Shown piece after piece: positions 1-64,000 of a DNA stretch of 64,000 bases (within the stretch, counting starts at the first letter, position 1; each line of letters begins with the position of its first letter). The notes below the pieces were generated by a model. The model was not told where the DNA came from. It did no database searches and was given only the letters and a program-made list of their open reading frames with translations. Source of the stretch: Methylomusa anaerophila (GTDB taxonomy: Bacteria; Bacillota; Negativicutes; Sporomusales; Sporomusaceae); NCBI RefSeq assembly GCF_003966895.1, contig NZ_AP018449.1:875424-939423 (forward strand), written 5' to 3'. A program made the translations under genes and the position numbers.

Positions 1-1438
<1,438 letters not shown>

Positions 1439-1503
1439 TGAGATTTTTCCCAGGATAATATATCATCAAAGAGGCTGTCGCGTAAGAAAGCCAGACAAAA
1501 GAC

Positions 1504-1543
1504 AAAAAACGGCAACCGGCAGTAGGCCGGAAGCCGTTTTTTT
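1504..1543 (+). terminator. Rho-independent terminator after collagen gene 1
   Basis: A two-step stem (AACGGC-aa-CCGGC against GCCGG-aa-GCCGTT, loop AGTAG) is followed by a run of seven T. It lies about 65 nt after the stop of the first collagen-like gene. Confidence 0.85.
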
Positions 1544-1546
1544 GTT

Positions 1547-1870
1547 GTAAAATCAGTCGGGAATATATATCAACTGGTCATACCGCTGGATATTGGAGAC
1601 ATGATCCCGGGAGATGATTCGATCCGATTACTCAACGCGGTACTCAAAGGAATGGATTACAGCAAACTATACGCCGCGTACTTCCCGTATGGGGAGAATC
1701 ACGAGTCACTTGAAACGTCTGTTTAAAATCCTCGTGTACGGATACATGAACGGTCTCTATTCCAGCCACAAGCTCGAACAGGCCTGTGGCGGAACATCAA
1801 GTTTTCTGTACCGCTTAGGCCGAGAAAAAGCGCCCGATTCGCCCAGCTGGTAGGGCGGTTGGGACTTTAG
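1547..1870 (+). pseudogene. Remnant of an IS1182-type transposase N-terminus
   Basis: Two pieces in different frames together resemble the start of an IS1182-family (DDE) transposase. The first, from about 1565, reads QLVIPLDIGDMIPGDD then LDYSKLYAAY-like sequence before a stop. The second, from about 1684, reads LKRLFKILVYGYMNGLYSS, then KLEQACGGTSSFLYRLG and EKAPDS. The central catalytic part is absent and there is no start codon for the first piece. The fragment is a decayed insertion sequence between the two collagen-like genes. Confidence 0.65.
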
Positions 1871-1964
1871 AAAACCTGGCTAGCGCCGAGCCTAGCGGAA
1901 GCGATAGTCGTTGGTTACACTTATGTCAACAGAAAGCACTTATACTTTCTGTTAGACCAAAAAT

Positions 1965-2013
1965 AATATCCCGATCGTAGTTGTGGGTAGCCCATAGCTA
2001 CAATAGGGATATT
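1965..2013 (+). terminator. Long hairpin upstream of collagen gene 2
   Basis: AATATCCC (1965-1972) pairs with GGGATATT (2006-2013), and inside it GTAGTTGTGGG pairs with CCCATAGCTAC using two G-U pairs around a TAG loop. T-rich sequence follows (TTTTCATTG). It could be a terminator or the end of a decayed mobile element. Confidence 0.5.
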
Positions 2014-2142
2014 TTCATTGAAAAAGTGCAATGTGTCTTGAAATGGGAAAATACTTATTTTCATAACACATTCCTATTTTAGTTGTCATATATATATTAC
2101 GTAAACCCACATTCCCATTACCAGAAAGGGGGCTATATTTTT

Positions 2143-3888
2143 ATGCTTAATAAATCCCTTAGCATCTTTAGCAGTGATTTTGACAATGCTTTCAGACAAC
2201 TTGTCCCAAGTGCTCCACCTGAATTTGGACCTACTGGACCTACTGGACCCACCGGCGATATCGGACCGACAGGGCCGACCGGCGACATCGGGCCTACTGG
2301 GCCGACCGGCGATATTGGACCTACTGGACCTACTGGTGATATTGGACCTACCGGGCCTACCGGCGATATTGGACCCACCGGACCTACCGGTGACATCGGA
2401 CCTACTGGACCTACCGGTGATATTGGACCTACTGGGCCGACCGGCGACATCGGGCCTACCGGACCGACTGGTGATATTGGACCTACTGGACCCACCGGCG
2501 ATATCGGACCGACAGGGCCGACCGGCGACATCGGGCCTACTGGGCCGACCGGCGATATTGGACCTACTGGACCTACTGGTGATATTGGACCTACCGGGCC
2601 TACCGGCGATATTGGACCCACCGGACCTACCGGTGACATCGGGCCTACCGGACCGACTGGCGACATCGGGCCTACTGGACCAACTGGCGACATCGGACCG
2701 ACCGGACCGACTGGTGATATTGGACCGACTGGACCTACCGGTGACATCGGGCCTACCGGACCGACTGGCGACATCGGGCCTACTGGACCAACTGGCGACA
2801 TCGGACCGACCGGACCGACTGGTGATATTGGACCGACTGGACCTACCGGTGACATCGGGCCTACCGGACCGACTGGCGACATCGGACCGACTGGGCCGAC
2901 TGGCGATATCGGACCGACCGGACCTACCGGTGCCATCGGACCGACTGGACCTACCGGTGATATTGGACCGACTGGACCTACCGGTGATATTGGACCGACC
3001 GGGCCGACCGGTGACATCGGACCGACCGGGCCGACCGGTGACATCGGACCTACTGGACCTACCGGTGATATTGGACCTACTGGACCTACCGGCGATATTG
3101 GACCTACCGGGCCGACTGGCGATATCGGACCGACCGGACCGACTGGTGATATTGGACCGACTGGACCTACCGGTGACATCGGGCCTACCGGACCGACTGG
3201 TGACATCGGACCTACTGGACCTACTGGTGATATCGGACCTACTGGACCTACCGGTGATATCGGACCTACTGGGCCGACTGGTGATATCGGACCTACTGGA
3301 CCTACTGGTGATATCGGACCTACTGGACCTACCGGTGACATTGGACCTGCTGGTACTGGCGGTACGTTTGTCATACCCTTTACAACGGGATATGTTAATG
3401 GAAATCCATCTTCGAATGCTGGTGGAGTATCCCTCAATATTATAAACATGGGATTCGGTGAATGTGGGCCTGGAATACCGCAAACAGCTGCTGGATCAGG
3501 GACATTTACAATTAATCTTGACGATGCATGGTATATGTATACCATGCCAGTGGATGGTATACTGAAAGGACTAAATTTTAATGTAACAAACGGTGCAGCC
3601 CTAATACCAAATTCAGATATTACACCCTATGTAGTTGTGTCAACCGCCCCTTCAGGTACAAGGACTTACACCTTCGAAACTGCTTCTTTAACCAATGCAT
3701 CTGAACCATTTTTAAACGGAACATTATATCCTGTATTTACCAAAACAATTCCTGGAGAATCTCCTGAACTGAACGTACCCCTTACAAAAGGAACCCAGGT
3801 CGCAATTACACTGGGAATAAATACAGGTGGAACCGCGCAAGCGCCTTTGCTTATCTGTGCAGGAGGATTATTGATAGAGCGATCCTAA
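2143..3888 (+). CDS. Collagen-like protein with BclB-like C-terminal domain
   Basis: The 581-residue protein has a ~30-residue leader ([17 protein letters not shown]...APPEF), then about 41 units of GPTGPTGDI (one unit reads GAI near 2930), then a ~180-residue C-terminal domain beginning [14 protein letters not shown]. The start at 2143 is chosen because AAAGGGGG lies 10-15 nt upstream; the in-frame ATG at 2083 has no ribosome-binding site. The C-terminal domain resembles the exosporium BclB C-terminal family (beta-rich, no cysteine pattern). The leader lacks a classical signal peptide, as expected for proteins assembled on spores from the mother-cell cytoplasm. The terminator at 3984-4021 closes the unit. 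Spore-surface location is inferred from the family. Confidence 0.85.
2227..3348 (+). repeat. 27-nt collagen-coding tandem repeat with higher-order duplications
   Basis: About 41 units of 27 nt. A block starting near 2236 recurs 243 nt later (nine units), and a block near 2630 recurs 108 nt later (four units), each with the same synonymous-codon fingerprint. This is the signature of recent slippage or unequal crossing-over. The array also keeps two antisense frames open. Confidence 0.95.
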
Positions 3889-3983
3889 GCATTAAAATAT
3901 ATGACAGTTTTTTTATAATCGTATAATGGATTTGTTGTATGGAGAAATAATTTCTCATGACAGCTCACGTTTCACTAATGATT

Positions 3984-4021
3984 GGAGTATTCCCGGAATT
4001 GACGGGGATACTCCTTTTTTC
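3984..4021 (+). terminator. Rho-independent terminator after collagen gene 2
   Basis: GGAGTATTCCCG (3984-3995) pairs with CGGGGATACTCC (4003-4014) with one G-U pair, followed by TTTTTT. It falls inside an 82-codon open frame (3926-4174) and argues against that frame being a gene. Confidence 0.9.
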
Positions 4022-4230
4022 TTGCGACGAAGGATCATGGACCGGAGAACAGTTATTGTGACAACTTCTTCAAAGAAACGTGAAAAAATGCTTATCCTGC
4101 TTGCACACTATTATTTGAGCCGGCATATAGTATTACGTAAACTTATTCTCCCCCAAGGGGCAATATTATCCTGAGCAAATCCATGATTTCAGGTTTCGGT
4201 AATCCACAATCTATTGAAAGGGAAGATCAT

Positions 4231-5259
4231 ATGCCAGACAGTATGGAAGTAAAGGAAACAAATGGACCCACAATAGCCGTATACGGCATTTATAAGAACG
4301 AAGAAAAATTTATGGAGAGGTTTCTACATTCCGTCCAAACCGCAGATGAAATCGTTCTCTGCGATACGGGATCGAATGATAATACGAACCAGATCATCAA
4401 GCAGTTTAAAGCATGCTGTCCGCACGTAAATATTAAAGTTTATTCTATTTGCGTTTCTCCCTGGCGGTTTGACGATGCCCGCAATACATCCCTTTCCTTA
4501 GTCAGTCCGGACATCGACATCTGTATTTCCTTAGATATAGACGAGTACCTTATGGACGGCTGGAAAGAGCATTTAAGAGATCATTGGGAGCCAGGGTACA
4601 CAAGATATTACCACAAATTCAGGACCATCTGGCCGGCAGGCAATGTTTCCGAACATTGGCACGAACGGATCCATATCCGCGCCGGCTACACCTGGAAACT
4701 GCCGGTTCATGAAATATTGGAATACAAAGGTGAGGAAAAAATTAAACGGCTGGAAGATTTTTGGGTATATCAAAAACCGGATTATAAAAAATCGCGGTCA
4801 AGTTATCTTCTCCTGTTGGAACAATCGGTGAAAGAAAGAAAAGATGTCTGGAAGTCATGGAGTTTCCTGGCCAGCGAATATTTAATGGCCGGCAGGTTTG
4901 AAGAAGCGCTGCGGGCCGTCGATAACGCATTACAGCTTAACAACAGCGATAAATCCTATCTTCATAAAGTGAAATATTTTGTTTACCGGGCGCAAAATCA
5001 GATGGATTTAGCAATTTTAAGCTTAAATAATGCTATTTTCTATATGCCCCATCGCCGGGAGCCATATTTTGAAAAAGCCATGTATTTTCATCAACTGGGG
5101 CGAAATGCTGAGGCTTATTTTATTTTAAAGGGAAGTGAAAAGATCACCAATAAAGCCATTGATTATCATTACAATCCGGCGGCTTGGGACACTGAATTTG
5201 AGCGTTGGAAATCCCAGTTGCTGGAACTTGCGAAAGAAGAAGGGATTAATTTTGCATAA
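4231..5259 (+). CDS. GT2-family glycosyltransferase with TPR tail
   Basis: The 342-residue protein opens with TIAVYGIYKNEEKFMERF and VLCDTGSNDNT, the nucleotide-sugar-binding start of GT-A family 2 enzymes, followed by the metal-binding acidic motif DIDEYLMDG at about residue 100. The last ~110 residues are helical repeats of TPR type. The start at 4231 is preceded by GAAAGGGAAG; the earlier ATG at 4183 has no such site. The gene overlaps the next by 8 nt, so they are co-transcribed. It probably adds sugar to the collagen-like proteins or a surface glycan. The substrate is unknown. Confidence 0.85.
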   Translation: MPDSMEVKETNGPTIAVYGIYKNEEKFMERFLHSVQTADEIVLCDTGSNDNTNQIIKQFKACCPHVNIKVYSICVSPWRFDDARNTSLSLVSPDIDICISLDIDEYLMDGWKEHLRDHWEPGYTRYYHKFRTIWPAGNVSEHWHERIHIRAGYTWKLPVHEILEYKGEEKIKRLEDFWVYQKPDYKKSRSSYLLLLEQSVKERKDVWKSWSFLASEYLMAGRFEEALRAVDNALQLNNSDKSYLHKVKYFVYRAQNQMDLAILSLNNAIFYMPHRREPYFEKAMYFHQLGRNAEAYFILKGSEKITNKAIDYHYNPAAWDTEFERWKSQLLELAKEEGINFA

Positions 5260-8200
5260 ATTAAAAATTGCCGTATACGCCATTTGCAAAAATGAAGAAC
5301 ATTTTGTTGACCGTTGGCTGAACTCCATGCAGGAAGCTGATATGGTAATCGTGGCTGATACCGGGTCCACCGACGGCACAGTTGAAAAATTAAGAGCCCG
5401 GGACGCGATTGTTTACAATATAAAAATCGATCCCTGGCGATTCGATGTGGCGAGAAATATATCCCTGAATTTCGTTCCCGGTGATGTGGATGTTTGTATC
5501 TGCACCGACCTGGATGAGGTGTTGGAGCCGGGTTGGAGGGAAAAACTGGAAAAGGTTTGGACGCCGCAAACCACCAGATTAAAATATATGTATACCTGGA
5601 GTTTTAATCCGGACGGCTCCAGAGGAGTTACCTTCTGGTATGAAAAAATACATCGCCGGCATGGATTCCGCTGGGTTCATCCTGTCCACGAGGTACTGGC
5701 ATACTACGGTTCAGATCCGGATTGCCATGCCTGGGAGGCAGCCATTCAGCTAAATCACTATCCTGATCCTGGCAAATCCAGAGGTCAATATCTGCCGCTG
5801 TTGGAAATGTCCGTCAGGGAAGATCCGGACGATGACCGAAATATGCATTACCTGGGCCGGGAATATATGTTTTACCGCCTGTGGGATAAGTGCATTGAGA
5901 CTTTGCAAAAACATCTGGCAATGCCCAGAGCCCAATGGAAGGATGAACGCTGCGCATCCATGCGCTTCATCGCCAGGGCTTATAAAGCCAAAGAGGACTG
6001 CCGGGAAGCCCGCAACTGGTTATACAGAGCCATGGCGGAAGCGCCCCACCTGCGGGAGCCCTATGTGGAGCTGGCCCAGTTGGCATACGGGGAGCGGGAT
6101 TGGCCAACTGTCTATTGCATGGCCGAACAGGCCTTAAAGATCAAAGAACGAACGACTTGCTACATGAATGAGCCTTTCGCCTGGGATGCTACCGTTTATG
6201 ATCTTGGCGCCTTAGCCTGCTACGAATTGGGGATGTTTGACAAGTCATATGCCTGGATAAAAATCGCGGTGGAAATGTCGCCAACTGACGAACGGTTAAA
6301 AAGCAATTTGCAAATCATCAAATCCAGGATCAGCCCGGGGCAATATACCGGCCAAAACTTGTCCGCTTGCGGCCGTGAAGAGGAAGACAGCACCGGCGCC
6401 CCACCGCCGAGTGCCGGCAGCACTGCTGACCAGCCAACCGTTGAGCAGGGTCTGACCAGCATTATTATCGTAACGTATAATAAGCTTGACTATACCAGGC
6501 TTTGTATTGAAAGCATCCGGCAATATACCAAACCGGACGCCTACGAAATAATTGTAATCGATAACCATTCCACCGACGGAACAGTTGAATGGCTCCAGGG
6601 CCAGCAAGATATCAGGCTGATTTTAAATGAGGAAAATGCCGGCTTCCCGGCCGGCTGCAATCAAGGTATTAAGGCCGCCCCCGGGAATAGTGTTCTGTTA
6701 CTGAATAACGACACCGTTGTTACGCCGGGCTGGCTAAGGAACCTGAAAAAATGTTTGTTCAGTTCCAACGATATTGGCGCAGTCGGCGCGGTTACTTCCT
6801 GCGCTTATTTCCAGAATATTCCCTGCGAGTATAGCAGTATGGAAGAAATGATACGCTTTGCCCGTGAGGTTAATCATTCCAACCCGGAGCTGTGGGAAAA
6901 CAGGTCCCGGCTGGTTGGTTTTTGTATGCTGATCAAGACAGAAGCAATCAGTAAAATCGGTTTGTTAGACGAAACTTTTTCACCGGGGAATTACGAAGAT
7001 GACGATTACTGCCTGCGGCTTAGAAGGGCAGGTTATCGCCTGATGCTTTGCCGCGATACCTTTATCCATCATTTCGGCAACGTATCCTTTGGTGAACCTA
7101 ATGTTCAATATAAAAATCTATTGGCAGCCAACCGGCAAAAATTTATCGATAAATGGGGTTTGGATCCCCACTGTCTTGCTACTCCGGCACCAACTCCGGA
7201 CTTGGCTTTAAAGAAATGGTTTGTTTATCAATATGAGTTTAACCATTACCGGCAGTTGCTGCAAAATACGAGGACTAAATTTTTTTCATTCATTGATCAA
7301 GCTGAATTCGCTTTCCTGTCAGGGCATAATGAAAAAGCGGCGCTGGTGGTGAAGCAGGCAGCCGATTTTGCGTATCACTCGCATCCTGGTTGTTTCGTCT
7401 CGCCCAGGTTGGAGTTGATTTTGCGTAAGGTCGGGCAAAAACTTAATGATCCGGCAGCTATTCCCATAGATATACCAGAGAAAAATGTTGATAAAAGAAA
7501 TATATTACATGTTTTAAGCCAGGGATACCCTGTCGGCAGCGGTCATACCAGGTTGCTTGAACGTTGGATAAATATGGATTTAGAATCTGCCCATTCCATA
7601 CTGGTGACACTAAACAGCTCTACTACCCCGCAGTGGTTAATAGAGGCGGCAGTCCAGTCCGGCGGTTGGTATCACACTCTCGACGCGTCTACGCTTAGTT
7701 TATGTCAAAAAGCAAAAGTGCTGCGTGATGTAGCAGCGGCCTGGGCTGATATGGTTGTTTTGCATATTCATCCCCATGACCCGATTCCGTCAATGGCTTT
7801 TGGCACTGCGGACGGTCCGCCCGTAATATTCTCAAATCACGCCGATCATGCATTTACCCTGGGAGCAAGCGCAGCTGATATAGTTGCCGAATACCGGGCT
7901 GGCGGCAAGGCAATAACGTTGGCCCGCCGCAACGTGAATGAATCTCATGTATTGCCGCTGCCGTTAGGAGGGCCTTTAGATTTGCCGGATAAGCAAATAT
8001 CCAAAAAGGTTCTCGGCATACAGGAAGACAGCATTGTTTTTTTAACCATTGCTTCGCCCCATCAATTGGTTGCTTGCGGTGAATATAACTATATTAATTT
8101 GATTAGAGAAATAGCAAAAAGACAGCCGCATAGCGCAATTTTAGTTGTCGGCCCGTCAGAATCGGGAGAATGGCTGCAACTTAAGAGGGAAAGTGACGGA

Positions 8201-8671
8201 CGAATAAGGAGTTTTGGTTGCCGGCAGGATTTGAATCTGTTCTATAGTGCGGCTGATATCTATTTGGATTCGATGCCGTTAGGATCATTTTCCGAAGCGT
8301 TTGAAGCAGGAACTGCGGGTATCCCGGTGGTAGGATTGGCCACAGCCGTTGCCACGCATCTGAGTACTGACATAGCTCCCGGCATTGTAAAAACGCATTT
8401 TTCCAGCACAGAAGAGCTTTTCACGGTTATTGACAGGTTGGTCGGTGATGAAGCATACCGCCTTGAACAGGGAAATTCTTTGCAAGCGACCATACTTCAG
8501 AACCATTATTTAGGCTGGACGGAACATTTGAATACCTTATATTCACTTCTTCCTCCCTGTCATAAGCCATCGGAGATATTAGATGTTAAGGAGCAGCCCG
8601 CCGAGAACAGTGACGTTATTTGGGCCTTTTTCCAGCACAAGTGTGGATTAAGCCATTCAAGGTTTGGATGA
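5252..8671 (+). CDS. Three-module glycosyltransferase (GT2-TPR-GT2-GT-B)
   Basis: The 1139-residue fusion has a first GT2 domain at residues ~1-215 (KIAVYAICKNEEHF, acidic motif DLDEVLEPG), TPR helices at ~215-385, a second GT2 domain at ~400-640 (TSIIIVTYNKLDYT, LLLNNDTVVTPGW, FSPGNYEDDDYCLR), and a C-terminal GT-B-like domain at ~750-1105 ending with YSAADIYLDSMPLGS and AGIPVVG, similar to O-GlcNAc-transferase-type catalytic halves. TTG 5252 is chosen as start because AAGAAGAAGGG lies 7 nt upstream and it overlaps the previous stop; an open frame back to 5135 lies inside the previous gene. Three catalytic modules in one chain suggest stepwise assembly of an oligosaccharide. Substrate inferred, not shown. 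Confidence 0.85.
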   Translation: MHKLKIAVYAICKNEEHFVDRWLNSMQEADMVIVADTGSTDGTVEKLRARDAIVYNIKIDPWRFDVARNISLNFVPGDVDVCICTDLDEVLEPGWREKLEKVWTPQTTRLKYMYTWSFNPDGSRGVTFWYEKIHRRHGFRWVHPVHEVLAYYGSDPDCHAWEAAIQLNHYPDPGKSRGQYLPLLEMSVREDPDDDRNMHYLGREYMFYRLWDKCIETLQKHLAMPRAQWKDERCASMRFIARAYKAKEDCREARNWLYRAMAEAPHLREPYVELAQLAYGERDWPTVYCMAEQALKIKERTTCYMNEPFAWDATVYDLGALACYELGMFDKSYAWIKIAVEMSPTDERLKSNLQIIKSRISPGQYTGQNLSACGREEEDSTGAPPPSAGSTADQPTVEQGLTSIIIVTYNKLDYTRLCIESIRQYTKPDAYEIIVIDNHSTDGTVEWLQGQQDIRLILNEENAGFPAGCNQGIKAAPGNSVLLLNNDTVVTPGWLRNLKKCLFSSNDIGAVGAVTSCAYFQNIPCEYSSMEEMIRFAREVNHSNPELWENRSRLVGFCMLIKTEAISKIGLLDETFSPGNYEDDDYCLRLRRAGYRLMLCRDTFIHHFGNVSFGEPNVQYKNLLAANRQKFIDKWGLDPHCLATPAPTPDLALKKWFVYQYEFNHYRQLLQNTRTKFFSFIDQAEFAFLSGHNEKAALVVKQAADFAYHSHPGCFVSPRLELILRKVGQKLNDPAAIPIDIPEKNVDKRNILHVLSQGYPVGSGHTRLLERWINMDLESAHSILVTLNSSTTPQWLIEAAVQSGGWYHTLDASTLSLCQKAKVLRDVAAAWADMVVLHIHPHDPIPSMAFGTADGPPVIFSNHADHAFTLGASAADIVAEYRAGGKAITLARRNVNESHVLPLPLGGPLDLPDKQISKKVLGIQEDSIVFLTIASPHQLVACGEYNYINLIREIAKRQPHSAILVVGPSESGEWLQLKRESDGRIRSFGCRQDLNLFYSAADIYLDSMPLGSFSEAFEAGTAGIPVVGLATAVATHLSTDIAPGIVKTHFSSTEELFTVIDRLVGDEAYRLEQGNSLQATILQNHYLGWTEHLNTLYSLLPPCHKPSEILDVKEQPAENSDVIWAFFQHKCGLSHSRFG

Positions 8672-8702
8672 GCAATAATCCATATGATACTAGAGGTGAT
8701 TT

Positions 8703-10487
8703 ATGAAAACAAGTATTGTTATTTTGACTTATAATCAACTGTCATCTACTGAGCAGTGTGTCGAGAGTATCCGCAAATTTACCGAGCCGGACCAATATGA
8801 AATTATCATAATAGACGATAATTCCGCCGACGGCACGGTTGAATGGCTGAGAAACCAGCCTGATTTAAAAATAATATACAATGAGCAGAGTCTTGGCGTT
8901 CCGATAAGGTATAATCAGGGGATTAAACTGGCTTCCGGGGATAACATCCTACTCATCGATCATGATGTTGTTGTGACACATGGCTGGCTTACGAATCTAA
9001 TGAATTGCCTTTATAGTGATGAAAAAATCGGCGCAGTGGGACCGGTTACAAATTATTGCGCCGGTTATCAAAATATCAGAATTAACTACAAAACCATGGA
9101 AGAAATGCAGGCATTCGGAAAAACTTACAACCAATCGAATGCCGCTGCTTGGGAGGAAAGATTAAAACTTGCCGGCTATTGCTTGTTAATTAAGAAGGAA
9201 GTAGTCGACAGCATCGGTCTCTTGGATGAATTGTTCACACCAGGCAGCTTTGAGGATGATGATTATTCCTTCCGGATAAGAATGGCCGGCTATAAGCTGA
9301 TGCTGTGCAAAGATACCTTTGTCCACCATTTTGGCAATGTGCATTTTAAAATAGACAATGTTAATTATCACGAGCAATTCAAAATAAATCGGGATAAATT
9401 TGCCGTTAAATGGGGATTTGACTCAGCATATTCAACATCTATCAGGCAAGACCTAATTGGTTTCATTGATAAGCCAAAGGATCAAGCCATAAAAGTATTG
9501 GAAATAGGCTGCGCTTGTGGCGGCACATTGCTGCAAATCAAAAATATTTATCCAAAAGCTGAACTATACGGCATTGAACTTAATGAACAGGCGGCTTTAA
9601 GCGCAAAGCTGCTTGCCGACGTAATCGCCACAGATATTGAAAAAACAATACTGCCTTACCTTGAAGACTACTTTGATTATATTATTCTGGGGGATGTTCT
9701 GGAACACATGGTGAATCCCTGGAAAGCCTTGGCGAATTTAAGACCGTATTTGAACCAAAGCGGACAAATTTTTGCCAGCATTCCCAATGTTATGCATTTT
9801 AGCGTACTTCGCAATTTGCTTATGGGAAGCTGGACTTATGAAGATGCCGGAATTTTAGACAGAACTCACATGCGGTTCTTTACGCTGAATGAAATTGAAA
9901 AAATGTTTACAGGTACCGGTTACAAGGTGCACGGCTACCAGCCGGTACTTGTTTATGAAACCGAGGACGACAGGAGATTCATTGAGGGGTTAGCCAATCT
10001 CGCCGGTGATTACCGGCTGGCCGAGCAATACAGAGCTTACCAGTACCTGGTGAAAGCATCCAAGGAAAAACCTTTAACCGGCTTTCGCCCACCGGCCATG
10101 GATGTACAGCAGTTAATCCTCTTGCTGTGCAGGATTGAGCAAGGAATCAACCCGGACGAAAATTTGCAAACCCTGATTGGCTGCATTTCTGAAGAAAAAG
10201 TTACTGCCGCTCAAATTGTTGAAGCGGTTATGAAAGGTTTGGTTCATAAAGAAGATATAGTGCTTGTTGTTGTGGCAAATTGTTATAAACATGGGCTGCA
10301 GGAGCATGCCCATGATATTCTGGAACAGGCCTGCAAAATGAATCCTCAAAATACTCAAACTGCGCTAAACTTGTTAAGAAACCTGGATTGTAAGGACAAG
10401 GCGGCTGAGCTGACAAAAGAAATCCTGGAAGCAGCCAAGGAAAATGGAAATGATAATGAACACGAAAACGGAAATGAACGCCAATAA
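8703..10487 (+). CDS. GT2 glycosyltransferase fused to a SAM methyltransferase
   Basis: The 594-residue protein has an N-terminal GT2 domain (residues 1-245: SIVILTYNQLSSTEQC, LLIDHDVVVTHGW, FEDDDYSFRIR), closely similar to the second GT2 module of the preceding gene, so the two probably arose by duplication. Residues ~264-400 form a class I methyltransferase (VLEIGCACGGTLLQ, DYIILGDVLEHMVNPW, SIPNVMHF). The tail from ~450 is helical. O-methylated sugars occur on Bacillus exosporium glycans, and such a fusion could add and cap a sugar. ATG 8703 follows GAGGTGATTT. Confidence 0.85.
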   Translation: MKTSIVILTYNQLSSTEQCVESIRKFTEPDQYEIIIIDDNSADGTVEWLRNQPDLKIIYNEQSLGVPIRYNQGIKLASGDNILLIDHDVVVTHGWLTNLMNCLYSDEKIGAVGPVTNYCAGYQNIRINYKTMEEMQAFGKTYNQSNAAAWEERLKLAGYCLLIKKEVVDSIGLLDELFTPGSFEDDDYSFRIRMAGYKLMLCKDTFVHHFGNVHFKIDNVNYHEQFKINRDKFAVKWGFDSAYSTSIRQDLIGFIDKPKDQAIKVLEIGCACGGTLLQIKNIYPKAELYGIELNEQAALSAKLLADVIATDIEKTILPYLEDYFDYIILGDVLEHMVNPWKALANLRPYLNQSGQIFASIPNVMHFSVLRNLLMGSWTYEDAGILDRTHMRFFTLNEIEKMFTGTGYKVHGYQPVLVYETEDDRRFIEGLANLAGDYRLAEQYRAYQYLVKASKEKPLTGFRPPAMDVQQLILLLCRIEQGINPDENLQTLIGCISEEKVTAAQIVEAVMKGLVHKEDIVLVVVANCYKHGLQEHAHDILEQACKMNPQNTQTALNLLRNLDCKDKAAELTKEILEAAKENGNDNEHENGNERQ

Positions 10488-11142
10488 AATCTGTTTTATC
10501 ACTTGCGTCAATAATGATGACTTCTACCGGGAGTGTCTTTTATATATCAACAACCTTGAGGTTCCTGCCGGATATAATGTTGAAACGCTAGCCATGAAAG
10601 ATTCCCTTTCGATGACCAGCGCCTTTAATAAAACCATACGCCAAACTGATGCTAAGTACAAAGTGTATTTGCATCAGGATGTGTATATTATTAATAAGTA
10701 TTTCATACGAGCTATATTAAATGTTTTTAGCAATCCCCAGGTCGGCATGATTGGCGTTGCCGGTTGTGCTAAAATTCCTGCCAGCGGGATTTGGTGGGAA
10801 TCAGGCTGCAACTATGGCAAAGTATATGATAGCCATACGGGAACAATGGAACTTCTTTCCTTTCAGGAAATAGGCCATGAATATAAAGAAGTTCAAGGTA
10901 TTGACGGACTGATTATGATTACCCAATATGATCTACCCTGGCGGGAGGATATTTTCACCGGTTGGCATTTTTATGATGTATCGCAATGTCTGGAGTTTAT
11001 CCGGGCCGGATATAAGGTGGTTATTCCGCAGCAGCATGAGCCGTGGTGTATTCATGATTGCGGGATTGTGAATATAAGCAATGGGTATGATGATTACCGT
11101 AAGGTCTTTTTAAATGAGTATTTTGGGAATTTGATTCACTAA
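10450..11142 (+). CDS. Glycosyltransferase-like family 2_5 protein
   Basis: About 230 residues. Motifs NKICFITCVNNDDFYREC, KYKVYLHQDVYI, GMIGVAGC, ASGIWWESG, EVQGIDGLIMIT and EDIFTGWHFYDVSQ match the Glyco_tranf_2_5 family of GT-A-like enzymes. The start overlaps the previous gene; ATG 10450 gives the best distance from AAGG at 10437-10440 (10444 and 10456 are alternatives). It is the last of four overlapping or closely spaced glycosyltransferase genes. It converges with and overlaps the opposite gene by 4 nt. Confidence 0.8.
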   Translation: MIMNTKTEMNANKICFITCVNNDDFYRECLLYINNLEVPAGYNVETLAMKDSLSMTSAFNKTIRQTDAKYKVYLHQDVYIINKYFIRAILNVFSNPQVGMIGVAGCAKIPASGIWWESGCNYGKVYDSHTGTMELLSFQEIGHEYKEVQGIDGLIMITQYDLPWREDIFTGWHFYDVSQCLEFIRAGYKVVIPQQHEPWCIHDCGIVNISNGYDDYRKVFLNEYFGNLIH

Positions 11143-11696
11143 TCCCCACACCCGCTGCAACCTCCGTCGGACATTCTGTCTGGTCCTTGTTTGCGCGGGA
11201 CTGCATACAAAGCCGGTCGGGTCGGGATATGCCGCAGTTCCGCCACGTAATTCGCCGGTAATCCGTGTTCCTGGGCACCTTGGACAATAATGCCTAGGTA
11301 TTCGGTGCTGGGGCGCTCCGCCTTATCTAACATGTCTTTCTTATAGGTAATTGCCGTTCGCACCGACTGCTCTTCATCCATGACTTCAACCGGAAAGTGG
11401 AAGTATTCTCCCCGGCCGTTATCTTTGGCATCCTGGTAACTGTCCAATTGCCGCCATTCAAAGGCATCCAACTGATACAACACGCCCCATACTTCGGATT
11501 GGGGCTGGGGAATAATAGTCTCCACCCCTCCGTCCCACTTGGTGGAATGCCCGTAAAAGCCCAGCCGGTATCCCGGCAGCCGGGCGATACCGACAACACG
11601 GTGCCGGGGACACCTTTGCCGCATTTGCGCCGGATTAAGGTTAGACCCGTAAGCAAAGTAAAGGAATGGTTGGCGTGATTCGTTGTCTTGAGACAT
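11139..11696 (-). CDS. Gamma-glutamylcyclotransferase-like protein
   Basis: The 185-residue protein begins with FLYFAYGSNLNPAQM, the YGSNL signature of the GGCT-like fold, and has the conserved RLPGYRLGFYG and EVWGVLYQLD stretches. Members release pyroglutamate from gamma-glutamyl peptides or amines; the specific substrate cannot be told. The C-terminus ends with a cysteine-containing tail (GGCSGCGD) that is not part of the fold. AAAGGAG precedes ATG 11696. It is transcribed against the surrounding glycosyltransferase genes. Confidence 0.8.
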   Translation of the reverse strand: MSQDNESRQPFLYFAYGSNLNPAQMRQRCPRHRVVGIARLPGYRLGFYGHSTKWDGGVETIIPQPQSEVWGVLYQLDAFEWRQLDSYQDAKDNGRGEYFHFPVEVMDEEQSVRTAITYKKDMLDKAERPSTEYLGIIVQGAQEHGLPANYVAELRHIPTRPALYAVPRKQGPDRMSDGGCSGCGD

Positions 11697-11840
11697 AATA
11701 GTTAGCTCCTTTCATATTTAACATCTATTAACATCTGGCTATCACGCGGGTCACAGACCAAGGAGGCAATAACATCACGGTTTTTAGGCCCCATTGCCCA
11801 CTATATATAGTATCATATCATACTATAATTTGGATGGTAG

Positions 11841-12770
11841 GTGATTCTCATCTTATACTTTCAATACAAGATTGAGGATTTAGAAGGTCTTTGTAATCAA
11901 CTAATGGCAATTTTCAGAACTATAGGCGAAGCACTGTTTTATTCTACGCAAAATCAATCTGTAGGTATCATTTTGAGCGATGTTCAAACCAGAACTTCAA
12001 TCGACTTTGATGCTTATCCATATTTTTCGAAAATAAGCATTGATTCCTATATTGATATAAATGACCTGACCACATTACTTGGCAATAGGAATATCTCAGT
12101 TAGACAATCACAAGAAGATATTGAAAATATGAATGAAATCCAGAATAATATCATCACTTGCAGACGCTTTCCCCAGCGGCATATGTTACCGGCTGAAAGC
12201 AGAGATACGGGTGCATTGATTGCCAAATCTTTTCCTTTTGCTAAAAAAATGTTAAAATTCGCTTATCATATTATTGGTTTAATGTCCTTTTATCCAAGAT
12301 GGAAAGCGATTCATTTAAGGATTGAAGGCGATTTAATGCAATTATCTGCTATCCGGGATGTAGGTTTAGAAACCTTTACTAAGAGTCAACTTCAACAAAC
12401 TATCGATATGATTTCAATTACTCCGAATTTGTCTGCCGTGTATATCGCTTCCGGAATTCAAGACGAAAAATATAATAATGCAGTTAATATTATAAGTAAA
12501 GAATTCCCTCACTTGGCAATAACAAGAAAAAAAGACATCTTAAAGGCTTCTCCTGCGATAAAGGAAGAGTTCGAAGCATTATGTTTGGAAGAACAGGCAT
12601 TAATAGATTGGTTAGTATGTGTAGGCGCTCCTTTTTTCGCCGGCCTGCATGCTTCGTCATTTGCTTACTTAGCAGGTTATATGCGTCATTATCGTGGATT
12701 TGATAAAGAAACAACCCATTTATATCCAGATTATCAACCGTGCTGGGATGCATGGTTTCCTCGTGTATGA
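11841..12770 (+). CDS. O-fucosyltransferase-like GT-B glycosyltransferase
   Basis: The 309-residue protein has two features of the GDP-fucose O-fucosyltransferase superfamily: an N-terminal EGLCNQLMAIFRTIGEAL, replacing the usual GG-x-NNQ loop, and KAIHLRIEGD, matching the H-x-R-x-x-D donor-binding motif. The C-terminal part (ALIDWLVCVGAPFFAGLHAS) resembles the fold's end. Start GTG 11841 lacks a strong ribosome-binding site and is uncertain. It lies beside the collagen glycosyltransferase genes, so modification of the collagen-like threonines is a reasonable guess. The next best reading is another GT-B transferase. Confidence 0.55.
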   Translation: MILILYFQYKIEDLEGLCNQLMAIFRTIGEALFYSTQNQSVGIILSDVQTRTSIDFDAYPYFSKISIDSYIDINDLTTLLGNRNISVRQSQEDIENMNEIQNNIITCRRFPQRHMLPAESRDTGALIAKSFPFAKKMLKFAYHIIGLMSFYPRWKAIHLRIEGDLMQLSAIRDVGLETFTKSQLQQTIDMISITPNLSAVYIASGIQDEKYNNAVNIISKEFPHLAITRKKDILKASPAIKEEFEALCLEEQALIDWLVCVGAPFFAGLHASSFAYLAGYMRHYRGFDKETTHLYPDYQPCWDAWFPRV

Positions 12771-12862
12771 ACCAGTCAACCTTTGTATATTAATTCACAT
12801 TGGCCTGATCAAACCTCGTATTGGACTTTCACTAACCAGTAAGCGTCCAGGCCGGGCCACAA

Positions 12863-12897
12863 CAAAAGCCTGCAACCCATGCAACAGTTGCAGGCTT
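12863..12897 (-). terminator. Terminator of the M24 peptidase gene
   Basis: AAGCCTGCAAC (12866-12876) and GTTGCAGGCTT (12887-12897) form an 11-bp perfect stem. On the minus strand it is followed by TTGTTGTGG, a short T-rich tail. Confidence 0.75.
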
Positions 12898-12915
12898 CTC
12901 GTTTCTCGGCCTCAG

Positions 12916-14112
12916 TCAATTTATAAGAAAGAAATCCCTGGGACAGGTTGTAATGGTTTCAATACCATTACCGTTTTCCCGAATCACGACGGTGTCTTCT
13001 ATGCCGATGACGCCGATCCCCGGCAGGGATACTTTTGGCTCTACCGCCACCACCATTCCTGTTTCCAAGGGAAAATTCATCTTTGGCGCCAAAAAAGGTG
13101 GTTCGTCCAATTCCAAGCCGACTCCGTGGCCGACAAACCGGACTTTTTCCGGACCGAGACCCATAAATTCAGTTTCGTAACCAGCGGCGGCAGCAGCCTG
13201 CAATGCCGTTTCATAAACAGCAGTCCATGAACAACCGGGTTTTAAGACAGCAAATACAGCTTCCTCCACTTTTAACATTGCCTGATAAGCCTTTAGGACA
13301 GGTTCCGCCGGCTCTCCCCAGGAAAACATTCTGGTTTGGTCAACATGATAACCTTCTATGTTAAACCCATAATCAAGGATTATGGGTTGATTTTTAACTA
13401 TCGCCCGGCAAGCGGCTCCATAAGGGACTGCTGCCGAAACCCCCACGCCGCCGCAGATTCCGTCAAACTTGGTGCCGGCTAAGCTATTCACGCCGCTGCT
13501 GCACACACCAAGCCCCATTTCAATCCCTTCACGGCGGCAACGGGTCAAACCGCAATGACCATTCAGACGAAAATAATATTCAATAGCCGCGCTTAATTCC
13601 AGTTCGGTCATACTTGGCCGGAAAGATTCCCGCACTATTTGCGGCAACTTGTTAAGAATAGCTCCCGCCTTAGCAAATATGGCAATCTCCGCCTTAGATT
13701 TCACCATTCTTAATTGCCGGATCTGCCAGGACAAATCGCAGATTGTCGCTGCCGGAAAAAGATCCTGCCAGCGTTCAACCGTGGAATATGCCGTGTTATC
13801 CAGAGCAAAACCGATTCGTTTGGCATGGGGTAAACCATTCCGTTGAATTATCTGAGCCAAATCGTTAGTGCCGCGAAATTCCTCCAAATGAAAACCGACC
13901 ACTTCCTCTCTAATCCTTTGCAAAGCTTTCCGGGCTAATACGAACTGCTTGCCTTTAGCCGGAATCACCGCATACAAAGGCTGCACCGAACCGGTGTAGT
14001 AATATAAGTCGGTATTCTGATTCAACACCAGCAAGTCTACGCTATTTGCTGCCAGGACCTGGCGCAATCTGCCAACCCGCGTTTCATATTCCTGCATCTC
14101 AAAATCCGCCAT
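12916..14112 (-). CDS. M24-family Xaa-Pro aminopeptidase-like protein
   Basis: The 398-residue protein has the creatinase/prolidase N-domain and a pita-bread C-domain with all five dinuclear-metal ligands recognisable: Asp in ILDYGFN, Asp in HVDQTRMF, His in FVGHGVGLELDEPP, Glu in VAVEPKVS and Glu in GIEDTVV. It should cleave peptides with Pro at position 2 in the cytoplasm, or act as a related dipeptidase. ATG 14112 is preferred because TTAGGAGT lies about 9 nt upstream; an in-frame ATG at 14145 has no such site. Confidence 0.85.
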   Translation of the reverse strand: MADFEMQEYETRVGRLRQVLAANSVDLLVLNQNTDLYYYTGSVQPLYAVIPAKGKQFVLARKALQRIREEVVGFHLEEFRGTNDLAQIIQRNGLPHAKRIGFALDNTAYSTVERWQDLFPAATICDLSWQIRQLRMVKSKAEIAIFAKAGAILNKLPQIVRESFRPSMTELELSAAIEYYFRLNGHCGLTRCRREGIEMGLGVCSSGVNSLAGTKFDGICGGVGVSAAVPYGAACRAIVKNQPIILDYGFNIEGYHVDQTRMFSWGEPAEPVLKAYQAMLKVEEAVFAVLKPGCSWTAVYETALQAAAAAGYETEFMGLGPEKVRFVGHGVGLELDEPPFLAPKMNFPLETGMVVAVEPKVSLPGIGVIGIEDTVVIRENGNGIETITTCPRDFFLIN

Positions 14113-14276
14113 TGCAAAATTACTCCTAACTGCTCTCATAGGCAAAATTTAAATATAAATGCTTTCCGTTTATTCTACATGATTGTTTTATATCCCTCTA
14201 TTTATTGGCAAAATATAATTTCCGCCTTTATTCAAATACTAGGTTACGCTGTAATCAAACTGGAATTAATTGCCAA

Positions 14277-14313
14277 GAAAGCCGGCCCCCTATTCCCCAG
14301 GGGGCCGGCTTTC
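14277..14313 (-). terminator. Terminator overlapping the histidine kinase stop
   Basis: GAAAGCCGGCCCCCT (14277-14291) and AGGGGGCCGGCTTTC (14299-14313) form a perfect 15-bp stem that contains the last codons of the kinase gene. The T-tail on the minus strand is weak (TTGGCAATTAATT). Confidence 0.75.
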
Positions 14314-16071
14314 TGCTTCACTTATATCGGATATATCTGAAAAAGTTAGAAAAAAAGTTGTGCCTTCAGGGCCTGTATCAAAAGTTAATTTAGCATGATT
14401 CCGGGAGGCTATGGCAAAGCAAACCGACAGCCCCAATCCGGTTCCCGTTTCCTTAGTTGTCACGAAGGGGGTTCCAATTTGGTTGATAATATGCGCCGGA
14501 ATGCCAGGGCCTTGATCACTGACGGACAAAATAACATGCCGGTTTTCCTGCCAAGTCCGGATGGTCAGTATGTTTCCCCGCCCCGTCATAGCCTCTAAAC
14601 CATTCTTGGCCAAATTAAGGATGAGTTGCCGTATTTCCTTTTCATCCATTACCAACTCAGGAGCAGAACCGGCTTCGAATACTATATCGTGGCCTTTAAG
14701 TAATGCTTCGGACTGAAGCAGAGGATAGATACTATTGACTATATCATTGATATTAAATAGGGTGGCTTGAATATGCTTGTTTTTGGCTAATGACAAAAAT
14801 TCGGTAATAATGGAATTGGCTCTATCCAGTTCATCGATCATTATTTCTATCGATGAGACATATCGGGAGAGATCTGGTTTTCCTTTCATAAATTGAAGAT
14901 AGCCGCGCACCGTTGTCATCGGATTACGAATTTCATGGCTAATACTGGCAGCCATTTCGCCAACCAAATTAAGGCGATCCAAGCGGGCCATTTCCTTTTC
15001 ATAGCGTTTCATTTCGGTAATATCAACTAGCGTTAGAACCAGATGCGGTTCGCCGTTTCTTTCAATCGGCTGCCAACTGCTCAGCGCCATTCGTTCTTCG
15101 CCCGACTTTTGGAAAAAGCGTAGACTTTGTGACTTCTCGGCAACCTTTTGGACTGATGCGAGAAAATTTAAGTATTCTGCCTGGCCCATAGCCCGCTCCA
15201 TTCCAAGTTCAACAACCGTCCGTCCTATTGCTTCCTCACGGTAAAACCCGGTTAGGCGTTCCCAGGCCTCATTCACATCAGCCAAAGTCCCGTCAGAGCT
15301 TCGAATAATGGCAATAGCCCCTACATTATTCATGAACAGCGTATGAAACTCCGCTAACGCCTGGAGTTTCTCCCGCTGTGCTTTGCGTTGCTCTTCCACA
15401 TCGTAGTAGATTCCTATGGCGCCGGTGATTTCGTCGGTTATTGCATCACGGATAGCAATAGCGCTTGCCAGCCATTCCCGCTTCTCTATAACCGCGAACT
15501 CCCCGTTAATGACTTCACCGCGTAACGCCCGGACAAGGATAGACCGTTCATAGTCTATACCAATTTTGTCTGTGATAAAATGGAGAGGCTGTCCGATAAA
15601 TTCCTTGAGCTCATACTTGCCCATACCGATTAACTCACTAACATAGGTAATGACCGCATCGCGGTCAACGACAACAATAGCTGCCGGAGACTTCTCAATG
15701 ATGCGGCGGAGTATGGACTCCTTCTGGCTAATTTCTTTTTCCGCTTTTTTTAGATCGGTAATATCTTTAGTATCTTTAGTACTCTTAGTACCCTTAGTAT
15801 CTTTGGTATCTTTAATATAGTTGGCAGTAACATTGTAAAGTTTTAACAGCGGCTTATTTGGCCACAAGGAAAGTGTGAAGGCAACAAGGCCCAGTGCGAA
15901 AACAAATATCCATAGCGCTGTGCCTTGTTCTATAGCAAAAACTTCAGCCTTTACAGCATTGGAAGACCCATCTCTTAAAACATGGTTGCTGAGGTAATAA
16001 TTTGCACTGATTGCAATGGATGATACCACAAATAATATCAGTATGATCTCCATCTGAAGTCTTTTAAACAT
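14290..16071 (-). CDS. PAS-domain sensor histidine kinase
   Basis: The 593-residue protein has two membrane segments (MEIILILFVVSSIAIS; LWIFVFALGLVAFTLSL), a Lys-Asp-Thr repeat linker (KDTKDTKGTKSTKDTKD), two PAS domains (IIEKSPAAIVVVDRD; FHTLFMNNVGAIAIIR), a HisKA phosphoacceptor (SISHEIRNPMTTVRGYLQ) and an HATPase domain with N, G1 and G2 boxes (NLAKNGLEAM, VSDQGPGIP, GTGLGLSVCF). It resembles the KinA/AtoS-type kinases of spore formers; no response regulator is adjacent. ATG 16071 follows GGGAGAA at 7 nt; the frame extends back to 16209, but that part is riboswitch sequence. Expression is probably gated by the riboswitch and terminator upstream. Confidence 0.88.
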   Translation of the reverse strand: MFKRLQMEIILILFVVSSIAISANYYLSNHVLRDGSSNAVKAEVFAIEQGTALWIFVFALGLVAFTLSLWPNKPLLKLYNVTANYIKDTKDTKGTKSTKDTKDITDLKKAEKEISQKESILRRIIEKSPAAIVVVDRDAVITYVSELIGMGKYELKEFIGQPLHFITDKIGIDYERSILVRALRGEVINGEFAVIEKREWLASAIAIRDAITDEITGAIGIYYDVEEQRKAQREKLQALAEFHTLFMNNVGAIAIIRSSDGTLADVNEAWERLTGFYREEAIGRTVVELGMERAMGQAEYLNFLASVQKVAEKSQSLRFFQKSGEERMALSSWQPIERNGEPHLVLTLVDITEMKRYEKEMARLDRLNLVGEMAASISHEIRNPMTTVRGYLQFMKGKPDLSRYVSSIEIMIDELDRANSIITEFLSLAKNKHIQATLFNINDIVNSIYPLLQSEALLKGHDIVFEAGSAPELVMDEKEIRQLILNLAKNGLEAMTGRGNILTIRTWQENRHVILSVSDQGPGIPAHIINQIGTPFVTTKETGTGLGLSVCFAIASRNHAKLTFDTGPEGTTFFLTFSDISDISEAESRPPGE

Positions 16072-16125
16072 CTCATTTCTCCCATCCATACCAAAACCAA
16101 GTAAGGGCTGAAAGAACGTCTTTAT

Positions 16126-16153
16126 AAAAAAACCAGACAAAAAGGCCTGGTTT
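16126..16153 (-). terminator. Riboswitch-associated intrinsic terminator
   Basis: On the minus strand AAACCAG, loop GCCTTTTTGT, CTGGTTT, then TTTT. It lies directly downstream of the c-di-GMP aptamer and ~55 nt before the kinase start, so it can stop transcription before the gene. Confidence 0.8.
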
Positions 16154-16167
16154 ACTTTTTTCCGGAA

Positions 16168-16243
16168 GGCAACCTGGCAGTCATAGACATAATCAACCCT
16201 TAGACCCATGGCTTTGCGTCCTTTTTTTTCAAAAAGTTTGCCA
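16168..16243 (-). promoter_or_regulatory. c-di-GMP-I (GEMM-I) riboswitch aptamer
   Basis: Minus strand reads GGCAAACTTTTTGAAAAAA then GGACGCAAAGCCATGGGTCT, and ends GACTGCCAGGTTGCC. This matches the GEMM-I consensus: GGCAA pairs with the final TTGCC; CTTTTT/AAAAAG is capped by a GAAA tetraloop; the GGACGCAAAGCC joining segment is intact; and the GCC-x-GG second stem is present. A terminator follows, so ligand binding is expected to switch transcription of the histidine kinase. c-di-GMP is the ligand known for this class; the direction (on or off) is not determined here. Confidence 0.9.
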
Positions 16244-16625
16244 AATATGTTATTTTCTCAATTTATTAAATTTTAACACAATTGTAAGATTTCGTCCAGT
16301 TTAGATTTTAGCAGACAAGACAAAGGTCGTGGCAGATCGAGTTGTACTTGCGGCGTACTATGCAATCATAGGCAAAAATAAAATTAGTAATTTCTGGATA
16401 TTTTCTTCATAATATAATTATGTTCCTGATATAATTATGTTCCTGCAACAATTTTACATAGCCTAAATAAAAATTTTAAAACAAAGATTTGGGGATTGTA
16501 GAATTTTGTGACATACTCCCGCCGCCTATGCTAACGCTTAGAGGCGGGGCTTCTTGGGACGTACCAGCTAACGCCGGTATAATTACCAAGTTATCCCCGT
16601 TTGCCCAACGGTTCTATATTTTTGA

Positions 16626-17750
16626 TTAGGCTATATTGAGTATACGGCAACCTTCATTTTTGATATTGATGGCAGCATTGATGTCACGGTCTAATTCTGC
16701 TCCACAATGGCTACAAGTCCAAGCTCTGTCCGCTAATGTCAGCTCTTTGTTTTCATTGCCACAAAAGCTGCACTTCTTACTGGACGGAAACCATTTGTCG
16801 ATAACGACTAACTGCTTTCCTTGTTCTGCAAGTTTGTACGTCAGAAATGTTTTGAGCATTCCGAAGCCATTATCATTTGTGGATTTTGCCAGATTTAGGC
16901 TTTGCGCCATACCTCGCATATTTAACTCTTCGATTGCAATTGCTGTATAGACATTGGCTATCTGTCTGGACAGCTTGTGCAAGAAGTCTTTACGCTGATT
17001 GGCTACTTTCTCATGCAATTTGGCTACCTTGCGGCGTTGTTTCTCGCGGTTTTTACCCTCTTTCTTCCGCTTGGACAATTTACGCTGTGCTTTCCTTAGT
17101 TTTTCCTCTGCCTTACGGTAGAACTTTGGATAATCAGCATTGTTCGCTTGGCTATCGACAAACAATGATTTTGAAGAATAATCCAGACCTAACACAGTTT
17201 CCGGTTTTGGCGTAACAGGTTTTATCTTAGTTTCGTATTCTACCAAAATGGCTATATAATATTTGCCTGTAGGTGTTTTGCTTATTGTTGCAGACTTTAT
17301 GGCTGCTTGTAGCGGCATTTGCCGATGGAGTTTAATTCTTACATCTTTTAGTTTTGGCAATCGGATTGTTTTATTATCAACAAGCCGGATTGTTCCACCT
17401 TGATTATTGGTAGTATAGGACTTTCTACTGTGGTGCTTGCTTTTGAATTTTGGAAAACCTATGATTTTATCGCGAAAGAAATTCTTATAAGCTGTTTGCA
17501 GGTTGAGTTGGGCATTAGCAAGTGCCAAACTGTCTACTTCTTTAAGCCACTCAAATTCTTTTTTGAAGTCGGCAGGAAGCAAGTATTTTTGCGCTTTTAG
17601 TGCTTCTTTATCGTCCTTGAATTGTTCATATATTTCTTTGCGGTTAGCCAGCATTTTGTTATAGACAAAGCGCACGCAGCCGAATGTTTTATTAATAAGA
17701 TTCTTCTGTTCCGGGTCAGGATATAGGCGGTACTTGTAAGCCTTGTTCAT
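16626..17750 (-). CDS. tnpB: TnpB, IS200/IS605 RNA-guided nuclease
   Basis: The 374-residue protein starts MNKAYKYRLYPDPEQ, has the RuvC-like aspartate in VLGLDYSSKSLF, the glutamate in IAIEELNMRGMA, the C-terminal aspartate in LDRDINAAINI, and a four-cysteine zinc ribbon (CSFCGNE...CSHCG). All catalytic positions are present, so it is probably active. TnpB proteins cut DNA next to a transposon-adjacent motif, guided by an RNA transcribed from the 3' end of the gene and the right end. That RNA would lie at about 16500-16750 on this strand. Confidence 0.92.
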   Translation of the reverse strand: MNKAYKYRLYPDPEQKNLINKTFGCVRFVYNKMLANRKEIYEQFKDDKEALKAQKYLLPADFKKEFEWLKEVDSLALANAQLNLQTAYKNFFRDKIIGFPKFKSKHHSRKSYTTNNQGGTIRLVDNKTIRLPKLKDVRIKLHRQMPLQAAIKSATISKTPTGKYYIAILVEYETKIKPVTPKPETVLGLDYSSKSLFVDSQANNADYPKFYRKAEEKLRKAQRKLSKRKKEGKNREKQRRKVAKLHEKVANQRKDFLHKLSRQIANVYTAIAIEELNMRGMAQSLNLAKSTNDNGFGMLKTFLTYKLAEQGKQLVVIDKWFPSSKKCSFCGNENKELTLADRAWTCSHCGAELDRDINAAINIKNEGCRILNIA

Positions 17751-18163
17751 ATCTTTTCCCCTTGGCTTTCAATATAATGTTTGACGACTTCGATTGGCGC
17801 ACCGCCTGTAGTTAGCATACAAAAGCTTCTTGACCAGAAATATTCTTTGCATAGGTATTTTTTGATAACAGGATATTCTTTTTTGATAAGACGGGAAGAT
17901 GCACTTTTGTAGGCATTGATGAATTTGGATAATTCGCTGTTGGGCTGTGCCTTGAACAAAATATGTACATGGTCTTCCTCATGATTCCACTCTTGCAAAG
18001 CGATGTTGTATTTTGGTGCAATATACTCAAATATTTCTTTGAGCCGTGCAGAGTTTGTATCATCAATCACTTTTCGGCGATATTTTATAACCAAAACGAG
18101 GTGGTAGTACATCAAGAATACTGAATGATTGTTATTATCTAATTCCATGGGATTCACCGCCAT
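17747..18163 (-). CDS. tnpA: TnpA, IS200/IS605 Y1 transposase
   Basis: The 138-residue protein has the HUH motif in EEDHVHILF and the single catalytic tyrosine in VVKHYIESQG, the two parts of a Y1 single-strand transposase. Length is normal for the family. It overlaps tnpB by 4 nt. The enzyme would move the element by excising one strand at the terminal hairpins. Confidence 0.92.
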   Translation of the reverse strand: MAVNPMELDNNNHSVFLMYYHLVLVIKYRRKVIDDTNSARLKEIFEYIAPKYNIALQEWNHEEDHVHILFKAQPNSELSKFINAYKSASSRLIKKEYPVIKKYLCKEYFWSRSFCMLTTGGAPIEVVKHYIESQGEKI

Positions 18164-18320
18164 ATATATCTATACTACTGATTATATCATGACGATTATT
18201 GTATAACAATACAAAAAACGAGAGGCGGCAATTCATCCCCCATCTTCGCTCTCGCTATCGCGAGCAAGGAAAGCTAAGAGGGGGGACTTCTTGGCGCACG
18301 TGGTTAAATGGAGCGAATTT

Positions 18321-19106
18321 ATGGAAATATTGCACCGAAACATTGAAAGGATCTTAACAGCATATACCGGCCGCTGGGGAATGGTAATCGTAAATCAATC
18401 CACCGGGGCCAGATTGGAACTAAACCCGGAAATGGTGTTTCCCGCCGCCAGCATGATAAAAGTTCCCATCATGTACGAAATTATGCGTCAGGCTGCCGCC
18501 GGTACCATTTCGTTGGATGATTCCCTAACTGTAACCAGTTGTTTCCGAACAGGCGGCGCCGGTATTCTAAAAGAGTTGCGCCCGGGTCTGACGCTGACTG
18601 TGCGGGAGCTTGTCACGCTGATGATTATCCTCAGCGACAATACAGCTACCAATATGCTGATTGACCTCGCCGGTATGGAGGCAATAAACAAAACGATAAC
18701 CGGTCTTGGTTTAAAGTCAACGGTGCTGCGACGCCGGATGATGGATTTTGACGCAGCCCTGGCCGGCAAAGAGAACTATACCTCGGCAGCAGATTTGGCG
18801 CTCATGTTTGCAAATATTTATCATAGCCGGGGACTGCCGGAATCTTACGGCGCGCTGATGATGGATATCCTGACCCGGCAACAAATCCGGGATAAGCTAC
18901 CCTTTTACCTGCCCGCCAAAACGGTAATGGCTCACAAAACGGGAACTTTGACAGGAGTGGAGCATGATGCCGGCATACTTTTTTTGCCGGGCGGTCCATA
19001 TATAATTTGCGTTCTGACCGGCGACCTTGCAGCCAATCAGCAGGGAATTCAGCTGGTAGCCTCTATTGGCAAAGTTATCTATGAATATTTTCACAAGGAG
19101 AAATAA
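18321..19106 (+). CDS. Class A beta-lactamase-like serine hydrolase
   Basis: The 261-residue protein carries the three boxes of the penicillin-recognising fold: S44-M-I-K47, S105-D-N107 and K206-T-G. The omega-loop glutamate of true class A enzymes is not clear; E151 in GKENYTSAAD is the only candidate. No signal peptide is visible. It could be a beta-lactamase-like peptidase, and antibiotic hydrolysis is not established. ATG 18321 is chosen (GGAG 8 nt upstream); TTG 18291 lies in the IS end. The following lipoprotein gene starts 12 nt on, so they form an operon. The inserted IS ends just upstream and may supply or disrupt the promoter. Confidence 0.75.
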   Translation: MEILHRNIERILTAYTGRWGMVIVNQSTGARLELNPEMVFPAASMIKVPIMYEIMRQAAAGTISLDDSLTVTSCFRTGGAGILKELRPGLTLTVRELVTLMIILSDNTATNMLIDLAGMEAINKTITGLGLKSTVLRRRMMDFDAALAGKENYTSAADLALMFANIYHSRGLPESYGALMMDILTRQQIRDKLPFYLPAKTVMAHKTGTLTGVEHDAGILFLPGGPYIICVLTGDLAANQQGIQLVASIGKVIYEYFHKEK

Positions 19107-19118
19107 GGAGGAATCATG

Positions 19119-20720
19119 ATGCGGTACAAAAAAATCCTGGCGGCAATGCTGGCGGCGGCAATGCTGGCGATATTGGCGGCAGGCTGCGGAAAATCCGGCA
19201 ATATCAATGGAGGTCAGGTATTTCGTTATGCCTTGGAAGCAGAACCGGCAACGCTGGATCCGGCCAATTCCACAGCCATTCCGGAATCCCTGGTAGAGGC
19301 GCAGGTTTTTGAAGGCTTGACCCGGCTGGATGCAAGGGATCAGGCCATCCCGGGCGTAGCGGAAAAATGGGACGTATCCCCCGATGGGATAAAATACGTC
19401 TTCTATCTGCGGCCAAATGCCAAATGGTCCAATGGCGAGCCGGTCACCGCTCAAGACTTTGAGTTTGCCTGGAAACGGGTATTAAATCCTGATATTGCTT
19501 CCGAGAATGCGTATATGTTATACCCGTTAAAAAATGGTCAAGCTTATAACGAGAAAAAAGCAACGGCGGATCAGGTAGGAGTAAAGGCTTTAAATGAGCA
19601 TACGCTGGAAGTAACGTTGGAAAAACCTACGCCATACTTCTTAAGCCTGGCGGCATTTCATGCCTTCTATCCCGTTAACCGGCAGACAGTAACAGCCAAC
19701 GCCGCTAAATGGGCGACCGATGTCCGGACTTTGATCGGCAACGGCCCGTTCAAAATCACCGCTTGGGTTCACAACGGAAAAATTGAATTTGAAAAAAACA
19801 ATCAATACTGGGATGCAGTTCTCGTTAAACTGCCGAAAATGGAATGGCCGATCAGTGATTCTCAGACCACCCGGCTGGCGCTCTTTGAGAACAATCAAGT
19901 CGATATGATGGTGGAACCGCCTGCAGTAGAACACGATCGGCTTACCCAAGCCGCACTGCTGAAAATTTCGCCCTATCTCGGCACATACTACTATGTATTT
20001 AATACCAGCAAGGCGCCGTTTGACGATCCAAAAGTCCGCAAGGCATTTGCGGCGGCGATTAACCGTGACGCGCTGGTGAAAAACATAGTCAAAGGCGGTA
20101 AACAACCGGCTTATGCCTGGGTGGCTCCCGGTCTGGTAAATCCTGCTTCCGGCAGGGACTTTCGGGAAGAAGCCGGCAATTATGCCGTAGAAGATACAGC
20201 GCTGGCGAAAAAATTGTTGGCCGAAGCCGGCTATGCCGATGGCCAAGGACTGCCGCCCATCACCCTTCTGTTCAATACCAGCGAAATACATAAATCCATT
20301 GCCGAAGCCATTCAGGAAATGTGGAAAAAAAACCTGGGTGTAGCCGTTAATCTAACCAATCAGGAGGCCAAAGTGTTTTTAGCCTCGCGGGCACAAGGTG
20401 AATTCCAGATTGCCCGGGCCTCGTGGGTCGGGGACTATGCCGATCCAATGACATTCATGGATGTATTTAAAGACCCCAACAATGACGCGAAATATAGCAA
20501 TCCGGCCTATAATCTCCTGGTGGAGCAGGCTCAAGCCGGCAATGACCAAAAAGTCCGAATGCAGGCCATGCATGATGCGGAAAAAATTCTCTTTGATGAT
20601 GCGGTGATTATTCCTATTTATTATAATACGCTGCCTTATCTTTCCCGCCCGTATGTTAAAGGCTATTTCTGGTCGGCACTTGGAATTGCCGACTTCAAGA
20701 CGGCATATATAGAAAAGTAG
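19119..20720 (+). CDS. Oligopeptide ABC transporter substrate-binding lipoprotein (OppA-like)
   Basis: About 533 residues. N-terminus MRYKKILAAMLAAAMLAILAAGCGKS is a lipoprotein signal with lipobox LAAGC. The body is family SBP_bac_5 (EPATLDPANSTAIPES, VVEAQVFEGLTR-like, TAQDFEFAWKRVLNP, FNTSKAPFDDPKVRKAF), the OppA/MppA type that binds peptides outside the membrane. AAGGAGG (19105-19111) overlaps the stop of the hydrolase gene; ATG 19119 has the better spacing and 19116 is possible. No permease or ATPase genes follow. Pairing with a penicillin-fold hydrolase suggests use of cell-wall peptides (inference). Confidence 0.88.
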   Translation: MRYKKILAAMLAAAMLAILAAGCGKSGNINGGQVFRYALEAEPATLDPANSTAIPESLVEAQVFEGLTRLDARDQAIPGVAEKWDVSPDGIKYVFYLRPNAKWSNGEPVTAQDFEFAWKRVLNPDIASENAYMLYPLKNGQAYNEKKATADQVGVKALNEHTLEVTLEKPTPYFLSLAAFHAFYPVNRQTVTANAAKWATDVRTLIGNGPFKITAWVHNGKIEFEKNNQYWDAVLVKLPKMEWPISDSQTTRLALFENNQVDMMVEPPAVEHDRLTQAALLKISPYLGTYYYVFNTSKAPFDDPKVRKAFAAAINRDALVKNIVKGGKQPAYAWVAPGLVNPASGRDFREEAGNYAVEDTALAKKLLAEAGYADGQGLPPITLLFNTSEIHKSIAEAIQEMWKKNLGVAVNLTNQEAKVFLASRAQGEFQIARASWVGDYADPMTFMDVFKDPNNDAKYSNPAYNLLVEQAQAGNDQKVRMQAMHDAEKILFDDAVIIPIYYNTLPYLSRPYVKGYFWSALGIADFKTAYIEK

Positions 20721-20754
20721 TTACTATTCACATTAAGTAGGGAACTGCTTATAA

Positions 20755-20940
20755 ACCGCCATCTGCGGCGCCGCACCATCTGCGTTGCTGTCATCTGCGA
20801 CAAGTTAACTTGCGTTGATAACACTAACGAAATCAGAATCGTGCTTCTGCGGTCCTCACTCCGACGTACAAGCAGTACGCCTCCGTGAGGTCCCCGCACA
20901 AACTATTGTGCCAGACAAATGAAATCAGAATCGTCGTCGC
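20755..20940. repeat. Palindromic intergenic element
   Basis: The 400-nt gap 20721-21119 has no gene. It holds three near-repeats of CCATCTGCG/TCATCTGCG, an imperfect palindrome at ~20849-20900 (TGCGGTCCTCAC arm against GTGAGGTCCCCGCA arm, with CGTAC/GTACG inside), and GAAATCAGAATCGT twice (20829-20842, 20922-20935). This looks like a dispersed intergenic repeat, not a coding remnant. Confidence 0.5.
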
Positions 20941-21119
20941 GCCTAGGCGGTCTGACTATGTTTACTTAGCAGCATATGAGTTGCTATTCACAATATGTTT
21001 TATGATATGCAACGGTACCTGACGATTTCTAAGCAGTTCGTGGCATTTTCGACAGCTGAGTAGATACAAGAAATAACAATTACATATATCTCTTTACAAT
21101 ATCTTAAGGAGATGACGGT

Positions 21120-22070
21120 ATGGAAGCTATTGGCCGTATAAAACCCAAGCGGCTTCGCCCGGGGGATACTATCGGCGTAATCGCCCCCGCCAGCCCCGGG
21201 GAGCCGGAATTGGCCGCAGCGGGAGTAAGCTGGCTGGAAGAACGGGGTTACCGGGTGCAACTGGGTGTGACAATTGATCAAACCCTGGGATATCTGTCCG
21301 GGCCGGATGCCGCGCGGGCCGCCGACATCAATGCCATGTTCGCATCGCCTGATATTGCCGGTATTGTCTGCCTCCGTGGCGGCTATGGCACCATGCGGCT
21401 GCTGGAACTCCTTGATTATGACAATATCCGGACCCATCCCAAGGTGTTTGTAGGCTACAGCGATATCACAGCCCTGCATATAAGTATTGGCCGACGTACC
21501 GGTCTTATCACCTTCCATGGGCCAATGGCCGCGTCAGACATGGGAAAAGGCTTATCCGATTATACTTGGGAATATTTCTCCCGGGCTATTTCTGCTCCCG
21601 AACCCCTCGGACCCGTCAGCAATCCGCCGGCCGCCCAACCGCCCGTATTTATTGTGCCGGGAACGGCTCAAGGGTACCTGGCAGGGGGAAACTTAAGCCT
21701 GATTGCCGCCACCCTGGGAACACCCTACGAGATTGATACCTGCGGAAAAATTCTCTGCCTGGAAGAGGTAGGCGAGGCCCCGTACCGTATCGACCGCATG
21801 CTGACCCAGCTGTTACTGGCCGGTAAACTGCAGAATGCGGCCGGAATTGTGTTTGATGTATGCGTCGACTGCGATACAGAGGCAAAACCACCCAGCTTCA
21901 CTGTGGCCGAGGTGCTGGGGGACCGTTTAGGGAACTTAAACAAACCAGTCCTCTATAATTTATACTTTGGCCACACGGCGGATAAAGCCACTCTGCCCCT
22001 GGGGGTCATAGCGGTATTGGATACTGAAGCGGGGGGGCTGGTGGTTACGGAAACAGCTACCAGTGATTAA
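21120..22070 (+). CDS. S66-family LD-carboxypeptidase-like serine peptidase
   Basis: The 316-residue protein has the S66 pattern: RPGDTIGVIAPASPG near the N-terminus, the nucleophile Ser114 in FVGYSDITALH, the glutamate in LEEVGEAPYRIDRML and the histidine in YFGHTADKATLPLG. Members are cytoplasmic L,D-carboxypeptidases that trim the terminal D-Ala from recycled murein tetrapeptides, or MccF-type hydrolases. A role in murein peptide recycling fits the neighbouring peptide-binding protein and M20 peptidase. TTAAGGAG lies 8 nt before ATG 21120. Confidence 0.87.
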   Translation: MEAIGRIKPKRLRPGDTIGVIAPASPGEPELAAAGVSWLEERGYRVQLGVTIDQTLGYLSGPDAARAADINAMFASPDIAGIVCLRGGYGTMRLLELLDYDNIRTHPKVFVGYSDITALHISIGRRTGLITFHGPMAASDMGKGLSDYTWEYFSRAISAPEPLGPVSNPPAAQPPVFIVPGTAQGYLAGGNLSLIAATLGTPYEIDTCGKILCLEEVGEAPYRIDRMLTQLLLAGKLQNAAGIVFDVCVDCDTEAKPPSFTVAEVLGDRLGNLNKPVLYNLYFGHTADKATLPLGVIAVLDTEAGGLVVTETATSD

Positions 22071-22095
22071 CTTAACTTAACTTAACTTAACTTAA
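22066..22095 (+). repeat. CTTAA pentanucleotide microsatellite
   Basis: Five perfect CTTAA units (22071-22095) follow the stop codon of the S66 peptidase and end in the AAAGGAGG ribosome-binding site of the next gene. Slippage would change the distance between the two genes. Confidence 0.9.
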
Positions 22096-22142
22096 AGGAG
22101 GCGAAAAAAATAAGCGATAAAAAAGCACTGAAAGAGAGAGTT

Positions 22143-23234
22143 ATGGACGCAGTGACGGCTATGGCGCCGGAACTCAGGGAAATTAGCCTTTTTTTACACA
22201 AAAATCCGGAATTGGGGGGTAAGGAATATCAGGCGGCCCGGTTACTTATCACCGCCGCGGAACAGCGCGGGTTCACAGTGCAGCAGAATATTAGCGGCTA
22301 TGAAACGGCCTTCATTGCCAAGAAAGGAAGTAAGGGCCCTAAAATCGCTTTTTTAGCCGAATATGACGCCTTGCCGGAATTGGGCCATGCCTGCGGCCAC
22401 AATCTGATTGCCGCTATGAGTTGGGGGGCGGCGGCGGCATTGGCAGCCGTGGCCGGTGACCGGGCTGTTTCTTTTTTGATCGGCTGTCCGGCGGAAGAGA
22501 CCAGCGGGGCTAAAGTAGCCATGGCAGCGGACGGCGTTTTTGACGGCTTAACGGCGGCCCTGATTGTTCATCCGGCAGACGGCAACTACCTGGGAGGTAC
22601 TTCCTACGCAACCCATCCGTTACGGATAACTTTCCGCGGGCGTCCCGCCCATGTGGCCAGCAAAACCGACAAAGGCGTCAACGCATTAGACGCTTTGGTC
22701 ATGTTTTATCAAGGAATAAAGATGCTGCGGCAGACCTTTATCCAGGAGACCATTCTGGCCGGAATTGTCACTAAAGGCGGGACGGCACCCAATGTTGTGC
22801 CTGATGCGGCGGAAGCGAAATTTACCATCCGGGCGTTGTCATCCCATTACCTGGAAGAGACGGTAATTCCGGCAGTACGGCGGCTGGCGGCGGGAGTTGC
22901 TCTGGCTAGCGGTACAACAGTTGAAACCGTGCATTATGAACCGTTATTTAAAGAATTAATCAATTCCCCCCGGCTTTTGGAATTATTCCAAAATAATATG
23001 GCCCTCTTGGGCGAAACAGTAACCGTCCTCAAACCGGAAGATGCCGACGGGTCAACCGATGTCGGGAATGTCAGCCACGCCGTGCCCACCATCCATCCCG
23101 ATATCGGCATCGGCTGCAATCTTGTAGCTCATACACCAGCGTTCGCCGCAGCAGCAGCATCCGATTACGCCCAGGAACGGTTGCTGGTAGGAGCTAAGGC
23201 TATGGCCATGACCGCTATTGATCTGCTTGCTTAG
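22143..23234 (+). CDS. M20-family amidohydrolase/peptidase
   Basis: The 363-residue protein is an M20 metallohydrolase of the amidohydrolase (ACY1L2-like) type: AEYDALPELGHACGHN holds the first metal ligands, PAEETSGAK the catalytic glutamate and DGSTDVGNVSH the later ligands, with a dimerisation domain in between. It would cleave an N-acyl or dipeptide bond in the cytoplasm. ATG 22143 is the first standard start but has no good ribosome-binding site. Eleven more family-like codons (ISDKKALKERV) run upstream to ATA 22110, which has AAAGGAGG at 8 nt, so the real start may be there. Confidence 0.85.
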   Translation: MDAVTAMAPELREISLFLHKNPELGGKEYQAARLLITAAEQRGFTVQQNISGYETAFIAKKGSKGPKIAFLAEYDALPELGHACGHNLIAAMSWGAAAALAAVAGDRAVSFLIGCPAEETSGAKVAMAADGVFDGLTAALIVHPADGNYLGGTSYATHPLRITFRGRPAHVASKTDKGVNALDALVMFYQGIKMLRQTFIQETILAGIVTKGGTAPNVVPDAAEAKFTIRALSSHYLEETVIPAVRRLAAGVALASGTTVETVHYEPLFKELINSPRLLELFQNNMALLGETVTVLKPEDADGSTDVGNVSHAVPTIHPDIGIGCNLVAHTPAFAAAAASDYAQERLLVGAKAMAMTAIDLLA

Positions 23235-23313
23235 TCAGCCTTCAGTCAGTCTGAAAGAATTCACGTCCGCCCTGTGCAGCGAAAGTGAATTCCACGCAAA
23301 GGCGGTGTCAGCC

Positions 23314-23409
23314 ATGTTTGAATGGCTCGATAATTTATCACCATGGTGGTATGCAACTGGTGCAGTAATTGTTCTCACTATAATATGGTTGGTTGATGAT
23401 GAAGAATAA
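23314..23409 (+). CDS. Small single-pass membrane protein
   Basis: 31 residues, MFEWLDNLSPWW then a 15-residue hydrophobic segment (YATGAVIVLTIIWLV) and an acidic end (DDEE). AAGGCGG lies about 8-14 nt upstream. No family is recognised. It could be a real small membrane protein or chance; the clean amphipathic-hydrophobic-acidic layout favours the former. Confidence 0.4.
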   Translation: MFEWLDNLSPWWYATGAVIVLTIIWLVDDEE

Positions 23410-23458
23410 CCGGCTAACCGGCGATTATTCAGCTAACGCGTCTTTTTGACGCTCAGCA

Positions 23459-23526
23459 GGCGCAGGACAGCCTTATTATAGGCGGAGGACCGATGTGTCG
23501 GAGCGTTAATAAGGCCGTCCTGCGCC
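23459..23526. repeat. Large perfect-armed inverted repeat
   Basis: Arms 23459-23478 and 23507-23526 match at 19 of 20 positions (GGCGCAGGAC-A/C-GCCTTATTA). The 28-nt loop contains a small hairpin, CCGATGTGTCGG. No T-run follows, so it is not a plain terminator. Confidence 0.75.
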
Positions 23527-23559
23527 GTCCTTAATATATGCTTTCTTTTTTAGCTAAAA

Positions 23560-23593
23560 AAACTACCCATATTTATAAAAACATGGGTAGTTT
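23560..23593 (-). terminator. Terminator of the DUF3842-cooT operon
   Basis: AAACTACCCAT (23560-23570) pairs with ATGGGTAGTTT (23583-23593); on the minus strand seven T follow. It can also act on the plus strand. Confidence 0.85.
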
Positions 23594-23618
23594 GTGCCTA
23601 TATATTATATTTTAGTGA

Positions 23619-23831
23619 TCAACCGGCTTCTGATTCCTTTACTATCTCCAGGATGACCCGGTGATCGACCAAGCTCAGTTCTCTAATTCTGGCAGCAATC
23701 GTTTTTCGCTGCCCAAAAATGTTTTCCAAATAGAGCTCACCATTCTGAGGCACCACTTTATCAACCTGTTCCATAAACAATTCTTCTTTCCCTATGTCAT
23801 CCCGGTAAAGATAAACATTAGCCTCGCACAT
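23619..23831 (-). CDS. cooT: CooT-family nickel-binding protein
   Basis: The 70-residue protein starts MCEANVYL, as CooT proteins do; Cys2 and the N-terminal amine bind nickel in the Rhodospirillum member. The rest (LENIFGQRKTIAARIRELSLVDHRVILEIV) follows the small beta-fold of PF10133. CooT helps load nickel into CO dehydrogenase, and cooS is present about 9 kb away. GGGGG precedes the start, and the start overlaps the upstream DUF3842 gene by 14 nt, so the two are translated together. Confidence 0.75.
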   Translation of the reverse strand: MCEANVYLYRDDIGKEELFMEQVDKVVPQNGELYLENIFGQRKTIAARIRELSLVDHRVILEIVKESEAG

Positions 23832-24258
23832 TGCGATTACCCCCTTCGTTTTCCATGTATTGTTTTATTTGTGAAACCAAGGCATCCACCATGTGTGGCA
23901 GCGGCTCTGAGTGCAAGCCGACTATATCAAGATTGTTACGATGAAGTGGCAATAAAAGCTTTCTTGCCTTGCTGACAACCACTCGCTTGGCCATCTTAGC
24001 CGTTAATTCCCCCCTCATGGAGTTAGGCAAAATGATGCTAAGGGAACCGACAATCAAATCCACTTGATCAACGTTGCAAATCAGAGCGCTTTCCCCGGTA
24101 GCACCTTCATTGGCCCCGGCTCTGAGCATGACGGAAGTAGCCTGAGAATTCGTGCCGATTGCCAAAATTTCGACGGTATTGCGAAATTCGTCCCGTATTT
24201 TCTCAATAATAATTTTGCCAATTCCGCCACCTTGGCCATCAACCACGGCAATGTCCAT
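23818..24258 (-). CDS. DUF3842 family protein
   Basis: The 146-residue protein begins MDIAVVDGQGGGIGKIIIEKIR, a Rossmann-like glycine-rich loop, followed by ILAIGTNSQATSVMLRAGAN and GESALICNV, as in DUF3842 proteins of anaerobic Firmicutes. Function is unknown; a nucleotide-binding fold is likely. ATG 24258 is preferred because GGGGGGA lies just upstream; the frame extends to 24423 without family likeness. It overlaps cooT, suggesting a part in nickel or CO metabolism (inference). Confidence 0.8.
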   Translation of the reverse strand: MDIAVVDGQGGGIGKIIIEKIRDEFRNTVEILAIGTNSQATSVMLRAGANEGATGESALICNVDQVDLIVGSLSIILPNSMRGELTAKMAKRVVVSKARKLLLPLHRNNLDIVGLHSEPLPHMVDALVSQIKQYMENEGGNRNVRG

Positions 24259-24509
24259 AAAATCCCCCCAATAAACCACTAAACCACCACAAAAATTGCA
24301 TCTAACCACCTGCGCGAGAGCCAAAAAAATAATACCATAATAGCTCCAGATATTTCTTTCCGGAAAAACCTTCATGGCATGCATGGTTATTCTTAGTAAA
24401 ATTGTCGTTTTCTGACGATTCATAGGGTGACATTCGTTGCCACTGTGAATTAATTATAATCAATACATGTAAATAATGCAACAGTAAATTCCCGGGGGCT
24501 GTTCAGCCT

Positions 24510-25133
24510 CTATGTCCTGCCGCCAGAGTTGACTCCAATGACAGGGAAATTAATTCCGTACATAATGCAGCAAATTCGCAGGCCGGTTGTAATACAAAAA
24601 CAAAGATACAAAGGAATATTGCCGGTAAAATAAAATTGGGCATAGTAAAAGCTTATCGCGCCGGCAATGGTAGTGATAGCGTAGACTTCCTGCCGGAAAA
24701 CATAAGGAATCTCCTTAACAAACACATCCCGCAGGACACTTCCGCCAATTCCCGTAATAACGGCAACAGTGGTTACGATAAACAAAGTATTCAGGTTATG
24801 CTCAATAGCAAGATTGGCGCTTGTGGCAGTAAAGGCTCCCAAGCCAATGGCATCAAATATTTGAATCGTATGTTTAAATTTGTCCAGCCAACGATAGGTA
24901 AAACAAACACCAATTGTTGCAATGGCGCTAATGATGAAAAAAGTCGGATCGCGAAAAGTAAGGGGCGGTGTATTGCCTATAATCACATCGCGCATTATTC
25001 CGCCGCCAACAGCCGTGGTTACAGCCAGCACCAGTACTCCAAAAATATCAACCCGCTTTTGTATACCCGTCAGTGCTCCGGAAACGGCGAAAGCTACTAT
25101 ACCCATAATCTCAAATACATTCCAGGCTGTCAT
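24510..25133 (-). CDS. TRIC/UPF0126-family membrane channel
   Basis: The 207-residue protein has about seven hydrophobic segments arranged as an internal duplication, with the glycine-rich loop AVGGGIMRDVIIGNTPP and its repeat GIGGSVLRDVFVKEIP. These are the signatures of the prokaryotic TRIC (UPF0126) cation-channel family, which forms trimers conducting monovalent cations. The physiological ion is not known here. Confidence 0.85.
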   Translation of the reverse strand: MTAWNVFEIMGIVAFAVSGALTGIQKRVDIFGVLVLAVTTAVGGGIMRDVIIGNTPPLTFRDPTFFIISAIATIGVCFTYRWLDKFKHTIQIFDAIGLGAFTATSANLAIEHNLNTLFIVTTVAVITGIGGSVLRDVFVKEIPYVFRQEVYAITTIAGAISFYYAQFYFTGNIPLYLCFCITTGLRICCIMYGINFPVIGVNSGGRT

Positions 25134-25297
25134 TTATTCATTACTCTCCCCAGTTTTTCACCCTCACCGGTGATACTTCTATATCATATTCTTCTTGACA
25201 TATGACTGTTCTATTATACACAAAGAATCGGGGAAAATAAAGCAGGGAATCGATGGCGGTTAGCAGATGAAGGCGGATATTATTGCCAAATGTCTTC

Positions 25298-25990
25298 TTA
25301 AAAGCTTTCGTTTTTTTCCCGCAAACGCTGCAGCCCATACAGTATTATTTTCCCATGATCAAAGGCGATGCCGCCGGCATCTAAAAGAGTGCCTTTAACC
25401 CTTCCCTCCGGCTCATTAAAAAATTTAATGGTTGCGGTAAGTTCAATTTCCATGGACTTATTTTGAAGGGAAAGTCTTGCTAACTGCCACTGCCGGTTAT
25501 TACCGCAGCCGCTTTCGATAATTTCTTCATCGACGTCAAACCACGCCGCCTTCGCAGCATCATCCCCCGCTTTTAGCTCCACGGCATTACTTGGAATCAA
25601 CGCCATGTACACCACGCTAATGGTGCGGGTGCGGGGATCTCTTCCCACTTCTCCCATGGTATAAAGTTGTTCCATATATACATTTTTCACACCGGTCTCT
25701 TCTTCCAATTCCCTGGCAGCTGCTGCATCAAGGTTTTCATCCATATTCACAAACCCTCCGGGCAAAGCCCACCGGCCGATACAAGGATGGTCCGCTCTCT
25801 TAATCATTAATAAGCTTATTCTTTTCCCGGGTGGCTTTTGTTGGCTATGATCCTCATGATCCTCGTCCGTAACTGTAAAAATCAATGCATCTACCGTCAC
25901 AGAAGGTCTCTCAAACTTTCCTGGATCATACCTGACCAGAAATTCCGCCTCTGTCAGCCCATGTTTATTTTTTTTGGGTTCGGTACCCAT
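25298..25990 (-). CDS. Nudix hydrolase
   Basis: The 230-residue protein contains a complete Nudix box (GGFVNMDENLDAAAARELEE followed by ETGV), fitting GX5EX7REUXEEXGU. It resembles NrtR/ADP-ribose-pyrophosphatase-type Nudix domains (WALPGGFV, YTMGEVGRDPRTRTISVVYM). No winged-helix domain is evident in the ~70 residues after the Nudix core, so a regulator of the NrtR kind is less likely. It would hydrolyse a nucleoside-diphosphate derivative such as ADP-ribose. Confidence 0.85.
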   Translation of the reverse strand: MGTEPKKNKHGLTEAEFLVRYDPGKFERPSVTVDALIFTVTDEDHEDHSQQKPPGKRISLLMIKRADHPCIGRWALPGGFVNMDENLDAAAARELEEETGVKNVYMEQLYTMGEVGRDPRTRTISVVYMALIPSNAVELKAGDDAAKAAWFDVDEEIIESGCGNNRQWQLARLSLQNKSMEIELTATIKFFNEPEGRVKGTLLDAGGIAFDHGKIILYGLQRLREKNESF

Positions 25991-26426
25991 ATAGTGAGTT
26001 CCCCCTCTTCCTTGGCAAAATCATTTTCCCCCGCTATGGCCCAGCCTAGCGGCGATAACGGCAAACCTGAGTCTGCTGCTTTTCACTATGATTGTGCAAT
26101 GGCCATTCCCTTGCGCCGCCGGCGCGGGGTTAGCAGGAAATAGCCAAACATCGTACGCCTCCCAAGCCTGGAGCTATCCGGGTAACGTCGCCCCCAAATC
26201 CTTATTTCCATTAAATTGTAATACGATTTCTGCATTTGATCAAGTCCGGTTTACCTCTGCGAACTAAGCAGGTGCGGTATTCTTTCTCCTCCTTAATAAT
26301 TGTCATAATTTTTTCGGCGTCCCTAATAAAACCACCAATGTCATTACTTAGTATTTAAGGCAGTGACGCTTTAATATATTCGGTTGGCCGATCCCACATA
26401 GCAAGGTATTCTCGTTGACACGCAAA
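25991..26426. other. Intergenic region without recognisable gene
   Basis: The ~430 nt between the Nudix gene and the hairpin at 26427 show no convincing reading frame, ribosome-binding site or RNA motif. A 101-codon frame at 25838-26143 overlaps the Nudix gene antisense and is not supported. Confidence 0.5.
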
Positions 26427-26477
26427 AAGCCCTCAATCCTAAAGAAAGTTTTCCTTTTCCTTCTCGGATGAGGGCTT
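26427..26477 (-). terminator. Terminator-like hairpin
   Basis: AAGCCCTCA (26427-26435) pairs with TGAGGGCTT (26469-26477) around a 33-nt loop; on the minus strand the stem is followed by TTTTTGCG. It lies just after the minus-strand gene remnants. Confidence 0.65.
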
Positions 26478-26499
26478 ACTATTTTATAATAATGGCATA

Positions 26500-26634
26500 T
26501 TAATTTCTGGCTACATTAAGGACGTAATCCTGGAATGTACCGCCGCCGTTAACCCCAGTAGCTTTAACAGTAAATGTCCCAAGAGTACCGGTACTATTCC
26601 CTGGCAATGACATAAATGGAAAGGAGTTATTCAA
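26500..26634 (-). pseudogene. C-terminal scrap of an Ig-like surface domain
   Basis: A 45-codon open stretch reads SLPGNSTGTLGTFTVKATG then VNGGGTFQDYVLNV and a stop. The pattern GTFTVKATG...YVLNV is the end of a cadherin- or Ig-like (He_PIG type) extracellular domain. A stop lies immediately upstream and no start signal exists, so it is a remnant. Confidence 0.5.
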
Positions 26635-26637
26635 TAA

Positions 26638-27185
26638 TTATTTAACATTATATTTTCTAAAAATGTTTAATATAGATTGATCAATCTCAACCATATGCCG
26701 TATGGCTTTCCGGTCATCAGCATCTAACCCTGCTCCTTCAGTTAGGTTTTTTTTATTCTCAGCAATAACTTTATTGAGAAAGTCTTGGTAAGAGGTTATG
26801 TTATTTATAAAATTTTGAGCATCACCAATCCGAAAGCTCGGCTCGGCACTCTTATAAATATTTCAGTTTTAGCCATGAATTGTTCATCAGGCGTTAATGA
26901 TTTCATTGCTTCAACCCATGCTTTCTTGGCGGATAGCGGCGCATTGTCTGCTGGAAACCTTAAGGTATTAGTACCATTAGATGCAATTCCAAAATACTTT
27001 TCGTCACTAGGACTAATTGGTTCCTCCATTTTGTTGGAATATACGTCCGGTATAGTAGAAAACAGCGTTTCCGTTTTAAGGAAACTATCGGAATATGAGT
27101 TGTTTTGAGCTTTTTTTATAGTTTGTAGTGGGTTAAAAGTTTCAATCGTGCTTATGGAATTGTTACCTCTGATATTTTGTATCAC
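26638..27185 (-). pseudogene. Frameshifted hypothetical protein
   Basis: The first frame (27185 to 26805) begins MIQNIRGNNSISTIETFNP and holds APLSAKKAWVEAMKSLTPDEQ. Near 26850 coding sense moves to another frame: from about KSAEPSFRIGDAQNFINNI it continues through LTEGAGLDADDRKAIRHMVEIDQS to a stop at 26638. Joined, it would be about 182 residues. A one-base change in the run around 26845-26860 would restore it; a sequencing error is also possible. No family is recognised. The N-terminal style (MxxNxIR) resembles the orphan protein at 50877-52082. Confidence 0.6.
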
Positions 27186-27249
27186 TCTATCACCTTATTG
27201 ACTAATATTTACCACATAATATTATCGTCCTCCGCCATTCAAGCACCCC

Positions 27250-29226
27250 CTATACCCTGAACTTGCTGACGGCTTGGGTCAATTCTCCGGCCATCCTTGC
27301 CAGCGCCTGGCTCGACGAGGCGATTTCCTCCATCGTCGCGGACTGTTCCTCGCTCGCCGCCGAGACTGTCTGCGACTGGCCGGCAGTACTTTTGCTGATG
27401 GCGTCGACCTCCCGCACCGATGTAACAATCTGCTGACTGCCGCTGGCCATCTGCTGGATGACTGCCGATATTTCCCTCATCTGGGCCGATACTTCATTGA
27501 TTGACCCGTAGATTGCCTGAAAGGCTTTCCCGGCGTCATTGACAACTTCCGCCCCGATACGGACTTCTCTGGTCCCGCCGTTCATAGCTACCACCGCGCT
27601 GTCGGTGTCTCCCTGAATTTCTGCGATCAGTTCGGCAATTTTTTTTGCTGCATCCTGAGACTGCTCAGCCAGCTTACGCACTTCCTCGGCTACCACCGCA
27701 AAGCCGCGCCCCTGCTCACCGGCCCGCGCCGCCTCGATAGCAGCGTTTAAGGCCAGGAGGTTGGTTTGTCCGGCGATACCTGAGATGGTATTAACGATCT
27801 GTCCGATTTCCTGGGACCGCTCGCTCAGCTTGGTCACCACTTGGGCCGACTGGGTGACGGTTTCCTCAATATGGCCCATCTGAGTGATGGCTTTTTGCAC
27901 AACGTTGCTGCCCTCCTTGGCCGCTTCGGCCGACTTGGCCGAAGTGTTGGCCACCGTGTTGGCATTGGCTGCGATTTGCTGGATGCCTGCCGACATCTGG
28001 CCAACGACGGCGGAAGTGTTGTCTACTGCTTTTAGTTGGTTTTCTGCTCCTGTGGCTACTTCTCCGATAACCTGAGCGATCTGGTTGGCCGCCTGGGCCG
28101 ATTGCTCAGCGCTGGCTGTAAGTTCTTCGCTCGACGCTGCGACCTGGTCAGTAGCAGCGCTAACTTGTTTAATCAGGCCGTGCAAATTGCCTCGCATCCG
28201 CACAAGCGAATCGGCCAGTTGGCCAATCTCATCTTGGGAATAGATGATCATACGCCCGCGGTCTCTCAGATCGCCGTTGGCGATCCCTTCGCTGTAGGCC
28301 ACCATCGTACGGATCGGAATAACCATGCGCCGGGCGTACCAAGCAATAACAATCGCTGCCAGTAACAGCACGGCCGCCGCGGTAATCAATGATACCCAGG
28401 TTAATGCGGAAACGGCATCTGTTACCTCCGCTTTAGGCACAGTGACTCCCAATGACCAACTGACACCCGGCACCGGTGCATAAGCGTAATATCTATCTAT
28501 TCCCATAGCCGTCATTATGGCAGTGCCCTTTTCCCCTGTCACCATTCGTGCAGCCATTGCCTTACGGCCAGGATCGGCATTGGGATCGGTCAAAAAATTG
28601 CTCTTCATTGCCACATTCGGGTCGGGATGGATTATTGCCAAGCCGTCCTTTTGGCAGACATATACGTAACCGGTCTGACCAATCTTTATGTCCAAAACTC
28701 TTTTGCTAAGCTCATCCATATCAATTGGTCCAAGCAATACACCTACGACTTTATCGCCAGCTTTAACAGGAATCGCGATTACTATTGTTAAATGACCCGT
28801 CGCCTTTGACGCAACCGGATCAGAAATAAAGATTTGACCGCTCATGGCCGGTTTAAAATAAGGCCTGTCTGCTACATTCACCTTGAAGCCGGTTTCATTT
28901 ACGGAATCACCGTTCTGATCGGCAAAAACAAGCGAGTCATATTCTTTATTATTGTTTTTAGCCGCAACAAGAATTGGCACCACAGAATCAAGGCTGCCGT
29001 TACTAAGAATGGGATTAGATGCGAGCATCTTTAACTCCATCTTGTGAGCCTCTAGCCAATCGCCTATCGCTATAGCTGATCCAACCGCTTGTTGCTGCAT
29101 ATCGGCAGTCACTTTTTCACTGATAATTTCCCGCGCTTTCCAGTAATTTAGTCCACCTAAAGCCCCTAGCGCCACCAGAAAGATGACCAGGATGGTGACC
29201 GTCAGTTTCATCTGGATGCTTTTCAA
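27250..29226 (-). CDS. Methyl-accepting chemotaxis protein, dCache sensor
   Basis: The 658-residue receptor has TM1 ([19 protein letters not shown]), a ~245-residue periplasmic-side dCache_1 domain ([56 protein letters not shown]), TM2 ([19 protein letters not shown]), a HAMP domain and the cytoplasmic signalling hairpin with tip [18 protein letters not shown]. The dCache part often binds amino acids or organic acids; the ligand is unknown. TTG 29226 is chosen over GTG 29235 because GGAG sits 8 nt upstream of it. A c-di-GMP riboswitch precedes the gene. Confidence 0.9.
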
Positions 29227-29311
29227 CCGAATCACTCCAATCTTTTTAGTCTCCGCTAGTTAGTTCACCATTCGGTCATTAAAAATAGAGACCCATTAAG
29301 GTCGCTTTAAA

Positions 29312-29389
29312 TGCAACCTGGCTGTCATAGGCTCCCACGCCCGTAGACCCATGGCTTTGCGTCCTTGACGTAGTAAATCCTTATTGCCC
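29312..29389 (-). promoter_or_regulatory. c-di-GMP-I (GEMM-I) riboswitch upstream of chemoreceptor
   Basis: Minus strand: GGGCAATAAGG, then GGACGCAAAGCCATGGGTCT, ACGGGCGTGGGAGCCTATGA and CAGCCAGGTTGC. The core joining segment and second stem match GEMM-I and are almost identical to the aptamer at 16168-16243. The GNRA-capped arm is degenerate (AAGGATTTACTACGTCAAGG). Downstream, GACC-ttaat-GGGTC followed by TATTTTT (about 29285-29307) could be the expression platform. Confidence 0.82.
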
Positions 29390-29536
29390 AATATTTACCG
29401 TATAGTATTATCGTAATGTAATCGTCTTTTCTTAAATTTTCCACTATAGCAATCTCCTGAAATCGTGACAAAAACTCAAAAAAGTAGGGAAGCATAAAAC
29501 AACCACATGATTTACACTCGTAAAGTTTAAAAAAGC

Positions 29537-29577
29537 AAACCTCCTGTGAATAACCAATCGGTATCCACAGGAGGTTT
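29537..29577 (-). terminator. Terminator of the carboxynorspermidine operon
   Basis: AAACCTCCTGTG (29537-29548) pairs with CACAGGAGGTTT (29566-29577), with T-rich sequence on both sides (bidirectional). Confidence 0.85.
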
Positions 29578-29587
29578 TTGTCTATAG

Positions 29588-30847
29588 TCAGACAGACTCT
29601 AATGACTCAATGACCGGCGGGGTAAAGGGTGCAGGTGTTTCAATAATTTCAGTAGGCAGCCCCATTGTATTCAGCAGTTCAATAAAAGGCGTTGGATCCA
29701 GTTCTTCCACATTCACCATATGTTTTACATCCCAGTCGCCGCGGGCGGCCAAAATAGCTGCCGCCACCGGTGGTACCCCGGCCGTATAGCTTATGGCCTG
29801 GGACTCCACTTCCCGGTAGCACTCGGCATGATCGCAAATATTATAGATAAAGATTTCCCGCTGTTCATGGCCTTTGGTACCCCGGATAAAATTGCCGATA
29901 CAGGTTTTGCCGGTATAGCCGGGAGCCAGTGAGGACGGGTCAGGCAACAGAGCCTTCAGCACCTTCAGCGGCACAACTTCGCGGCCGTCGTCCAATTTTA
30001 CCGGTTTTTCCGAGGTAAGCCCGATGTTGGTTAAAACGGAAAACACATTCAGATAATGATCGCCAAAGCCCATCCAGAACCGAATGGAATTAGCGTCAAT
30101 GTTCTTGGAAAGAGAATGCAGTTCATCATGTCCGTTCAGGTACACCGGAAGTCTCCCCACCACGGGAAAGTCGTAGTCCATTCTTACGGAGTGAACCTTT
30201 TGCAGTACCCATTTCCGGTTAATCCAGGTCCATACTTTCCTAAATTCCCGGAAATTAATCTCCGGGTCGAAGTTGGTGGCGAAGTACTTGCCGTGGCTGC
30301 CAGCGTTGACATCCAGTATATCAATGGTGTCAATGGTATCGAAATAGTCTTTTTGCGCCAACGCGCACCAGGCATTGACCACACCGGGATCAAAGCCGAT
30401 ACCTAAAATTGCGGTAATCCCCTTTTCCCGGCAACGCTCTTTGCGTTTCCACTCATAATTGGCATACCAGGGCGGGTTTTCACAAACCTTGTCCGGTTCT
30501 TCATGGATGGCTGTATCCATATACACTGCGCCGGTTTCAATACAGGCCTCCAAAACCGACATGTTAACATAGGCCTGGCCCACATTGATGACAATTTCCG
30601 ACTCAGTGTCTTTGATTAAATGAATCAAAGACGAGATATCCAGAGCATTCACTTCCCGCGAATACAATTTTTTGGACGAATCCCGCAAGTGGTTTTTGCG
30701 CAATACGCTTTCGATGATGGCATCGCATTTTTGCCGGGTACGGGAAGCGATGCAGATATCACCCAACACATCATTGTACATTGCACATTTATGGGCAACT
30801 ACATGGGCCACGCCGCCGGCGCCGATAATTAAAACGTTTTTCCGCAT
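29588..30847 (-). CDS. Carboxynorspermidine synthase (saccharopine dehydrogenase-like)
   Basis: The 419-residue protein starts with a Rossmann dinucleotide loop (VLIIGAGGVAHVVAHKCAMY) and contains VINVGQAYVNMSVLEACIETG, AVYMDTAIHE and GFDPGVVNAWCALA, the pattern of the CASDH branch of saccharopine dehydrogenases. It reductively condenses aspartate semialdehyde with a diamine (putrescine or diaminopropane) to carboxyspermidine or carboxynorspermidine. The decarboxylase gene nspC lies directly upstream in the same operon, 49 nt away, which supports this over lysine metabolism. Confidence 0.88.
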   Translation of the reverse strand: MRKNVLIIGAGGVAHVVAHKCAMYNDVLGDICIASRTRQKCDAIIESVLRKNHLRDSSKKLYSREVNALDISSLIHLIKDTESEIVINVGQAYVNMSVLEACIETGAVYMDTAIHEEPDKVCENPPWYANYEWKRKERCREKGITAILGIGFDPGVVNAWCALAQKDYFDTIDTIDILDVNAGSHGKYFATNFDPEINFREFRKVWTWINRKWVLQKVHSVRMDYDFPVVGRLPVYLNGHDELHSLSKNIDANSIRFWMGFGDHYLNVFSVLTNIGLTSEKPVKLDDGREVVPLKVLKALLPDPSSLAPGYTGKTCIGNFIRGTKGHEQREIFIYNICDHAECYREVESQAISYTAGVPPVAAAILAARGDWDVKHMVNVEELDPTPFIELLNTMGLPTEIIETPAPFTPPVIESLESV

Positions 30848-30896
30848 TTTTCTCTCTTTTTCTCCTCTCCTTTGCTTGTGTGCGCTTGTAAAAAAA

Positions 30897-32006
30897 TCAT
30901 GATAGGTTATTCATGAAATCCGCATAACTAAATTTGCGCCTGACTTCAATAGTACCGTCCAGTCTGCGCACGGCGACGGCCGGCATCTGCAGTCCGTTAA
31001 ACCAATTCTTCTTTACCATGGTATAGCCGGCTGCATCGGCAAACCGGATTTCACTGCCGATTTCCAGCTTATCTTTAAAATGAAATGTGCCAAAAACGTC
31101 TCCCGCGAGGCAAGATCGTCCGGCGACCATGTATTTATGATTATGATCACCTCTGCCGCTTGCTTCAATTTTGGCCGGCAGCCGGTATATCAGCAGATCC
31201 GGCATATGCCCCTCCACCGAAGCGTCGACGATGGCAATATCCATTTCATTATGCACCAAATCAACCACGCTGGTAACCAGTTCGGCGCAACCGGTAATAG
31301 CGCTTTCCCCCGGTTCCAAATATATTTCCACATTAAACTCGCCGGCAAAGTCCGCCAGTTTTTTGCTGAACTTTTCCAGCGGGTAGCCCTCTTTGGTAAA
31401 ATATAACCCGCCGCCAAGACTGACCCATTGTACCTGTTTGAGCATATCCCCATAACAGCCGCCGATGGTATCAAGCTGCCGCACGAAAGTTTCAAAATCA
31501 TCATTTTCACAATTGTAATGGAACATCAAGCCGCTAAGGCGGGGTATTTGTTTGGCCAGCACTTCCTTGTCCGTTACTCCCAGCCGAGAATACTTGCGGG
31601 CCGGGTCGGCCAGATCGAAATGAGAATAACTTATTCCCGGATTCACGCGCAAACCAACTTTTGCTGCTTTCGCTATATCGTAATATCTGTCTAACTGGGA
31701 AACCGAATTGAAAATGATTTTGTCGGCAAATTCGGCTACAGCCAGGATATCCTCCCGGGAATATCCCACACAATAAGCATGAGTCTCCTTGCCGAATTTT
31801 TCAAACCCCAGGCGGGCTTCAAAAAGCGAGCTGGAAGTAGTGCCGTCCATATATTTACGCATTAAGTCAAATACACACCAGGTGGAAAAACATTTCAGCG
31901 CCAATACCGACTTGGCGCCGGCAAGCTGACGCACCTGCTGAATGATCTGTAAGTTGCGCAGCAGTTTTTTCTCATCAATAAGGTAATAAGGAGTGGCTAT
32001 TTTCAT
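30897..32006 (-). CDS. nspC: Carboxynorspermidine decarboxylase NspC
   Basis: The 369-residue PLP enzyme of the alanine-racemase fold starts MKIATPYYLIDEKKLLRNL and carries the Schiff-base lysine in VLALKCFSTW, followed by DGTTSSSLFEARLG, HAYCVGYS and KIIFNSVSQLDRY, all typical of NspC. It removes CO2 from carboxy(nor)spermidine to give (nor)spermidine. ATG 32006 is chosen because GGGAGG stands 7 nt upstream; an open frame reaching 32225 has no homology-like content. First gene of a two-gene polyamine operon, transcribed away from the Rrf2-cooS pair. Confidence 0.9.
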   Translation of the reverse strand: MKIATPYYLIDEKKLLRNLQIIQQVRQLAGAKSVLALKCFSTWCVFDLMRKYMDGTTSSSLFEARLGFEKFGKETHAYCVGYSREDILAVAEFADKIIFNSVSQLDRYYDIAKAAKVGLRVNPGISYSHFDLADPARKYSRLGVTDKEVLAKQIPRLSGLMFHYNCENDDFETFVRQLDTIGGCYGDMLKQVQWVSLGGGLYFTKEGYPLEKFSKKLADFAGEFNVEIYLEPGESAITGCAELVTSVVDLVHNEMDIAIVDASVEGHMPDLLIYRLPAKIEASGRGDHNHKYMVAGRSCLAGDVFGTFHFKDKLEIGSEIRFADAAGYTMVKKNWFNGLQMPAVAVRRLDGTIEVRRKFSYADFMNNLS

Positions 32007-32261
32007 TTTGCTACCTCCCGGCCCATTCATCCGGCTTTGACGCGACTGAAGCATTAGCGTTTTTGCTTTTCTATTGCTTTTTTGCTTTTTTGCTTTTTCC
32101 ATGAAACAATAATAGCAAAATTGATTGCATTTGTCGATAATTCTTAAAAAATAGCCTAAATTTCCTGATAAAAGTTGTATTGCTTCAGAATAGTGTGCTT
32201 TACTAATATAAGGACACATGGGCATTCTTAGCGCCGCAGCGTTCCTATAAAAAAATTATAC

Positions 32262-32290
32262 TTGACGTTATTTTTAAAAGGTGCTACTAT
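32262..32290 (+). promoter_or_regulatory. Sigma-A-type promoter of the Rrf2 gene
   Basis: TTGACG (32262-32267), 17-nt spacer, TACTAT (32285-32290). The Rrf2 operator starts at the next base. Confidence 0.75.
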
Positions 32291-32317
32291 TATACTATAC
32301 TAAAAAAGTATAGTATA
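32291..32317 (+). promoter_or_regulatory. Inverted-repeat operator at the Rrf2 promoter
   Basis: TATACTATAC, 7-nt spacer TAAAAAA, GTATAGTATA: a perfect 10-bp inverted repeat placed where bound protein would block transcription start. A matching site lies before cooS. Confidence 0.85.
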
Positions 32318-32327
32318 GAGGTGGTCA

Positions 32328-32741
32328 ATGAGAATATCCCAGGAAGCGGATTATGCCATTCGGGTAGTATTATATTTGTCCCAATTGGAATATGGTGAAA
32401 TTGTCGGGGCTAAAACCATAGCCGACAATGAAGCCATCTCATTGCGATTCCTGTTAAAATTATTACCAAAGCTTATTAAATCAGGTATTATTCAATCCTT
32501 TCGCGGTATAAAAGGTGGCTATGCATTAGCTAAGCCGCCGGAACAAATAAATCTAAAAGCGGTTATTGAGGCCATTGATGGTCCTATATGTATGAACCGG
32601 TGTTTGTATGATCCGGAATATTGCAATAAGCATTACACCGCTCACTGTAAGGCGCATCAAGTATTAAGCAAAGTAAATGAGGTTTTGGTGGCTGAGTTGG
32701 AGCGTATAAACTTTTTAAGTATATTAAAGCAAGATATATAA
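32328..32741 (+). CDS. Rrf2-family transcriptional regulator
   Basis: The 137-residue protein has the Rrf2 winged helix (MRISQEADYAIRVVLYLS, SLRFLLKLLPKLIKSGII, RGIKGGYALAKPP) and a C-terminal cysteine cluster, CMNRC-x6-C-x7-C, wider than the three-cysteine pattern of IscR. Such proteins sense through an Fe-S cluster or redox change. The matching operators before its own gene and before cooS point to self-control and control of CO dehydrogenase. GAGGTGG precedes ATG 32328. Confidence 0.88.
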   Translation: MRISQEADYAIRVVLYLSQLEYGEIVGAKTIADNEAISLRFLLKLLPKLIKSGIIQSFRGIKGGYALAKPPEQINLKAVIEAIDGPICMNRCLYDPEYCNKHYTAHCKAHQVLSKVNEVLVAELERINFLSILKQDI

Positions 32742-32764
32742 ATTTATATAGCTTGTTTTTATAT

Positions 32765-32789
32765 AATCTGGATAAACCCAGATTTTTTT
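32765..32789 (+). terminator. Terminator between the Rrf2 gene and cooS
   Basis: AATCTGG (32765-32771) pairs with CCAGATT (32778-32784), followed by TTTTTC. Confidence 0.75.
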
Positions 32790-32796
32790 CTCAATT

Positions 32797-32823
32797 AATA
32801 CTATACCAAAATAGTATACTTTA
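32797..32823 (+). promoter_or_regulatory. Rrf2-type operator before cooS
   Basis: AATACTATAC, 7-nt spacer CAAAATA, GTATACTTTA. It has the same spacing as the site at 32291-32317 and matches it at 9 of 10 and 8 of 10 arm positions. It ends at the cooS ribosome-binding site. Confidence 0.75.
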
Positions 32824-32839
32824 GGAGGATGATTTTTGT

Positions 32840-34723
32840 ATGATTAACCAACATTGTGGCGTATGCTCATCTGCAGACACAACACTTCAGGGCTTTATCG
32901 CGTCCCTTGATGTGGAAACAGCCCACCACCGGGTAAAGGATCAACGAGCTAAATGCAGTTTTGGCCTGCAGGGAATTTGCTGCCGGCTTTGCTCCAACGG
33001 CCCCTGCCGGGTCACACCGCAATCGCCGCGCGGAGTTTGCGGCGCTGACGCCGATACCATCGTCGCGCGAAATTTTCTGCGGGCGGTTGCCGCCGGCGCC
33101 GGTTGCTACATTCATGTCCTTGAGAATGCCGCCCAAACATTAAAAGAGCTTTCCCTTACGCAGGGAGTGTTTAAGGGCGAAGCAGCCTTGAACCGTTTAG
33201 CGGCTATGCTGGGAATTGACGAACCTGATTTGCATCAAAAAGGAGTACTTGTAGCCGACAGGATATTGGCGGATTTGTATAAACCACGCTTTGACAAGAT
33301 GGAAATATTGGAAAAGCTGGCTTATAAACCGCGCTTTGAGGTTTGGAAAAACTTAGGCATATTGCCGGGTGGCGCCAAATCGGAAGTGTTTGACGCCATT
33401 GTCAAGACATCCACAAATCTTAGCAGTGATCCGGTAAATATGCTGTTTCACTGCCTTACGCTCGGCATAGCGACAGGGTTATACGGACTTGCGCTGACCA
33501 ATCTGGTGAACGATGTCATTGTTGGTGAACCAGCCATTCGGGTGGCGCCGGTTGGTTTTAGAGTCATTGATGAAGAGTATATTAATATCATGTTGACAGG
33601 TCACCAACAGGCAATTTTTGCCTATCTGCAAGACCGCCTTATTGAAAACGACATATATAGCCGGGCCCAAGCGGCAGGAGCCAAAGGGTTGCGCTTAATA
33701 GGCTGCACCTGCGTAGGCCAGGACTTGCAACTGCGCAGCCAACATTGCCAGGATGTTTTTTCCGGCCACGTGGGCAATAACTTTACTAGCGAGGCAGTAA
33801 TTGCCACCGGCGGCATAGATCTTATTCTTTCGGAATTCAATTGCACCCTGCCTGGAATCGAGTCAATTGCCGATAAAATGCAAGTGAAAATGATTTGTTT
33901 GGATGACATGGCCAAAAAAGCCAATGCCGATTTTTTGCCATACACCTTTGAAGATCGCAAAAAAATTGCGGACCGCGTTATTAATGAGGCTATTGAGAGC
34001 TATCAGAATCGCCGCCATCAAGTCAATGTACGCATTCCTAAGGAACATGGACATGACGATTGCGTTACCGGTTTAAGCGAAATTTCATTAAAAGAGTTCC
34101 TGGGCGGTTCGTGGCAACCTTTAATTTCCCTGATCGTTAAAGGCAAAATCAAAGGCCTCGCCGGGGTTGTCGGCTGCTCAAACCTTACCGCCAAAGGGCA
34201 CGATGTCTTTACGGTAGAGCTTACCAAGGAACTTATTCAACGGAATATATTGGTGCTTTCAGCCGGTTGTTCCAGCGGCGGCCTTGAAAACGTCGGTTTA
34301 ATGTCTCCCGGTGCAGCTAAGCTGGCGGGAAATGAACTCAAGGAAGTCTGTGAAACGTTGGGTATTCCGCCTGTGCTCAATTTTGGCCCTTGTCTGGCGA
34401 TTGGCCGCCTGGAGATTATCGCTACGGAGATTGCGGCTACGTTAGGTGTGGATATACCAAACTTGCCGCTGGTGTTGTCGGCTCCGCAATGGCTGGAGGA
34501 ACAGGCGCTGGCGGATGGAGCCTTCGGCTTAGCCCTCGGCTTGCCTTTGCATTTGGCACAACCGCCGTTTGTGACCGGCAGCAAGCTGGTTGCGAGCGTT
34601 TTGACCGAACAGCTTCTTACTATTACCGGGGGACAAATCATATTAGAGGATGATGTTACAAAAGCTGCCGATAAGCTGGAGGCAATTATTGCGCAGAAAC
34701 GGACTGCATTAGGTCTCCTTTAA
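32840..34723 (+). CDS. cooS: Anaerobic Ni-Fe-S carbon monoxide dehydrogenase, catalytic subunit
   Basis: The 627-residue protein has the family's N-terminal Fe-S motifs (CGVCSSADTT, CSFGLQGICCRLCSNGPCRV, GVCGADADTI) that hold the D and B clusters, and C-cluster regions such as GCTCVGQDLQ, EFNCTLPGIE, GVVGCSNLTAKGHD and LSAGCSSGGLENVG. It oxidises CO to CO2 or the reverse. No acetyl-CoA synthase, cooF or cooC is adjacent, so it is a stand-alone enzyme whose electron partner is elsewhere. AGGAGG stands 11 nt before ATG 32840. The upstream Rrf2-type operator implies redox or CO control. Confidence 0.95.
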   Translation: MINQHCGVCSSADTTLQGFIASLDVETAHHRVKDQRAKCSFGLQGICCRLCSNGPCRVTPQSPRGVCGADADTIVARNFLRAVAAGAGCYIHVLENAAQTLKELSLTQGVFKGEAALNRLAAMLGIDEPDLHQKGVLVADRILADLYKPRFDKMEILEKLAYKPRFEVWKNLGILPGGAKSEVFDAIVKTSTNLSSDPVNMLFHCLTLGIATGLYGLALTNLVNDVIVGEPAIRVAPVGFRVIDEEYINIMLTGHQQAIFAYLQDRLIENDIYSRAQAAGAKGLRLIGCTCVGQDLQLRSQHCQDVFSGHVGNNFTSEAVIATGGIDLILSEFNCTLPGIESIADKMQVKMICLDDMAKKANADFLPYTFEDRKKIADRVINEAIESYQNRRHQVNVRIPKEHGHDDCVTGLSEISLKEFLGGSWQPLISLIVKGKIKGLAGVVGCSNLTAKGHDVFTVELTKELIQRNILVLSAGCSSGGLENVGLMSPGAAKLAGNELKEVCETLGIPPVLNFGPCLAIGRLEIIATEIAATLGVDIPNLPLVLSAPQWLEEQALADGAFGLALGLPLHLAQPPFVTGSKLVASVLTEQLLTITGGQIILEDDVTKAADKLEAIIAQKRTALGLL

Positions 34724-34730
34724 CTAAACC

Positions 34731-34770
34731 AGAGGCTAACCTAATGCAAATTAGGCCAGCCTCTCTTTTC
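34731..34770 (+). terminator. Terminator of cooS
   Basis: AGAGGCT-aa-CCTAAT pairs with ATTAGG-cc-AGCCTCT, followed by CTTTTC. Confidence 0.85.
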
Positions 34771-34815
34771 CTCCCGGCCTCCACACTGATCCGGCCTAAA
34801 AAACTACTTAAGAAA

Positions 34816-35583
34816 TCATTCTGGCGATAATCCTACGGGACATATTTTCAAACAGTTAAAGCACATGTATTGATTGCCTAAATGGGCCGCTTGCCGCAAG
34901 CGGGCATATTGTTCATCCATAAGCAGCTTTTTTTGTTCCTCAGCTGAACTGCCTAAAAGCTGCAACTGGAAAGCAATATCGCCTGTCAAGCCGTAAGGCT
35001 GCGAATGGCCAAAACATTTCATTACATCTGTTTTTCCTTCTTCATTTAATGCCCGTACCGGGCAATTTTCAACACAAAGATTACAATGAATGCAAAAATC
35101 CTGGCTAGTTTGGGGGGATGGCTCTAAAGCGAGGTTTGTAATAATACTTGTGAAAATAACCCGTGTGCCAAAGCGGGGATGAATAACGAGATTATGGCGG
35201 CCAAAAGCTCCCAAGCCGGCAGCAACGGCGGCATGCCGCAGGGAAAAATCAGCTATGGCTCTGCGGTCGTTATGCAGCTCGAACGGGTACGAAACCGGGA
35301 TGGTAGCAACTTTTGCATTGTATTTGTTCTCTAAAAACCGCGCAATCCGGTAACTGGCGGATCTGGCAAAAGCACCTAAATCCAAATAACCGTTTTGCGC
35401 AGCGCTCATACTGGGACTTTCGCAACTGCTCAGAGGTTTAAAGGCCATAACGATGATGGATTTGGCATCAGGCAGGAGCCTTGAAATTTCATATGACTTC
35501 GGACTTTTATAATCCTCGGCGCAGGCAAACCCGGCATCATCCACTCCCAATTCCAAAATATAATTTCTAATTTGTTCCTCCAT
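34816..35583 (-). CDS. QueG-like double 4Fe-4S cluster protein
   Basis: The 255-residue protein shares the epoxyqueuosine-reductase-like N-domain (DDAGFACAEDYKSP, AKSIIVMAFKPL, AAGLGAFGRHNLVIHPRFGTR) and a 4Fe-4S pair (CIHCNLCVENCPVRAL and CFNCLKICPVG). It is shorter than true QueG (~370 residues) and lacks the HEAT-repeat end, so it is more likely one of the many uncharacterised relatives used as reductases in anaerobes. It sits 54 nt behind a MarR regulator with a shared palindrome in between, so inducible expression is expected. Confidence 0.82.
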   Translation of the reverse strand: MEEQIRNYILELGVDDAGFACAEDYKSPKSYEISRLLPDAKSIIVMAFKPLSSCESPSMSAAQNGYLDLGAFARSASYRIARFLENKYNAKVATIPVSYPFELHNDRRAIADFSLRHAAVAAGLGAFGRHNLVIHPRFGTRVIFTSIITNLALEPSPQTSQDFCIHCNLCVENCPVRALNEEGKTDVMKCFGHSQPYGLTGDIAFQLQLLGSSAEEQKKLLMDEQYARLRQAAHLGNQYMCFNCLKICPVGLSPE

Positions 35584-35609
35584 TACATACCACTCCTTAT
35601 TAATTTTAT

Positions 35610-35621
35610 GTGTATATACAC
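35610..35621 (-). promoter_or_regulatory. GTGTATATACAC palindrome before the QueG-like gene
   Basis: Perfect 12-bp palindrome in the 54-nt gap between the MarR gene and the QueG-like gene; identical to the one at 36128-36139. Confidence 0.75.
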
Positions 35622-35637
35622 TTATTTAATAAAAAAA

Positions 35638-36084
35638 TTACGGCGTCAGGGCCTCCAATTTTGCTATTATATGCTTAAATTGCGCCAGCTCCGTTTCTCC
35701 CAAATATTCCTGCAGCAAGGTTTGCGCATTATCCCATAGCTTCAATGCGGCGCTCAACGCAGACCTGCCGGCATCAGTCAGCATTATTTGCCGGCAACGG
35801 GGATCTTTGCCCGTAGCGACTTCTATTAGGCCGGCCTCAATAAGCGGTTTCATCTTCCGGTTTAAAGTGGTGCGGTCAATACGCATAAAATTGGCCAGTT
35901 CACTGATGGTAACAACCGGCTCCGCCATTTCCAGATGCCGCAATAACGAATATTGGGTTAGTTTAAGCCCGCTGGGCGCCAAAATATTTTCATAAAATTG
36001 GGTTACCGCCTGGGAAGCCCGCCGTATATTCAGACAGTGACACGGGCTGGGAACTTTGGGAAAGCACTCAACAATATGCTCCAT
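35638..36084 (-). CDS. MarR-family transcriptional regulator
   Basis: The 148-residue protein has the MarR winged helix (LTQYSLLRHLEMAEP, ISELANFMRIDRTTLNRKMKPLIEAGLI, DPRCRQIMLTDAGR). Two N-terminal cysteines in PSPCHCLNIRRA could act as a thiol switch, as in other redox MarR proteins. ATG 36084 is preferred; the frame runs to 36126. The same palindrome lies on both sides of the gene, so it probably represses itself and the QueG-like gene. Confidence 0.88.
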   Translation of the reverse strand: MEHIVECFPKVPSPCHCLNIRRASQAVTQFYENILAPSGLKLTQYSLLRHLEMAEPVVTISELANFMRIDRTTLNRKMKPLIEAGLIEVATGKDPRCRQIMLTDAGRSALSAALKLWDNAQTLLQEYLGETELAQFKHIIAKLEALTP

Positions 36085-36127
36085 TGCTCTATCGCCTCTC
36101 GTATAAATAAAGGACAAAATATTCAAT

Positions 36128-36139
36128 GTGTATATACAC
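36128..36139 (-). promoter_or_regulatory. GTGTATATACAC palindrome upstream of the MarR gene
   Basis: Perfect 12-bp palindrome 44 nt upstream of the MarR start; second copy of the site at 35610-35621. Confidence 0.75.
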
Positions 36140-36253
36140 TATTTTCTTAATAATACGCCCCGTAACCTATTTTGTCAATATAAAACCATTATTTTTGTCG
36201 CCCCGCCATTGCGCTCAATCCCCTTTATATTCGCGATTCTGCGATTCTTTTAT

Positions 36254-37624
36254 TTACAATGTGCTTTTAGGTGCTACGACAACTGCGGGGTCTTCCAGCG
36301 GGCAGGAATTTTCGCACGCGCCGCAGCCGACGCATTTGCCGGCATCGATGGCGGGCCGTTTGGCTTCATCCATGACAACCGCATGCACCGGACACTGCTC
36401 AGCACATACCAGGCAAAGTTTTCCTTGGGCCCAGGCCAAACAGGTTTTCTTATCGATGGCTGCCGTGCCAATTTTTACATCGGCGACGGCCACATCCTTC
36501 AGAGCACCGCTGGGGCATACCTTGGGACAAAGCATGCACAGCTCGCAGCGACCCTTACGCGGTACGAAGCGCGGCGTTTCAAAGGTAATCAGGCCGCTGG
36601 CGAAGGGCATAGGAACCAAAGCCGCGCTGGGACAGACTTTAGTGCAGCGGCCACACCGGGTGCAGGTAGCGAGAAAGTCATTTTCCGGCAAGGCTCCCGG
36701 CGGTCTAAGAACCTGGGCTGCCGCCCGGCTTCTCCCAAAGAGTCCGGAAGCAAAAAAGCTCAGAAAGCCTGCGCCGATAATACCGATTCCAACGGTGATA
36801 AAGTCCCGCCGGCTTTGTCCCGCCCCCTCGGTCCGGGGACTTATTTGTTTCCAAGTGACTGCAGATACCGGGCAAACCGACCAGCAGGCGGCGCATACCA
36901 GGCATTCGCCTCCCGCTGCTCCTTGCTTTTCTTTCCCAGTTTTCACCGGGCAGACGTTATGGCATAAGCCGCAATCCACACAGCCGGCGGCGATCCGCAG
37001 CTTGGCCGGGCGAATGCAGGCAACTGCGGCCATCAATATGCCGCTGGGGCAAACGTAAACACACCAGAACCGGGGGAAAAAAACCAGTCCTAATCCTAAT
37101 GCAGCAAACAGCAGCCAGGGAATTTGTTGAAAGTACAGCCGCATAATCTCATGACTGAGTAAAGCCGACGGCGTAAAAATAAGCAGGATGCTGTTGCCGG
37201 CAAAGAGTAGTGCCACAACCAGTAACAGCCACCAGTATTTCAACTTCGCCAGGAAGTTTAGAATACCCCTTCCCGCCAGGCCGGCCCGGACACCCCGCCG
37301 GGGGAAATAGCGAGTAAGATTAGGCAGCAGTCCAAGAAGTCCGCCGACTGGGCAAATCCAGCCGCAATAAATCCTGCCCGCTAACGCAGTTATTAGCAAT
37401 ACCGCAACCGGCAGCCAAACCCAGTGAGGTATCGCGTGGCTAGCGCCGCTATAAGCAAAAAGCAGCAGCGGGTCCAGCCGGGATATCCAGAGCAGCCATT
37501 CAGTGAAGCCGGCTAAAGGATATTCCAGGCGCAGTATCATATAGACGGAGAGAATAAACAGGGCGGCCGGCAGCGTGAACTGCCAAAAACGCAATTGTCC
37601 GGCAATAAATTTACGATTAAACAT
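36254..37624 (-). CDS. NapH-NapG-like fused membrane polyferredoxin
   Basis: The 456-residue protein has a NapH-like first half with about five membrane segments, the two CGWICPVG/CVYVCPSG motifs (residues 87 and 188) and two 4Fe-4S ferredoxin motifs (215-225, 241-251). At 271 it reads SRRDFITVG followed by a hydrophobic segment, an internal twin-arginine-like motif, after which a NapG-like half carries four more 4Fe-4S motifs (321-331, 360-370 and two near the end). NapH and NapG are normally separate proteins passing quinol electrons outward. The gene follows the DUF362 lipoprotein by 11 nt. Partner enzyme unknown. Confidence 0.82.
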   Translation of the reverse strand: MFNRKFIAGQLRFWQFTLPAALFILSVYMILRLEYPLAGFTEWLLWISRLDPLLLFAYSGASHAIPHWVWLPVAVLLITALAGRIYCGWICPVGGLLGLLPNLTRYFPRRGVRAGLAGRGILNFLAKLKYWWLLLVVALLFAGNSILLIFTPSALLSHEIMRLYFQQIPWLLFAALGLGLVFFPRFWCVYVCPSGILMAAVACIRPAKLRIAAGCVDCGLCHNVCPVKTGKEKQGAAGGECLVCAACWSVCPVSAVTWKQISPRTEGAGQSRRDFITVGIGIIGAGFLSFFASGLFGRSRAAAQVLRPPGALPENDFLATCTRCGRCTKVCPSAALVPMPFASGLITFETPRFVPRKGRCELCMLCPKVCPSGALKDVAVADVKIGTAAIDKKTCLAWAQGKLCLVCAEQCPVHAVVMDEAKRPAIDAGKCVGCGACENSCPLEDPAVVVAPKSTL

Positions 37625-37635
37625 TACCCTTACCC

Positions 37636-38589
37636 TTAGACCTTCACTACTTCAAGCCCTTGCCAGTCAAGAGTGCCTACCCCGAGCTGGGCGGCAGCGG
37701 CCAAGTGGCCGATGTCGGCAGGATTATGACCGAATAGGTTGGCTCCATAGGCGTCTACCGCCATCATGTCAGTGCTGAATATCACCTGATTCCACTCCCG
37801 GATGGGCCCCGGACCCATGGGGCCGTTGGCAGTAATGCCTCTGGTAGCATCAAGGATGGTAAGATGGGGCCGCCTAAAGGCAGCCAGCTCAGCGATCGTC
37901 TTGTTGAGATCGGTACGATGGAAGATACCCCGGTCCCATACCAAGCCCATCAGGTTCTTTAGGCCCATAGTCAGCTCGGTGCCGTCGTGATGCTTCAAAA
38001 TCGGAAAGTTGATGAATACATGGGCATCCAGCACATCCCGGGAATAGCTTGCGGTTTTAAGGATCTCACCGTTCATTGTCACCGACCGGTAGAAACGATC
38101 GGTCTGGCTGTTGATAATATAAACCTGACCGCCCGCCGCTGTCACCTCCTGGCGCATGCCGCTGTTCTCCAGGCACATCTGCCCATTGGTGAAAGTATGA
38201 TCGATAACCCGTACTTCCTTGGCCCGGGCGGCAAGGCACTGCTTCACCAGGGCCGCTACCAGCAACGCATTGGTGGTGGCAGCCTGGTCGGGTGTGCGAG
38301 GTACGCTGAAATTGGGTTTTATGACTACAATATTGCCCGGCTGGATGAACTTTTCGATACCGCCCAGCGCCTTAAGCCCTTTGTCCATGAGGGCGTTTGG
38401 ATCGGTGCCTTCGGCGACCACCAGTTTGGCCCGCTCGCCGGCTGCGGCTGCCGGATTTGACGGCTGAGGCCGGGAGGCTGGAGACGGAAGCTGCGGCTCC
38501 TGCGTTTTAGGCAGCCGGGCGGCACAACCGGCCAAGCCGATGGATAAACTTACATAAGCAGCATACTTAATAAACTCGCGTCTATCCAT
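37636..38589 (-). CDS. DUF362 lipoprotein with twin-arginine-type signal
   Basis: The 317-residue protein starts MDRREFIKYAAYVSLSIGLAGC, combining a Tat-like RR motif with a lipobox (LAGC). The rest is DUF362: VVIKPNFSVPRTPDQAATTN, VRVIDHTFTNG, VFINFPILKHHDGTELTMG, and AVDAYGANLFG. DUF362 members are linked to Fe-S proteins, but their chemistry is not settled. First gene of an operon with the fused polyferredoxin, so it probably works with it at the outer membrane face. AGGAGGT stands before the start. Confidence 0.82.
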   Translation of the reverse strand: MDRREFIKYAAYVSLSIGLAGCAARLPKTQEPQLPSPASRPQPSNPAAAAGERAKLVVAEGTDPNALMDKGLKALGGIEKFIQPGNIVVIKPNFSVPRTPDQAATTNALLVAALVKQCLAARAKEVRVIDHTFTNGQMCLENSGMRQEVTAAGGQVYIINSQTDRFYRSVTMNGEILKTASYSRDVLDAHVFINFPILKHHDGTELTMGLKNLMGLVWDRGIFHRTDLNKTIAELAAFRRPHLTILDATRGITANGPMGPGPIREWNQVIFSTDMMAVDAYGANLFGHNPADIGHLAAAAQLGVGTLDWQGLEVVKV

Positions 38590-38815
38590 AATAACTTACC
38601 TCCTAAACTAAAATCCCCGCTACGGCACAATTTTTTGTAAATACACCATCGTTATATCCAGCTTACACCTTCGAGTATGCTTGATGTCAATAAATTCTGG
38701 TTTTACTTTTTTCCCCTGGCTTGTCTTGCATGCAATCATCTCCAAACCAGTATACCATTTTTTCTTTCGGGGAACAATCAACAAACTGTCCCCTTGTCCC
38801 TAAAGGCATAAAGAT

Positions 38816-38844
38816 AAAGCTATCCCATCTTTTGAGACAGCTTT
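38816..38844 (-). terminator. Terminator of the hydCBA operon
   Basis: AAAGCT and AGCTTT arms with further pairing inside; lies 25 nt after the hydA stop. The minus-strand tail is TATCTTTATG, so it is of moderate strength. Confidence 0.6.
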
Positions 38845-38868
38845 CTTCTTTGGCAGCACCATATTATT

Positions 38869-40599
38869 TTAGTCGCACTGTGGGTGATGACCCCTGGGAG
38901 TGTAATGGGTATGCAGCAGTTCATGGGACTTGTGGCCTAGCGGTTTCTCAAGGAAATCGCGATACAGTTCCTGAACGGCCGGGTTCAGGTGGGACTTGCG
39001 CAGTTCCATGCGCTCATCTTCGCTGTACATGGCGTCGCACCGTTTTGAACAGATGGCAGGATCGCAGGAAATTGGCGCACCGCCGCCGCCGATACAGCCG
39101 CCGGGGCAGCACATAACTTCAATGAAGTGGTAGTCTGCTTCGCCGGTACGAATTTTATCCAATACGTTCCGGGCATTGCCCAAACCGTTGGTAATTGCCA
39201 CTTTTACATCCAGGTCGCCCACTTTAACAGTGGCTTCTTTTACGCCGGCCAGACCCCGGACTGCCTTGAAGTTGATGTCGTCCAGAGTTTTACCGCTGAC
39301 AACTTCGGACAGGGTGCGCAGGGCGGCTTCCGTTACACCGCCGGAAGTGCCGAAAATTTGCCCGGCGCCGGTACCAATACCCAACGGCGCATCGTACTGT
39401 TCATCCGGCAGATTACTTAAGTCAAATCTCGCCTGCTTGAACATGCGTCCCAGTTCCCGGGTGGTAAGTACCACGTCCACGTCCTGGTAACCGCTGCTGA
39501 ACATTTCCGGCCGGGTACACTCATACTTCTTGGCGGTGCAGGGCATGATTGAGACGCTGACGATATCAGACGGATTAATATCTATTTTTTGGGCATAGTA
39601 AGTCTTGGCCAGAGCGCCGAACATTTGCTGTGGCGACTTACAGGTGGAAAGGTGCGCTAAGAGATCAGGATAAAAATGTTCAATAAATTTGATCCAGCCC
39701 GGACTACAGGAGGTGATCATCGGCAGAGTGCCGCCCTTGTTAATTCGCTCCAGCAGTTCGTTACCCTCTTCCATGATCGTCAGGTCAGCGGAGAAGTTGG
39801 TGTCGAAAACCTTGTCAAAGCCTAGGCGCCGCAGTCCGGCAACCATCCGGCCGGTAGTAATTTCGCCCGGCTCGCCGCCTATTAGTTCGCCGATCTGTAC
39901 TCTAACGGCAGGCGCGGTTTGGACAATAACATGCTTTGTAGGATCGGCAAGCGCCGCCCACACTTTATCGGTATCGTCCTTTTCCTGGATAGCAGCGGTG
40001 GGACATACCAATGAACACTGGCCGCACTGAACGCATTCCATGTTGGCCAGGTTTTCATTGAAAGCCGGCGCAATAAGAGAGTTAAAGCCTCTGTTTTCAG
40101 CCGTAAGGGCCTTTACCGTCTGCACATTGGCACAGACGGCAACGCAACGGCGGCAGAGAACGCACTTGCGCGGATCTCTCTGGATTGCAGGGCTGGAAGT
40201 GTCCAGGGGATAGCCCGTTTTCTCGCCTTCGAACCGGATTTCCTTTATGCCAAATTCTTCGGCCAAATCTTGCAGTTCACAGTTTTTGTTGCGCACACAG
40301 GTAAGACACTCCATCGGATGGTCCGAAAGAATCAGTTCGAGAATCAGCTTACGAGTTTGAATAACTTCCGGCGTGGCGGTGCGAACAACCATTCCTTCGG
40401 CAACCGGCGCCACACAGGCGGGTACTAAGGTTCTGGCGCCTTGAACTTCTACCAGACAAATCCGGCAGGCACCGATGACATTGATGTCCTTCAGGTAGCA
40501 AAGGGTCGGTATATTGATTCCCAATTTTTGTGCGGCCGTAAGAATGGTACTTCCTTCTTCCACCGCTATTGTCTGGTTGTCAATTGTCAATGTTATCAT
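38869..40599 (-). CDS. hydA: [FeFe] hydrogenase catalytic subunit, copy 1
   Basis: The 576-residue protein has a NuoG-like front: 2Fe-2S cysteines C34, C45, C48, C62; His94-Cys98-Cys101-Cys107 4Fe-4S site; two 4Fe-4S ferredoxin motifs at 146-156 and 189-199. The H-cluster domain follows with L1 TSCSPGW (298), L2 MPCTAKKYE (353) and L3 CCPGGC (497-502). This is the layout of NAD(P)-linked multimeric hydrogenases (HydA/HndD). It interconverts H2 and protons, passing electrons to HydB/HydC. L3 has an extra cysteine (C497) where copy 2 has alanine. It is third in hydC-hydB-hydA. Confidence 0.95.
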   Translation of the reverse strand: MITLTIDNQTIAVEEGSTILTAAQKLGINIPTLCYLKDINVIGACRICLVEVQGARTLVPACVAPVAEGMVVRTATPEVIQTRKLILELILSDHPMECLTCVRNKNCELQDLAEEFGIKEIRFEGEKTGYPLDTSSPAIQRDPRKCVLCRRCVAVCANVQTVKALTAENRGFNSLIAPAFNENLANMECVQCGQCSLVCPTAAIQEKDDTDKVWAALADPTKHVIVQTAPAVRVQIGELIGGEPGEITTGRMVAGLRRLGFDKVFDTNFSADLTIMEEGNELLERINKGGTLPMITSCSPGWIKFIEHFYPDLLAHLSTCKSPQQMFGALAKTYYAQKIDINPSDIVSVSIMPCTAKKYECTRPEMFSSGYQDVDVVLTTRELGRMFKQARFDLSNLPDEQYDAPLGIGTGAGQIFGTSGGVTEAALRTLSEVVSGKTLDDINFKAVRGLAGVKEATVKVGDLDVKVAITNGLGNARNVLDKIRTGEADYHFIEVMCCPGGCIGGGGAPISCDPAICSKRCDAMYSEDERMELRKSHLNPAVQELYRDFLEKPLGHKSHELLHTHYTPRGHHPQCD

Positions 40600-40666
40600 T
40601 CTTTAATTTCCCCCCAAACTCCCGTATTTTAAATATTTTCCGGATTAAAAGCGGCGGGAGCGGCTT

Positions 40667-42370
40667 TTATTCCTTAAAATCGCAAACCTGGGCAGCACAT
40701 TTGTGTTCCTTGATATGATCCTCATATTCACTCCGAAAGTGGTGAATAGTGCTCAGAATGGGGTTGGGCGCAGTCTGTCCCAAACCACATAGAGCCGCCG
40801 ACTTCATCATATGGCCTATTTCTTGCAGGAGCTCAATGTCGCCTTCTCTTCCCTCGCCGGCAGTGATGCGCTCCAGTATTTCCATCATCCGTTTGGTGCC
40901 AAGCCGGCAGGGCGTACATTTGCCGCAGGACTCGTCCACGCAGAACTCCATAAAGAACTTGGCGATGTCCACCATACAGCTGTCTTCATCCATGACGATC
41001 ATGCCGCCGGAACCCATGATTGCGCCTAATGCGTTAAGAGAGTCATAATCCACCGGGGTGTCAAGGTAAGCTTCCGGAATACAGCCGCCGGACGGACCAC
41101 CGGTCTGGACGGCTTTAAATTTTTTATTACGCTGAATGCCGCCGCCGATATCGAAGACTATTTCCCGTAAAGTGGTGCCCATAGGCACTTCCACAATACC
41201 GGTGTTGTTGATTTTACCGGCCAGGGCGAAAACTTTGGTCCCTTTGCTCCTCTCGGTACCAATGCCGGCGTACCAGTCCGCACCCTTCAGAACGATTTCC
41301 GAAATATTGGCCCAGGTTTCAACATTGTTTAGAACGGTAGGTTTACCCCAGACACCTGAGTTGGCCGGGAATGGCGGTCTGGGCCGCGGCTCGCCGCGCT
41401 TGCCTTCAATGGAAGTCAGCAGCGCCGTTTCTTCGCCGCAAACGAAGGCGCCGGCGCCAATCCGGATTTCGATGTCAAAGTTAAACCCGGAGCCAAAAAT
41501 ATCCTTGCCTAAGAGACCCCATTCACGCGCCTTTTTAATGGCGACTTCCAATCTTTCAATAGCCAGCGGGTATTCGGCCCGTACATAGACATAGCCTTGT
41601 TCTGCCCCGACAGCGCGGCCGCAGATGGTCATGCCTTCAATAATGCTGTGGGGATCGCCCTCCAGGACGGACCTGTCCATAAACGCGCCCGGGTCACCTT
41701 CGTCACCATTGCAGGCTACGTATTTGAGATAGCCGGCAGCCGCCGCGGTAAAACCCCACTTCGTGCCGGTGGAGAAGCCACCGCCGCCCCGGCCGCGAAG
41801 ACCGGATTTTTTTACCACGTCAATAATATCCGCCGGCTGCATTTGGGTAATGGCCTTCCCCAGCGCCGCATAACCGTCCCTGGCGATATAATCCTCAATA
41901 GAGGTTGGATCAATATTAAAATTGTTGCGTAAAACAATCTTATGCTGTTTTTTGAACAAGTCGATATCGTAAACACAGGGAGTTGGTTCTTTGGAGCCGA
42001 GAGTCCTGTACAGCAGCCGCGATATCAGATTGCCCTTCAGGATGTGTTCCGTCACGATCTCTTCGGCATCTTTAGGCTTTAACCTGCGGTAAAAGGTAGC
42101 CTGGGGATAAATAACGGCGACCGGACCCATGTCGCATGGTCCCATACAGCCGGTTAAGATAATCTGAACCTGATCGGCGATCCCGTGTTTGGCGAGAGCT
42201 TCTTTCATGGCGTCCACAACATCGGTACATTTGGAAGAAATACACCCCGCGCCGCCACACATCATAATATGGGCTTTCTCAGTTGGCGACGGGACACCAT
42301 CCCGGATTTTAAGTGCTTCCCGCCTAGTGTCTTTAATCTTTGCCAGTTCGTCCAAAGACTTTATCTTCAC
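40667..42370 (-). CDS. hydB: NADH-binding hydrogenase subunit HydB, copy 1
   Basis: The 567-residue NuoF-like protein has an N-terminal thioredoxin-like 2Fe-2S domain (MCGGAGCISSKC, TGCMGPCDMGP), the FMN and NADH site (RGRGGGGFSTGTKW, GDEGDPGAFMDRSVLEGDPH) and the N3-type 4Fe-4S site (ESCGKCTPCRLGTKRM, LCGLGQTAPNP). It ends at EHKCAAQVCDFKE, without the two-cluster ferredoxin module many bifurcating HydB proteins carry. GTG start with GGAGG 9 nt upstream. It moves electrons between NAD(H) and HydA in the cytoplasm. Confidence 0.93.
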   Translation of the reverse strand: MKIKSLDELAKIKDTRREALKIRDGVPSPTEKAHIMMCGGAGCISSKCTDVVDAMKEALAKHGIADQVQIILTGCMGPCDMGPVAVIYPQATFYRRLKPKDAEEIVTEHILKGNLISRLLYRTLGSKEPTPCVYDIDLFKKQHKIVLRNNFNIDPTSIEDYIARDGYAALGKAITQMQPADIIDVVKKSGLRGRGGGGFSTGTKWGFTAAAAGYLKYVACNGDEGDPGAFMDRSVLEGDPHSIIEGMTICGRAVGAEQGYVYVRAEYPLAIERLEVAIKKAREWGLLGKDIFGSGFNFDIEIRIGAGAFVCGEETALLTSIEGKRGEPRPRPPFPANSGVWGKPTVLNNVETWANISEIVLKGADWYAGIGTERSKGTKVFALAGKINNTGIVEVPMGTTLREIVFDIGGGIQRNKKFKAVQTGGPSGGCIPEAYLDTPVDYDSLNALGAIMGSGGMIVMDEDSCMVDIAKFFMEFCVDESCGKCTPCRLGTKRMMEILERITAGEGREGDIELLQEIGHMMKSAALCGLGQTAPNPILSTIHHFRSEYEDHIKEHKCAAQVCDFKE

Positions 42371-42430
42371 TTAGTCACACCTCCGTTTAAATCCTGCAAC
42401 TAGCCGCTATCCGCTGTCCGCAATCCGGTC

Positions 42431-42922
42431 TTACTTGTATTCTCCCAGCACGGCCGGAATAAGTTCCGGCGTCAAGCGGCCGTGAACATCCTTGCCGTCC
42501 ATAATTACGGCAGGCGCCAAACCACAGGCGCCGATGCAGCGCACCAATTCCACCGTAAACCGGCTGTCCTCGGTAGTCTGTCCAGGCTTGACCCCCAATA
42601 CTTCTCTAAGGGTTTTAACAATCATTTGACTGCCTTTAACGTAGCAGGCTGTTCCAGCGCAAACGCTGACCTTATGCCGGCCCTTCGGAATCAGGGAGAA
42701 GAAAGCATAAAACGTGCAAACGCCATAAACTTCTTGCAACGATAACCCTAAACCTTGGGCAATTCTAACCTGAACCCATTTCGGCAGATAACCCACAAGG
42801 TTCTGAGCCTTGGTCAACACCTGGATCAACCCGCTGGGCTGCCCCCTGTACTCATCAATAACCTTATCCAATTGTTTGGTCAATTCATCTTCGCCGTTGC
42901 AAACACATACGCATGTTTCCAT
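42431..42922 (-). CDS. hydC: NuoE-like hydrogenase subunit HydC
   Basis: The 163-residue protein has the thioredoxin-like fold with four 2Fe-2S ligands: SVCAGTACYVKG (C-x4-C) and VRCIGACGLAP (C-x3-C). The front helix bundle (GQPSGLIQVLTKAQNLVGYLP) matches NuoE/HydC. It passes electrons between HydB and HydA. First gene of the operon; AAGGAGG before ATG 42922. No second hydC accompanies the other hydBA copy. Confidence 0.93.
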   Translation of the reverse strand: METCVCVCNGEDELTKQLDKVIDEYRGQPSGLIQVLTKAQNLVGYLPKWVQVRIAQGLGLSLQEVYGVCTFYAFFSLIPKGRHKVSVCAGTACYVKGSQMIVKTLREVLGVKPGQTTEDSRFTVELVRCIGACGLAPAVIMDGKDVHGRLTPELIPAVLGEYK

Positions 42923-42954
42923 AAGTCTATTCCTCCTTACTTTTGCTAACTATT

Positions 42955-42983
42955 AGTTTAACCCATTCTTCACGTGTGGTCAA
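42955..42983 (-). promoter_or_regulatory. Sigma-A-type promoter of hydCBA
   Basis: Minus strand TTGACC (42978-42983), 17-nt spacer, TAAACT (42955-42960), about 30 nt before the hydC start and downstream of a terminator. Confidence 0.7.
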
Positions 42984-42996
42984 TATATTCACCCAT

Positions 42997-43037
42997 AAAA
43001 AAAGAAGAGGGTGGTTTATATCCCCCATCTTCTTTTT
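42997..43037 (-). terminator. Terminator upstream of the hydCBA promoter
   Basis: On the minus strand AAAAAGAAGA-t-GGG pairs with CCC-TCTTCTTTTT and continues into T. It separates the downstream hydCBA unit from the upstream hydBA copy. Confidence 0.75.
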
Positions 43038-43217
43038 GAATATTTCGCATAAATCAAGAGAATTATCACGATATTTATATAGTTTTTTTTTTGCAATTTT
43101 TTTAATGTTATCAAAATTATCGCAATTAAAAACTAAATAGACATGAAGTGATGAACTGATAAAATAGCAAAAAATTCATGTCATTTATATCATATTTTTC
43201 TACTATATATGTCATAT

Positions 43218-43319
43218 GTCGCATTAAAAATTAATATCCGGGTATTAGGATGCTGAAGTTAAGCGGCAGCGTCGAAGCATTCCTAATACCCGGATATAAT
43301 TTCAATTCTTTAATGCGAC
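43218..43319. repeat. 102-bp nested palindromic element
   Basis: Outer arms GTCGCATTAAA (43218-43228) and TTTAATGCGAC (43309-43319) are perfect. Inner arms ATATCCGGGTATTAGGA (43234-43250) and TCCTAATACCCGGATAT (43281-43297) are a perfect 17-bp pair. The centre is a ~30-nt loop. No coding content and no T-run: a MITE/REP-like unit or a structured RNA. Confidence 0.85.
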
Positions 43320-43360
43320 CCAATAAATAGGCGAAATTTCTCACCTATTTCCTAGTCATT

Positions 43361-43521
43361 AGTGGACTGCCAAGTCTAAAAATGTTGATGCATTCGCGGT
43401 CTTTTTCCGCAATGCTTCGTTGGCGTCGGCTTACATATTCTCGATATGCGCGCCTCCTTCGCCTTGCCTTGCGAAAAAATCCTCGCGAATGCATCTAGCC
43501 TTTTAAACTTGACAGCCCACT
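43361..43521. repeat. 161-bp long inverted repeat after hydA copy 2
   Basis: Outer arms 43361-43381 and 43501-43521 match at 18 of 21 positions (the three differences keep G-U pairing in RNA). GATGCATTCGCG (43387-43398) and CGCGAATGCATC (43484-43495) form a perfect inner pair. The right arm overlaps the hydA stop codon. Confidence 0.8.
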
Positions 43522-45250
43522 AGTCACATTTTGGATATTGATTTCTCGGTGTGTAGTGCGTGTGCAACAACTCATGGGACTTGTCGCTGAGCGGCTTTTC
43601 AAGAAACTCGGCGTACAGTTTCTTAATGGCCGGGTTATCATGGGACTTACGCAGGACCATGCCCGCATCCTCTGTATAAATGGCGTCGATGCGCTTAAGA
43701 CGGATCTCGTTGCTGGTCGGGATAGGTCCGCCGCCGCCGCCGATACAACCGCCGGGGCAGGCCATAACTTCAATAAAGTGGTAGTCGGCTTCACCGGCGC
43801 GGATTTTCTCCAGTACTTTACGGGCATTGCCCAAAGCATTAATAATTGCCACCTTTAACTGTAAATTACCCAACTGAAGGGTGGCTTCTTTCACCCCGGC
43901 AAGCCCCCGGCAGACCGTAAAATTAATATTTTTAAGTTCTTTACCGGTAACCATTTCACAGACGGTCCGCAAGGTGGCTTCCATCACCCCGCCGGAAGCG
44001 CCAAAAATCTGGCCGGCACCGGTAGTAATTCCCAGCGGCGCATCGTATTCTTCTTCCGGCAGGTTGATAACGTCAAATCTGGCCTGTTTAAACATGCGGC
44101 CCAATTCACGAGTGGTGAGCACCACATCCACGTCTTGGTAACCGCTGCTAAACATTTCCGGTCGGCTGCACTCGAACTTCTTGGCGGTGCAGGGCATAAC
44201 CGAAACACAAACAATATTAGCCGGATCAATGTTTACTTTTTTAGCGTAGTAAGTCTTGGCCAGAGCGCCGAACATCTGCTGGGGCGACTTACAGGTGGAA
44301 AGGTGCGGCAGCAGATCCGGGTAAAAGTGCTCGATAAACTTTACCCAGCCAGGGCTGCATGAAGTGATCATCGGCAAAAGATCACCGGTGTTGATCCGCC
44401 GCAACAGCTCATTTCCTTCTTCCATGACGGTCACATCGGCACTAAAGTTGGTGTCGAATACTTTGTGGAAGCCTAAGCGGCGCAGCCCGGCAACCATTTG
44501 GCCGGTAACGATGCTCCCCGGCTCGGCTCCCATAATTTCACCGATCTGCAGCCTGACAGACGGCGCGGTCTGCACAATAACGTGCTTATTGGGATCGGCC
44601 AGAGCAGCCCAGACTTTGTCCACATCATTTTTCTCTTGAATAGCGCCGGTGGGACATACCAGGGAGCATTGACCGCATTGAACGCATTCCATATTTGCCA
44701 GCCGCTCGTTGAAAGCAGGGGCGATAACGGCATCAAAACCTTTGTTGTCGGCAGTAAGAGCATTTACGGTCTGAATATTGCCGCAGACGGAAATACACCG
44801 GCGGCAGAGGATACACTTACGCGGATCTCTTTGGATGGCGGGACTTGAATCATCGATGGTATGGGACGTTTTTGCGCCTTCAAAACGAATATCCGTCACG
44901 CCAAATTCTTCCGCCAGCTTTTGTAGTTCACAGTTCTGATTCCGTACACATTTCAGGCATTCCATGGGGTGGTCCGAAAGAATCAGTTCTAAAACAAACT
45001 TGCGAGCTTTTATAACCGCCGGCGTGGCGGTACGAACAACCATCCCCTCGTCAACCGGCGCCACGCAAGCAGGTATTAAGGTCCTGGCGCCTTGAACCTC
45101 CACTACGCAAATCCGGCAGGCGCCAACGACATTGATATCCTTCAGGTAACACAGCGTCGGGATATTGAATCCCGCTTTTTGCGCCGCCTCTAGAATGGTG
45201 CTTCCTGCTTTTACCGTTACTGTCTGGTTATCAATGGTCAATGTTATCAT
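43520..45250 (-). CDS. hydA: [FeFe] hydrogenase catalytic subunit, copy 2
   Basis: Same 576-residue length and motif order as copy 1 (2Fe-2S, His-Cys 4Fe-4S, two ferredoxin clusters, L1 TSCSPGW, L2 MPCTAKKFE, L3 ACPGGC), and alike along the whole length, roughly four residues in five by eye. L3 has the usual alanine before the ligand cysteine. ATG 45250 lies 10 nt after GGAGGGG; the ATG at 45268 is part of that site. It forms an operon with hydB copy 2 (45 nt gap). It must borrow HydC from the other operon or work without it. Confidence 0.95.
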   Translation of the reverse strand: MITLTIDNQTVTVKAGSTILEAAQKAGFNIPTLCYLKDINVVGACRICVVEVQGARTLIPACVAPVDEGMVVRTATPAVIKARKFVLELILSDHPMECLKCVRNQNCELQKLAEEFGVTDIRFEGAKTSHTIDDSSPAIQRDPRKCILCRRCISVCGNIQTVNALTADNKGFDAVIAPAFNERLANMECVQCGQCSLVCPTGAIQEKNDVDKVWAALADPNKHVIVQTAPSVRLQIGEIMGAEPGSIVTGQMVAGLRRLGFHKVFDTNFSADVTVMEEGNELLRRINTGDLLPMITSCSPGWVKFIEHFYPDLLPHLSTCKSPQQMFGALAKTYYAKKVNIDPANIVCVSVMPCTAKKFECSRPEMFSSGYQDVDVVLTTRELGRMFKQARFDVINLPEEEYDAPLGITTGAGQIFGASGGVMEATLRTVCEMVTGKELKNINFTVCRGLAGVKEATLQLGNLQLKVAIINALGNARKVLEKIRAGEADYHFIEVMACPGGCIGGGGGPIPTSNEIRLKRIDAIYTEDAGMVLRKSHDNPAIKKLYAEFLEKPLSDKSHELLHTHYTPRNQYPKCD

Positions 45251-45295
45251 TTTCAATTTCCCCTCCAAACTCCCGGAATAACTGTCGAAGCGGTT

Positions 45296-46999
45296 TTATT
45301 TTTTAAACTGGCATACATTAGCGGCACACTTGTGTTCCCTGATATGTTCCTCGTACTCGTTCCGAAAATAGCGGATTGTGCTCAAAACCGAGTTGGGCGC
45401 AGTGTAACCCAAGCCGCATAAGGCGGTCAACTTAATCATCTCACCCGATTCTTCCAGCAGCTCAATATCTCCCTCTCTTCCCCCGCCGGTGGTGATGCGC
45501 TCCAAAATCTCCAGCATCCGTTTGGTGCCGATCCGGCAGGGAGAACACTTGCCGCAAGACTCATCCACGCAGAAGTCCATAAAGAACTTGGCGATATCCA
45601 CCATGCAGGTGTTCTCATCCATAACGATCATTCCACCGGAACCCATGATTGCGCCAGGCGCGCCGAGAGAGTCATAATCCACCGGCGTATCCAGAAGAGC
45701 GGCCGGAATGCAGCCGCCGGAGGGACCGCCGATTTGGACGGCTTTAAATTCCTTATTTCCCTGGATTCCGCCGCCAATATCGTAAATAATTTCCTTTATG
45801 GTAGTGCCCATGGGTACTTCCACAATACCGATGTGGTTAACTTGGCCGGCCAGAGTAAAAACCTTGGTCCCCTTACTCTTCTCGCTGCCAATGGAAGCAA
45901 ACCAGTCGGCGCCCCTGTGAATAATTTTGGGTACATTGGCCCACGTTTCAACGTTATTCAACACCGTGGGTTTACCCCACACACCTTCGCTGGCCGGGAA
46001 TGGCGGCCGGGGTCTGGGCTCGCCGCGCTTGCCTTCAATGGAAGTTAAAAGGGCAGTTTCTTCACCGCAGACAAAGGCGCCTGCCCCAATCCGGATTTCA
46101 ATGTCAAAGTTAAACCCCGAATCAAAGATGTTCTTGCCTAGAAAACCACGTTCATAAGCTTTTTGAATGGCATGTTCCAACCTTTCAATAGCTAACTGGT
46201 ATTCCACCCGCACATAGATATAACCCTTCTCCGCGCCGATGGCGCGACCGCCAATAGCCATGCCTTCGATGATACTGTGGGGGTCACCTTCCAGAACAGA
46301 CCTGTCCATAAAGGCGCCCGGGTCGCCTTCCTCACCGTTACAAACCACATATTTGGACGATCCTTTAGCCAATGCAGTGTATCCCCACTTCATTGCCACG
46401 GAGAAACCGGCGCCGCCACGGCCGCGAAGCCCTGACCGCCTCATCTCCTCAATAATTTCCGCCGGCTGCATCTGCGTAACGGCCTTGCCTAATCCGGCAT
46501 AGCCGTCGCGGGCGATGTAGTCCTCAATAGAACTCGGATCTATATAAAAGTTATTGCGTAAAACGATCTTATGCTGTTTTTTGAACAAATCAATGTCATA
46601 AATACAGGGAGTCGGCTCTTTTGCGCCGGGAGCCGTGTACAGCAGCCGCCGTACCAGGTTGCCTTTAATAATATGCTCCTCAATAATCTCCGCGCCATCC
46701 TCCGGCTTCAACCGGTGATAAAAAATGCCCTCGGGGAAAACAATAGCGACAGAGCCCATATCGCACGTCCCCATACAGCCCGTTAAGACAATTTTCACCT
46801 GATCGGCAATACCGTTTCTGGCAAGGGCTTCTTTCATGGCATCTATGACAGCAGCGCACCTTGAAGAAATGCACTCTGCACCGCCACACATCATAATGTG
46901 GGCCTTCTCGGTTGCTGACGGAATGCCTTCACGGATATTAAGAGCTTCACGCCTCACTTCTTTTATCTTTGCCAGTTCCTCCAAAGACCTCAACTTCAC
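45296..46999 (-). CDS. hydB: NADH-binding hydrogenase subunit HydB, copy 2
   Basis: 567 residues, the same length as copy 1, with the same 2Fe-2S (MCGGAECISSRC, TGCMGTCDMGS), FMN/NADH (LRGRGGAGFSVAMKWG, EEGDPGAFMDRSVLEGDPH) and 4Fe-4S (ESCGKCSPCRIGTKRM) motifs. It ends EHKCAANVCQFKK, also without a C-terminal ferredoxin module. GTG start in the same context as copy 1 (GGAGGTG-CGACTAA-GTG). It lies 63 nt downstream of a GAF-LuxR regulator gene, so it may be co-transcribed with it. Confidence 0.93.
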   Translation of the reverse strand: MKLRSLEELAKIKEVRREALNIREGIPSATEKAHIMMCGGAECISSRCAAVIDAMKEALARNGIADQVKIVLTGCMGTCDMGSVAIVFPEGIFYHRLKPEDGAEIIEEHIIKGNLVRRLLYTAPGAKEPTPCIYDIDLFKKQHKIVLRNNFYIDPSSIEDYIARDGYAGLGKAVTQMQPAEIIEEMRRSGLRGRGGAGFSVAMKWGYTALAKGSSKYVVCNGEEGDPGAFMDRSVLEGDPHSIIEGMAIGGRAIGAEKGYIYVRVEYQLAIERLEHAIQKAYERGFLGKNIFDSGFNFDIEIRIGAGAFVCGEETALLTSIEGKRGEPRPRPPFPASEGVWGKPTVLNNVETWANVPKIIHRGADWFASIGSEKSKGTKVFTLAGQVNHIGIVEVPMGTTIKEIIYDIGGGIQGNKEFKAVQIGGPSGGCIPAALLDTPVDYDSLGAPGAIMGSGGMIVMDENTCMVDIAKFFMDFCVDESCGKCSPCRIGTKRMLEILERITTGGGREGDIELLEESGEMIKLTALCGLGYTAPNSVLSTIRYFRNEYEEHIREHKCAANVCQFKK

Positions 47000-47062
47000 T
47001 TAGTCGCACCTCCGTTATCGGACAAATATTTCCTGTTGGTTCTTCTCCCCTCATTCCGGCGA

Positions 47063-47854
47063 TTATAAAAATAATTGGTGAACCTCATCAAGACAATCAT
47101 TCAGTTTACTAACGCCAAATTTGCCATATATGCTTTTAACATGGCTTTTTATTGTGTTGGGGGACAAAGACATTTTCCCTGGCAATTCGGCTAGTTTTTC
47201 GCCTATATATAGCCTGTAAATGACTTCTATCTCCTTAATAGTTAAATTCAAGTCTGTACTCAGTATTAAAGTTCCATAAAATTCCCGCTTGTCAGCTGAG
47301 TAATAAAATTTATCATTTTTATCATTTTGTTCTAAACGGATGGAAATATAATCGCTTAATAATTGAACTATCACCTTACTTTCAGCAGTTTCTATCGTTA
47401 ATGGCGTCATAAGATTAAGCATGCCAATAATGCTTTCTCTAACTTCCACCGGTATCGCAACACTTGACCATCTTCTTAGGGATACACAATGGTGCAGTCT
47501 CCATTTCACCTCCGATAATTGCGCGGTTTGCAAGGCCAAACTGACTGCATTTAGACCACTGCTCTCAAAATTCATACACGTGCCAAGTTTAAAACTGCGT
47601 TCAAACAACCATTGAATTATTTCCAAATCACCAGTCAGATTTGTTATATATCCTCGATTATCGCACAACATCAGTATATTTCCCATAGAAAAAAAACTAT
47701 CGGGTATCCTTCGTAAAATTGATTTGCAGATACTTACTAACCGTTCATTGTTTTTTAAAAGTCCCTGCAGGTCTTCCTCTTGTAAAACGACTTTCGGCGC
47801 AATAGAGCGATTAGTAATATTAATCTCATTTATCGTCTTGATATTGTTCTCCAC
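47063..47854 (-). CDS. GAF-LuxR-type transcriptional regulator A
   Basis: The 263-residue protein has an N-terminal GAF-like sensor of the AcoR/DhaR type (NILMLCDNRGYITNLTGD, GTCMNFESSGLNAVSLALQT, WSSVAIPVEVRESIIGMLNL) and a C-terminal LuxR helix-turn-helix (LTIKEIEVIYRLYIGEKLAE, MSLSPNTIKSHVKSIYGKFG). GTG 47854 is chosen: GGAGG lies just upstream and the start aligns with the paralogue. Its position directly before hydBA copy 2 makes it a likely regulator of hydrogenase expression. Signal unknown. Confidence 0.82.
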   Translation of the reverse strand: MENNIKTINEINITNRSIAPKVVLQEEDLQGLLKNNERLVSICKSILRRIPDSFFSMGNILMLCDNRGYITNLTGDLEIIQWLFERSFKLGTCMNFESSGLNAVSLALQTAQLSEVKWRLHHCVSLRRWSSVAIPVEVRESIIGMLNLMTPLTIETAESKVIVQLLSDYISIRLEQNDKNDKFYYSADKREFYGTLILSTDLNLTIKEIEVIYRLYIGEKLAELPGKMSLSPNTIKSHVKSIYGKFGVSKLNDCLDEVHQLFL

Positions 47855-47987
47855 GCTTACCTCCTCCATATCTAAGCAGATTAGATATTTCACCCAAAAG
47901 GGGTTGCGTCAAATTCCGCATTTAAACTGACTGAAAGGATCGAAACAAGAAAGAACAATAAAATACTTTCGCAATTTTCTGACCAGA

Positions 47988-48788
47988 TCAATTTATTTCA
48001 TTGGCCTTTTCGAATATCAATTGCACTGCGTCCAAACAATCGATTAATTTATTGACACCAAATTTGCTGTATATGCTTTTTACATGGCTCTTTATTGTAT
48101 TGGGAGATAAAGACATTTTTGTCGGTAATTCGGCTAGCTTTTCGCCTTGATACAATCTATAAATAATATCTATCTCTTTAATAGTCAAATTCAAGTCTGT
48201 ATTCAGTATCAAAGTTCCGTAAAACACATTTTTAGCAATTGAATCATAGGATTTTTCGCACTTTTCCAAGTGGATGGAAATATAGTCGCTTAATAGTTGA
48301 ACTATCACTTTACTTTCAGTGGTTTCAACCGCTAACGGCGTCATGAGATTAATCATTGCAACAATATTTCCCTGAAATTGTATAGGAGCTGCGACACTTG
48401 ACCACTTTCGCAGGGATACGCAATGATGCAGTCTCCCCTTTACTTCTGATAATTGCTTGGTTTGTATTGCTAAACTAACTGCATTTAGCCCGCTGCTTTC
48501 GTAATCCATGCACGTGCCAAGTTTAAACCCACGTTCAAATAACCATTGAATTATTTCCAAATCGCCACTTAGATTGGTTATATACCCTTGGCTGTCGCAT
48601 AACATCAATAAGTTTCCCATAGAAATACAACTGTCCAGAATTTTCCGTAAAATTGGCTTAGAAACACTTATCAGCAATTCATTATGTTTCAAAAGTTCTT
48701 GTAATTCTTGTTCCGGCAAAACTTTTTTAGGATGAATAAAGCGGTTAGTGATTTCAAGTCTATTTGCCTTTTTTACACTATTGTCCAT
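47988..48788 (-). CDS. GAF-LuxR-type transcriptional regulator B
   Basis: The 266-residue paralogue of the neighbour, alike over the whole length (GNLLMLCDSQGYITNLSGD, SLSPNTIKSHVKSIYSKFG). The two differ mostly in the sensor half, for example RSFKLGTCMNFESS against RGFKLGTCMDYESS. GAGGG precedes ATG 48788. The tandem pair stands upstream of hydBA copy 2. Divergence in the sensor parts could mean different signals. Confidence 0.82.
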   Translation of the reverse strand: MDNSVKKANRLEITNRFIHPKKVLPEQELQELLKHNELLISVSKPILRKILDSCISMGNLLMLCDSQGYITNLSGDLEIIQWLFERGFKLGTCMDYESSGLNAVSLAIQTKQLSEVKGRLHHCVSLRKWSSVAAPIQFQGNIVAMINLMTPLAVETTESKVIVQLLSDYISIHLEKCEKSYDSIAKNVFYGTLILNTDLNLTIKEIDIIYRLYQGEKLAELPTKMSLSPNTIKSHVKSIYSKFGVNKLIDCLDAVQLIFEKANEIN

Positions 48789-48955
48789 GCTTCCCTCTAA
48801 TTGCTGATTAATATATTGTCTGTTATCCTTTGTCCTTTATTAAATTATAACGTATTTTTTGTTTCCTTTCCGTATTTTTCGTTTTATAGTAAGTTAAGTC
48901 CTTCTTTTGCTGATTATTATAGCGCTAGCTATGTCTGGAAACAGCTGCGGTTGGT

Positions 48956-49462
48956 CTAATATATATCTTGATGATTAAACTCTGCCGCTTCTACCCAGTC
49001 ATTAACATGGTTCAACATTTCAATAATATTATCAATCAGTTCAACATGGTTTTCTTCCTCATGCATAAGTTGTTCCCAAATCATTTTTTCCTCTAGCTTT
49101 TCTGCATTTTCTTTTAGTTTTTTATAAAGCTCTACACTCTCTTTCTCTTTTACCAGCGCTGCTCTGTATATGTCAATTTGTTCGTCTTTTAGTTTTGCAA
49201 TTAACTCGCTATTTCCGGTAACAAAATCTTTATTTGTATTAATTGCAAAAACATTTGGTGTTTTGCTTAAAGAAGGATCAGCCTCAATATGGTTCAAAGT
49301 TTGTTTTTGGATCAACTGAATAATTTTATAGTGGCGCTGCTCATCTGTCGCAAGACCTTCTAAAACCGTTTTTAGGTCATTATATTTAACTCCTTCGGCA
49401 AGCTCTCTATAATATTTTTCACCATCCAATTCCATTTTTAATGCAAAATCAAAAATATTCAT
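48956..49462 (-). CDS. Ferritin-like (rubrerythrin-type) diiron protein
   Basis: 168 residues, starting [21 protein letters not shown], with the ferritin-like four-helix pattern: Glu in [12 protein letters not shown] in [12 protein letters not shown] in [10 protein letters not shown], and EENH in [10 protein letters not shown]. These fit the two E-x-x-H pairs of a diiron site. Members reduce peroxide or store iron. A strong AGGAGGGAGG site 6-8 nt upstream marks ATG 49462 as its own start, although the frame is open further upstream into a GIY-YIG sequence. Confidence 0.82.
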
Positions 49463-49735
49463 GATTATACCTCCCTCCTGATTGTAAAGCAGCATCCCTG
49501 CTCCTAATAACTGCTCTTTTTCCTGACGTGTCAAACTCTTGATCTCCCATTCCCGTCTCTGAGCCTGACTCTGATCAGGCTGATACTCCCAGTATACCAG
49601 ACAAACGGGAAGCCGGCTGCGGGTATAGCGTGCCCCGGTTCCCTTGTTATGAGCGGCAAGTCTTGCGGCAAGCTCGGCAGCCCAGCCTGTATAATAGGTT
49701 CCGTCCGCACATTGAAGAATATAGGTGTAGGGCAT
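48956..49735 (-). CDS. GIY-YIG endonuclease-like domain reading through into the ferritin-like protein
   Basis: From ATG 49735 (AAAGGA 7 nt upstream) the first ~82 residues are a YhbQ/UvrC-type GIY-YIG domain ([20 protein letters not shown], then [13 protein letters not shown] and [12 protein letters not shown]). No stop separates it from the ferritin-like gene; the intervening codons [10 protein letters not shown] are the translated ribosome-binding site. Single-domain relatives normally stop after ~85-95 residues. Either the stop was lost and a 259-residue fusion is made, or both a fusion and the internal product exist. Confidence 0.65.
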
Positions 49736-49749
49736 ATCTTTATCCTTTA

Positions 49750-50361
49750 TCAACTACCGGGTCCGGGCTGAATGGTTATTTTTTTAATCACAACATTTTC
49801 CACCGGCTTGTCATTGGGGCCGGTTTTGCTTTTACCGATGGCCTGCACCACTTCCAGCCCCTCCACTACTTTGCCAAAAACCGCATGGTGTTTGTCAAGC
49901 CAGGGAGTGGCTACCAGGGTGATAAAAAACTGGGAGCCGCCGGTATTAGGGCCGGCGTTGGCCATTGATAAGATTCCTGGTCCGCTGTGTTTTAATTCCG
50001 GATTAAACTCATCAGGAATGGTATAGCCCGGCCCCCCTGTCCCGTTACCTCTCGGGTCGCCGCCTTGGATCATGAAACCGTCAATAACCCGGTGAAAAAT
50101 CAGTCCGTCATAGAACTTTTTATTCACCAGGGTAATGAAATTCTGACTGGTAATGGGAGCTTTATCTTCGAAAAGCTCTACTTTAAAATTTCCCATTGAT
50201 GTCTCAAACAAGGCGATGCTGTTTTTCTTCGCGGCGGCCTGGTTCTGCCCGGAATCAGAAGCCGGCGGATCGGCGGACGGTCCTGCCGCCCGGCCTGCAC
50301 AGCCGGTCAGCAACAGGCCGGCTGCCAATACCAATACAAAAAATAAGCGAAGTGATTTCAT
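49750..50361 (-). CDS. Cyclophilin-type peptidyl-prolyl isomerase lipoprotein
   Basis: The 203-residue protein starts [23 protein letters not shown] (lipobox LTGC), has a short Pro/Ser/Asp linker, then a cyclophilin domain: [15 protein letters not shown] (catalytic Arg, Phe, Gln), GGSQFFITL and [10 protein letters not shown]. It would help fold exported proteins outside the membrane. ATG 50361 follows GGAGGG at 6 nt. The gene precedes the GIY-YIG gene by 14 nt and may share its transcript. Confidence 0.92.
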
Positions 50362-50529
50362 GTTCATCCCTCCGGATATATATCTTCGTCTATTGTACCA
50401 TATTCAAAGGAAAGACTCAAAATGAATGACGGCTGGAGATTATCATCTTCCCTCGTCCTTATATAAGTGCCATATTACGATATAGTATAGCTAACAGAAA
50501 TTACAACAGAAGGAACTGGAGGCGATACT

Positions 50530-50682
50530 ATGTACAATAAAACAATAAATAAAGATCTGATATTAGAAAAAATGCAAGATGATACCAACTGTGACAAGTT
50601 GGCAAAGTTGATTTTGAGCCGCTATTCCATTCTGGGAGGATTCTGGTGTGAGATTCTGGACTGGGACGAGATTTATATATAA
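50530..50682 (+). CDS. Small hypothetical protein, 50 residues
   Basis: MYNKTINKDLILEKMQDD at the start, two cysteines, and an aromatic-acidic end (GFWCEILDWDEIYI). GGAGG stands 7 nt before ATG 50530. No family recognised. The strong ribosome-binding site and balanced composition support a real gene that short-gene filters would miss. Confidence 0.5.
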   Translation: MYNKTINKDLILEKMQDDTNCDKLAKLILSRYSILGGFWCEILDWDEIYI

Positions 50683-50820
50683 CTTGTTTAAAGGTTAAGT
50701 AAGGTATTACCATTGGCTTGTTGCCTGCCGGACCTTATAAGCAGTATATAAAGATGGCGTGAATCTTTGGCGTAATAGATGATGCTTGCAGCAACCAGGA
50801 TGGGTTCAGATAATAAAAAT

Positions 50821-50860
50821 AAAGCATTTCTTCTGCCTTATAAGGCAAAGGAAATACTTT
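50821..50860 (-). terminator. Terminator of the orphan coiled-coil gene
   Basis: AAAGCATTTC and GAAATACTTT arms with a central GCCTTATAAGGC palindrome; T-rich tail on the minus strand. Confidence 0.75.
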
Positions 50861-50876
50861 TATTTATTTCATCTTA

Positions 50877-52082
50877 TTATGTTGATTTCAGCTTATCTTT
50901 TTGTGATTTATATGCATCTTTAATCTGTTTGTATTCTTCAGTATCTACTATGCTATCCGGATTTTTCTCCAAATTGGTTTTTGCATCCTGGGCACTTCGT
51001 ATTTGGCCGTTAATACCACTGATTTGCCCCTCAATAGCAGTAAGCTGTGTAAGAAAGACGGAAGCTGTGTCGATCATACCTTGATCTTTAAATTGCTTCA
51101 CAATACCTTCGAGCTTTTTGCGGAGCGCCGTTAAGTCCTTAAGTTGCCCCTGCAATTCTTTTATTGTTGCATCATAGTTGTGCATTGCATTGGAATAGGC
51201 GGCACCTTTATGATAGCCTTCGATGTTATTTCTTATAGCAGCAGTGACCTTTTCCCTCACACCTTCCGAAAGGCCGGCCAGTTTGTCGGTGTTTTCCAGT
51301 AAAGCGTTCCATTTAGCCATGATATTTCCGGCCTTATCTGGGTCTGTATATTTGTAAGGAGAGTCCGAAGAAATGGGGGTGCCAGGGAAAGGCGAAAGCG
51401 ACATGGAGGACAGATCTTTAATGATATCTGACACAATACGAAGATCCTTGTAAGACATATTCTCTAAGGTATTGTCAGCAGGGATGGATTTCAGTGAGGA
51501 GTTTATTTTGGAACGTAAATCCTTGTCACTAAGTTCAGGATTGTTTTTTACTACTTCCAGTGCCTGCATAGCAAGGTCTACCAGATGCTCTTTAAACGAA
51601 CTGCTGTTAAACACTGGGGCATTAGTAGTCATATCCTTATTAAGCGTTTTCAGGGTATTAGGGGTATAGTCAAAGAAATTCTCAAAGGTACCGGCTACTG
51701 TTTCGGCAGCTTTGGCTACCTGCTCTTTGTAGACGTCGTCAAGTACCTTTAGGTTTTCTTCTATGTCTGTGCTTGAGGAATTATCCATGATCTCTTTACG
51801 CAGTTTTTGATAGGTTACTGCATAATCTTCAACAAAGGATGTAGTTGGTTTACTTTTCCCCTCAAACTGACTTGCTAAATATTTCTTGTCAATTTGCGTT
51901 GTTTGTGATGAACTCAAATCAAGAGTGTATGCAGAAGAAATTCCGGATGACTGAGCCGATGATGAACTATTAAAAACAACTTCATTACTATCTTTCTTAA
52001 AGTTGGTGGCCTTACGAAAAGCAACATTGCTTTCTGAGATAAAATTAGGCGCTTGATAGTTTCTTATGCAATTGATATTCAT
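50877..52082 (-). CDS. Orphan coiled-coil protein, 401 residues
   Basis: No family recognised and no signal peptide or membrane segment. Residues ~35-60 are Ser-rich (NSSSSAQSSGISSAYTLDLS), the middle is helical, and the last ~130 residues form heptad-like coiled coil (ATIKELQGQLKDLTALRKKL, ISGINGQIRSAQDAKTNLEK). This composition recalls exported flagellum-type or surface-appendage proteins, but there is no proof. GGGAG stands about 9 nt before ATG 52082. The N-terminal style (MNINCIRNYQAPNF) resembles the broken gene at 26638-27185. Confidence 0.65.
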   Translation of the reverse strand: MNINCIRNYQAPNFISESNVAFRKATNFKKDSNEVVFNSSSSAQSSGISSAYTLDLSSSQTTQIDKKYLASQFEGKSKPTTSFVEDYAVTYQKLRKEIMDNSSSTDIEENLKVLDDVYKEQVAKAAETVAGTFENFFDYTPNTLKTLNKDMTTNAPVFNSSSFKEHLVDLAMQALEVVKNNPELSDKDLRSKINSSLKSIPADNTLENMSYKDLRIVSDIIKDLSSMSLSPFPGTPISSDSPYKYTDPDKAGNIMAKWNALLENTDKLAGLSEGVREKVTAAIRNNIEGYHKGAAYSNAMHNYDATIKELQGQLKDLTALRKKLEGIVKQFKDQGMIDTASVFLTQLTAIEGQISGINGQIRSAQDAKTNLEKNPDSIVDTEEYKQIKDAYKSQKDKLKST

Positions 52083-52293
52083 TTGGTAACAGCTCCCTGC
52101 TAAAAAAAATTATCCTACGATAACTATATCGTTATTTTGTTTGAAGTATTTAACAATTATCGAATAAATATTTAATTTTTATCTTAGTTGAGAAAAAGGG
52201 AGCGGTTTACCATGAGCGAAAGATGCATAAATTAACGGAATGGTACACTGGAAATAATGCAGGCAAGTGTGTTGATTATAGGCAAAACATGGG

Positions 52294-52396
52294 AAAACAT
52301 GGGGACAGGGATACTGTTTTAAGCTTTCGATCTGCTTTACCTCTAAAGAATTTATGTCACTCCCTTTTTGAAACAACATCCCTGTCCCCATGTTTT
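52294..52396. repeat. MITE-like palindromic repeat, copy 1
   Basis: AAAACATGGGGACAGGGA at the left and its near-complement TCCCTGTCCCCATGTTTT at the right, with ~67 nt between (TGTTTTAAGCTTTCGATCTG). About 90% alike to the copy at 53190-53293. The 525-nt gap 52083-52606 holds no other recognised feature. Confidence 0.85.
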
Positions 52397-52606
52397 CCAC
52401 AGGCATATTACAGCAATTCAAGGTTAGTCTGGATGAAATGATTGAAACTGCGATTAATCTGATCGGCGTAGGAGTCAAGAATACTGTGTCTACAAAACGC
52501 CCATCTTTGTAGTATAGTTTATACCATTTGGTTCTAATGTACTCTACGATTCGTTTATTGATAGTATTTGAATTATACTCTAAACTTTATTTCGGAGGTG
52601 ATCTTA

Positions 52607-53185
52607 ATGAACTGCGACATAATCGGCAAGTTAATCTGTAATCTACGAAAAGAAAAAGAAATGACGCAAAAGCAATTGGCTGATTTGATGAATATCAGTG
52701 ATAAAACCATAAGTAAATGGGAGCGTGGCCTTGGATGTCCGGATGTATCATTACTCCCGGAACTGTCACAAATACTCGGAGTCAATATTGAAGAAATCCT
52801 CTCAGGCAAAGTTGAATTAAATGAAACTATTGGGGGAAATATGAAAAAGCTTAAATTTTATGTCTGCCCGCAGTGTAATAATCTCTTGACGGCAACAGGC
52901 GATGCCAATATTTCATGTTGCGGCAAGAAATTGAAAGCATTAGTTGCAGCAAATGCAAATGAGGACCATTTATTAAATATAGAGCCTGTAGAAGATCAGC
53001 TATATGTTTCATCATCCCACGAAATGAAAAAAGAGCATTATATATCTTTTGTTGCTTATATCGCGGGGGATAGAGTTTTTATCGTAAAGCAATATCCTGA
53101 ATGGGATATGCAATTTCGCTTTCATAAGTTAGGGCACGGCAAATTATATTTTTTTTGTTCAAATCATGGACTATTTTATCAATGA
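52607..53185 (+). CDS. XRE-type regulator fused to a desulfoferrodoxin-like domain
   Basis: The 192-residue protein has an XRE helix-turn-helix at residues 4-62 (LRKEKEMTQKQLADLMNISD, TISKWERG), then a zinc/iron-ribbon-like module with C87, C90, C104, C105 (the centre I pattern of desulfoferrodoxin), then a superoxide-reductase-like domain in which H121, H138, H144, C184 and H187 match the positions of the His4-Cys iron site (SSSHEMKKEHYIS; CSNHG). It could sense superoxide, oxygen or iron through this centre. ATG 52607 follows GGAGGTG. Targets unknown. Confidence 0.8.
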   Translation: MNCDIIGKLICNLRKEKEMTQKQLADLMNISDKTISKWERGLGCPDVSLLPELSQILGVNIEEILSGKVELNETIGGNMKKLKFYVCPQCNNLLTATGDANISCCGKKLKALVAANANEDHLLNIEPVEDQLYVSSSHEMKKEHYISFVAYIAGDRVFIVKQYPEWDMQFRFHKLGHGKLYFFCSNHGLFYQ

Positions 53186-53189
53186 TTTA

Positions 53190-53293
53190 AAAACATGGGG
53201 ACAGGGACACTGTTTTAAGCTTTCGATCTGCTTCACCTCTAGAGAATTGATGTTACTTCCCTTTTTGAAACAACATCCCTGTCCCCATGTTTT
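53190..53293. repeat. MITE-like palindromic repeat, copy 2
   Basis: Same element as 52294-52396, starting a few bases after the stop codon of the XRE gene (53185). The two copies flank that gene in the same orientation. Confidence 0.85.
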
Positions 53294-53407
53294 CAACCTT
53301 ATTCGTTGTTTTCGCACTTTCTTCCTGCCGTTAAGCTAGAAAATTGTAAAATATTGTATTTTTTGTCTTCTGCCAACCTCGGAAATAAAAAAATAACAGC
53401 CTCAAAT

Positions 53408-53449
53408 AAATAGCCATAACTCACCGCTCAAGTAAGTTATAACTATTTA
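53408..53449. repeat. TATAACT hairpin family, copy 1
   Basis: AAATAGCCATAACT pairs with AAGTTATAACTATTT. Same design as the hairpins at 55079-55122 and 57376-57417. The rest of the gap 53294-53607 holds nothing recognised. Confidence 0.65.
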
Positions 53450-53607
53450 CTCTGCCTGCAATAATATGTTTCTTATCCGGTAGGTGTGGCGTATACCCAA
53501 CCCACCAGCCTTTAATGAAAGGGCCTGACAAACGCCCTCAACCTGTCTATCTCGTAATGAGTTAGGCCAATGTTTCTCTTTTCTACTTCCCACAAAGAGA
53601 ATAAACA

Positions 53608-54141
53608 TTAATCGCTTTCATCATCCTTGGAGTTGTTCGTAAAAAGCTTTGCCACCGCTGGTTTGATATTGTACTTAGTAAAACTGTCGGTATTGAGTAA
53701 TGCCTCGTCTTGCCACATTTGATAGCCGTAAATTACAACTGCATGTAGCAAGGTGATGGGCAGCGATAAAAGTGGCGATATGTTGAAATCGACTATTCCT
53801 CTGCCTGGTAGAAAGTAACCCAGGATAAAAAAATTAAAGACTACATCTAGAATTAGATTGGTAATCATATACGGCCAGAAATGCCTGTATGTGAACTTAA
53901 AGACCCATATTGTTAATACAGGCATTACCCCATAAAAAAATGGTAATATCTGGCTAAAAGGAAAGGTTGGTTCACGGGTAGCCCAAACCCCTAACCGAAT
54001 TCCAATGTCGCCAATTATGGTAGCCAGTACAACAGCAAACATGGCAACCGGCATCCAGCGTTTAATCTCTTCTTTCTTCATGAAAAAAAGTGTCAGCCAG
54101 GGAACTAAGGTTAATAACCACATGATAAAGCTATTGCTCAC
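53608..54141 (-). CDS. CBO0543-like multi-pass membrane protein
   Basis: 177 residues with about five membrane segments (IMWLLTLVPWLTLFFM, VAMFAVVLATIIGDIGI, ILPFFYGVMPVLTIWVF, MITNLILDVVFNFFILGY, LPITLLHAVVIYGYQMW). The layout resembles the CBO0543 family found in Firmicutes; its function is not known. GTG 54141 is preferred because GAGGTG lies 6 nt upstream; GTG 54183 has no proper site. Confidence 0.6.
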   Translation of the reverse strand: MSNSFIMWLLTLVPWLTLFFMKKEEIKRWMPVAMFAVVLATIIGDIGIRLGVWATREPTFPFSQILPFFYGVMPVLTIWVFKFTYRHFWPYMITNLILDVVFNFFILGYFLPGRGIVDFNISPLLSLPITLLHAVVIYGYQMWQDEALLNTDSFTKYNIKPAVAKLFTNNSKDDESD

Positions 54142-54231
54142 TGAAATCACCTCTAACGTATTAGTGAAATTAGCTTTGCTCACGTCCTAAATAATATGCA
54201 ATAAAATATACAATAAAAGAGAAAAATATGG

Positions 54232-54258
54232 TGAGTCGAAGAACCGTCCCTCGACTCA
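54232..54258 (-). terminator. Terminator at the exonuclease III stop
   Basis: TGAGTCGA (54232-54239) pairs with TCGACTCA (54251-54258) around an 11-nt loop; overlaps the stop codon of the exonuclease gene. Confidence 0.6.
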
Positions 54259-55008
54259 AAAAATTTCCAAACCAATCGGACAATGGTCACTGCCCATAAT
54301 CCCGGAGTAAATGACGGAATCTTTAACATATTTCTTTAGCCTGTCCGACACCAAAAAGTAATCAATACGCCAACCGATGTTCCGCTCTCTCGCCCTCAGC
54401 ATATAGGACCAAAATGTATAGGCATCGCTTTTATCCGGATACAAATATCGAAAGGTGTCTGTTAATCCCGAGCTCAAGAGCACGGTCATCTTACCTCTCT
54501 CCTCATCGGTAAAGCCGGCATTGCGTCTGTTGGATTTCGGGTTTTTAATATCGATTTCTTCGTGGGCAACATTGATGTCACCGCACACGATCACAGGTTT
54601 TGTTTTATTAAGCCCCTCAACATAAGCACTAAAGTCATCGTCCCAATGCAGACGATAGTCCAGGCGCAAAAGTCCCCGTTGGGAATTGGGAGTATAAACA
54701 TTTACGAGAAAAAATCCGTCGAATTCCAGCGTTATTACACGCCCTTCCCGGTCATGTTCCATAATATTTATGCCAAAAGTGACCGTTACCGGCTCTAGCC
54801 GCGTAAAAACGGCAGTACCTGAGTATCCCTTTTTCACCGCGCTGTTCCAGTATTCCCTATATCCTGTAAAACTCAGTGCCGTCTGGTTTTGTTGCATTTT
54901 TGTTTCCTGAATACAGAAGATATCGGCGTCCACGCTGTTGAAAAACTCACTGAATCCCTTGCTAACACATGATTTAAACCCATTTACATTCCATGATATT
55001 AGTTTCAT
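54256..55008 (-). CDS. xth: Exodeoxyribonuclease III
   Basis: The 250-residue protein is a full-length exonuclease III/AP endonuclease: MKLISWNVNGFKSC (metal-site Asn), CIQETKMQ (catalytic Glu), GDINVAHEEIDI (Asp-x-Asn), DTFRYLYPD, and YFLVSDRL with the final SDHCPIGLEI (Asp-His pair). It cuts DNA 5' of abasic sites and removes damaged 3' ends in the cytoplasm. Confidence 0.95.
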   Translation of the reverse strand: MKLISWNVNGFKSCVSKGFSEFFNSVDADIFCIQETKMQQNQTALSFTGYREYWNSAVKKGYSGTAVFTRLEPVTVTFGINIMEHDREGRVITLEFDGFFLVNVYTPNSQRGLLRLDYRLHWDDDFSAYVEGLNKTKPVIVCGDINVAHEEIDIKNPKSNRRNAGFTDEERGKMTVLLSSGLTDTFRYLYPDKSDAYTFWSYMLRARERNIGWRIDYFLVSDRLKKYVKDSVIYSGIMGSDHCPIGLEIF

Positions 55009-55078
55009 ATGTACACCTTCTTTCCTTCAGGTAAAAAACCAGGTAAAAAACTTTAACGTCCCGTATCCAACCGTTATA

Positions 55079-55122
55079 AAAAATACCCATAACCTACCTG
55101 TTGAGTAAGTTATGGGTATTTT
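55079..55122 (-). terminator. Bidirectional terminator; TATAACT hairpin family, copy 2
   Basis: AAATACCCATAAC (55081-55093) pairs with GTTATGGGTATTT (55109-55121); T-run on both strands. Confidence 0.8.
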
Positions 55123-55190
55123 CTTTATTTCTCACCGTATATCCTGCTGCACCGTTACATTTCAACAAATATTTCGCCGTTGCCGCCTTC

Positions 55191-56957
55191 CTAAATCTTG
55201 AACCGTTTGACGGCTGTCTGAAGATCTTCCGCCATTTTGGCCAACTCCTGGATCGAAGAAGAAATCTCTTCCATCGCAGCCGACTGTTCTTCCGTTGCGG
55301 CTGAGACGTTTTGCGACTCGCTTGCCGAATGCTTGCTAAGCTCATCGATCTTTTTGACTGAGTCTACGATTTGCCTGCTTCCGGCAGACATTTGTTGAAT
55401 CGCCGTAGAAATTTCCTTTACCTGACCCGACACTTTGGTTACCACTTCGATGATTTCCCTAAAAGCAGCCCCGGCGGCAGCAACCATCTCGGCTCCGGTC
55501 TTGACCTCACGGGTGCCGTCGGTCATGGCTTCGACAGCAGTGTCGGTGTCGCCTTGAATCTCTCCAATCAGTTCTGCAATCTTTTTAGCTGCCACCTGAG
55601 ACTGCTCCGCGAGATTACGAACTTCTTCGGCCACAACGGCAAAGCCCCGTCCCTGTTCGCCCGCACGGGCCGCCTCTATGGCTGCATTAAGGGCCAGTAA
55701 GTTCGTTTGTCCGGCGATACCGGAAATAGTATCGACAATCTGGCCGATTTCCTTTGAACGTTCTCCCAGCTTGGCCACAACTTGAGCAGAAGTATTGACC
55801 GTCTTCTCAATTTGGGTCATCTGGTTTACGGCCTTTTCCACGGCCTTACCGCCGCTGCTAGCCTTGTCAGCGGCCTGTTCCGATTGAACCGCCACTTGAT
55901 TCGTATTGGCAGCAACCTGTTGAATAGCCGCCGACATCTGCTCTACCACGGCAGAGGTTTCGTTGGCTGCAGACAATTGCTCAGTTGCTCCCGCTGCCAC
56001 ATCGGTGATAGACGCTGCTACCTGGTTCGCCGCTTGGGCCGTTTGTTCCACACTGGCGGTTAAATGTTCCGAAGCGTTCGCCAGCTGATTTGACAACCCA
56101 GCCAACATTGTAATCAAACCTCGCAAACTAGTGACCATTTTGTTTGTGGATTCAGCCAAACTTTGCGTTTCATCTTTCGTTTGAACTTCCAAGATCGATA
56201 TACTTAAGTCTCCCTGAGCCAAAAAGTCCATTTGCGCTGTAATATTTTCAATTGGCCTGGATATCTGCCTGGCAACAAAGTAGATAATAATCACGCCGAC
56301 CAGCAAGATCGCGACGAAAATAGCAGCTAACTTATAGAACGATGTATAAACGTCTCCTATATAATCGTCAAGGTATGAACCGCAGTTAACGATCCATCCC
56401 CAGCGCGGGTCTTTCTCGGCATAAATTATTTTTGTCGCTATCTTTTCCGGATCTTCAGGAAGACCCCAATTGTAGGTTACAAATCCTCCTCCCGCCTCGG
56501 CAACCTTTATGGTTTCTTGCACTAATTTCGCTTTCGTCTTGGGATCTTCAACCTCCCAGACATTCTTGCCTTCAAGCTTGGGATGAGCCACTTCCAGCCC
56601 GGCACTGTCGTAAACTACAAAATAGCCGCTTTTCCCAAGGTCAATGCGTTTATTAATTGGCCGGGTACCGTCGGCGTTACGCGGCCCTAATATTGCAATC
56701 TTTACTTGTTCTTGCGCCTCCGGCAGCGTCAAGAATCCTTTTTTCACTTGGTCATCCGCCTGTTCAATGAGCTGAATTACAAGCCGGGTGTCGTTCTTTA
56801 AGGACGTCCTGGTCAAATCATTTAGACTGCTCCTGGTGAATGTAAAACTACTCCCTAGGAGGATAAGCCCTGAGACAATAAGGGATAGCAGAAAAGCAAC
56901 AATGAGTTTTTGGTTGATAGACAATTTCATGATTGATCTAATCTGAAAGCTCTTCAT
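55191..56957 (-). CDS. Methyl-accepting chemotaxis protein, single-Cache sensor
   Basis: The 588-residue receptor has TM1 ([19 protein letters not shown]), an extracellular sCache domain ([31 protein letters not shown]-like, [15 protein letters not shown]), TM2 ([19 protein letters not shown]), HAMP and a signalling hairpin with tip [18 protein letters not shown]. Single-Cache domains of this kind often bind short organic acids. CGGAGG stands 8 nt before ATG 56957. A divergent GEMM-like RNA lies in its leader. Confidence 0.9.
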
Positions 56958-57202
56958 AAATCATTCCTCCGAAATTTTCCTCACCATCGCCTTGTATGAT
57001 GAGGTTCGCCAACATTATTAGCCATTAATTATTACCCTCAATACCCTCAATTTTTCCCCATATAATTTTTCCTTTTTTATAAACTCACCTTCCATGCAAA
57101 CCTTTAGAAATTCCCTACTATACACTACACTACACTGTATTACTGTAAAACAATCACCTCCAATTGCGGCGCCTTGCCCGAACCAGGATGAAATAGAAAC
57201 CT

Positions 57203-57283
57203 CTATTGCAACTGGCAGTACTAGGGCGCAGACCCCCTTAAACCCATAGTTTCCCGTTCTTGCTTTCGAAATTTTTGTCAAAA
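57203..57283 (-). promoter_or_regulatory. Divergent GEMM-I-like riboswitch candidate
   Basis: Minus strand GACAAAAATTTCGAAAGCA, then GAACGGGAAACTATGGGTTT, AAGGGGGTCTGCGCCCTAGT, ACTGCCAGTTGC. It keeps the GAAA-capped arm, the stem following TATGGGT-TTA, and the final GCCAGTTGC, but the GGACGCAAAGCC core is altered (GAACGGGAAAC) and the base corresponding to G20 of the Vc2 aptamer appears to be A. It lies in the leader of the second chemoreceptor gene. Confidence 0.45.
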
Positions 57284-57375
57284 TCATATGATATTCGACA
57301 ATCTTTGATAAAATTATACAATATGATTCGAACAATTATGTTATTTTGTTTTAAATATCTCTTTAACAATACGAA

Positions 57376-57417
57376 AAAATAGCTATAACTTGCGCCGAAC
57401 CAAGTTATAGCTATTTT
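57376..57417 (-). terminator. Terminator of the ABC-F gene; TATAACT hairpin family, copy 3
   Basis: AAAATAGCTATAACTTG (57376-57392) pairs perfectly over 17 bp with CAAGTTATAGCTATTTT (57401-57417). Confidence 0.85.
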
Positions 57418-57441
57418 CGGTTTGGGTTATTTTGGTTTGGA

Positions 57442-58920
57442 TTAAAGTTCCAAAATCTTTGTTGCAATATTTTTGCAAAATTCAGCGTCGTGCTCCACAA
57501 ATAGAATGGTTGGCGAGTATGCAAGCAGTAATTCTTCTATTTGCATACGAGAAATAACATCAATAAAGTTAAGTGGTTCATCCCAGATATACAAATGCGC
57601 TTTCTCACTAAGGCTTTTGGCTATCAGCACTTTTTTCTTTTGTCCACCGCTAAAATCAGCCATATCTTTTTCAAATTGAACTCTTGAAAAATCAAGTTTT
57701 CTTAAAATAGTCTTAAAAAGACTTTCATCAATATCATTATCGGCGGCATAGCCGGTTAAGTTGCCGCTAAGCTGGGAGGTATCCTGCGAAACGTAGGATA
57801 TTTTAAGCTGACTTGCTTTTCTGAAAGTGCCCGTATAGGTAATGTTTTCCTCACAAATCAGTTTAATAAGGCTTGACTTTCCTGAGCCGTTTTTACCGTA
57901 AAGCGTTACTCGGGCACCCTGTTCAATAATAAAACTTACGTTTTCGCAAGCTGTCTTTTCGCCATAGAATATAGATACATTCTCAAGCTCTATAAGGCGG
58001 TCTGCATGGAAGTTAAGCTGGAAAATTCTCAAGCGCTCGGAGCTTTCAATATTCTTGAGAAGCTTAGACTTGCCATCAATAGCTGATTGTTGCCTTGCTT
58101 CGATAGCCTTAGAACGTTTCATCATCTTGGCGGCTTTATGGCCTATATAACCTTTATCCGGTTTCAAACCTGAATTCTTTGTACCCAACTTTGTTTTTTC
58201 CACTTTATCCGACCAATCAGCTGTACGTTTGGCGGCGGCTGACAAGCGGGTAATATCTTGGCGGAGTTTTTCATTTTCCGCAAGCTCAAAGTTGTCCTGC
58301 ATTTTTTTATTTTCCCACCATGATGAAAAATTCCCTTTTTGGACCTCAATATTCGTTTTGTTAATGGACAGAATGTGGTCAACACAGTTATCAAGAAATG
58401 CTCTGTCGTGGGATACCAAAATGAAGCCCTGTTTCGAGTTGAGATAGTCACTGACAACTTTTCTGGCATTCATATCAAGATGGTTGGTCGGCTCATCAAT
58501 CAGCAAAAAACTATTTTCTTTAAGGAACAAAGCAGCAAGCAATACCTTGGTTTGCTCTCCATGGGAAAGGGTAGCAAAAGGGCGATATAAAACGTCCGCC
58601 GAAACCTGCAGCAATGAAAGCTCGCGCATAACCTGCCAATGAATGTAATCCGGATAGATATTATCGATTATATCCATGGTATTGTTTGCCGCCTTAGTTA
58701 CCTCGAAAGGAAAATATTCGAAGTTTACTTTGGCCGAAATAGTACCACTGTATTCATATTTACCGAGTAACAAGTTGAGAAATGTGGTTTTGCCTCTGCC
58801 ATTCCTTCCTGTGAAGCCTAATTTCCAATCTGTATCTATTTGAAAACTCACGTTTTCAAATATGTTATCATAACTGCTCTCATAGCCAAAGGTCAGATTT
58901 ATAACGTTTATTAAAGACAT
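57442..58920 (-). CDS. Lsa-type ABC-F ribosomal protection protein
   Basis: The 492-residue protein has two ABC domains and no membrane segments: Walker A GRNGRGKTT and GKNGSGKSS, signatures LSHGEQ and FSGGQ, Walker B LLIDEPTNHLD and WDEPLNFID. The ~90-residue charged linker between them is the part that enters the ribosome. Length, linker and N-terminal SLINVINLTFGYESSYDNIF point to the Lsa/Vga-like antibiotic-resistance branch (lincosamides, pleuromutilins, streptogramin A) and away from housekeeping EttA. The spectrum is a family-based guess. The 240-nt leader carries an attenuator. Confidence 0.88.
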   Translation of the reverse strand: MSLINVINLTFGYESSYDNIFENVSFQIDTDWKLGFTGRNGRGKTTFLNLLLGKYEYSGTISAKVNFEYFPFEVTKAANNTMDIIDNIYPDYIHWQVMRELSLLQVSADVLYRPFATLSHGEQTKVLLAALFLKENSFLLIDEPTNHLDMNARKVVSDYLNSKQGFILVSHDRAFLDNCVDHILSINKTNIEVQKGNFSSWWENKKMQDNFELAENEKLRQDITRLSAAAKRTADWSDKVEKTKLGTKNSGLKPDKGYIGHKAAKMMKRSKAIEARQQSAIDGKSKLLKNIESSERLRIFQLNFHADRLIELENVSIFYGEKTACENVSFIIEQGARVTLYGKNGSGKSSLIKLICEENITYTGTFRKASQLKISYVSQDTSQLSGNLTGYAADNDIDESLFKTILRKLDFSRVQFEKDMADFSGGQKKKVLIAKSLSEKAHLYIWDEPLNFIDVISRMQIEELLLAYSPTILFVEHDAEFCKNIATKILEL

Positions 58921-58946
58921 AATTTATCCTCCTGTATCAATTATAA

Positions 58947-58974
58947 AGCTGCAAGAAAGTCAATTCTTGCAGCT
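58947..58974 (-). terminator. Attenuator terminator in the ABC-F leader
   Basis: Minus strand AGCTGCAAGAA, loop TTGAC, TTCTTGCAGCT, then TTTATAATTG. The 5' arm lies inside the 17-codon leader frame. The 3' arm can instead pair with GCAAGAAAGT at 59050-59059. Confidence 0.75.
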
Positions 58975-59013
58975 CATAAATATACAGCAAAGCCAAGCCC
59001 AATCATTGGGCAT
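58960..59013 (-). CDS. Leader peptide of the ABC-F attenuator
   Basis: The 17-codon frame MPNDWAWLCCIFMSCKN ends with TGA in the terminator loop, and its last codons (AGC TGC AAG AAT) are the terminator 5' arm. A ribosome stalled on it would block the terminator. The upstream ribosome-binding site is weak (ATCCTTGTC before ATG), so translation needs proof. Confidence 0.6.
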   Translation of the reverse strand: MPNDWAWLCCIFMSCKN

Positions 59014-59049
59014 GACAAGGATATATTCTTTGAGTGAAAAGAATCAGTA

Positions 59050-59059
59050 ACTTTCTTGC
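59050..59059 (-). promoter_or_regulatory. Antiterminator arm in the ABC-F leader
   Basis: Minus-strand GCAAGAAAGT is perfectly complementary to ACTTTCTTGC (58951-58960), which includes most of the terminator 3' arm. The two structures exclude each other. Confidence 0.7.
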
Positions 59060-59167
59060 CTAGGCACAACAAAAATAAGCAGTATTTTCCGCTCCCCTGA
59101 TTTTGTTATGCTGTATAATAGCAAGAAAAATTACATCTCTTCAACTCCAATCACTTAAGTTGTAATT

Positions 59168-59196
59168 ACTATAACATACTGCTTTTCAAAATTCAA
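59168..59196 (-). promoter_or_regulatory. Sigma-A-type promoter of the ABC-F leader
   Basis: Minus strand TTGAAT (59191-59196), 17-nt spacer, TATAGT (59168-59173). Transcription would start near 59160, giving a ~240-nt leader. Confidence 0.7.
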
Positions 59197-59230
59197 CAAG
59201 CAAAACGCAGCTTGCAAACCGGTTAAGCCT

Positions 59231-59456
59231 ATGCTATTATCAAACCAACAAAAGATCTGGCGGCATCCCATGTCCCCATGAAGTCGCACGTTTTTTCGTC
59301 TATAGCTGATAGCAAAACTGAATTGTCTTTTGGATCAACCGCTTGGATCGCAACAGACCGGGACGGAAGGGTTCAGAAAACCTGCGATGATGCGTTTAGC
59401 TTCGCTTTGTCTTTGTTTTCAACGCCTTTCGGCTCCGGCCGGAAAGGCGTTTTTTA
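59231..59456 (+). promoter_or_regulatory. Leader with intrinsic terminator before the DUF2520 gene
   Basis: AACGCCTTTC (59421-59430) and GAAAGGCGTT (59442-59451) form a stem followed by TTTTTT, only ~8 nt before the ribosome-binding site of the next gene. Upstream, about 190 nt without a gene contain several short complementary pieces (for example TTGGATC near 59333 and GGATCGC near 59344). This may be an attenuation leader; no known riboswitch consensus was recognised. Confidence 0.5.
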
Positions 59457-59476
59457 TTATCATGGGAGGTTATACA

Positions 59477-60358
59477 GTGCAGAAACCTGTTATTGTAATT
59501 CTGGGCGCAGGACGGCTAGGTTCCGCGTTGGCTTGCCTTGCCAAAGGCTGCGGTTATCCGGTGGCAGCCGTAACCACCGGACGCCGGGAAACCGCTGCGG
59601 CATTTTCACAAGCAACCGGTATCCCTGCTTGCTGCGACAACACGGAAGCGGCTGCTCAAGGCGACATTATACTCCTCACAGTCCCGGACCGGATTTTGCC
59701 TGTGGTGTTGGCGGAGCTCATCGCCGGCCAACGGCTACGGCCGGGACAAGTCCTGCTGCACACCAGTGGCGTATTGACGGGCGAAACCCTGGCAGCGGCG
59801 CGTCAATTCGGCACTGCCGTTGGCTCCATGCATCCGCTGCAGAGCTTTGCCGATCTTGAAACAGCACGCAGAAACCTGTCCGGCAGCGCCTTTGCGATTG
59901 ATGGCGATCCGCTGGCAGTCAACGCCGCCAGCCGTCTGGCGCTGGATCTGGGAGGCAGAATACTACAGGTGCCGCCCGAGGAGCGGGTCCTGTATCACGC
60001 TGCTGCTTGCATCGCTTCCAATTATCTGGTTGCCTTGCTACATATGGCCGAAAAACTATTAAGCCGCTGGACCACCGGGGAGCAGGATGCGCTGCAAGCC
60101 CTGCTGCCGCTGGTTAGCGGCACACTGCGTAATGTGGCCCGCCAGGGAACAAGCGCGGCTCTTACCGGTCCAATTGTCCGCGGCGATGCAGCTACTATAG
60201 CGCAACATCTTCAGGCCTTGCCAGAGGAATTTTTACCTGTCTACCAGCTTCTCGGCCAAGAGGCTTTGCGGTTGTCCGGCGACCGTATCTCTCCGGAGGA
60301 GCGGGACGCCATCGCCAGCTTGCTGGCCAGTCATAACAAAAGAGACTCAAATAAATAG
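59477..60358 (+). CDS. Rossmann-fold DUF2520 dehydrogenase-like protein
   Basis: The 293-residue protein starts with the dinucleotide loop VIVILGAGRLGSALACLA and continues IILLTVPDRILP, LLHTSGVLTGETL and VGSMHPLQSFADL. The C-terminal DUF2520 half is helical, like ketopantoate reductase. Relatives often stand before the pantothenate genes panB-panC-panD, but here the next gene is on the other strand. A reductase of a small acid is likely; substrate unknown. GTG 59477 is chosen because GGGAGG stands 7 nt upstream. Confidence 0.8.
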   Translation: MQKPVIVILGAGRLGSALACLAKGCGYPVAAVTTGRRETAAAFSQATGIPACCDNTEAAAQGDIILLTVPDRILPVVLAELIAGQRLRPGQVLLHTSGVLTGETLAAARQFGTAVGSMHPLQSFADLETARRNLSGSAFAIDGDPLAVNAASRLALDLGGRILQVPPEERVLYHAAACIASNYLVALLHMAEKLLSRWTTGEQDALQALLPLVSGTLRNVARQGTSAALTGPIVRGDAATIAQHLQALPEEFLPVYQLLGQEALRLSGDRISPEERDAIASLLASHNKRDSNK

Positions 60359-60420
60359 ATTACTATCGCACTATCCGGGGGACCCTCTGTCCCCGTTCCC
60401 CCCGTACCCTGGATATGTAC

Positions 60421-61986
60421 CTAAGCTTGGTCCAAATCAGCAGTCTTGCGCCGAATCAGTAGAGCCAGTAAACCAGCGGCAGAGCAGATAAGAGCCAGGG
60501 CAAAAAATACATCCTGAAATGACAATATGGAAGCCTGCTTCGTAATCAAGTTGCTTAAAAGTGCTTTGAACGTCACATATTGCTGCGGTATAAGCCCCTG
60601 TCCGGTCAGCCAGCCCCGCGCGGCTACCACCAACATAGAACTGTCCATGCCTTGGTCTCCCCACAGCAGTTGCAGCAGTTGGAATATTTCCTGGGAAGAA
60701 TGCGTAGTCGGATCTAAATATTCTTTTAATACTACAGTATGATATACTTCCCGGCGATTCAACAGCACCTGGGCAAAAACTACGCCCACACTGCCGCCGA
60801 TTATCTGGCACAGATTATATACGCCGGAACCTACACCAACTTTATCCTGGGGCAAGGAGGAAACAACACAGTTAATCAGCGGCGACATGATCAGGCCTGT
60901 CCCCATCCCAAGCAGCGACAGCCGGATAAACAAGTGCCAGACTGAATAGTCCGTGTTAATGGTATTTAATGCATAAAGTGCATAAGCAATGACTATTGTG
61001 CCGAAAAATGTCGGCAGCTTCGACCCGAAGCGGTCTGCCAGCCGTCCGCCGACAGGCGAGAAAGTTACAATCCCAACCGTCATCGGCAGCAGCATGATAC
61101 CGGTGGTGATAGAGCTATAGTCCAGAATAGATTTCAGAAAAAACGGCAATAGAAAATTCGTTGCCATAAAGGCGAAAAAAGCAAAAAAAGCGACAGCATT
61201 AGCCGCGGTAAAGTTCAGGTTGCGGAATAAGCCAATATCAATCATGGGCTGACGGACTCTGAGTTCAACTGCCAGGAATAGCACCATCCCGGCCAAAGCC
61301 GCATAAAACAGCGAAACAATATATAAAGAGTCCCACCCATGTTTTTGTCCCTGGTTCAGGGCAACGAGCAGCGAACTGATGCTGATGGCCAAGAGGGCGG
61401 CGCCGAGATAATCGACCGCAACGACCGGATTGCGCCTGGAAGGTGGTATTACAACGAAAGCAAAGACCATACTTAGCAGGCAAACAGGGCCAACAGAAAA
61501 GAAGATTGTGCGCCAATCAAAATTTTCGATCAAATATCCCCCTAATGTCGGTCCCATCGCCATGCCCACAGCCGCCATCGCGCCCCATATTCCCATGGCC
61601 TGACCGCGTTCATGAGCAGGAAAGGTTTGGGCTACGACAGCCATCGCGTTAGGTAGGACGAAGCCGGCGCCTATTCCCTGCGCAATGCGGAAAATAATCA
61701 TCGCCGTTGAGCTTGCCGCCAGCCCGCACAGCAAGGACGCAGCGGAAAATAGCATTAACCCCAAAATATACATTTTTTTAGCCCCGAACTGGTCACCCAG
61801 CTTACCGGTCAACGGCATAATGGAACCATATGGCAGCATATAACCGAGGGAAACCCAGACAATAGAATCCATATTGAAATTAAGCGCGGCCATAATATTC
61901 GGCAAGGCAATATTAATACAACTGGTAGTATAGGCGCTCAGAAAAGTCCCGAGGCAGACAGCACATAAAACAGCATATTTTTTCAT
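60421..61986 (-). CDS. DHA2-family multidrug MFS exporter (EmrB/QacA type)
   Basis: The 521-residue protein has 14 membrane segments and DHA2 motifs: motif A GKLGDQFGAKKMYI, motif C MGPTLGGYLIENFDWR, GIGAGFVLPNAMAVVAQTFP, and LPQDKVGVGSGVYNLCQIIGG. It should use the proton gradient to export drugs or other hydrophobic compounds. No TetR or MarR regulator and no EmrA-type adaptor is adjacent. It converges with the DUF2520 gene. Confidence 0.9.
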   Translation of the reverse strand: MKKYAVLCAVCLGTFLSAYTTSCINIALPNIMAALNFNMDSIVWVSLGYMLPYGSIMPLTGKLGDQFGAKKMYILGLMLFSAASLLCGLAASSTAMIIFRIAQGIGAGFVLPNAMAVVAQTFPAHERGQAMGIWGAMAAVGMAMGPTLGGYLIENFDWRTIFFSVGPVCLLSMVFAFVVIPPSRRNPVVAVDYLGAALLAISISSLLVALNQGQKHGWDSLYIVSLFYAALAGMVLFLAVELRVRQPMIDIGLFRNLNFTAANAVAFFAFFAFMATNFLLPFFLKSILDYSSITTGIMLLPMTVGIVTFSPVGGRLADRFGSKLPTFFGTIVIAYALYALNTINTDYSVWHLFIRLSLLGMGTGLIMSPLINCVVSSLPQDKVGVGSGVYNLCQIIGGSVGVVFAQVLLNRREVYHTVVLKEYLDPTTHSSQEIFQLLQLLWGDQGMDSSMLVVAARGWLTGQGLIPQQYVTFKALLSNLITKQASILSFQDVFFALALICSAAGLLALLIRRKTADLDQA

Positions 61987-62155
61987 ATAACCTTTCCTTT
62001 CCTTTAACCTTTCCTTACAATAAATATGAAAATATGAAATATGTTTTTTCTACTGTCAGTATATCGCAATTAGATAAAAAAACCAACTATGACGTCCCCG
62101 CGCTCCTCCAATTAGGAAGAAGGTTCCCAACCGCCCCAATTTAGAGGCGCTCTAT

Positions 62156-62656
62156 TCAAAGGACGATAAGTTCAATTAAGAAAACCGCAATGCAAGCAAC
62201 TGCCGAGACTTCAAAAAATGTGCCGAGCGTCCATCCCGGAATAACGCTGCTCATCAATCCGTAATTATAGAACGGATTGAGTTTGCCGTTTTTACAAACC
62301 GCAGCGCCGAAAATTTCATCAGTAATTCCATGCGCAAGCAAAAAACGATGAATAAAGTGAGCTTTTGAATCCAGTTTTTGCGATAGTACGCAGGACATCA
62401 GACAGTATCTCAGGTTTAAAATCAACTGAGTAGACGCCATTTCTAAATAGGTCGCGGAAGCCCCTATCAATCCTAATGCGGCAAATTGGCCTGCTGAGGT
62501 TACATTAGTTAAAGAGATCACAACTGCCTGAAGCGGCGTAAGACCTGCCTTCTTGGCGAGAATGCCAAAAGTAAATGAGACGGCAAAGTACCCCAGACAG
62601 ATCGGAATGCCGTCGCGCAAACCATTTTTCCACTTATACGACTGGTTTCCATTATT
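62156..62656 (-). pseudogene. azlC: Broken azlC, branched-chain amino acid exporter subunit
   Basis: Residues GLRDGIPICLGYFAVSFTFG, TPLQAVVISLTNVTSAGQFA and LNLRYCLMSCVLSQK are clearly AzlC. The gene is damaged at both ends. The apparent start ATG GAA ACC near 62656 is one base out of frame with the rest (an extra A would give MENQSYKWKNGLRDG), and the protein stops after GTFFEVSAVACIAVFLIEL, ~70 residues short of the usual ~230. azlD is missing. IS debris lies next to it. Confidence 0.75.
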
Positions 62657-62714
62657 CTCTCAAACCCCTGAATTTTCTTGGCCGTGGTCCAGCCAGCACT
62701 TAGTACCTTATTTT

Positions 62715-62947
62715 AGCGCTGTACCCCGTTTGATGGACAGTATAAACGCGTAGTATACTGAATATCAAGAGAGGGGAAAAACAATAACAAGTATAGCGCA
62801 GAATTTAAAATGGAAGCAGTAAAACGTTTGGAGGCCAGTAGTGCAGCAGTTGCCAGGGTAGCGGCAGAATTAGGAATCAACGAAAATACCCTACATGGAT
62901 GGTTGAAGAAATACAGGGATACGCCCATTGTACAAATTTACAAATAA
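62715..62947 (+). pseudogene. IS3-family OrfA transposase remnant
   Basis: From 62786 the frame reads NKYSAEFKMEAVKRLEASSA, then VAAELGINENTLHGWLKKY and stops at 62947 after ~53 codons. This is the helix-turn-helix start of an IS3 OrfA. There is no standard start codon and the orfB part is gone. TGTACCCCGTTTGATGGACA at 62717 may be the terminal repeat. Confidence 0.7.
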
Positions 62948-63255
62948 TAGCTGTACTGTTTTGCAGATAAGATACGTTCTACGATAACAGTATCCTCATC
63001 CTCATTAATCAAATATAACACTAAGTATTCTTCTACCGGCAACACCCGATAGTTTTTCTTAGCAAGTTTTGGATCTCGGGTTATGGGTCCCATGAAGGGA
63101 AATTCATCTAATAACTGAATTGTGTCCAGAATTTTGTCAGCTTGCAATTGAGCTACCTGGGGTCGATCTTGCGCTATATAATCCACAATGGATTCTAATT
63201 GGCGTAAAGCCCCTTTCCTGATAAGTAATTTATACCGGACCATGCAAACGCTCAT
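62938..63255 (-). CDS. ParE/RelE-superfamily toxin
   Basis: The 105-residue protein (or 101 from ATG 63243) contains RKGALRQLESIVDYIAQDRP, FPFMGPITRDPKL, YRVLPVEEYLVLYLI and VIVERILSAKQ, the ParE/RelE fold. It would act on gyrase (ParE) or on ribosome-bound mRNA (RelE); the sequence does not decide. It overlaps the antitoxin gene by 26 or 14 nt, so translation is coupled. Confidence 0.88.
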   Translation of the reverse strand: MSVCMVRYKLLIRKGALRQLESIVDYIAQDRPQVAQLQADKILDTIQLLDEFPFMGPITRDPKLAKKNYRVLPVEEYLVLYLINEDEDTVIVERILSAKQYSYYL

Positions 63256-63496
63256 GAAGCTTTTCTTTAATGATCAACCGGGCTTCTGAAAATGGTACAA
63301 CGGATTCTTTCTCTGCTTCTTCTAAGTCACGATATAGTTCGGCCATAACTTGCTCTTTAAGATAATGCTTTAAAGCATTGGCAACAATATCCGTTTTGGT
63401 GATTTTGGTTTGGCGGCAGCAAGTATCAAGCTGTTCATATAGTTCTGGTGCTAGACGAACATTGAAATTTACCATAGGCTTAATTTTTTTAGGCAT
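63230..63496 (-). CDS. Ribbon-helix-helix antitoxin
   Basis: The 88-residue protein has an N-terminal ribbon-helix-helix (KPMVNFNVRLAPELYEQLDT, KITKTDIVANALKHYLKE) followed by an acidic toxin-binding tail (LYRDLEEAEKESVVPFSEA). It should neutralise the toxin and repress their shared promoter. AAAAGGAG precedes ATG 63496. Confidence 0.87.
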   Translation of the reverse strand: MPKKIKPMVNFNVRLAPELYEQLDTCCRQTKITKTDIVANALKHYLKEQVMAELYRDLEEAEKESVVPFSEARLIIKEKLHERLHGPV

Positions 63497-63531
63497 TTTA
63501 AAAACTCCTTTTAGACTAAAAATATACTTTA

Positions 63532-63559
63532 ATTATAATACATGCATACATACATTCAA
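63532..63559 (-). promoter_or_regulatory. Toxin-antitoxin promoter with operator-like repeats
   Basis: Minus strand TTGAAT (63554-63559), 16-nt spacer, TATAAT (63532-63537). The spacer is GTATGTATGCATGTAT, with direct repeats and an ATGCAT palindrome that could bind the antitoxin. The stretch 63560-63817 shows nothing recognised. Confidence 0.65.
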
Positions 63560-63817
63560 ATAGAAAATTCATTAACCCAATGCTTTTTAACCCTCCAACA
63601 AAATAGGCAACCGCATACATAAATTGATAGAAGCAGGTTTTCCGTATCCTGGCATTACTGGCGGACCCACTCATATACAGCCATAACTCCACCTTTTACT
63701 GCCTTCTTCTAACAAGTCAATAAGTCAGTCTGACCCCAACAGGACCCCACTGCAGCTTTTTATATGCTACGATTCTCCCATTAGGCCAAACAGTGCAGGA
63801 AAGGACAATGAATGATT

Positions 63818-64000
63818 CTATAAATTAACTCCAATTTTTATAATATCTTCTACCAATTCTATCGTCTGTCCTCCGGAAGGCTGATATTCAAAAAGCCCCA
63901 GACCAACAACCTTAAATTCTTTGTCGAGTTTCTTTAATAACTCCTTAAAAGTATTAACCTTCAACCCTGCAGGCGCTGGAACCGGAACATGCGGAAATTC
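63818..64000 (-). CDS. Arginase/agmatinase-family protein, 5' part outside window
   Basis: The last 60 residues are visible: HVPVPAPAGLKVNTFKELL, KEFKVVGLGLFEYQPSGGQT, then IELVEDIIKIGVNL and a TAG stop. This matches the C-terminus of the ureohydrolase family (arginase, agmatinase, formiminoglutamase). The metal ligands are beyond the window, so the substrate cannot be named. An agmatinase would make putrescine for the polyamine operon, but this is only a possibility. Confidence 0.7.
   Translation of the reverse strand, partial: EFPHVPVPAPAGLKVNTFKELLKKLDKEFKVVGLGLFEYQPSGGQTIELVEDIIKIGVNL

Follow-up and report, generated by a model that had tools for sequence, protein, structure and literature searches.

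Organization of the locus

The analysed window, a 64,000-nucleotide stretch of the Methylomusa anaerophila genome, contains an open reading frame of 192 codons plus stop that was re-read and agrees with the initial annotation in extent, coordinates and residue numbers. It encodes an XRE-family regulator in which a helix-turn-helix (HTH) precedes a domain derived from superoxide reductase (SOR) of the desulforedoxin-containing type (Dx-SOR). The features of the gene and its upstream region are as follows.

52541..52561, + strand: candidate operator ACTCTACGATTCGTTTATTGA, from upstream motif comparison
52544–52554: dyad CTACG-N3-CGT within the candidate operator
52558..52586, + strand: predicted promoter, −35 TTGATA (52558–52563), 17 bases, −10 TAAACT (52581–52586)
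52594..52599, + strand: ribosome-binding site GGAGGT, read directly
52607..53185, + strand: gene of the XRE regulator with Dx-SOR-derived domain, 192 aa plus stop
52607..52816, + strand: HTH_3 DNA-binding domain, residues 1–70, from the HTH_3 match
52844..52942, + strand: desulforedoxin-like domain with Cys4 site, from profile-profile alignment; codons C87 52865, C90 52874, C104 52916, C105 52919
52943..53182, + strand: SOR-like domain with His4Cys site, from model, structure matches and alignment; codons H121 52967, H138 53018, H144 53036, C184 53156, H187 53165
52964: codon of D120, which stands in place of the SOR lysine

Residues 13–64 matched HTH_3 in Pfam with 53.8 bits against a curated cut-off of 23, and the Dx-SOR fold follows at residues 80–192, bearing out the earlier proposal that SOR metal sites lie behind a helix-turn-helix. 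Alignment of the relatives (142 distinct proteins, left from 165 member loci after removal of identical proteins and those shorter than 180 aa) showed that the recognition stretch SDKTISKWE is nearly invariant. Two cysteines of the HTH domain, C3 (window 52613) and C44 (window 52736), are kept in 98 and 114 of the 142 relatives, respectively, and could be a second redox handle.

The regulator's operon in this genome contained no partner gene, and neither the divergent upstream neighbour (401-aa ORF, 50877–52082, − strand) nor the downstream 191-aa ORF had a Pfam match; the neighbours were therefore rejected as a clue to function. Elsewhere in the window, one open frame (48956–49753, − strand) by eye begins like GIY-YIG and ends like ferritin/rubrerythrin, and probably represents two genes in phase.

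Relationship of the C-terminal half to superoxide reductase

Comparison of the C-terminal half with 1dfx by phmmer gave 3e-6, and profile-profile alignment with nine stand-alone Dx-SORs gave E=1e-20 over residues 80–192, with all nine ligand columns (four of Cys4 and five of His4Cys) aligned. An AlphaFold2 model, whose input alignment comprised 67 sequences gathered in this analysis, had a mean pLDDT of 89.6. Its C-terminal part best matched SOR structures (1y07, Z 14.0, rmsd 2.2 Å, 113 residues; 1dfx, Z 13.1, rmsd 2.7 over 111 residues), and Foldseek gave 3.5e-8 for 2ji2. The VIA-align and Foldseek lists were crowded by HTH rows, and absences from them carry no weight. These data confirm a relationship between the C-terminal half and SOR that far exceeds chance similarity. 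The regulator is nevertheless too diverged for the curated families, scoring 12.7 bits for PF01880 (cut-off 22.2) and 33.4 bits for TIGR00320 (cut-off 146.9). Compared with the Dx-SOR or desulfoferrodoxin enzymes (1dfx; Desulfoarculus baarsii SOR, 2ji1), it has the same fold and aligned ligands, but lacks the SOR lysine, adds an HTH and falls below the Pfam and NCBIfam cut-offs.

The architecture was already in print in 2011, when SORGOdb listed an HTH-Dx-SOR class of 19 proteins (PMC3116461). The order of HTH, desulforedoxin and SOR is the same, and the centre II spacing (H138-X5-H144 and C184-X2-H187) matches HX5H ... CX2H; however, the cysteine spacing is CX2CX13CC where that paper states CX2CX15CC. 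Because of X13 instead of the stated X15, the regulator is here called HTH-Dx-SOR-like rather than a filed SORGOdb member. In the accessible part of the SORGOdb paper the class is given no operator, regulon or function (PMC3116461), and in the open-access literature we found no paper on the function of such a regulator or on such an oxygen-species sensor. What is new here is the lysine loss, the operator and the linked genes elsewhere. Treponema TrtA was rejected as a counterpart, since it is described as having 104 aa, without the SOR part (PMC12724145).

Conservation of the metal sites

The initial annotation had described both metal sites as complete-looking. This held for the ligands: C87, C90, C104 and C105 are kept and align column for column with those of SOR, as do the five of the His4Cys site. 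It did not hold for the lysine, replaced by D120, or for the cysteine spacing. The residue before the first His is Lys in 61 of 61 stand-alone SORs (preceded by Glu in 60 and Lys in one), whereas the pair is ED in the regulator, and Lys is present in 10 and lost in 132 of the 142 relatives. The SORs compared come from Bacillota genomes (64 loci less L230, L247 and L250, which failed the pattern) and form a biased set, about half being top-scoring neelaredoxin-type hits. In the D. baarsii enzyme this lysine is described as hydrogen-bonding the iron-peroxide (PMC2824530). Judged from these residues, the Dx-SOR half is not a full SOR.

The two sites differed in their constancy. All four cysteines of Cys4 are kept in 141 of the 142 relatives, and the full His4Cys set in 89, leaving it incomplete in 53. 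Counted singly, H138 was retained in 142, C184 in 141, H144 in 139, H187 in 125 and H121 in 106. The 36 replacements at position 121 were E25, D3, P4, Y1, N1, K1 and L1 (28/36 Glu or Asp), and the 17 at position 187 were D15, K1 and G1 (15/17 Asp). On a weakly supported tree (61 of 139 inner branches open), H121 loss required four changes, including one large clade, and H187 loss at least 14; flavoprotein partners are common in the clade with Glu for H121. Because the ligands persist by mostly acidic exchange, it is more likely that the SOR-type site has been retuned than discarded.

A candidate operator at the regulator's own promoter

The conserved dyad ACTCTACGnnnCGTTTATTGA (52541–52561) abuts the −35 of the regulator's own promoter. 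Among the 142 regulator upstream regions, the 8-mer ACTCTACG occurred in 92, compared with 0 in a shuffle, and ACTCTACGNNNCGTTTATTGA within five mismatches occurred in 120, nearly always 64–75 bases before the start codon; the reversed pattern was found in 2/142, and 250 bases downstream yielded 5/138. Either the motif or its perfect palindromic form CTAC[GT]-N3-CGTAG precedes 126 of the 142 members. The motif's right end doubles as the −35, and TAnnnT follows 19–21 bases after the core at 82 of 84 core sites, against a background of 9%. A promoter scan of the region recovered the TTGATA/TAAACT pair, yet the promoter count was no higher than chance, so that the promoter call in the window rests on the comparison.

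Neither operator form was found for the remaining 16 members; several show a half-decayed dyad on reading, and others lie behind the conserved end of an upstream coding sequence, with which they may be co-transcribed. In one subclade without the operator (L124, L126, L128, L129, L213, L215, L223 and L224), the regulator is preceded by the end of a different coding gene with seemingly conserved final residues; this is perhaps a different operon and target.

Comparison across genomes strongly supports the proposed binding of the HTH to the dyad CTACGnnnCGT at about −43, and as this dyad adjoins the regulator's −35, the regulator would control its own expression. The lambda CI and P22 c2 repressors share the HTH fold (2r1j, Z 10.5) and have a dyad operator like the candidate one here, but their sensor domain and signal differ from those of the regulator. 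The activation site of lambda CI lies near −42, and the position of the dyad beside the −35 is compatible with activation in the manner of CI and equally with repression.

Distribution of regulator, operator and linked genes

Relatives were present in 35 of 398 Bacillota-wide genomes, 40 of 200 genomes of the class and 14 of 45 of one other family, and a separate scan yielded 384 encoding stretches. Relatives were found in 2 of 72,556 plasmid and 1 of 50,697 phage records; because these are so few, the idea that the regulator is mainly mobile-element cargo was rejected. A link to stand-alone SORs was likewise set aside: PF01880 matched in 23 of 35 carriers (two weakly) and in 212 of the 398 genomes overall, so the occurrence of stand-alone SORs does not follow that of the regulator.

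The strict motif occurred in 11 of the 398 genomes, comprising 10 of the 35 gene carriers and 1 of the 363 others (Fisher 8e-11), and the sole non-carrier site lies inside a coding frame. Exact CTCTACGNNNCGTDDRTWG gave 48 sites in 42 of 80 carrier genomes, with 0 for the reversed control, and 39 sites in 35 of 47 genomes of a further carrier set, with 2 for the reversed control, both in one genome. Eight genomes occur in both sets (same contig coordinates), and counting their 9 sites once left 78 distinct sites. Of these, 62 precede the regulator (some placed by coordinates, not by reading sequence), 13 precede partner genes, 2 lie in coding frames (G417 and G332) and 1 at a contig end. Operator and regulator gene thus go together. 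The 13 sites before partner genes were arranged as follows.

Before CAT alone: G404, G631
Before flavoprotein alone: G214, G445, G432
Before the 120-aa protein: G014, G627
Before the 120-aa protein and DUF2087: G497
Before the 120-aa protein and flavoprotein: G412
Before the 120-aa protein, DUF2087 and flavoprotein: G648
Before operons including the regulator: G237 (flavoprotein-regulator), G418, G631 (120-aa protein, DUF2087 and regulator)

In G166, a flavoprotein is preceded by a site at one mismatch. Propionispora sp. 2/2-37 is among the carriers with a candidate flavoprotein target in trans. The name GIY-YIG for the 120-aa partner was dropped, as it had no Pfam match. Nearly all partners meet in one cluster at L311 (G418:C5:113000-117500), which contains the operator, a broken-regulator-like start, the 120-aa protein, DUF2087, CAT, an intact regulator and a flavoprotein.

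On the same strand, at distances up to about 1.1 kb, the 142 regulators had as partners a flavoprotein in 17 cases, CAT in 14, an isochorismatase-family hydrolase in 9, LytTR in 3 and DUF2087 in 2; one locus has both flavoprotein and CAT, and 99 regulators had no such partner, some owing to a contig end. Pfam was run on representatives of the tight partners (CAT 3/12, flavoprotein 4/6, isochorismatase 2/7, response regulator 2/5), the remaining assignments coming from tblastn or the start of the sequence. Flavoprotein and CAT partners each required 12–13 changes on the tree, and their association with the regulator appears either repeated or often lost, the tree being too weak to say which. 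The hydrolase is found in the regulator operon of Paenibacillus and relatives. In the window's own clade the first clustering revealed no conserved gene neighbourhood, and a flavoprotein lies downstream of the regulator in L008, L178 and L195. A LytTR response regulator directly follows the regulator in L060, L064, L115, L117 and L118 (by Pfam in L060 and L117). One regulator-CAT operon with a standard operator (L063) is in a record named outside Bacillota (Calditrichales bacterium MX18-03), reflecting either transfer or a binning error.

The compact motif C-X2-C-X2-C-X(6-8)-C or similar was present in all 21 partner flavoproteins among the 28 ORFs listed; the other seven are homologues that do not adjoin a site (window genome, L028 or L294), and four of them lack the motif. 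Iron-sulfur flavoproteins carry such a motif, and a role in reducing O2 and H2O2 to water has been proposed for them (PMC3164229). The CAT partners closely resemble true CATs (9m5s, 7e-47) and likely acetylate a substrate.

In the window genome the sole operator site is at the regulator's own promoter. Allowing 3 mismatches gave 4 further sites against 2 control hits, with no real second target among them. This genome also holds two intact neelaredoxin-type SORs, with the operator before neither, and a flavoprotein target was rejected there, the best homologues being about 41% identical over part of their length and none having a site. The comparison supports an autoregulated single gene in this genome; further targets, if any, would use another sequence.

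A proposed redox switch derived from an enzyme

The best-supported reading of these comparisons is a transcription factor that works through a metal centre of SOR origin; the operator, well supported as a candidate together with its regulon, and the iron-sulfur flavoproteins in that regulon provide its context. Fold, ligand alignment, operator and regulon are each supported by comparison, and metal is presumed in both sites. The protein would act as an XRE-family dimer, with a Dx-SOR enzyme domain turned sensor as its sensing half. The Cys4 site would hold the dimer together; the SOR-type site, with its metal ligands kept and the lysine that helps protonate peroxide gone, would bind or react slowly with O2, superoxide or peroxide and relay the effect to the HTH. 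The HTH, on the dyad CTACGnnnCGT and touching its own −35, would then either activate or repress its gene, and in relatives, in cis or via the same operator at another locus, would control the iron-sulfur flavoprotein, CAT, the isochorismatase-family hydrolase, or DUF2087 with the 120-aa protein. We regard an autoregulating redox- or oxygen-responsive switch with a catalysis-crippled SOR site as an evenly balanced proposition, in which the signal is the inferred part.

The earlier suggestion of a transcription factor sensing superoxide or oxygen directly survives in part: the SOR-derived centre, in the context of the operator and the flavoprotein regulon, speaks for a transcription factor of this kind, and the absent lysine, the greater constancy of Cys4 and the incomplete His4Cys set in 53 of 142 relatives, including the Glu-121 clade rich in flavoprotein partners, speak against direct sensing. 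For the CAT and isochorismatase partners, a link to small-molecule stress is at least as plausible as one to oxygen.

Those partners, which are not oxygen enzymes, lend some weight to a rather unlikely alternative, in which the C-terminal domain serves for dimerization and as a small-molecule pocket with structural metal (Zn or Fe in Cys4), and the signal is a drug-like compound or a quinone or nitro compound modified by CAT, the flavoprotein reductase or the isochorismatase-family hydrolase. The constancy of Cys4 beside a drifting His4Cys agrees with such a pocket, as does the described rise of iron-sulfur flavoproteins in metronidazole-resistant Entamoeba (PMC4419850). However, complete or near-complete retention of H138, H144 and C184, with mostly carboxylate swaps elsewhere, argues for a kept rather than a decaying metal site. 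Carboxylate swaps might also alter metal choice or affinity, as would suit sensing of nitric oxide or of iron or zinc supply instead of oxygen species. Reduced SOR iron reportedly binds NO, according to a paper title in the SORGOdb reference list; we consider this reading improbable, as no NO-detoxifying or metal-uptake gene lay behind the operator among the sites read. A working SOR with its own HTH merely for autoregulation would suit the relatives with all five ligands and the single site in the window genome, but is hardly credible given the widespread lysine loss, the changed ligands, the operator before other genes elsewhere and the two intact SORs already present.

Returning to the redox switch, a bolder and distinctly tentative extension is that the family, present in about a tenth of the sampled Bacillota genomes, represents an SOR disarmed by loss of its proton-donating lysine, a slow iron sensor retuned by repeated His-to-Asp/Glu swaps, which runs a small portable defence set through one operator as a counterpart of SoxR from another fold. 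By this set we mean the O2-reducing iron-sulfur flavoprotein, the CAT-type acetyltransferase, the isochorismatase-family hydrolase and the DUF2087 pair. The likeness to Escherichia coli SoxR is functional: both would be local redox-responsive regulators that contain a metal centre and act on genes for oxidative or drug stress; SoxR is a MerR-family protein with [2Fe-2S], and the two are not known to be homologous.

Should the SOR-type iron site prove to be the sensor, a transcription switch would have arisen in bacteria from an enzyme that consumes superoxide. From the operator, targets can be predicted in other genomes; CAT-family acetyltransferases are among them, and their regulation would, if this is true, be linked to redox or chemical stress.
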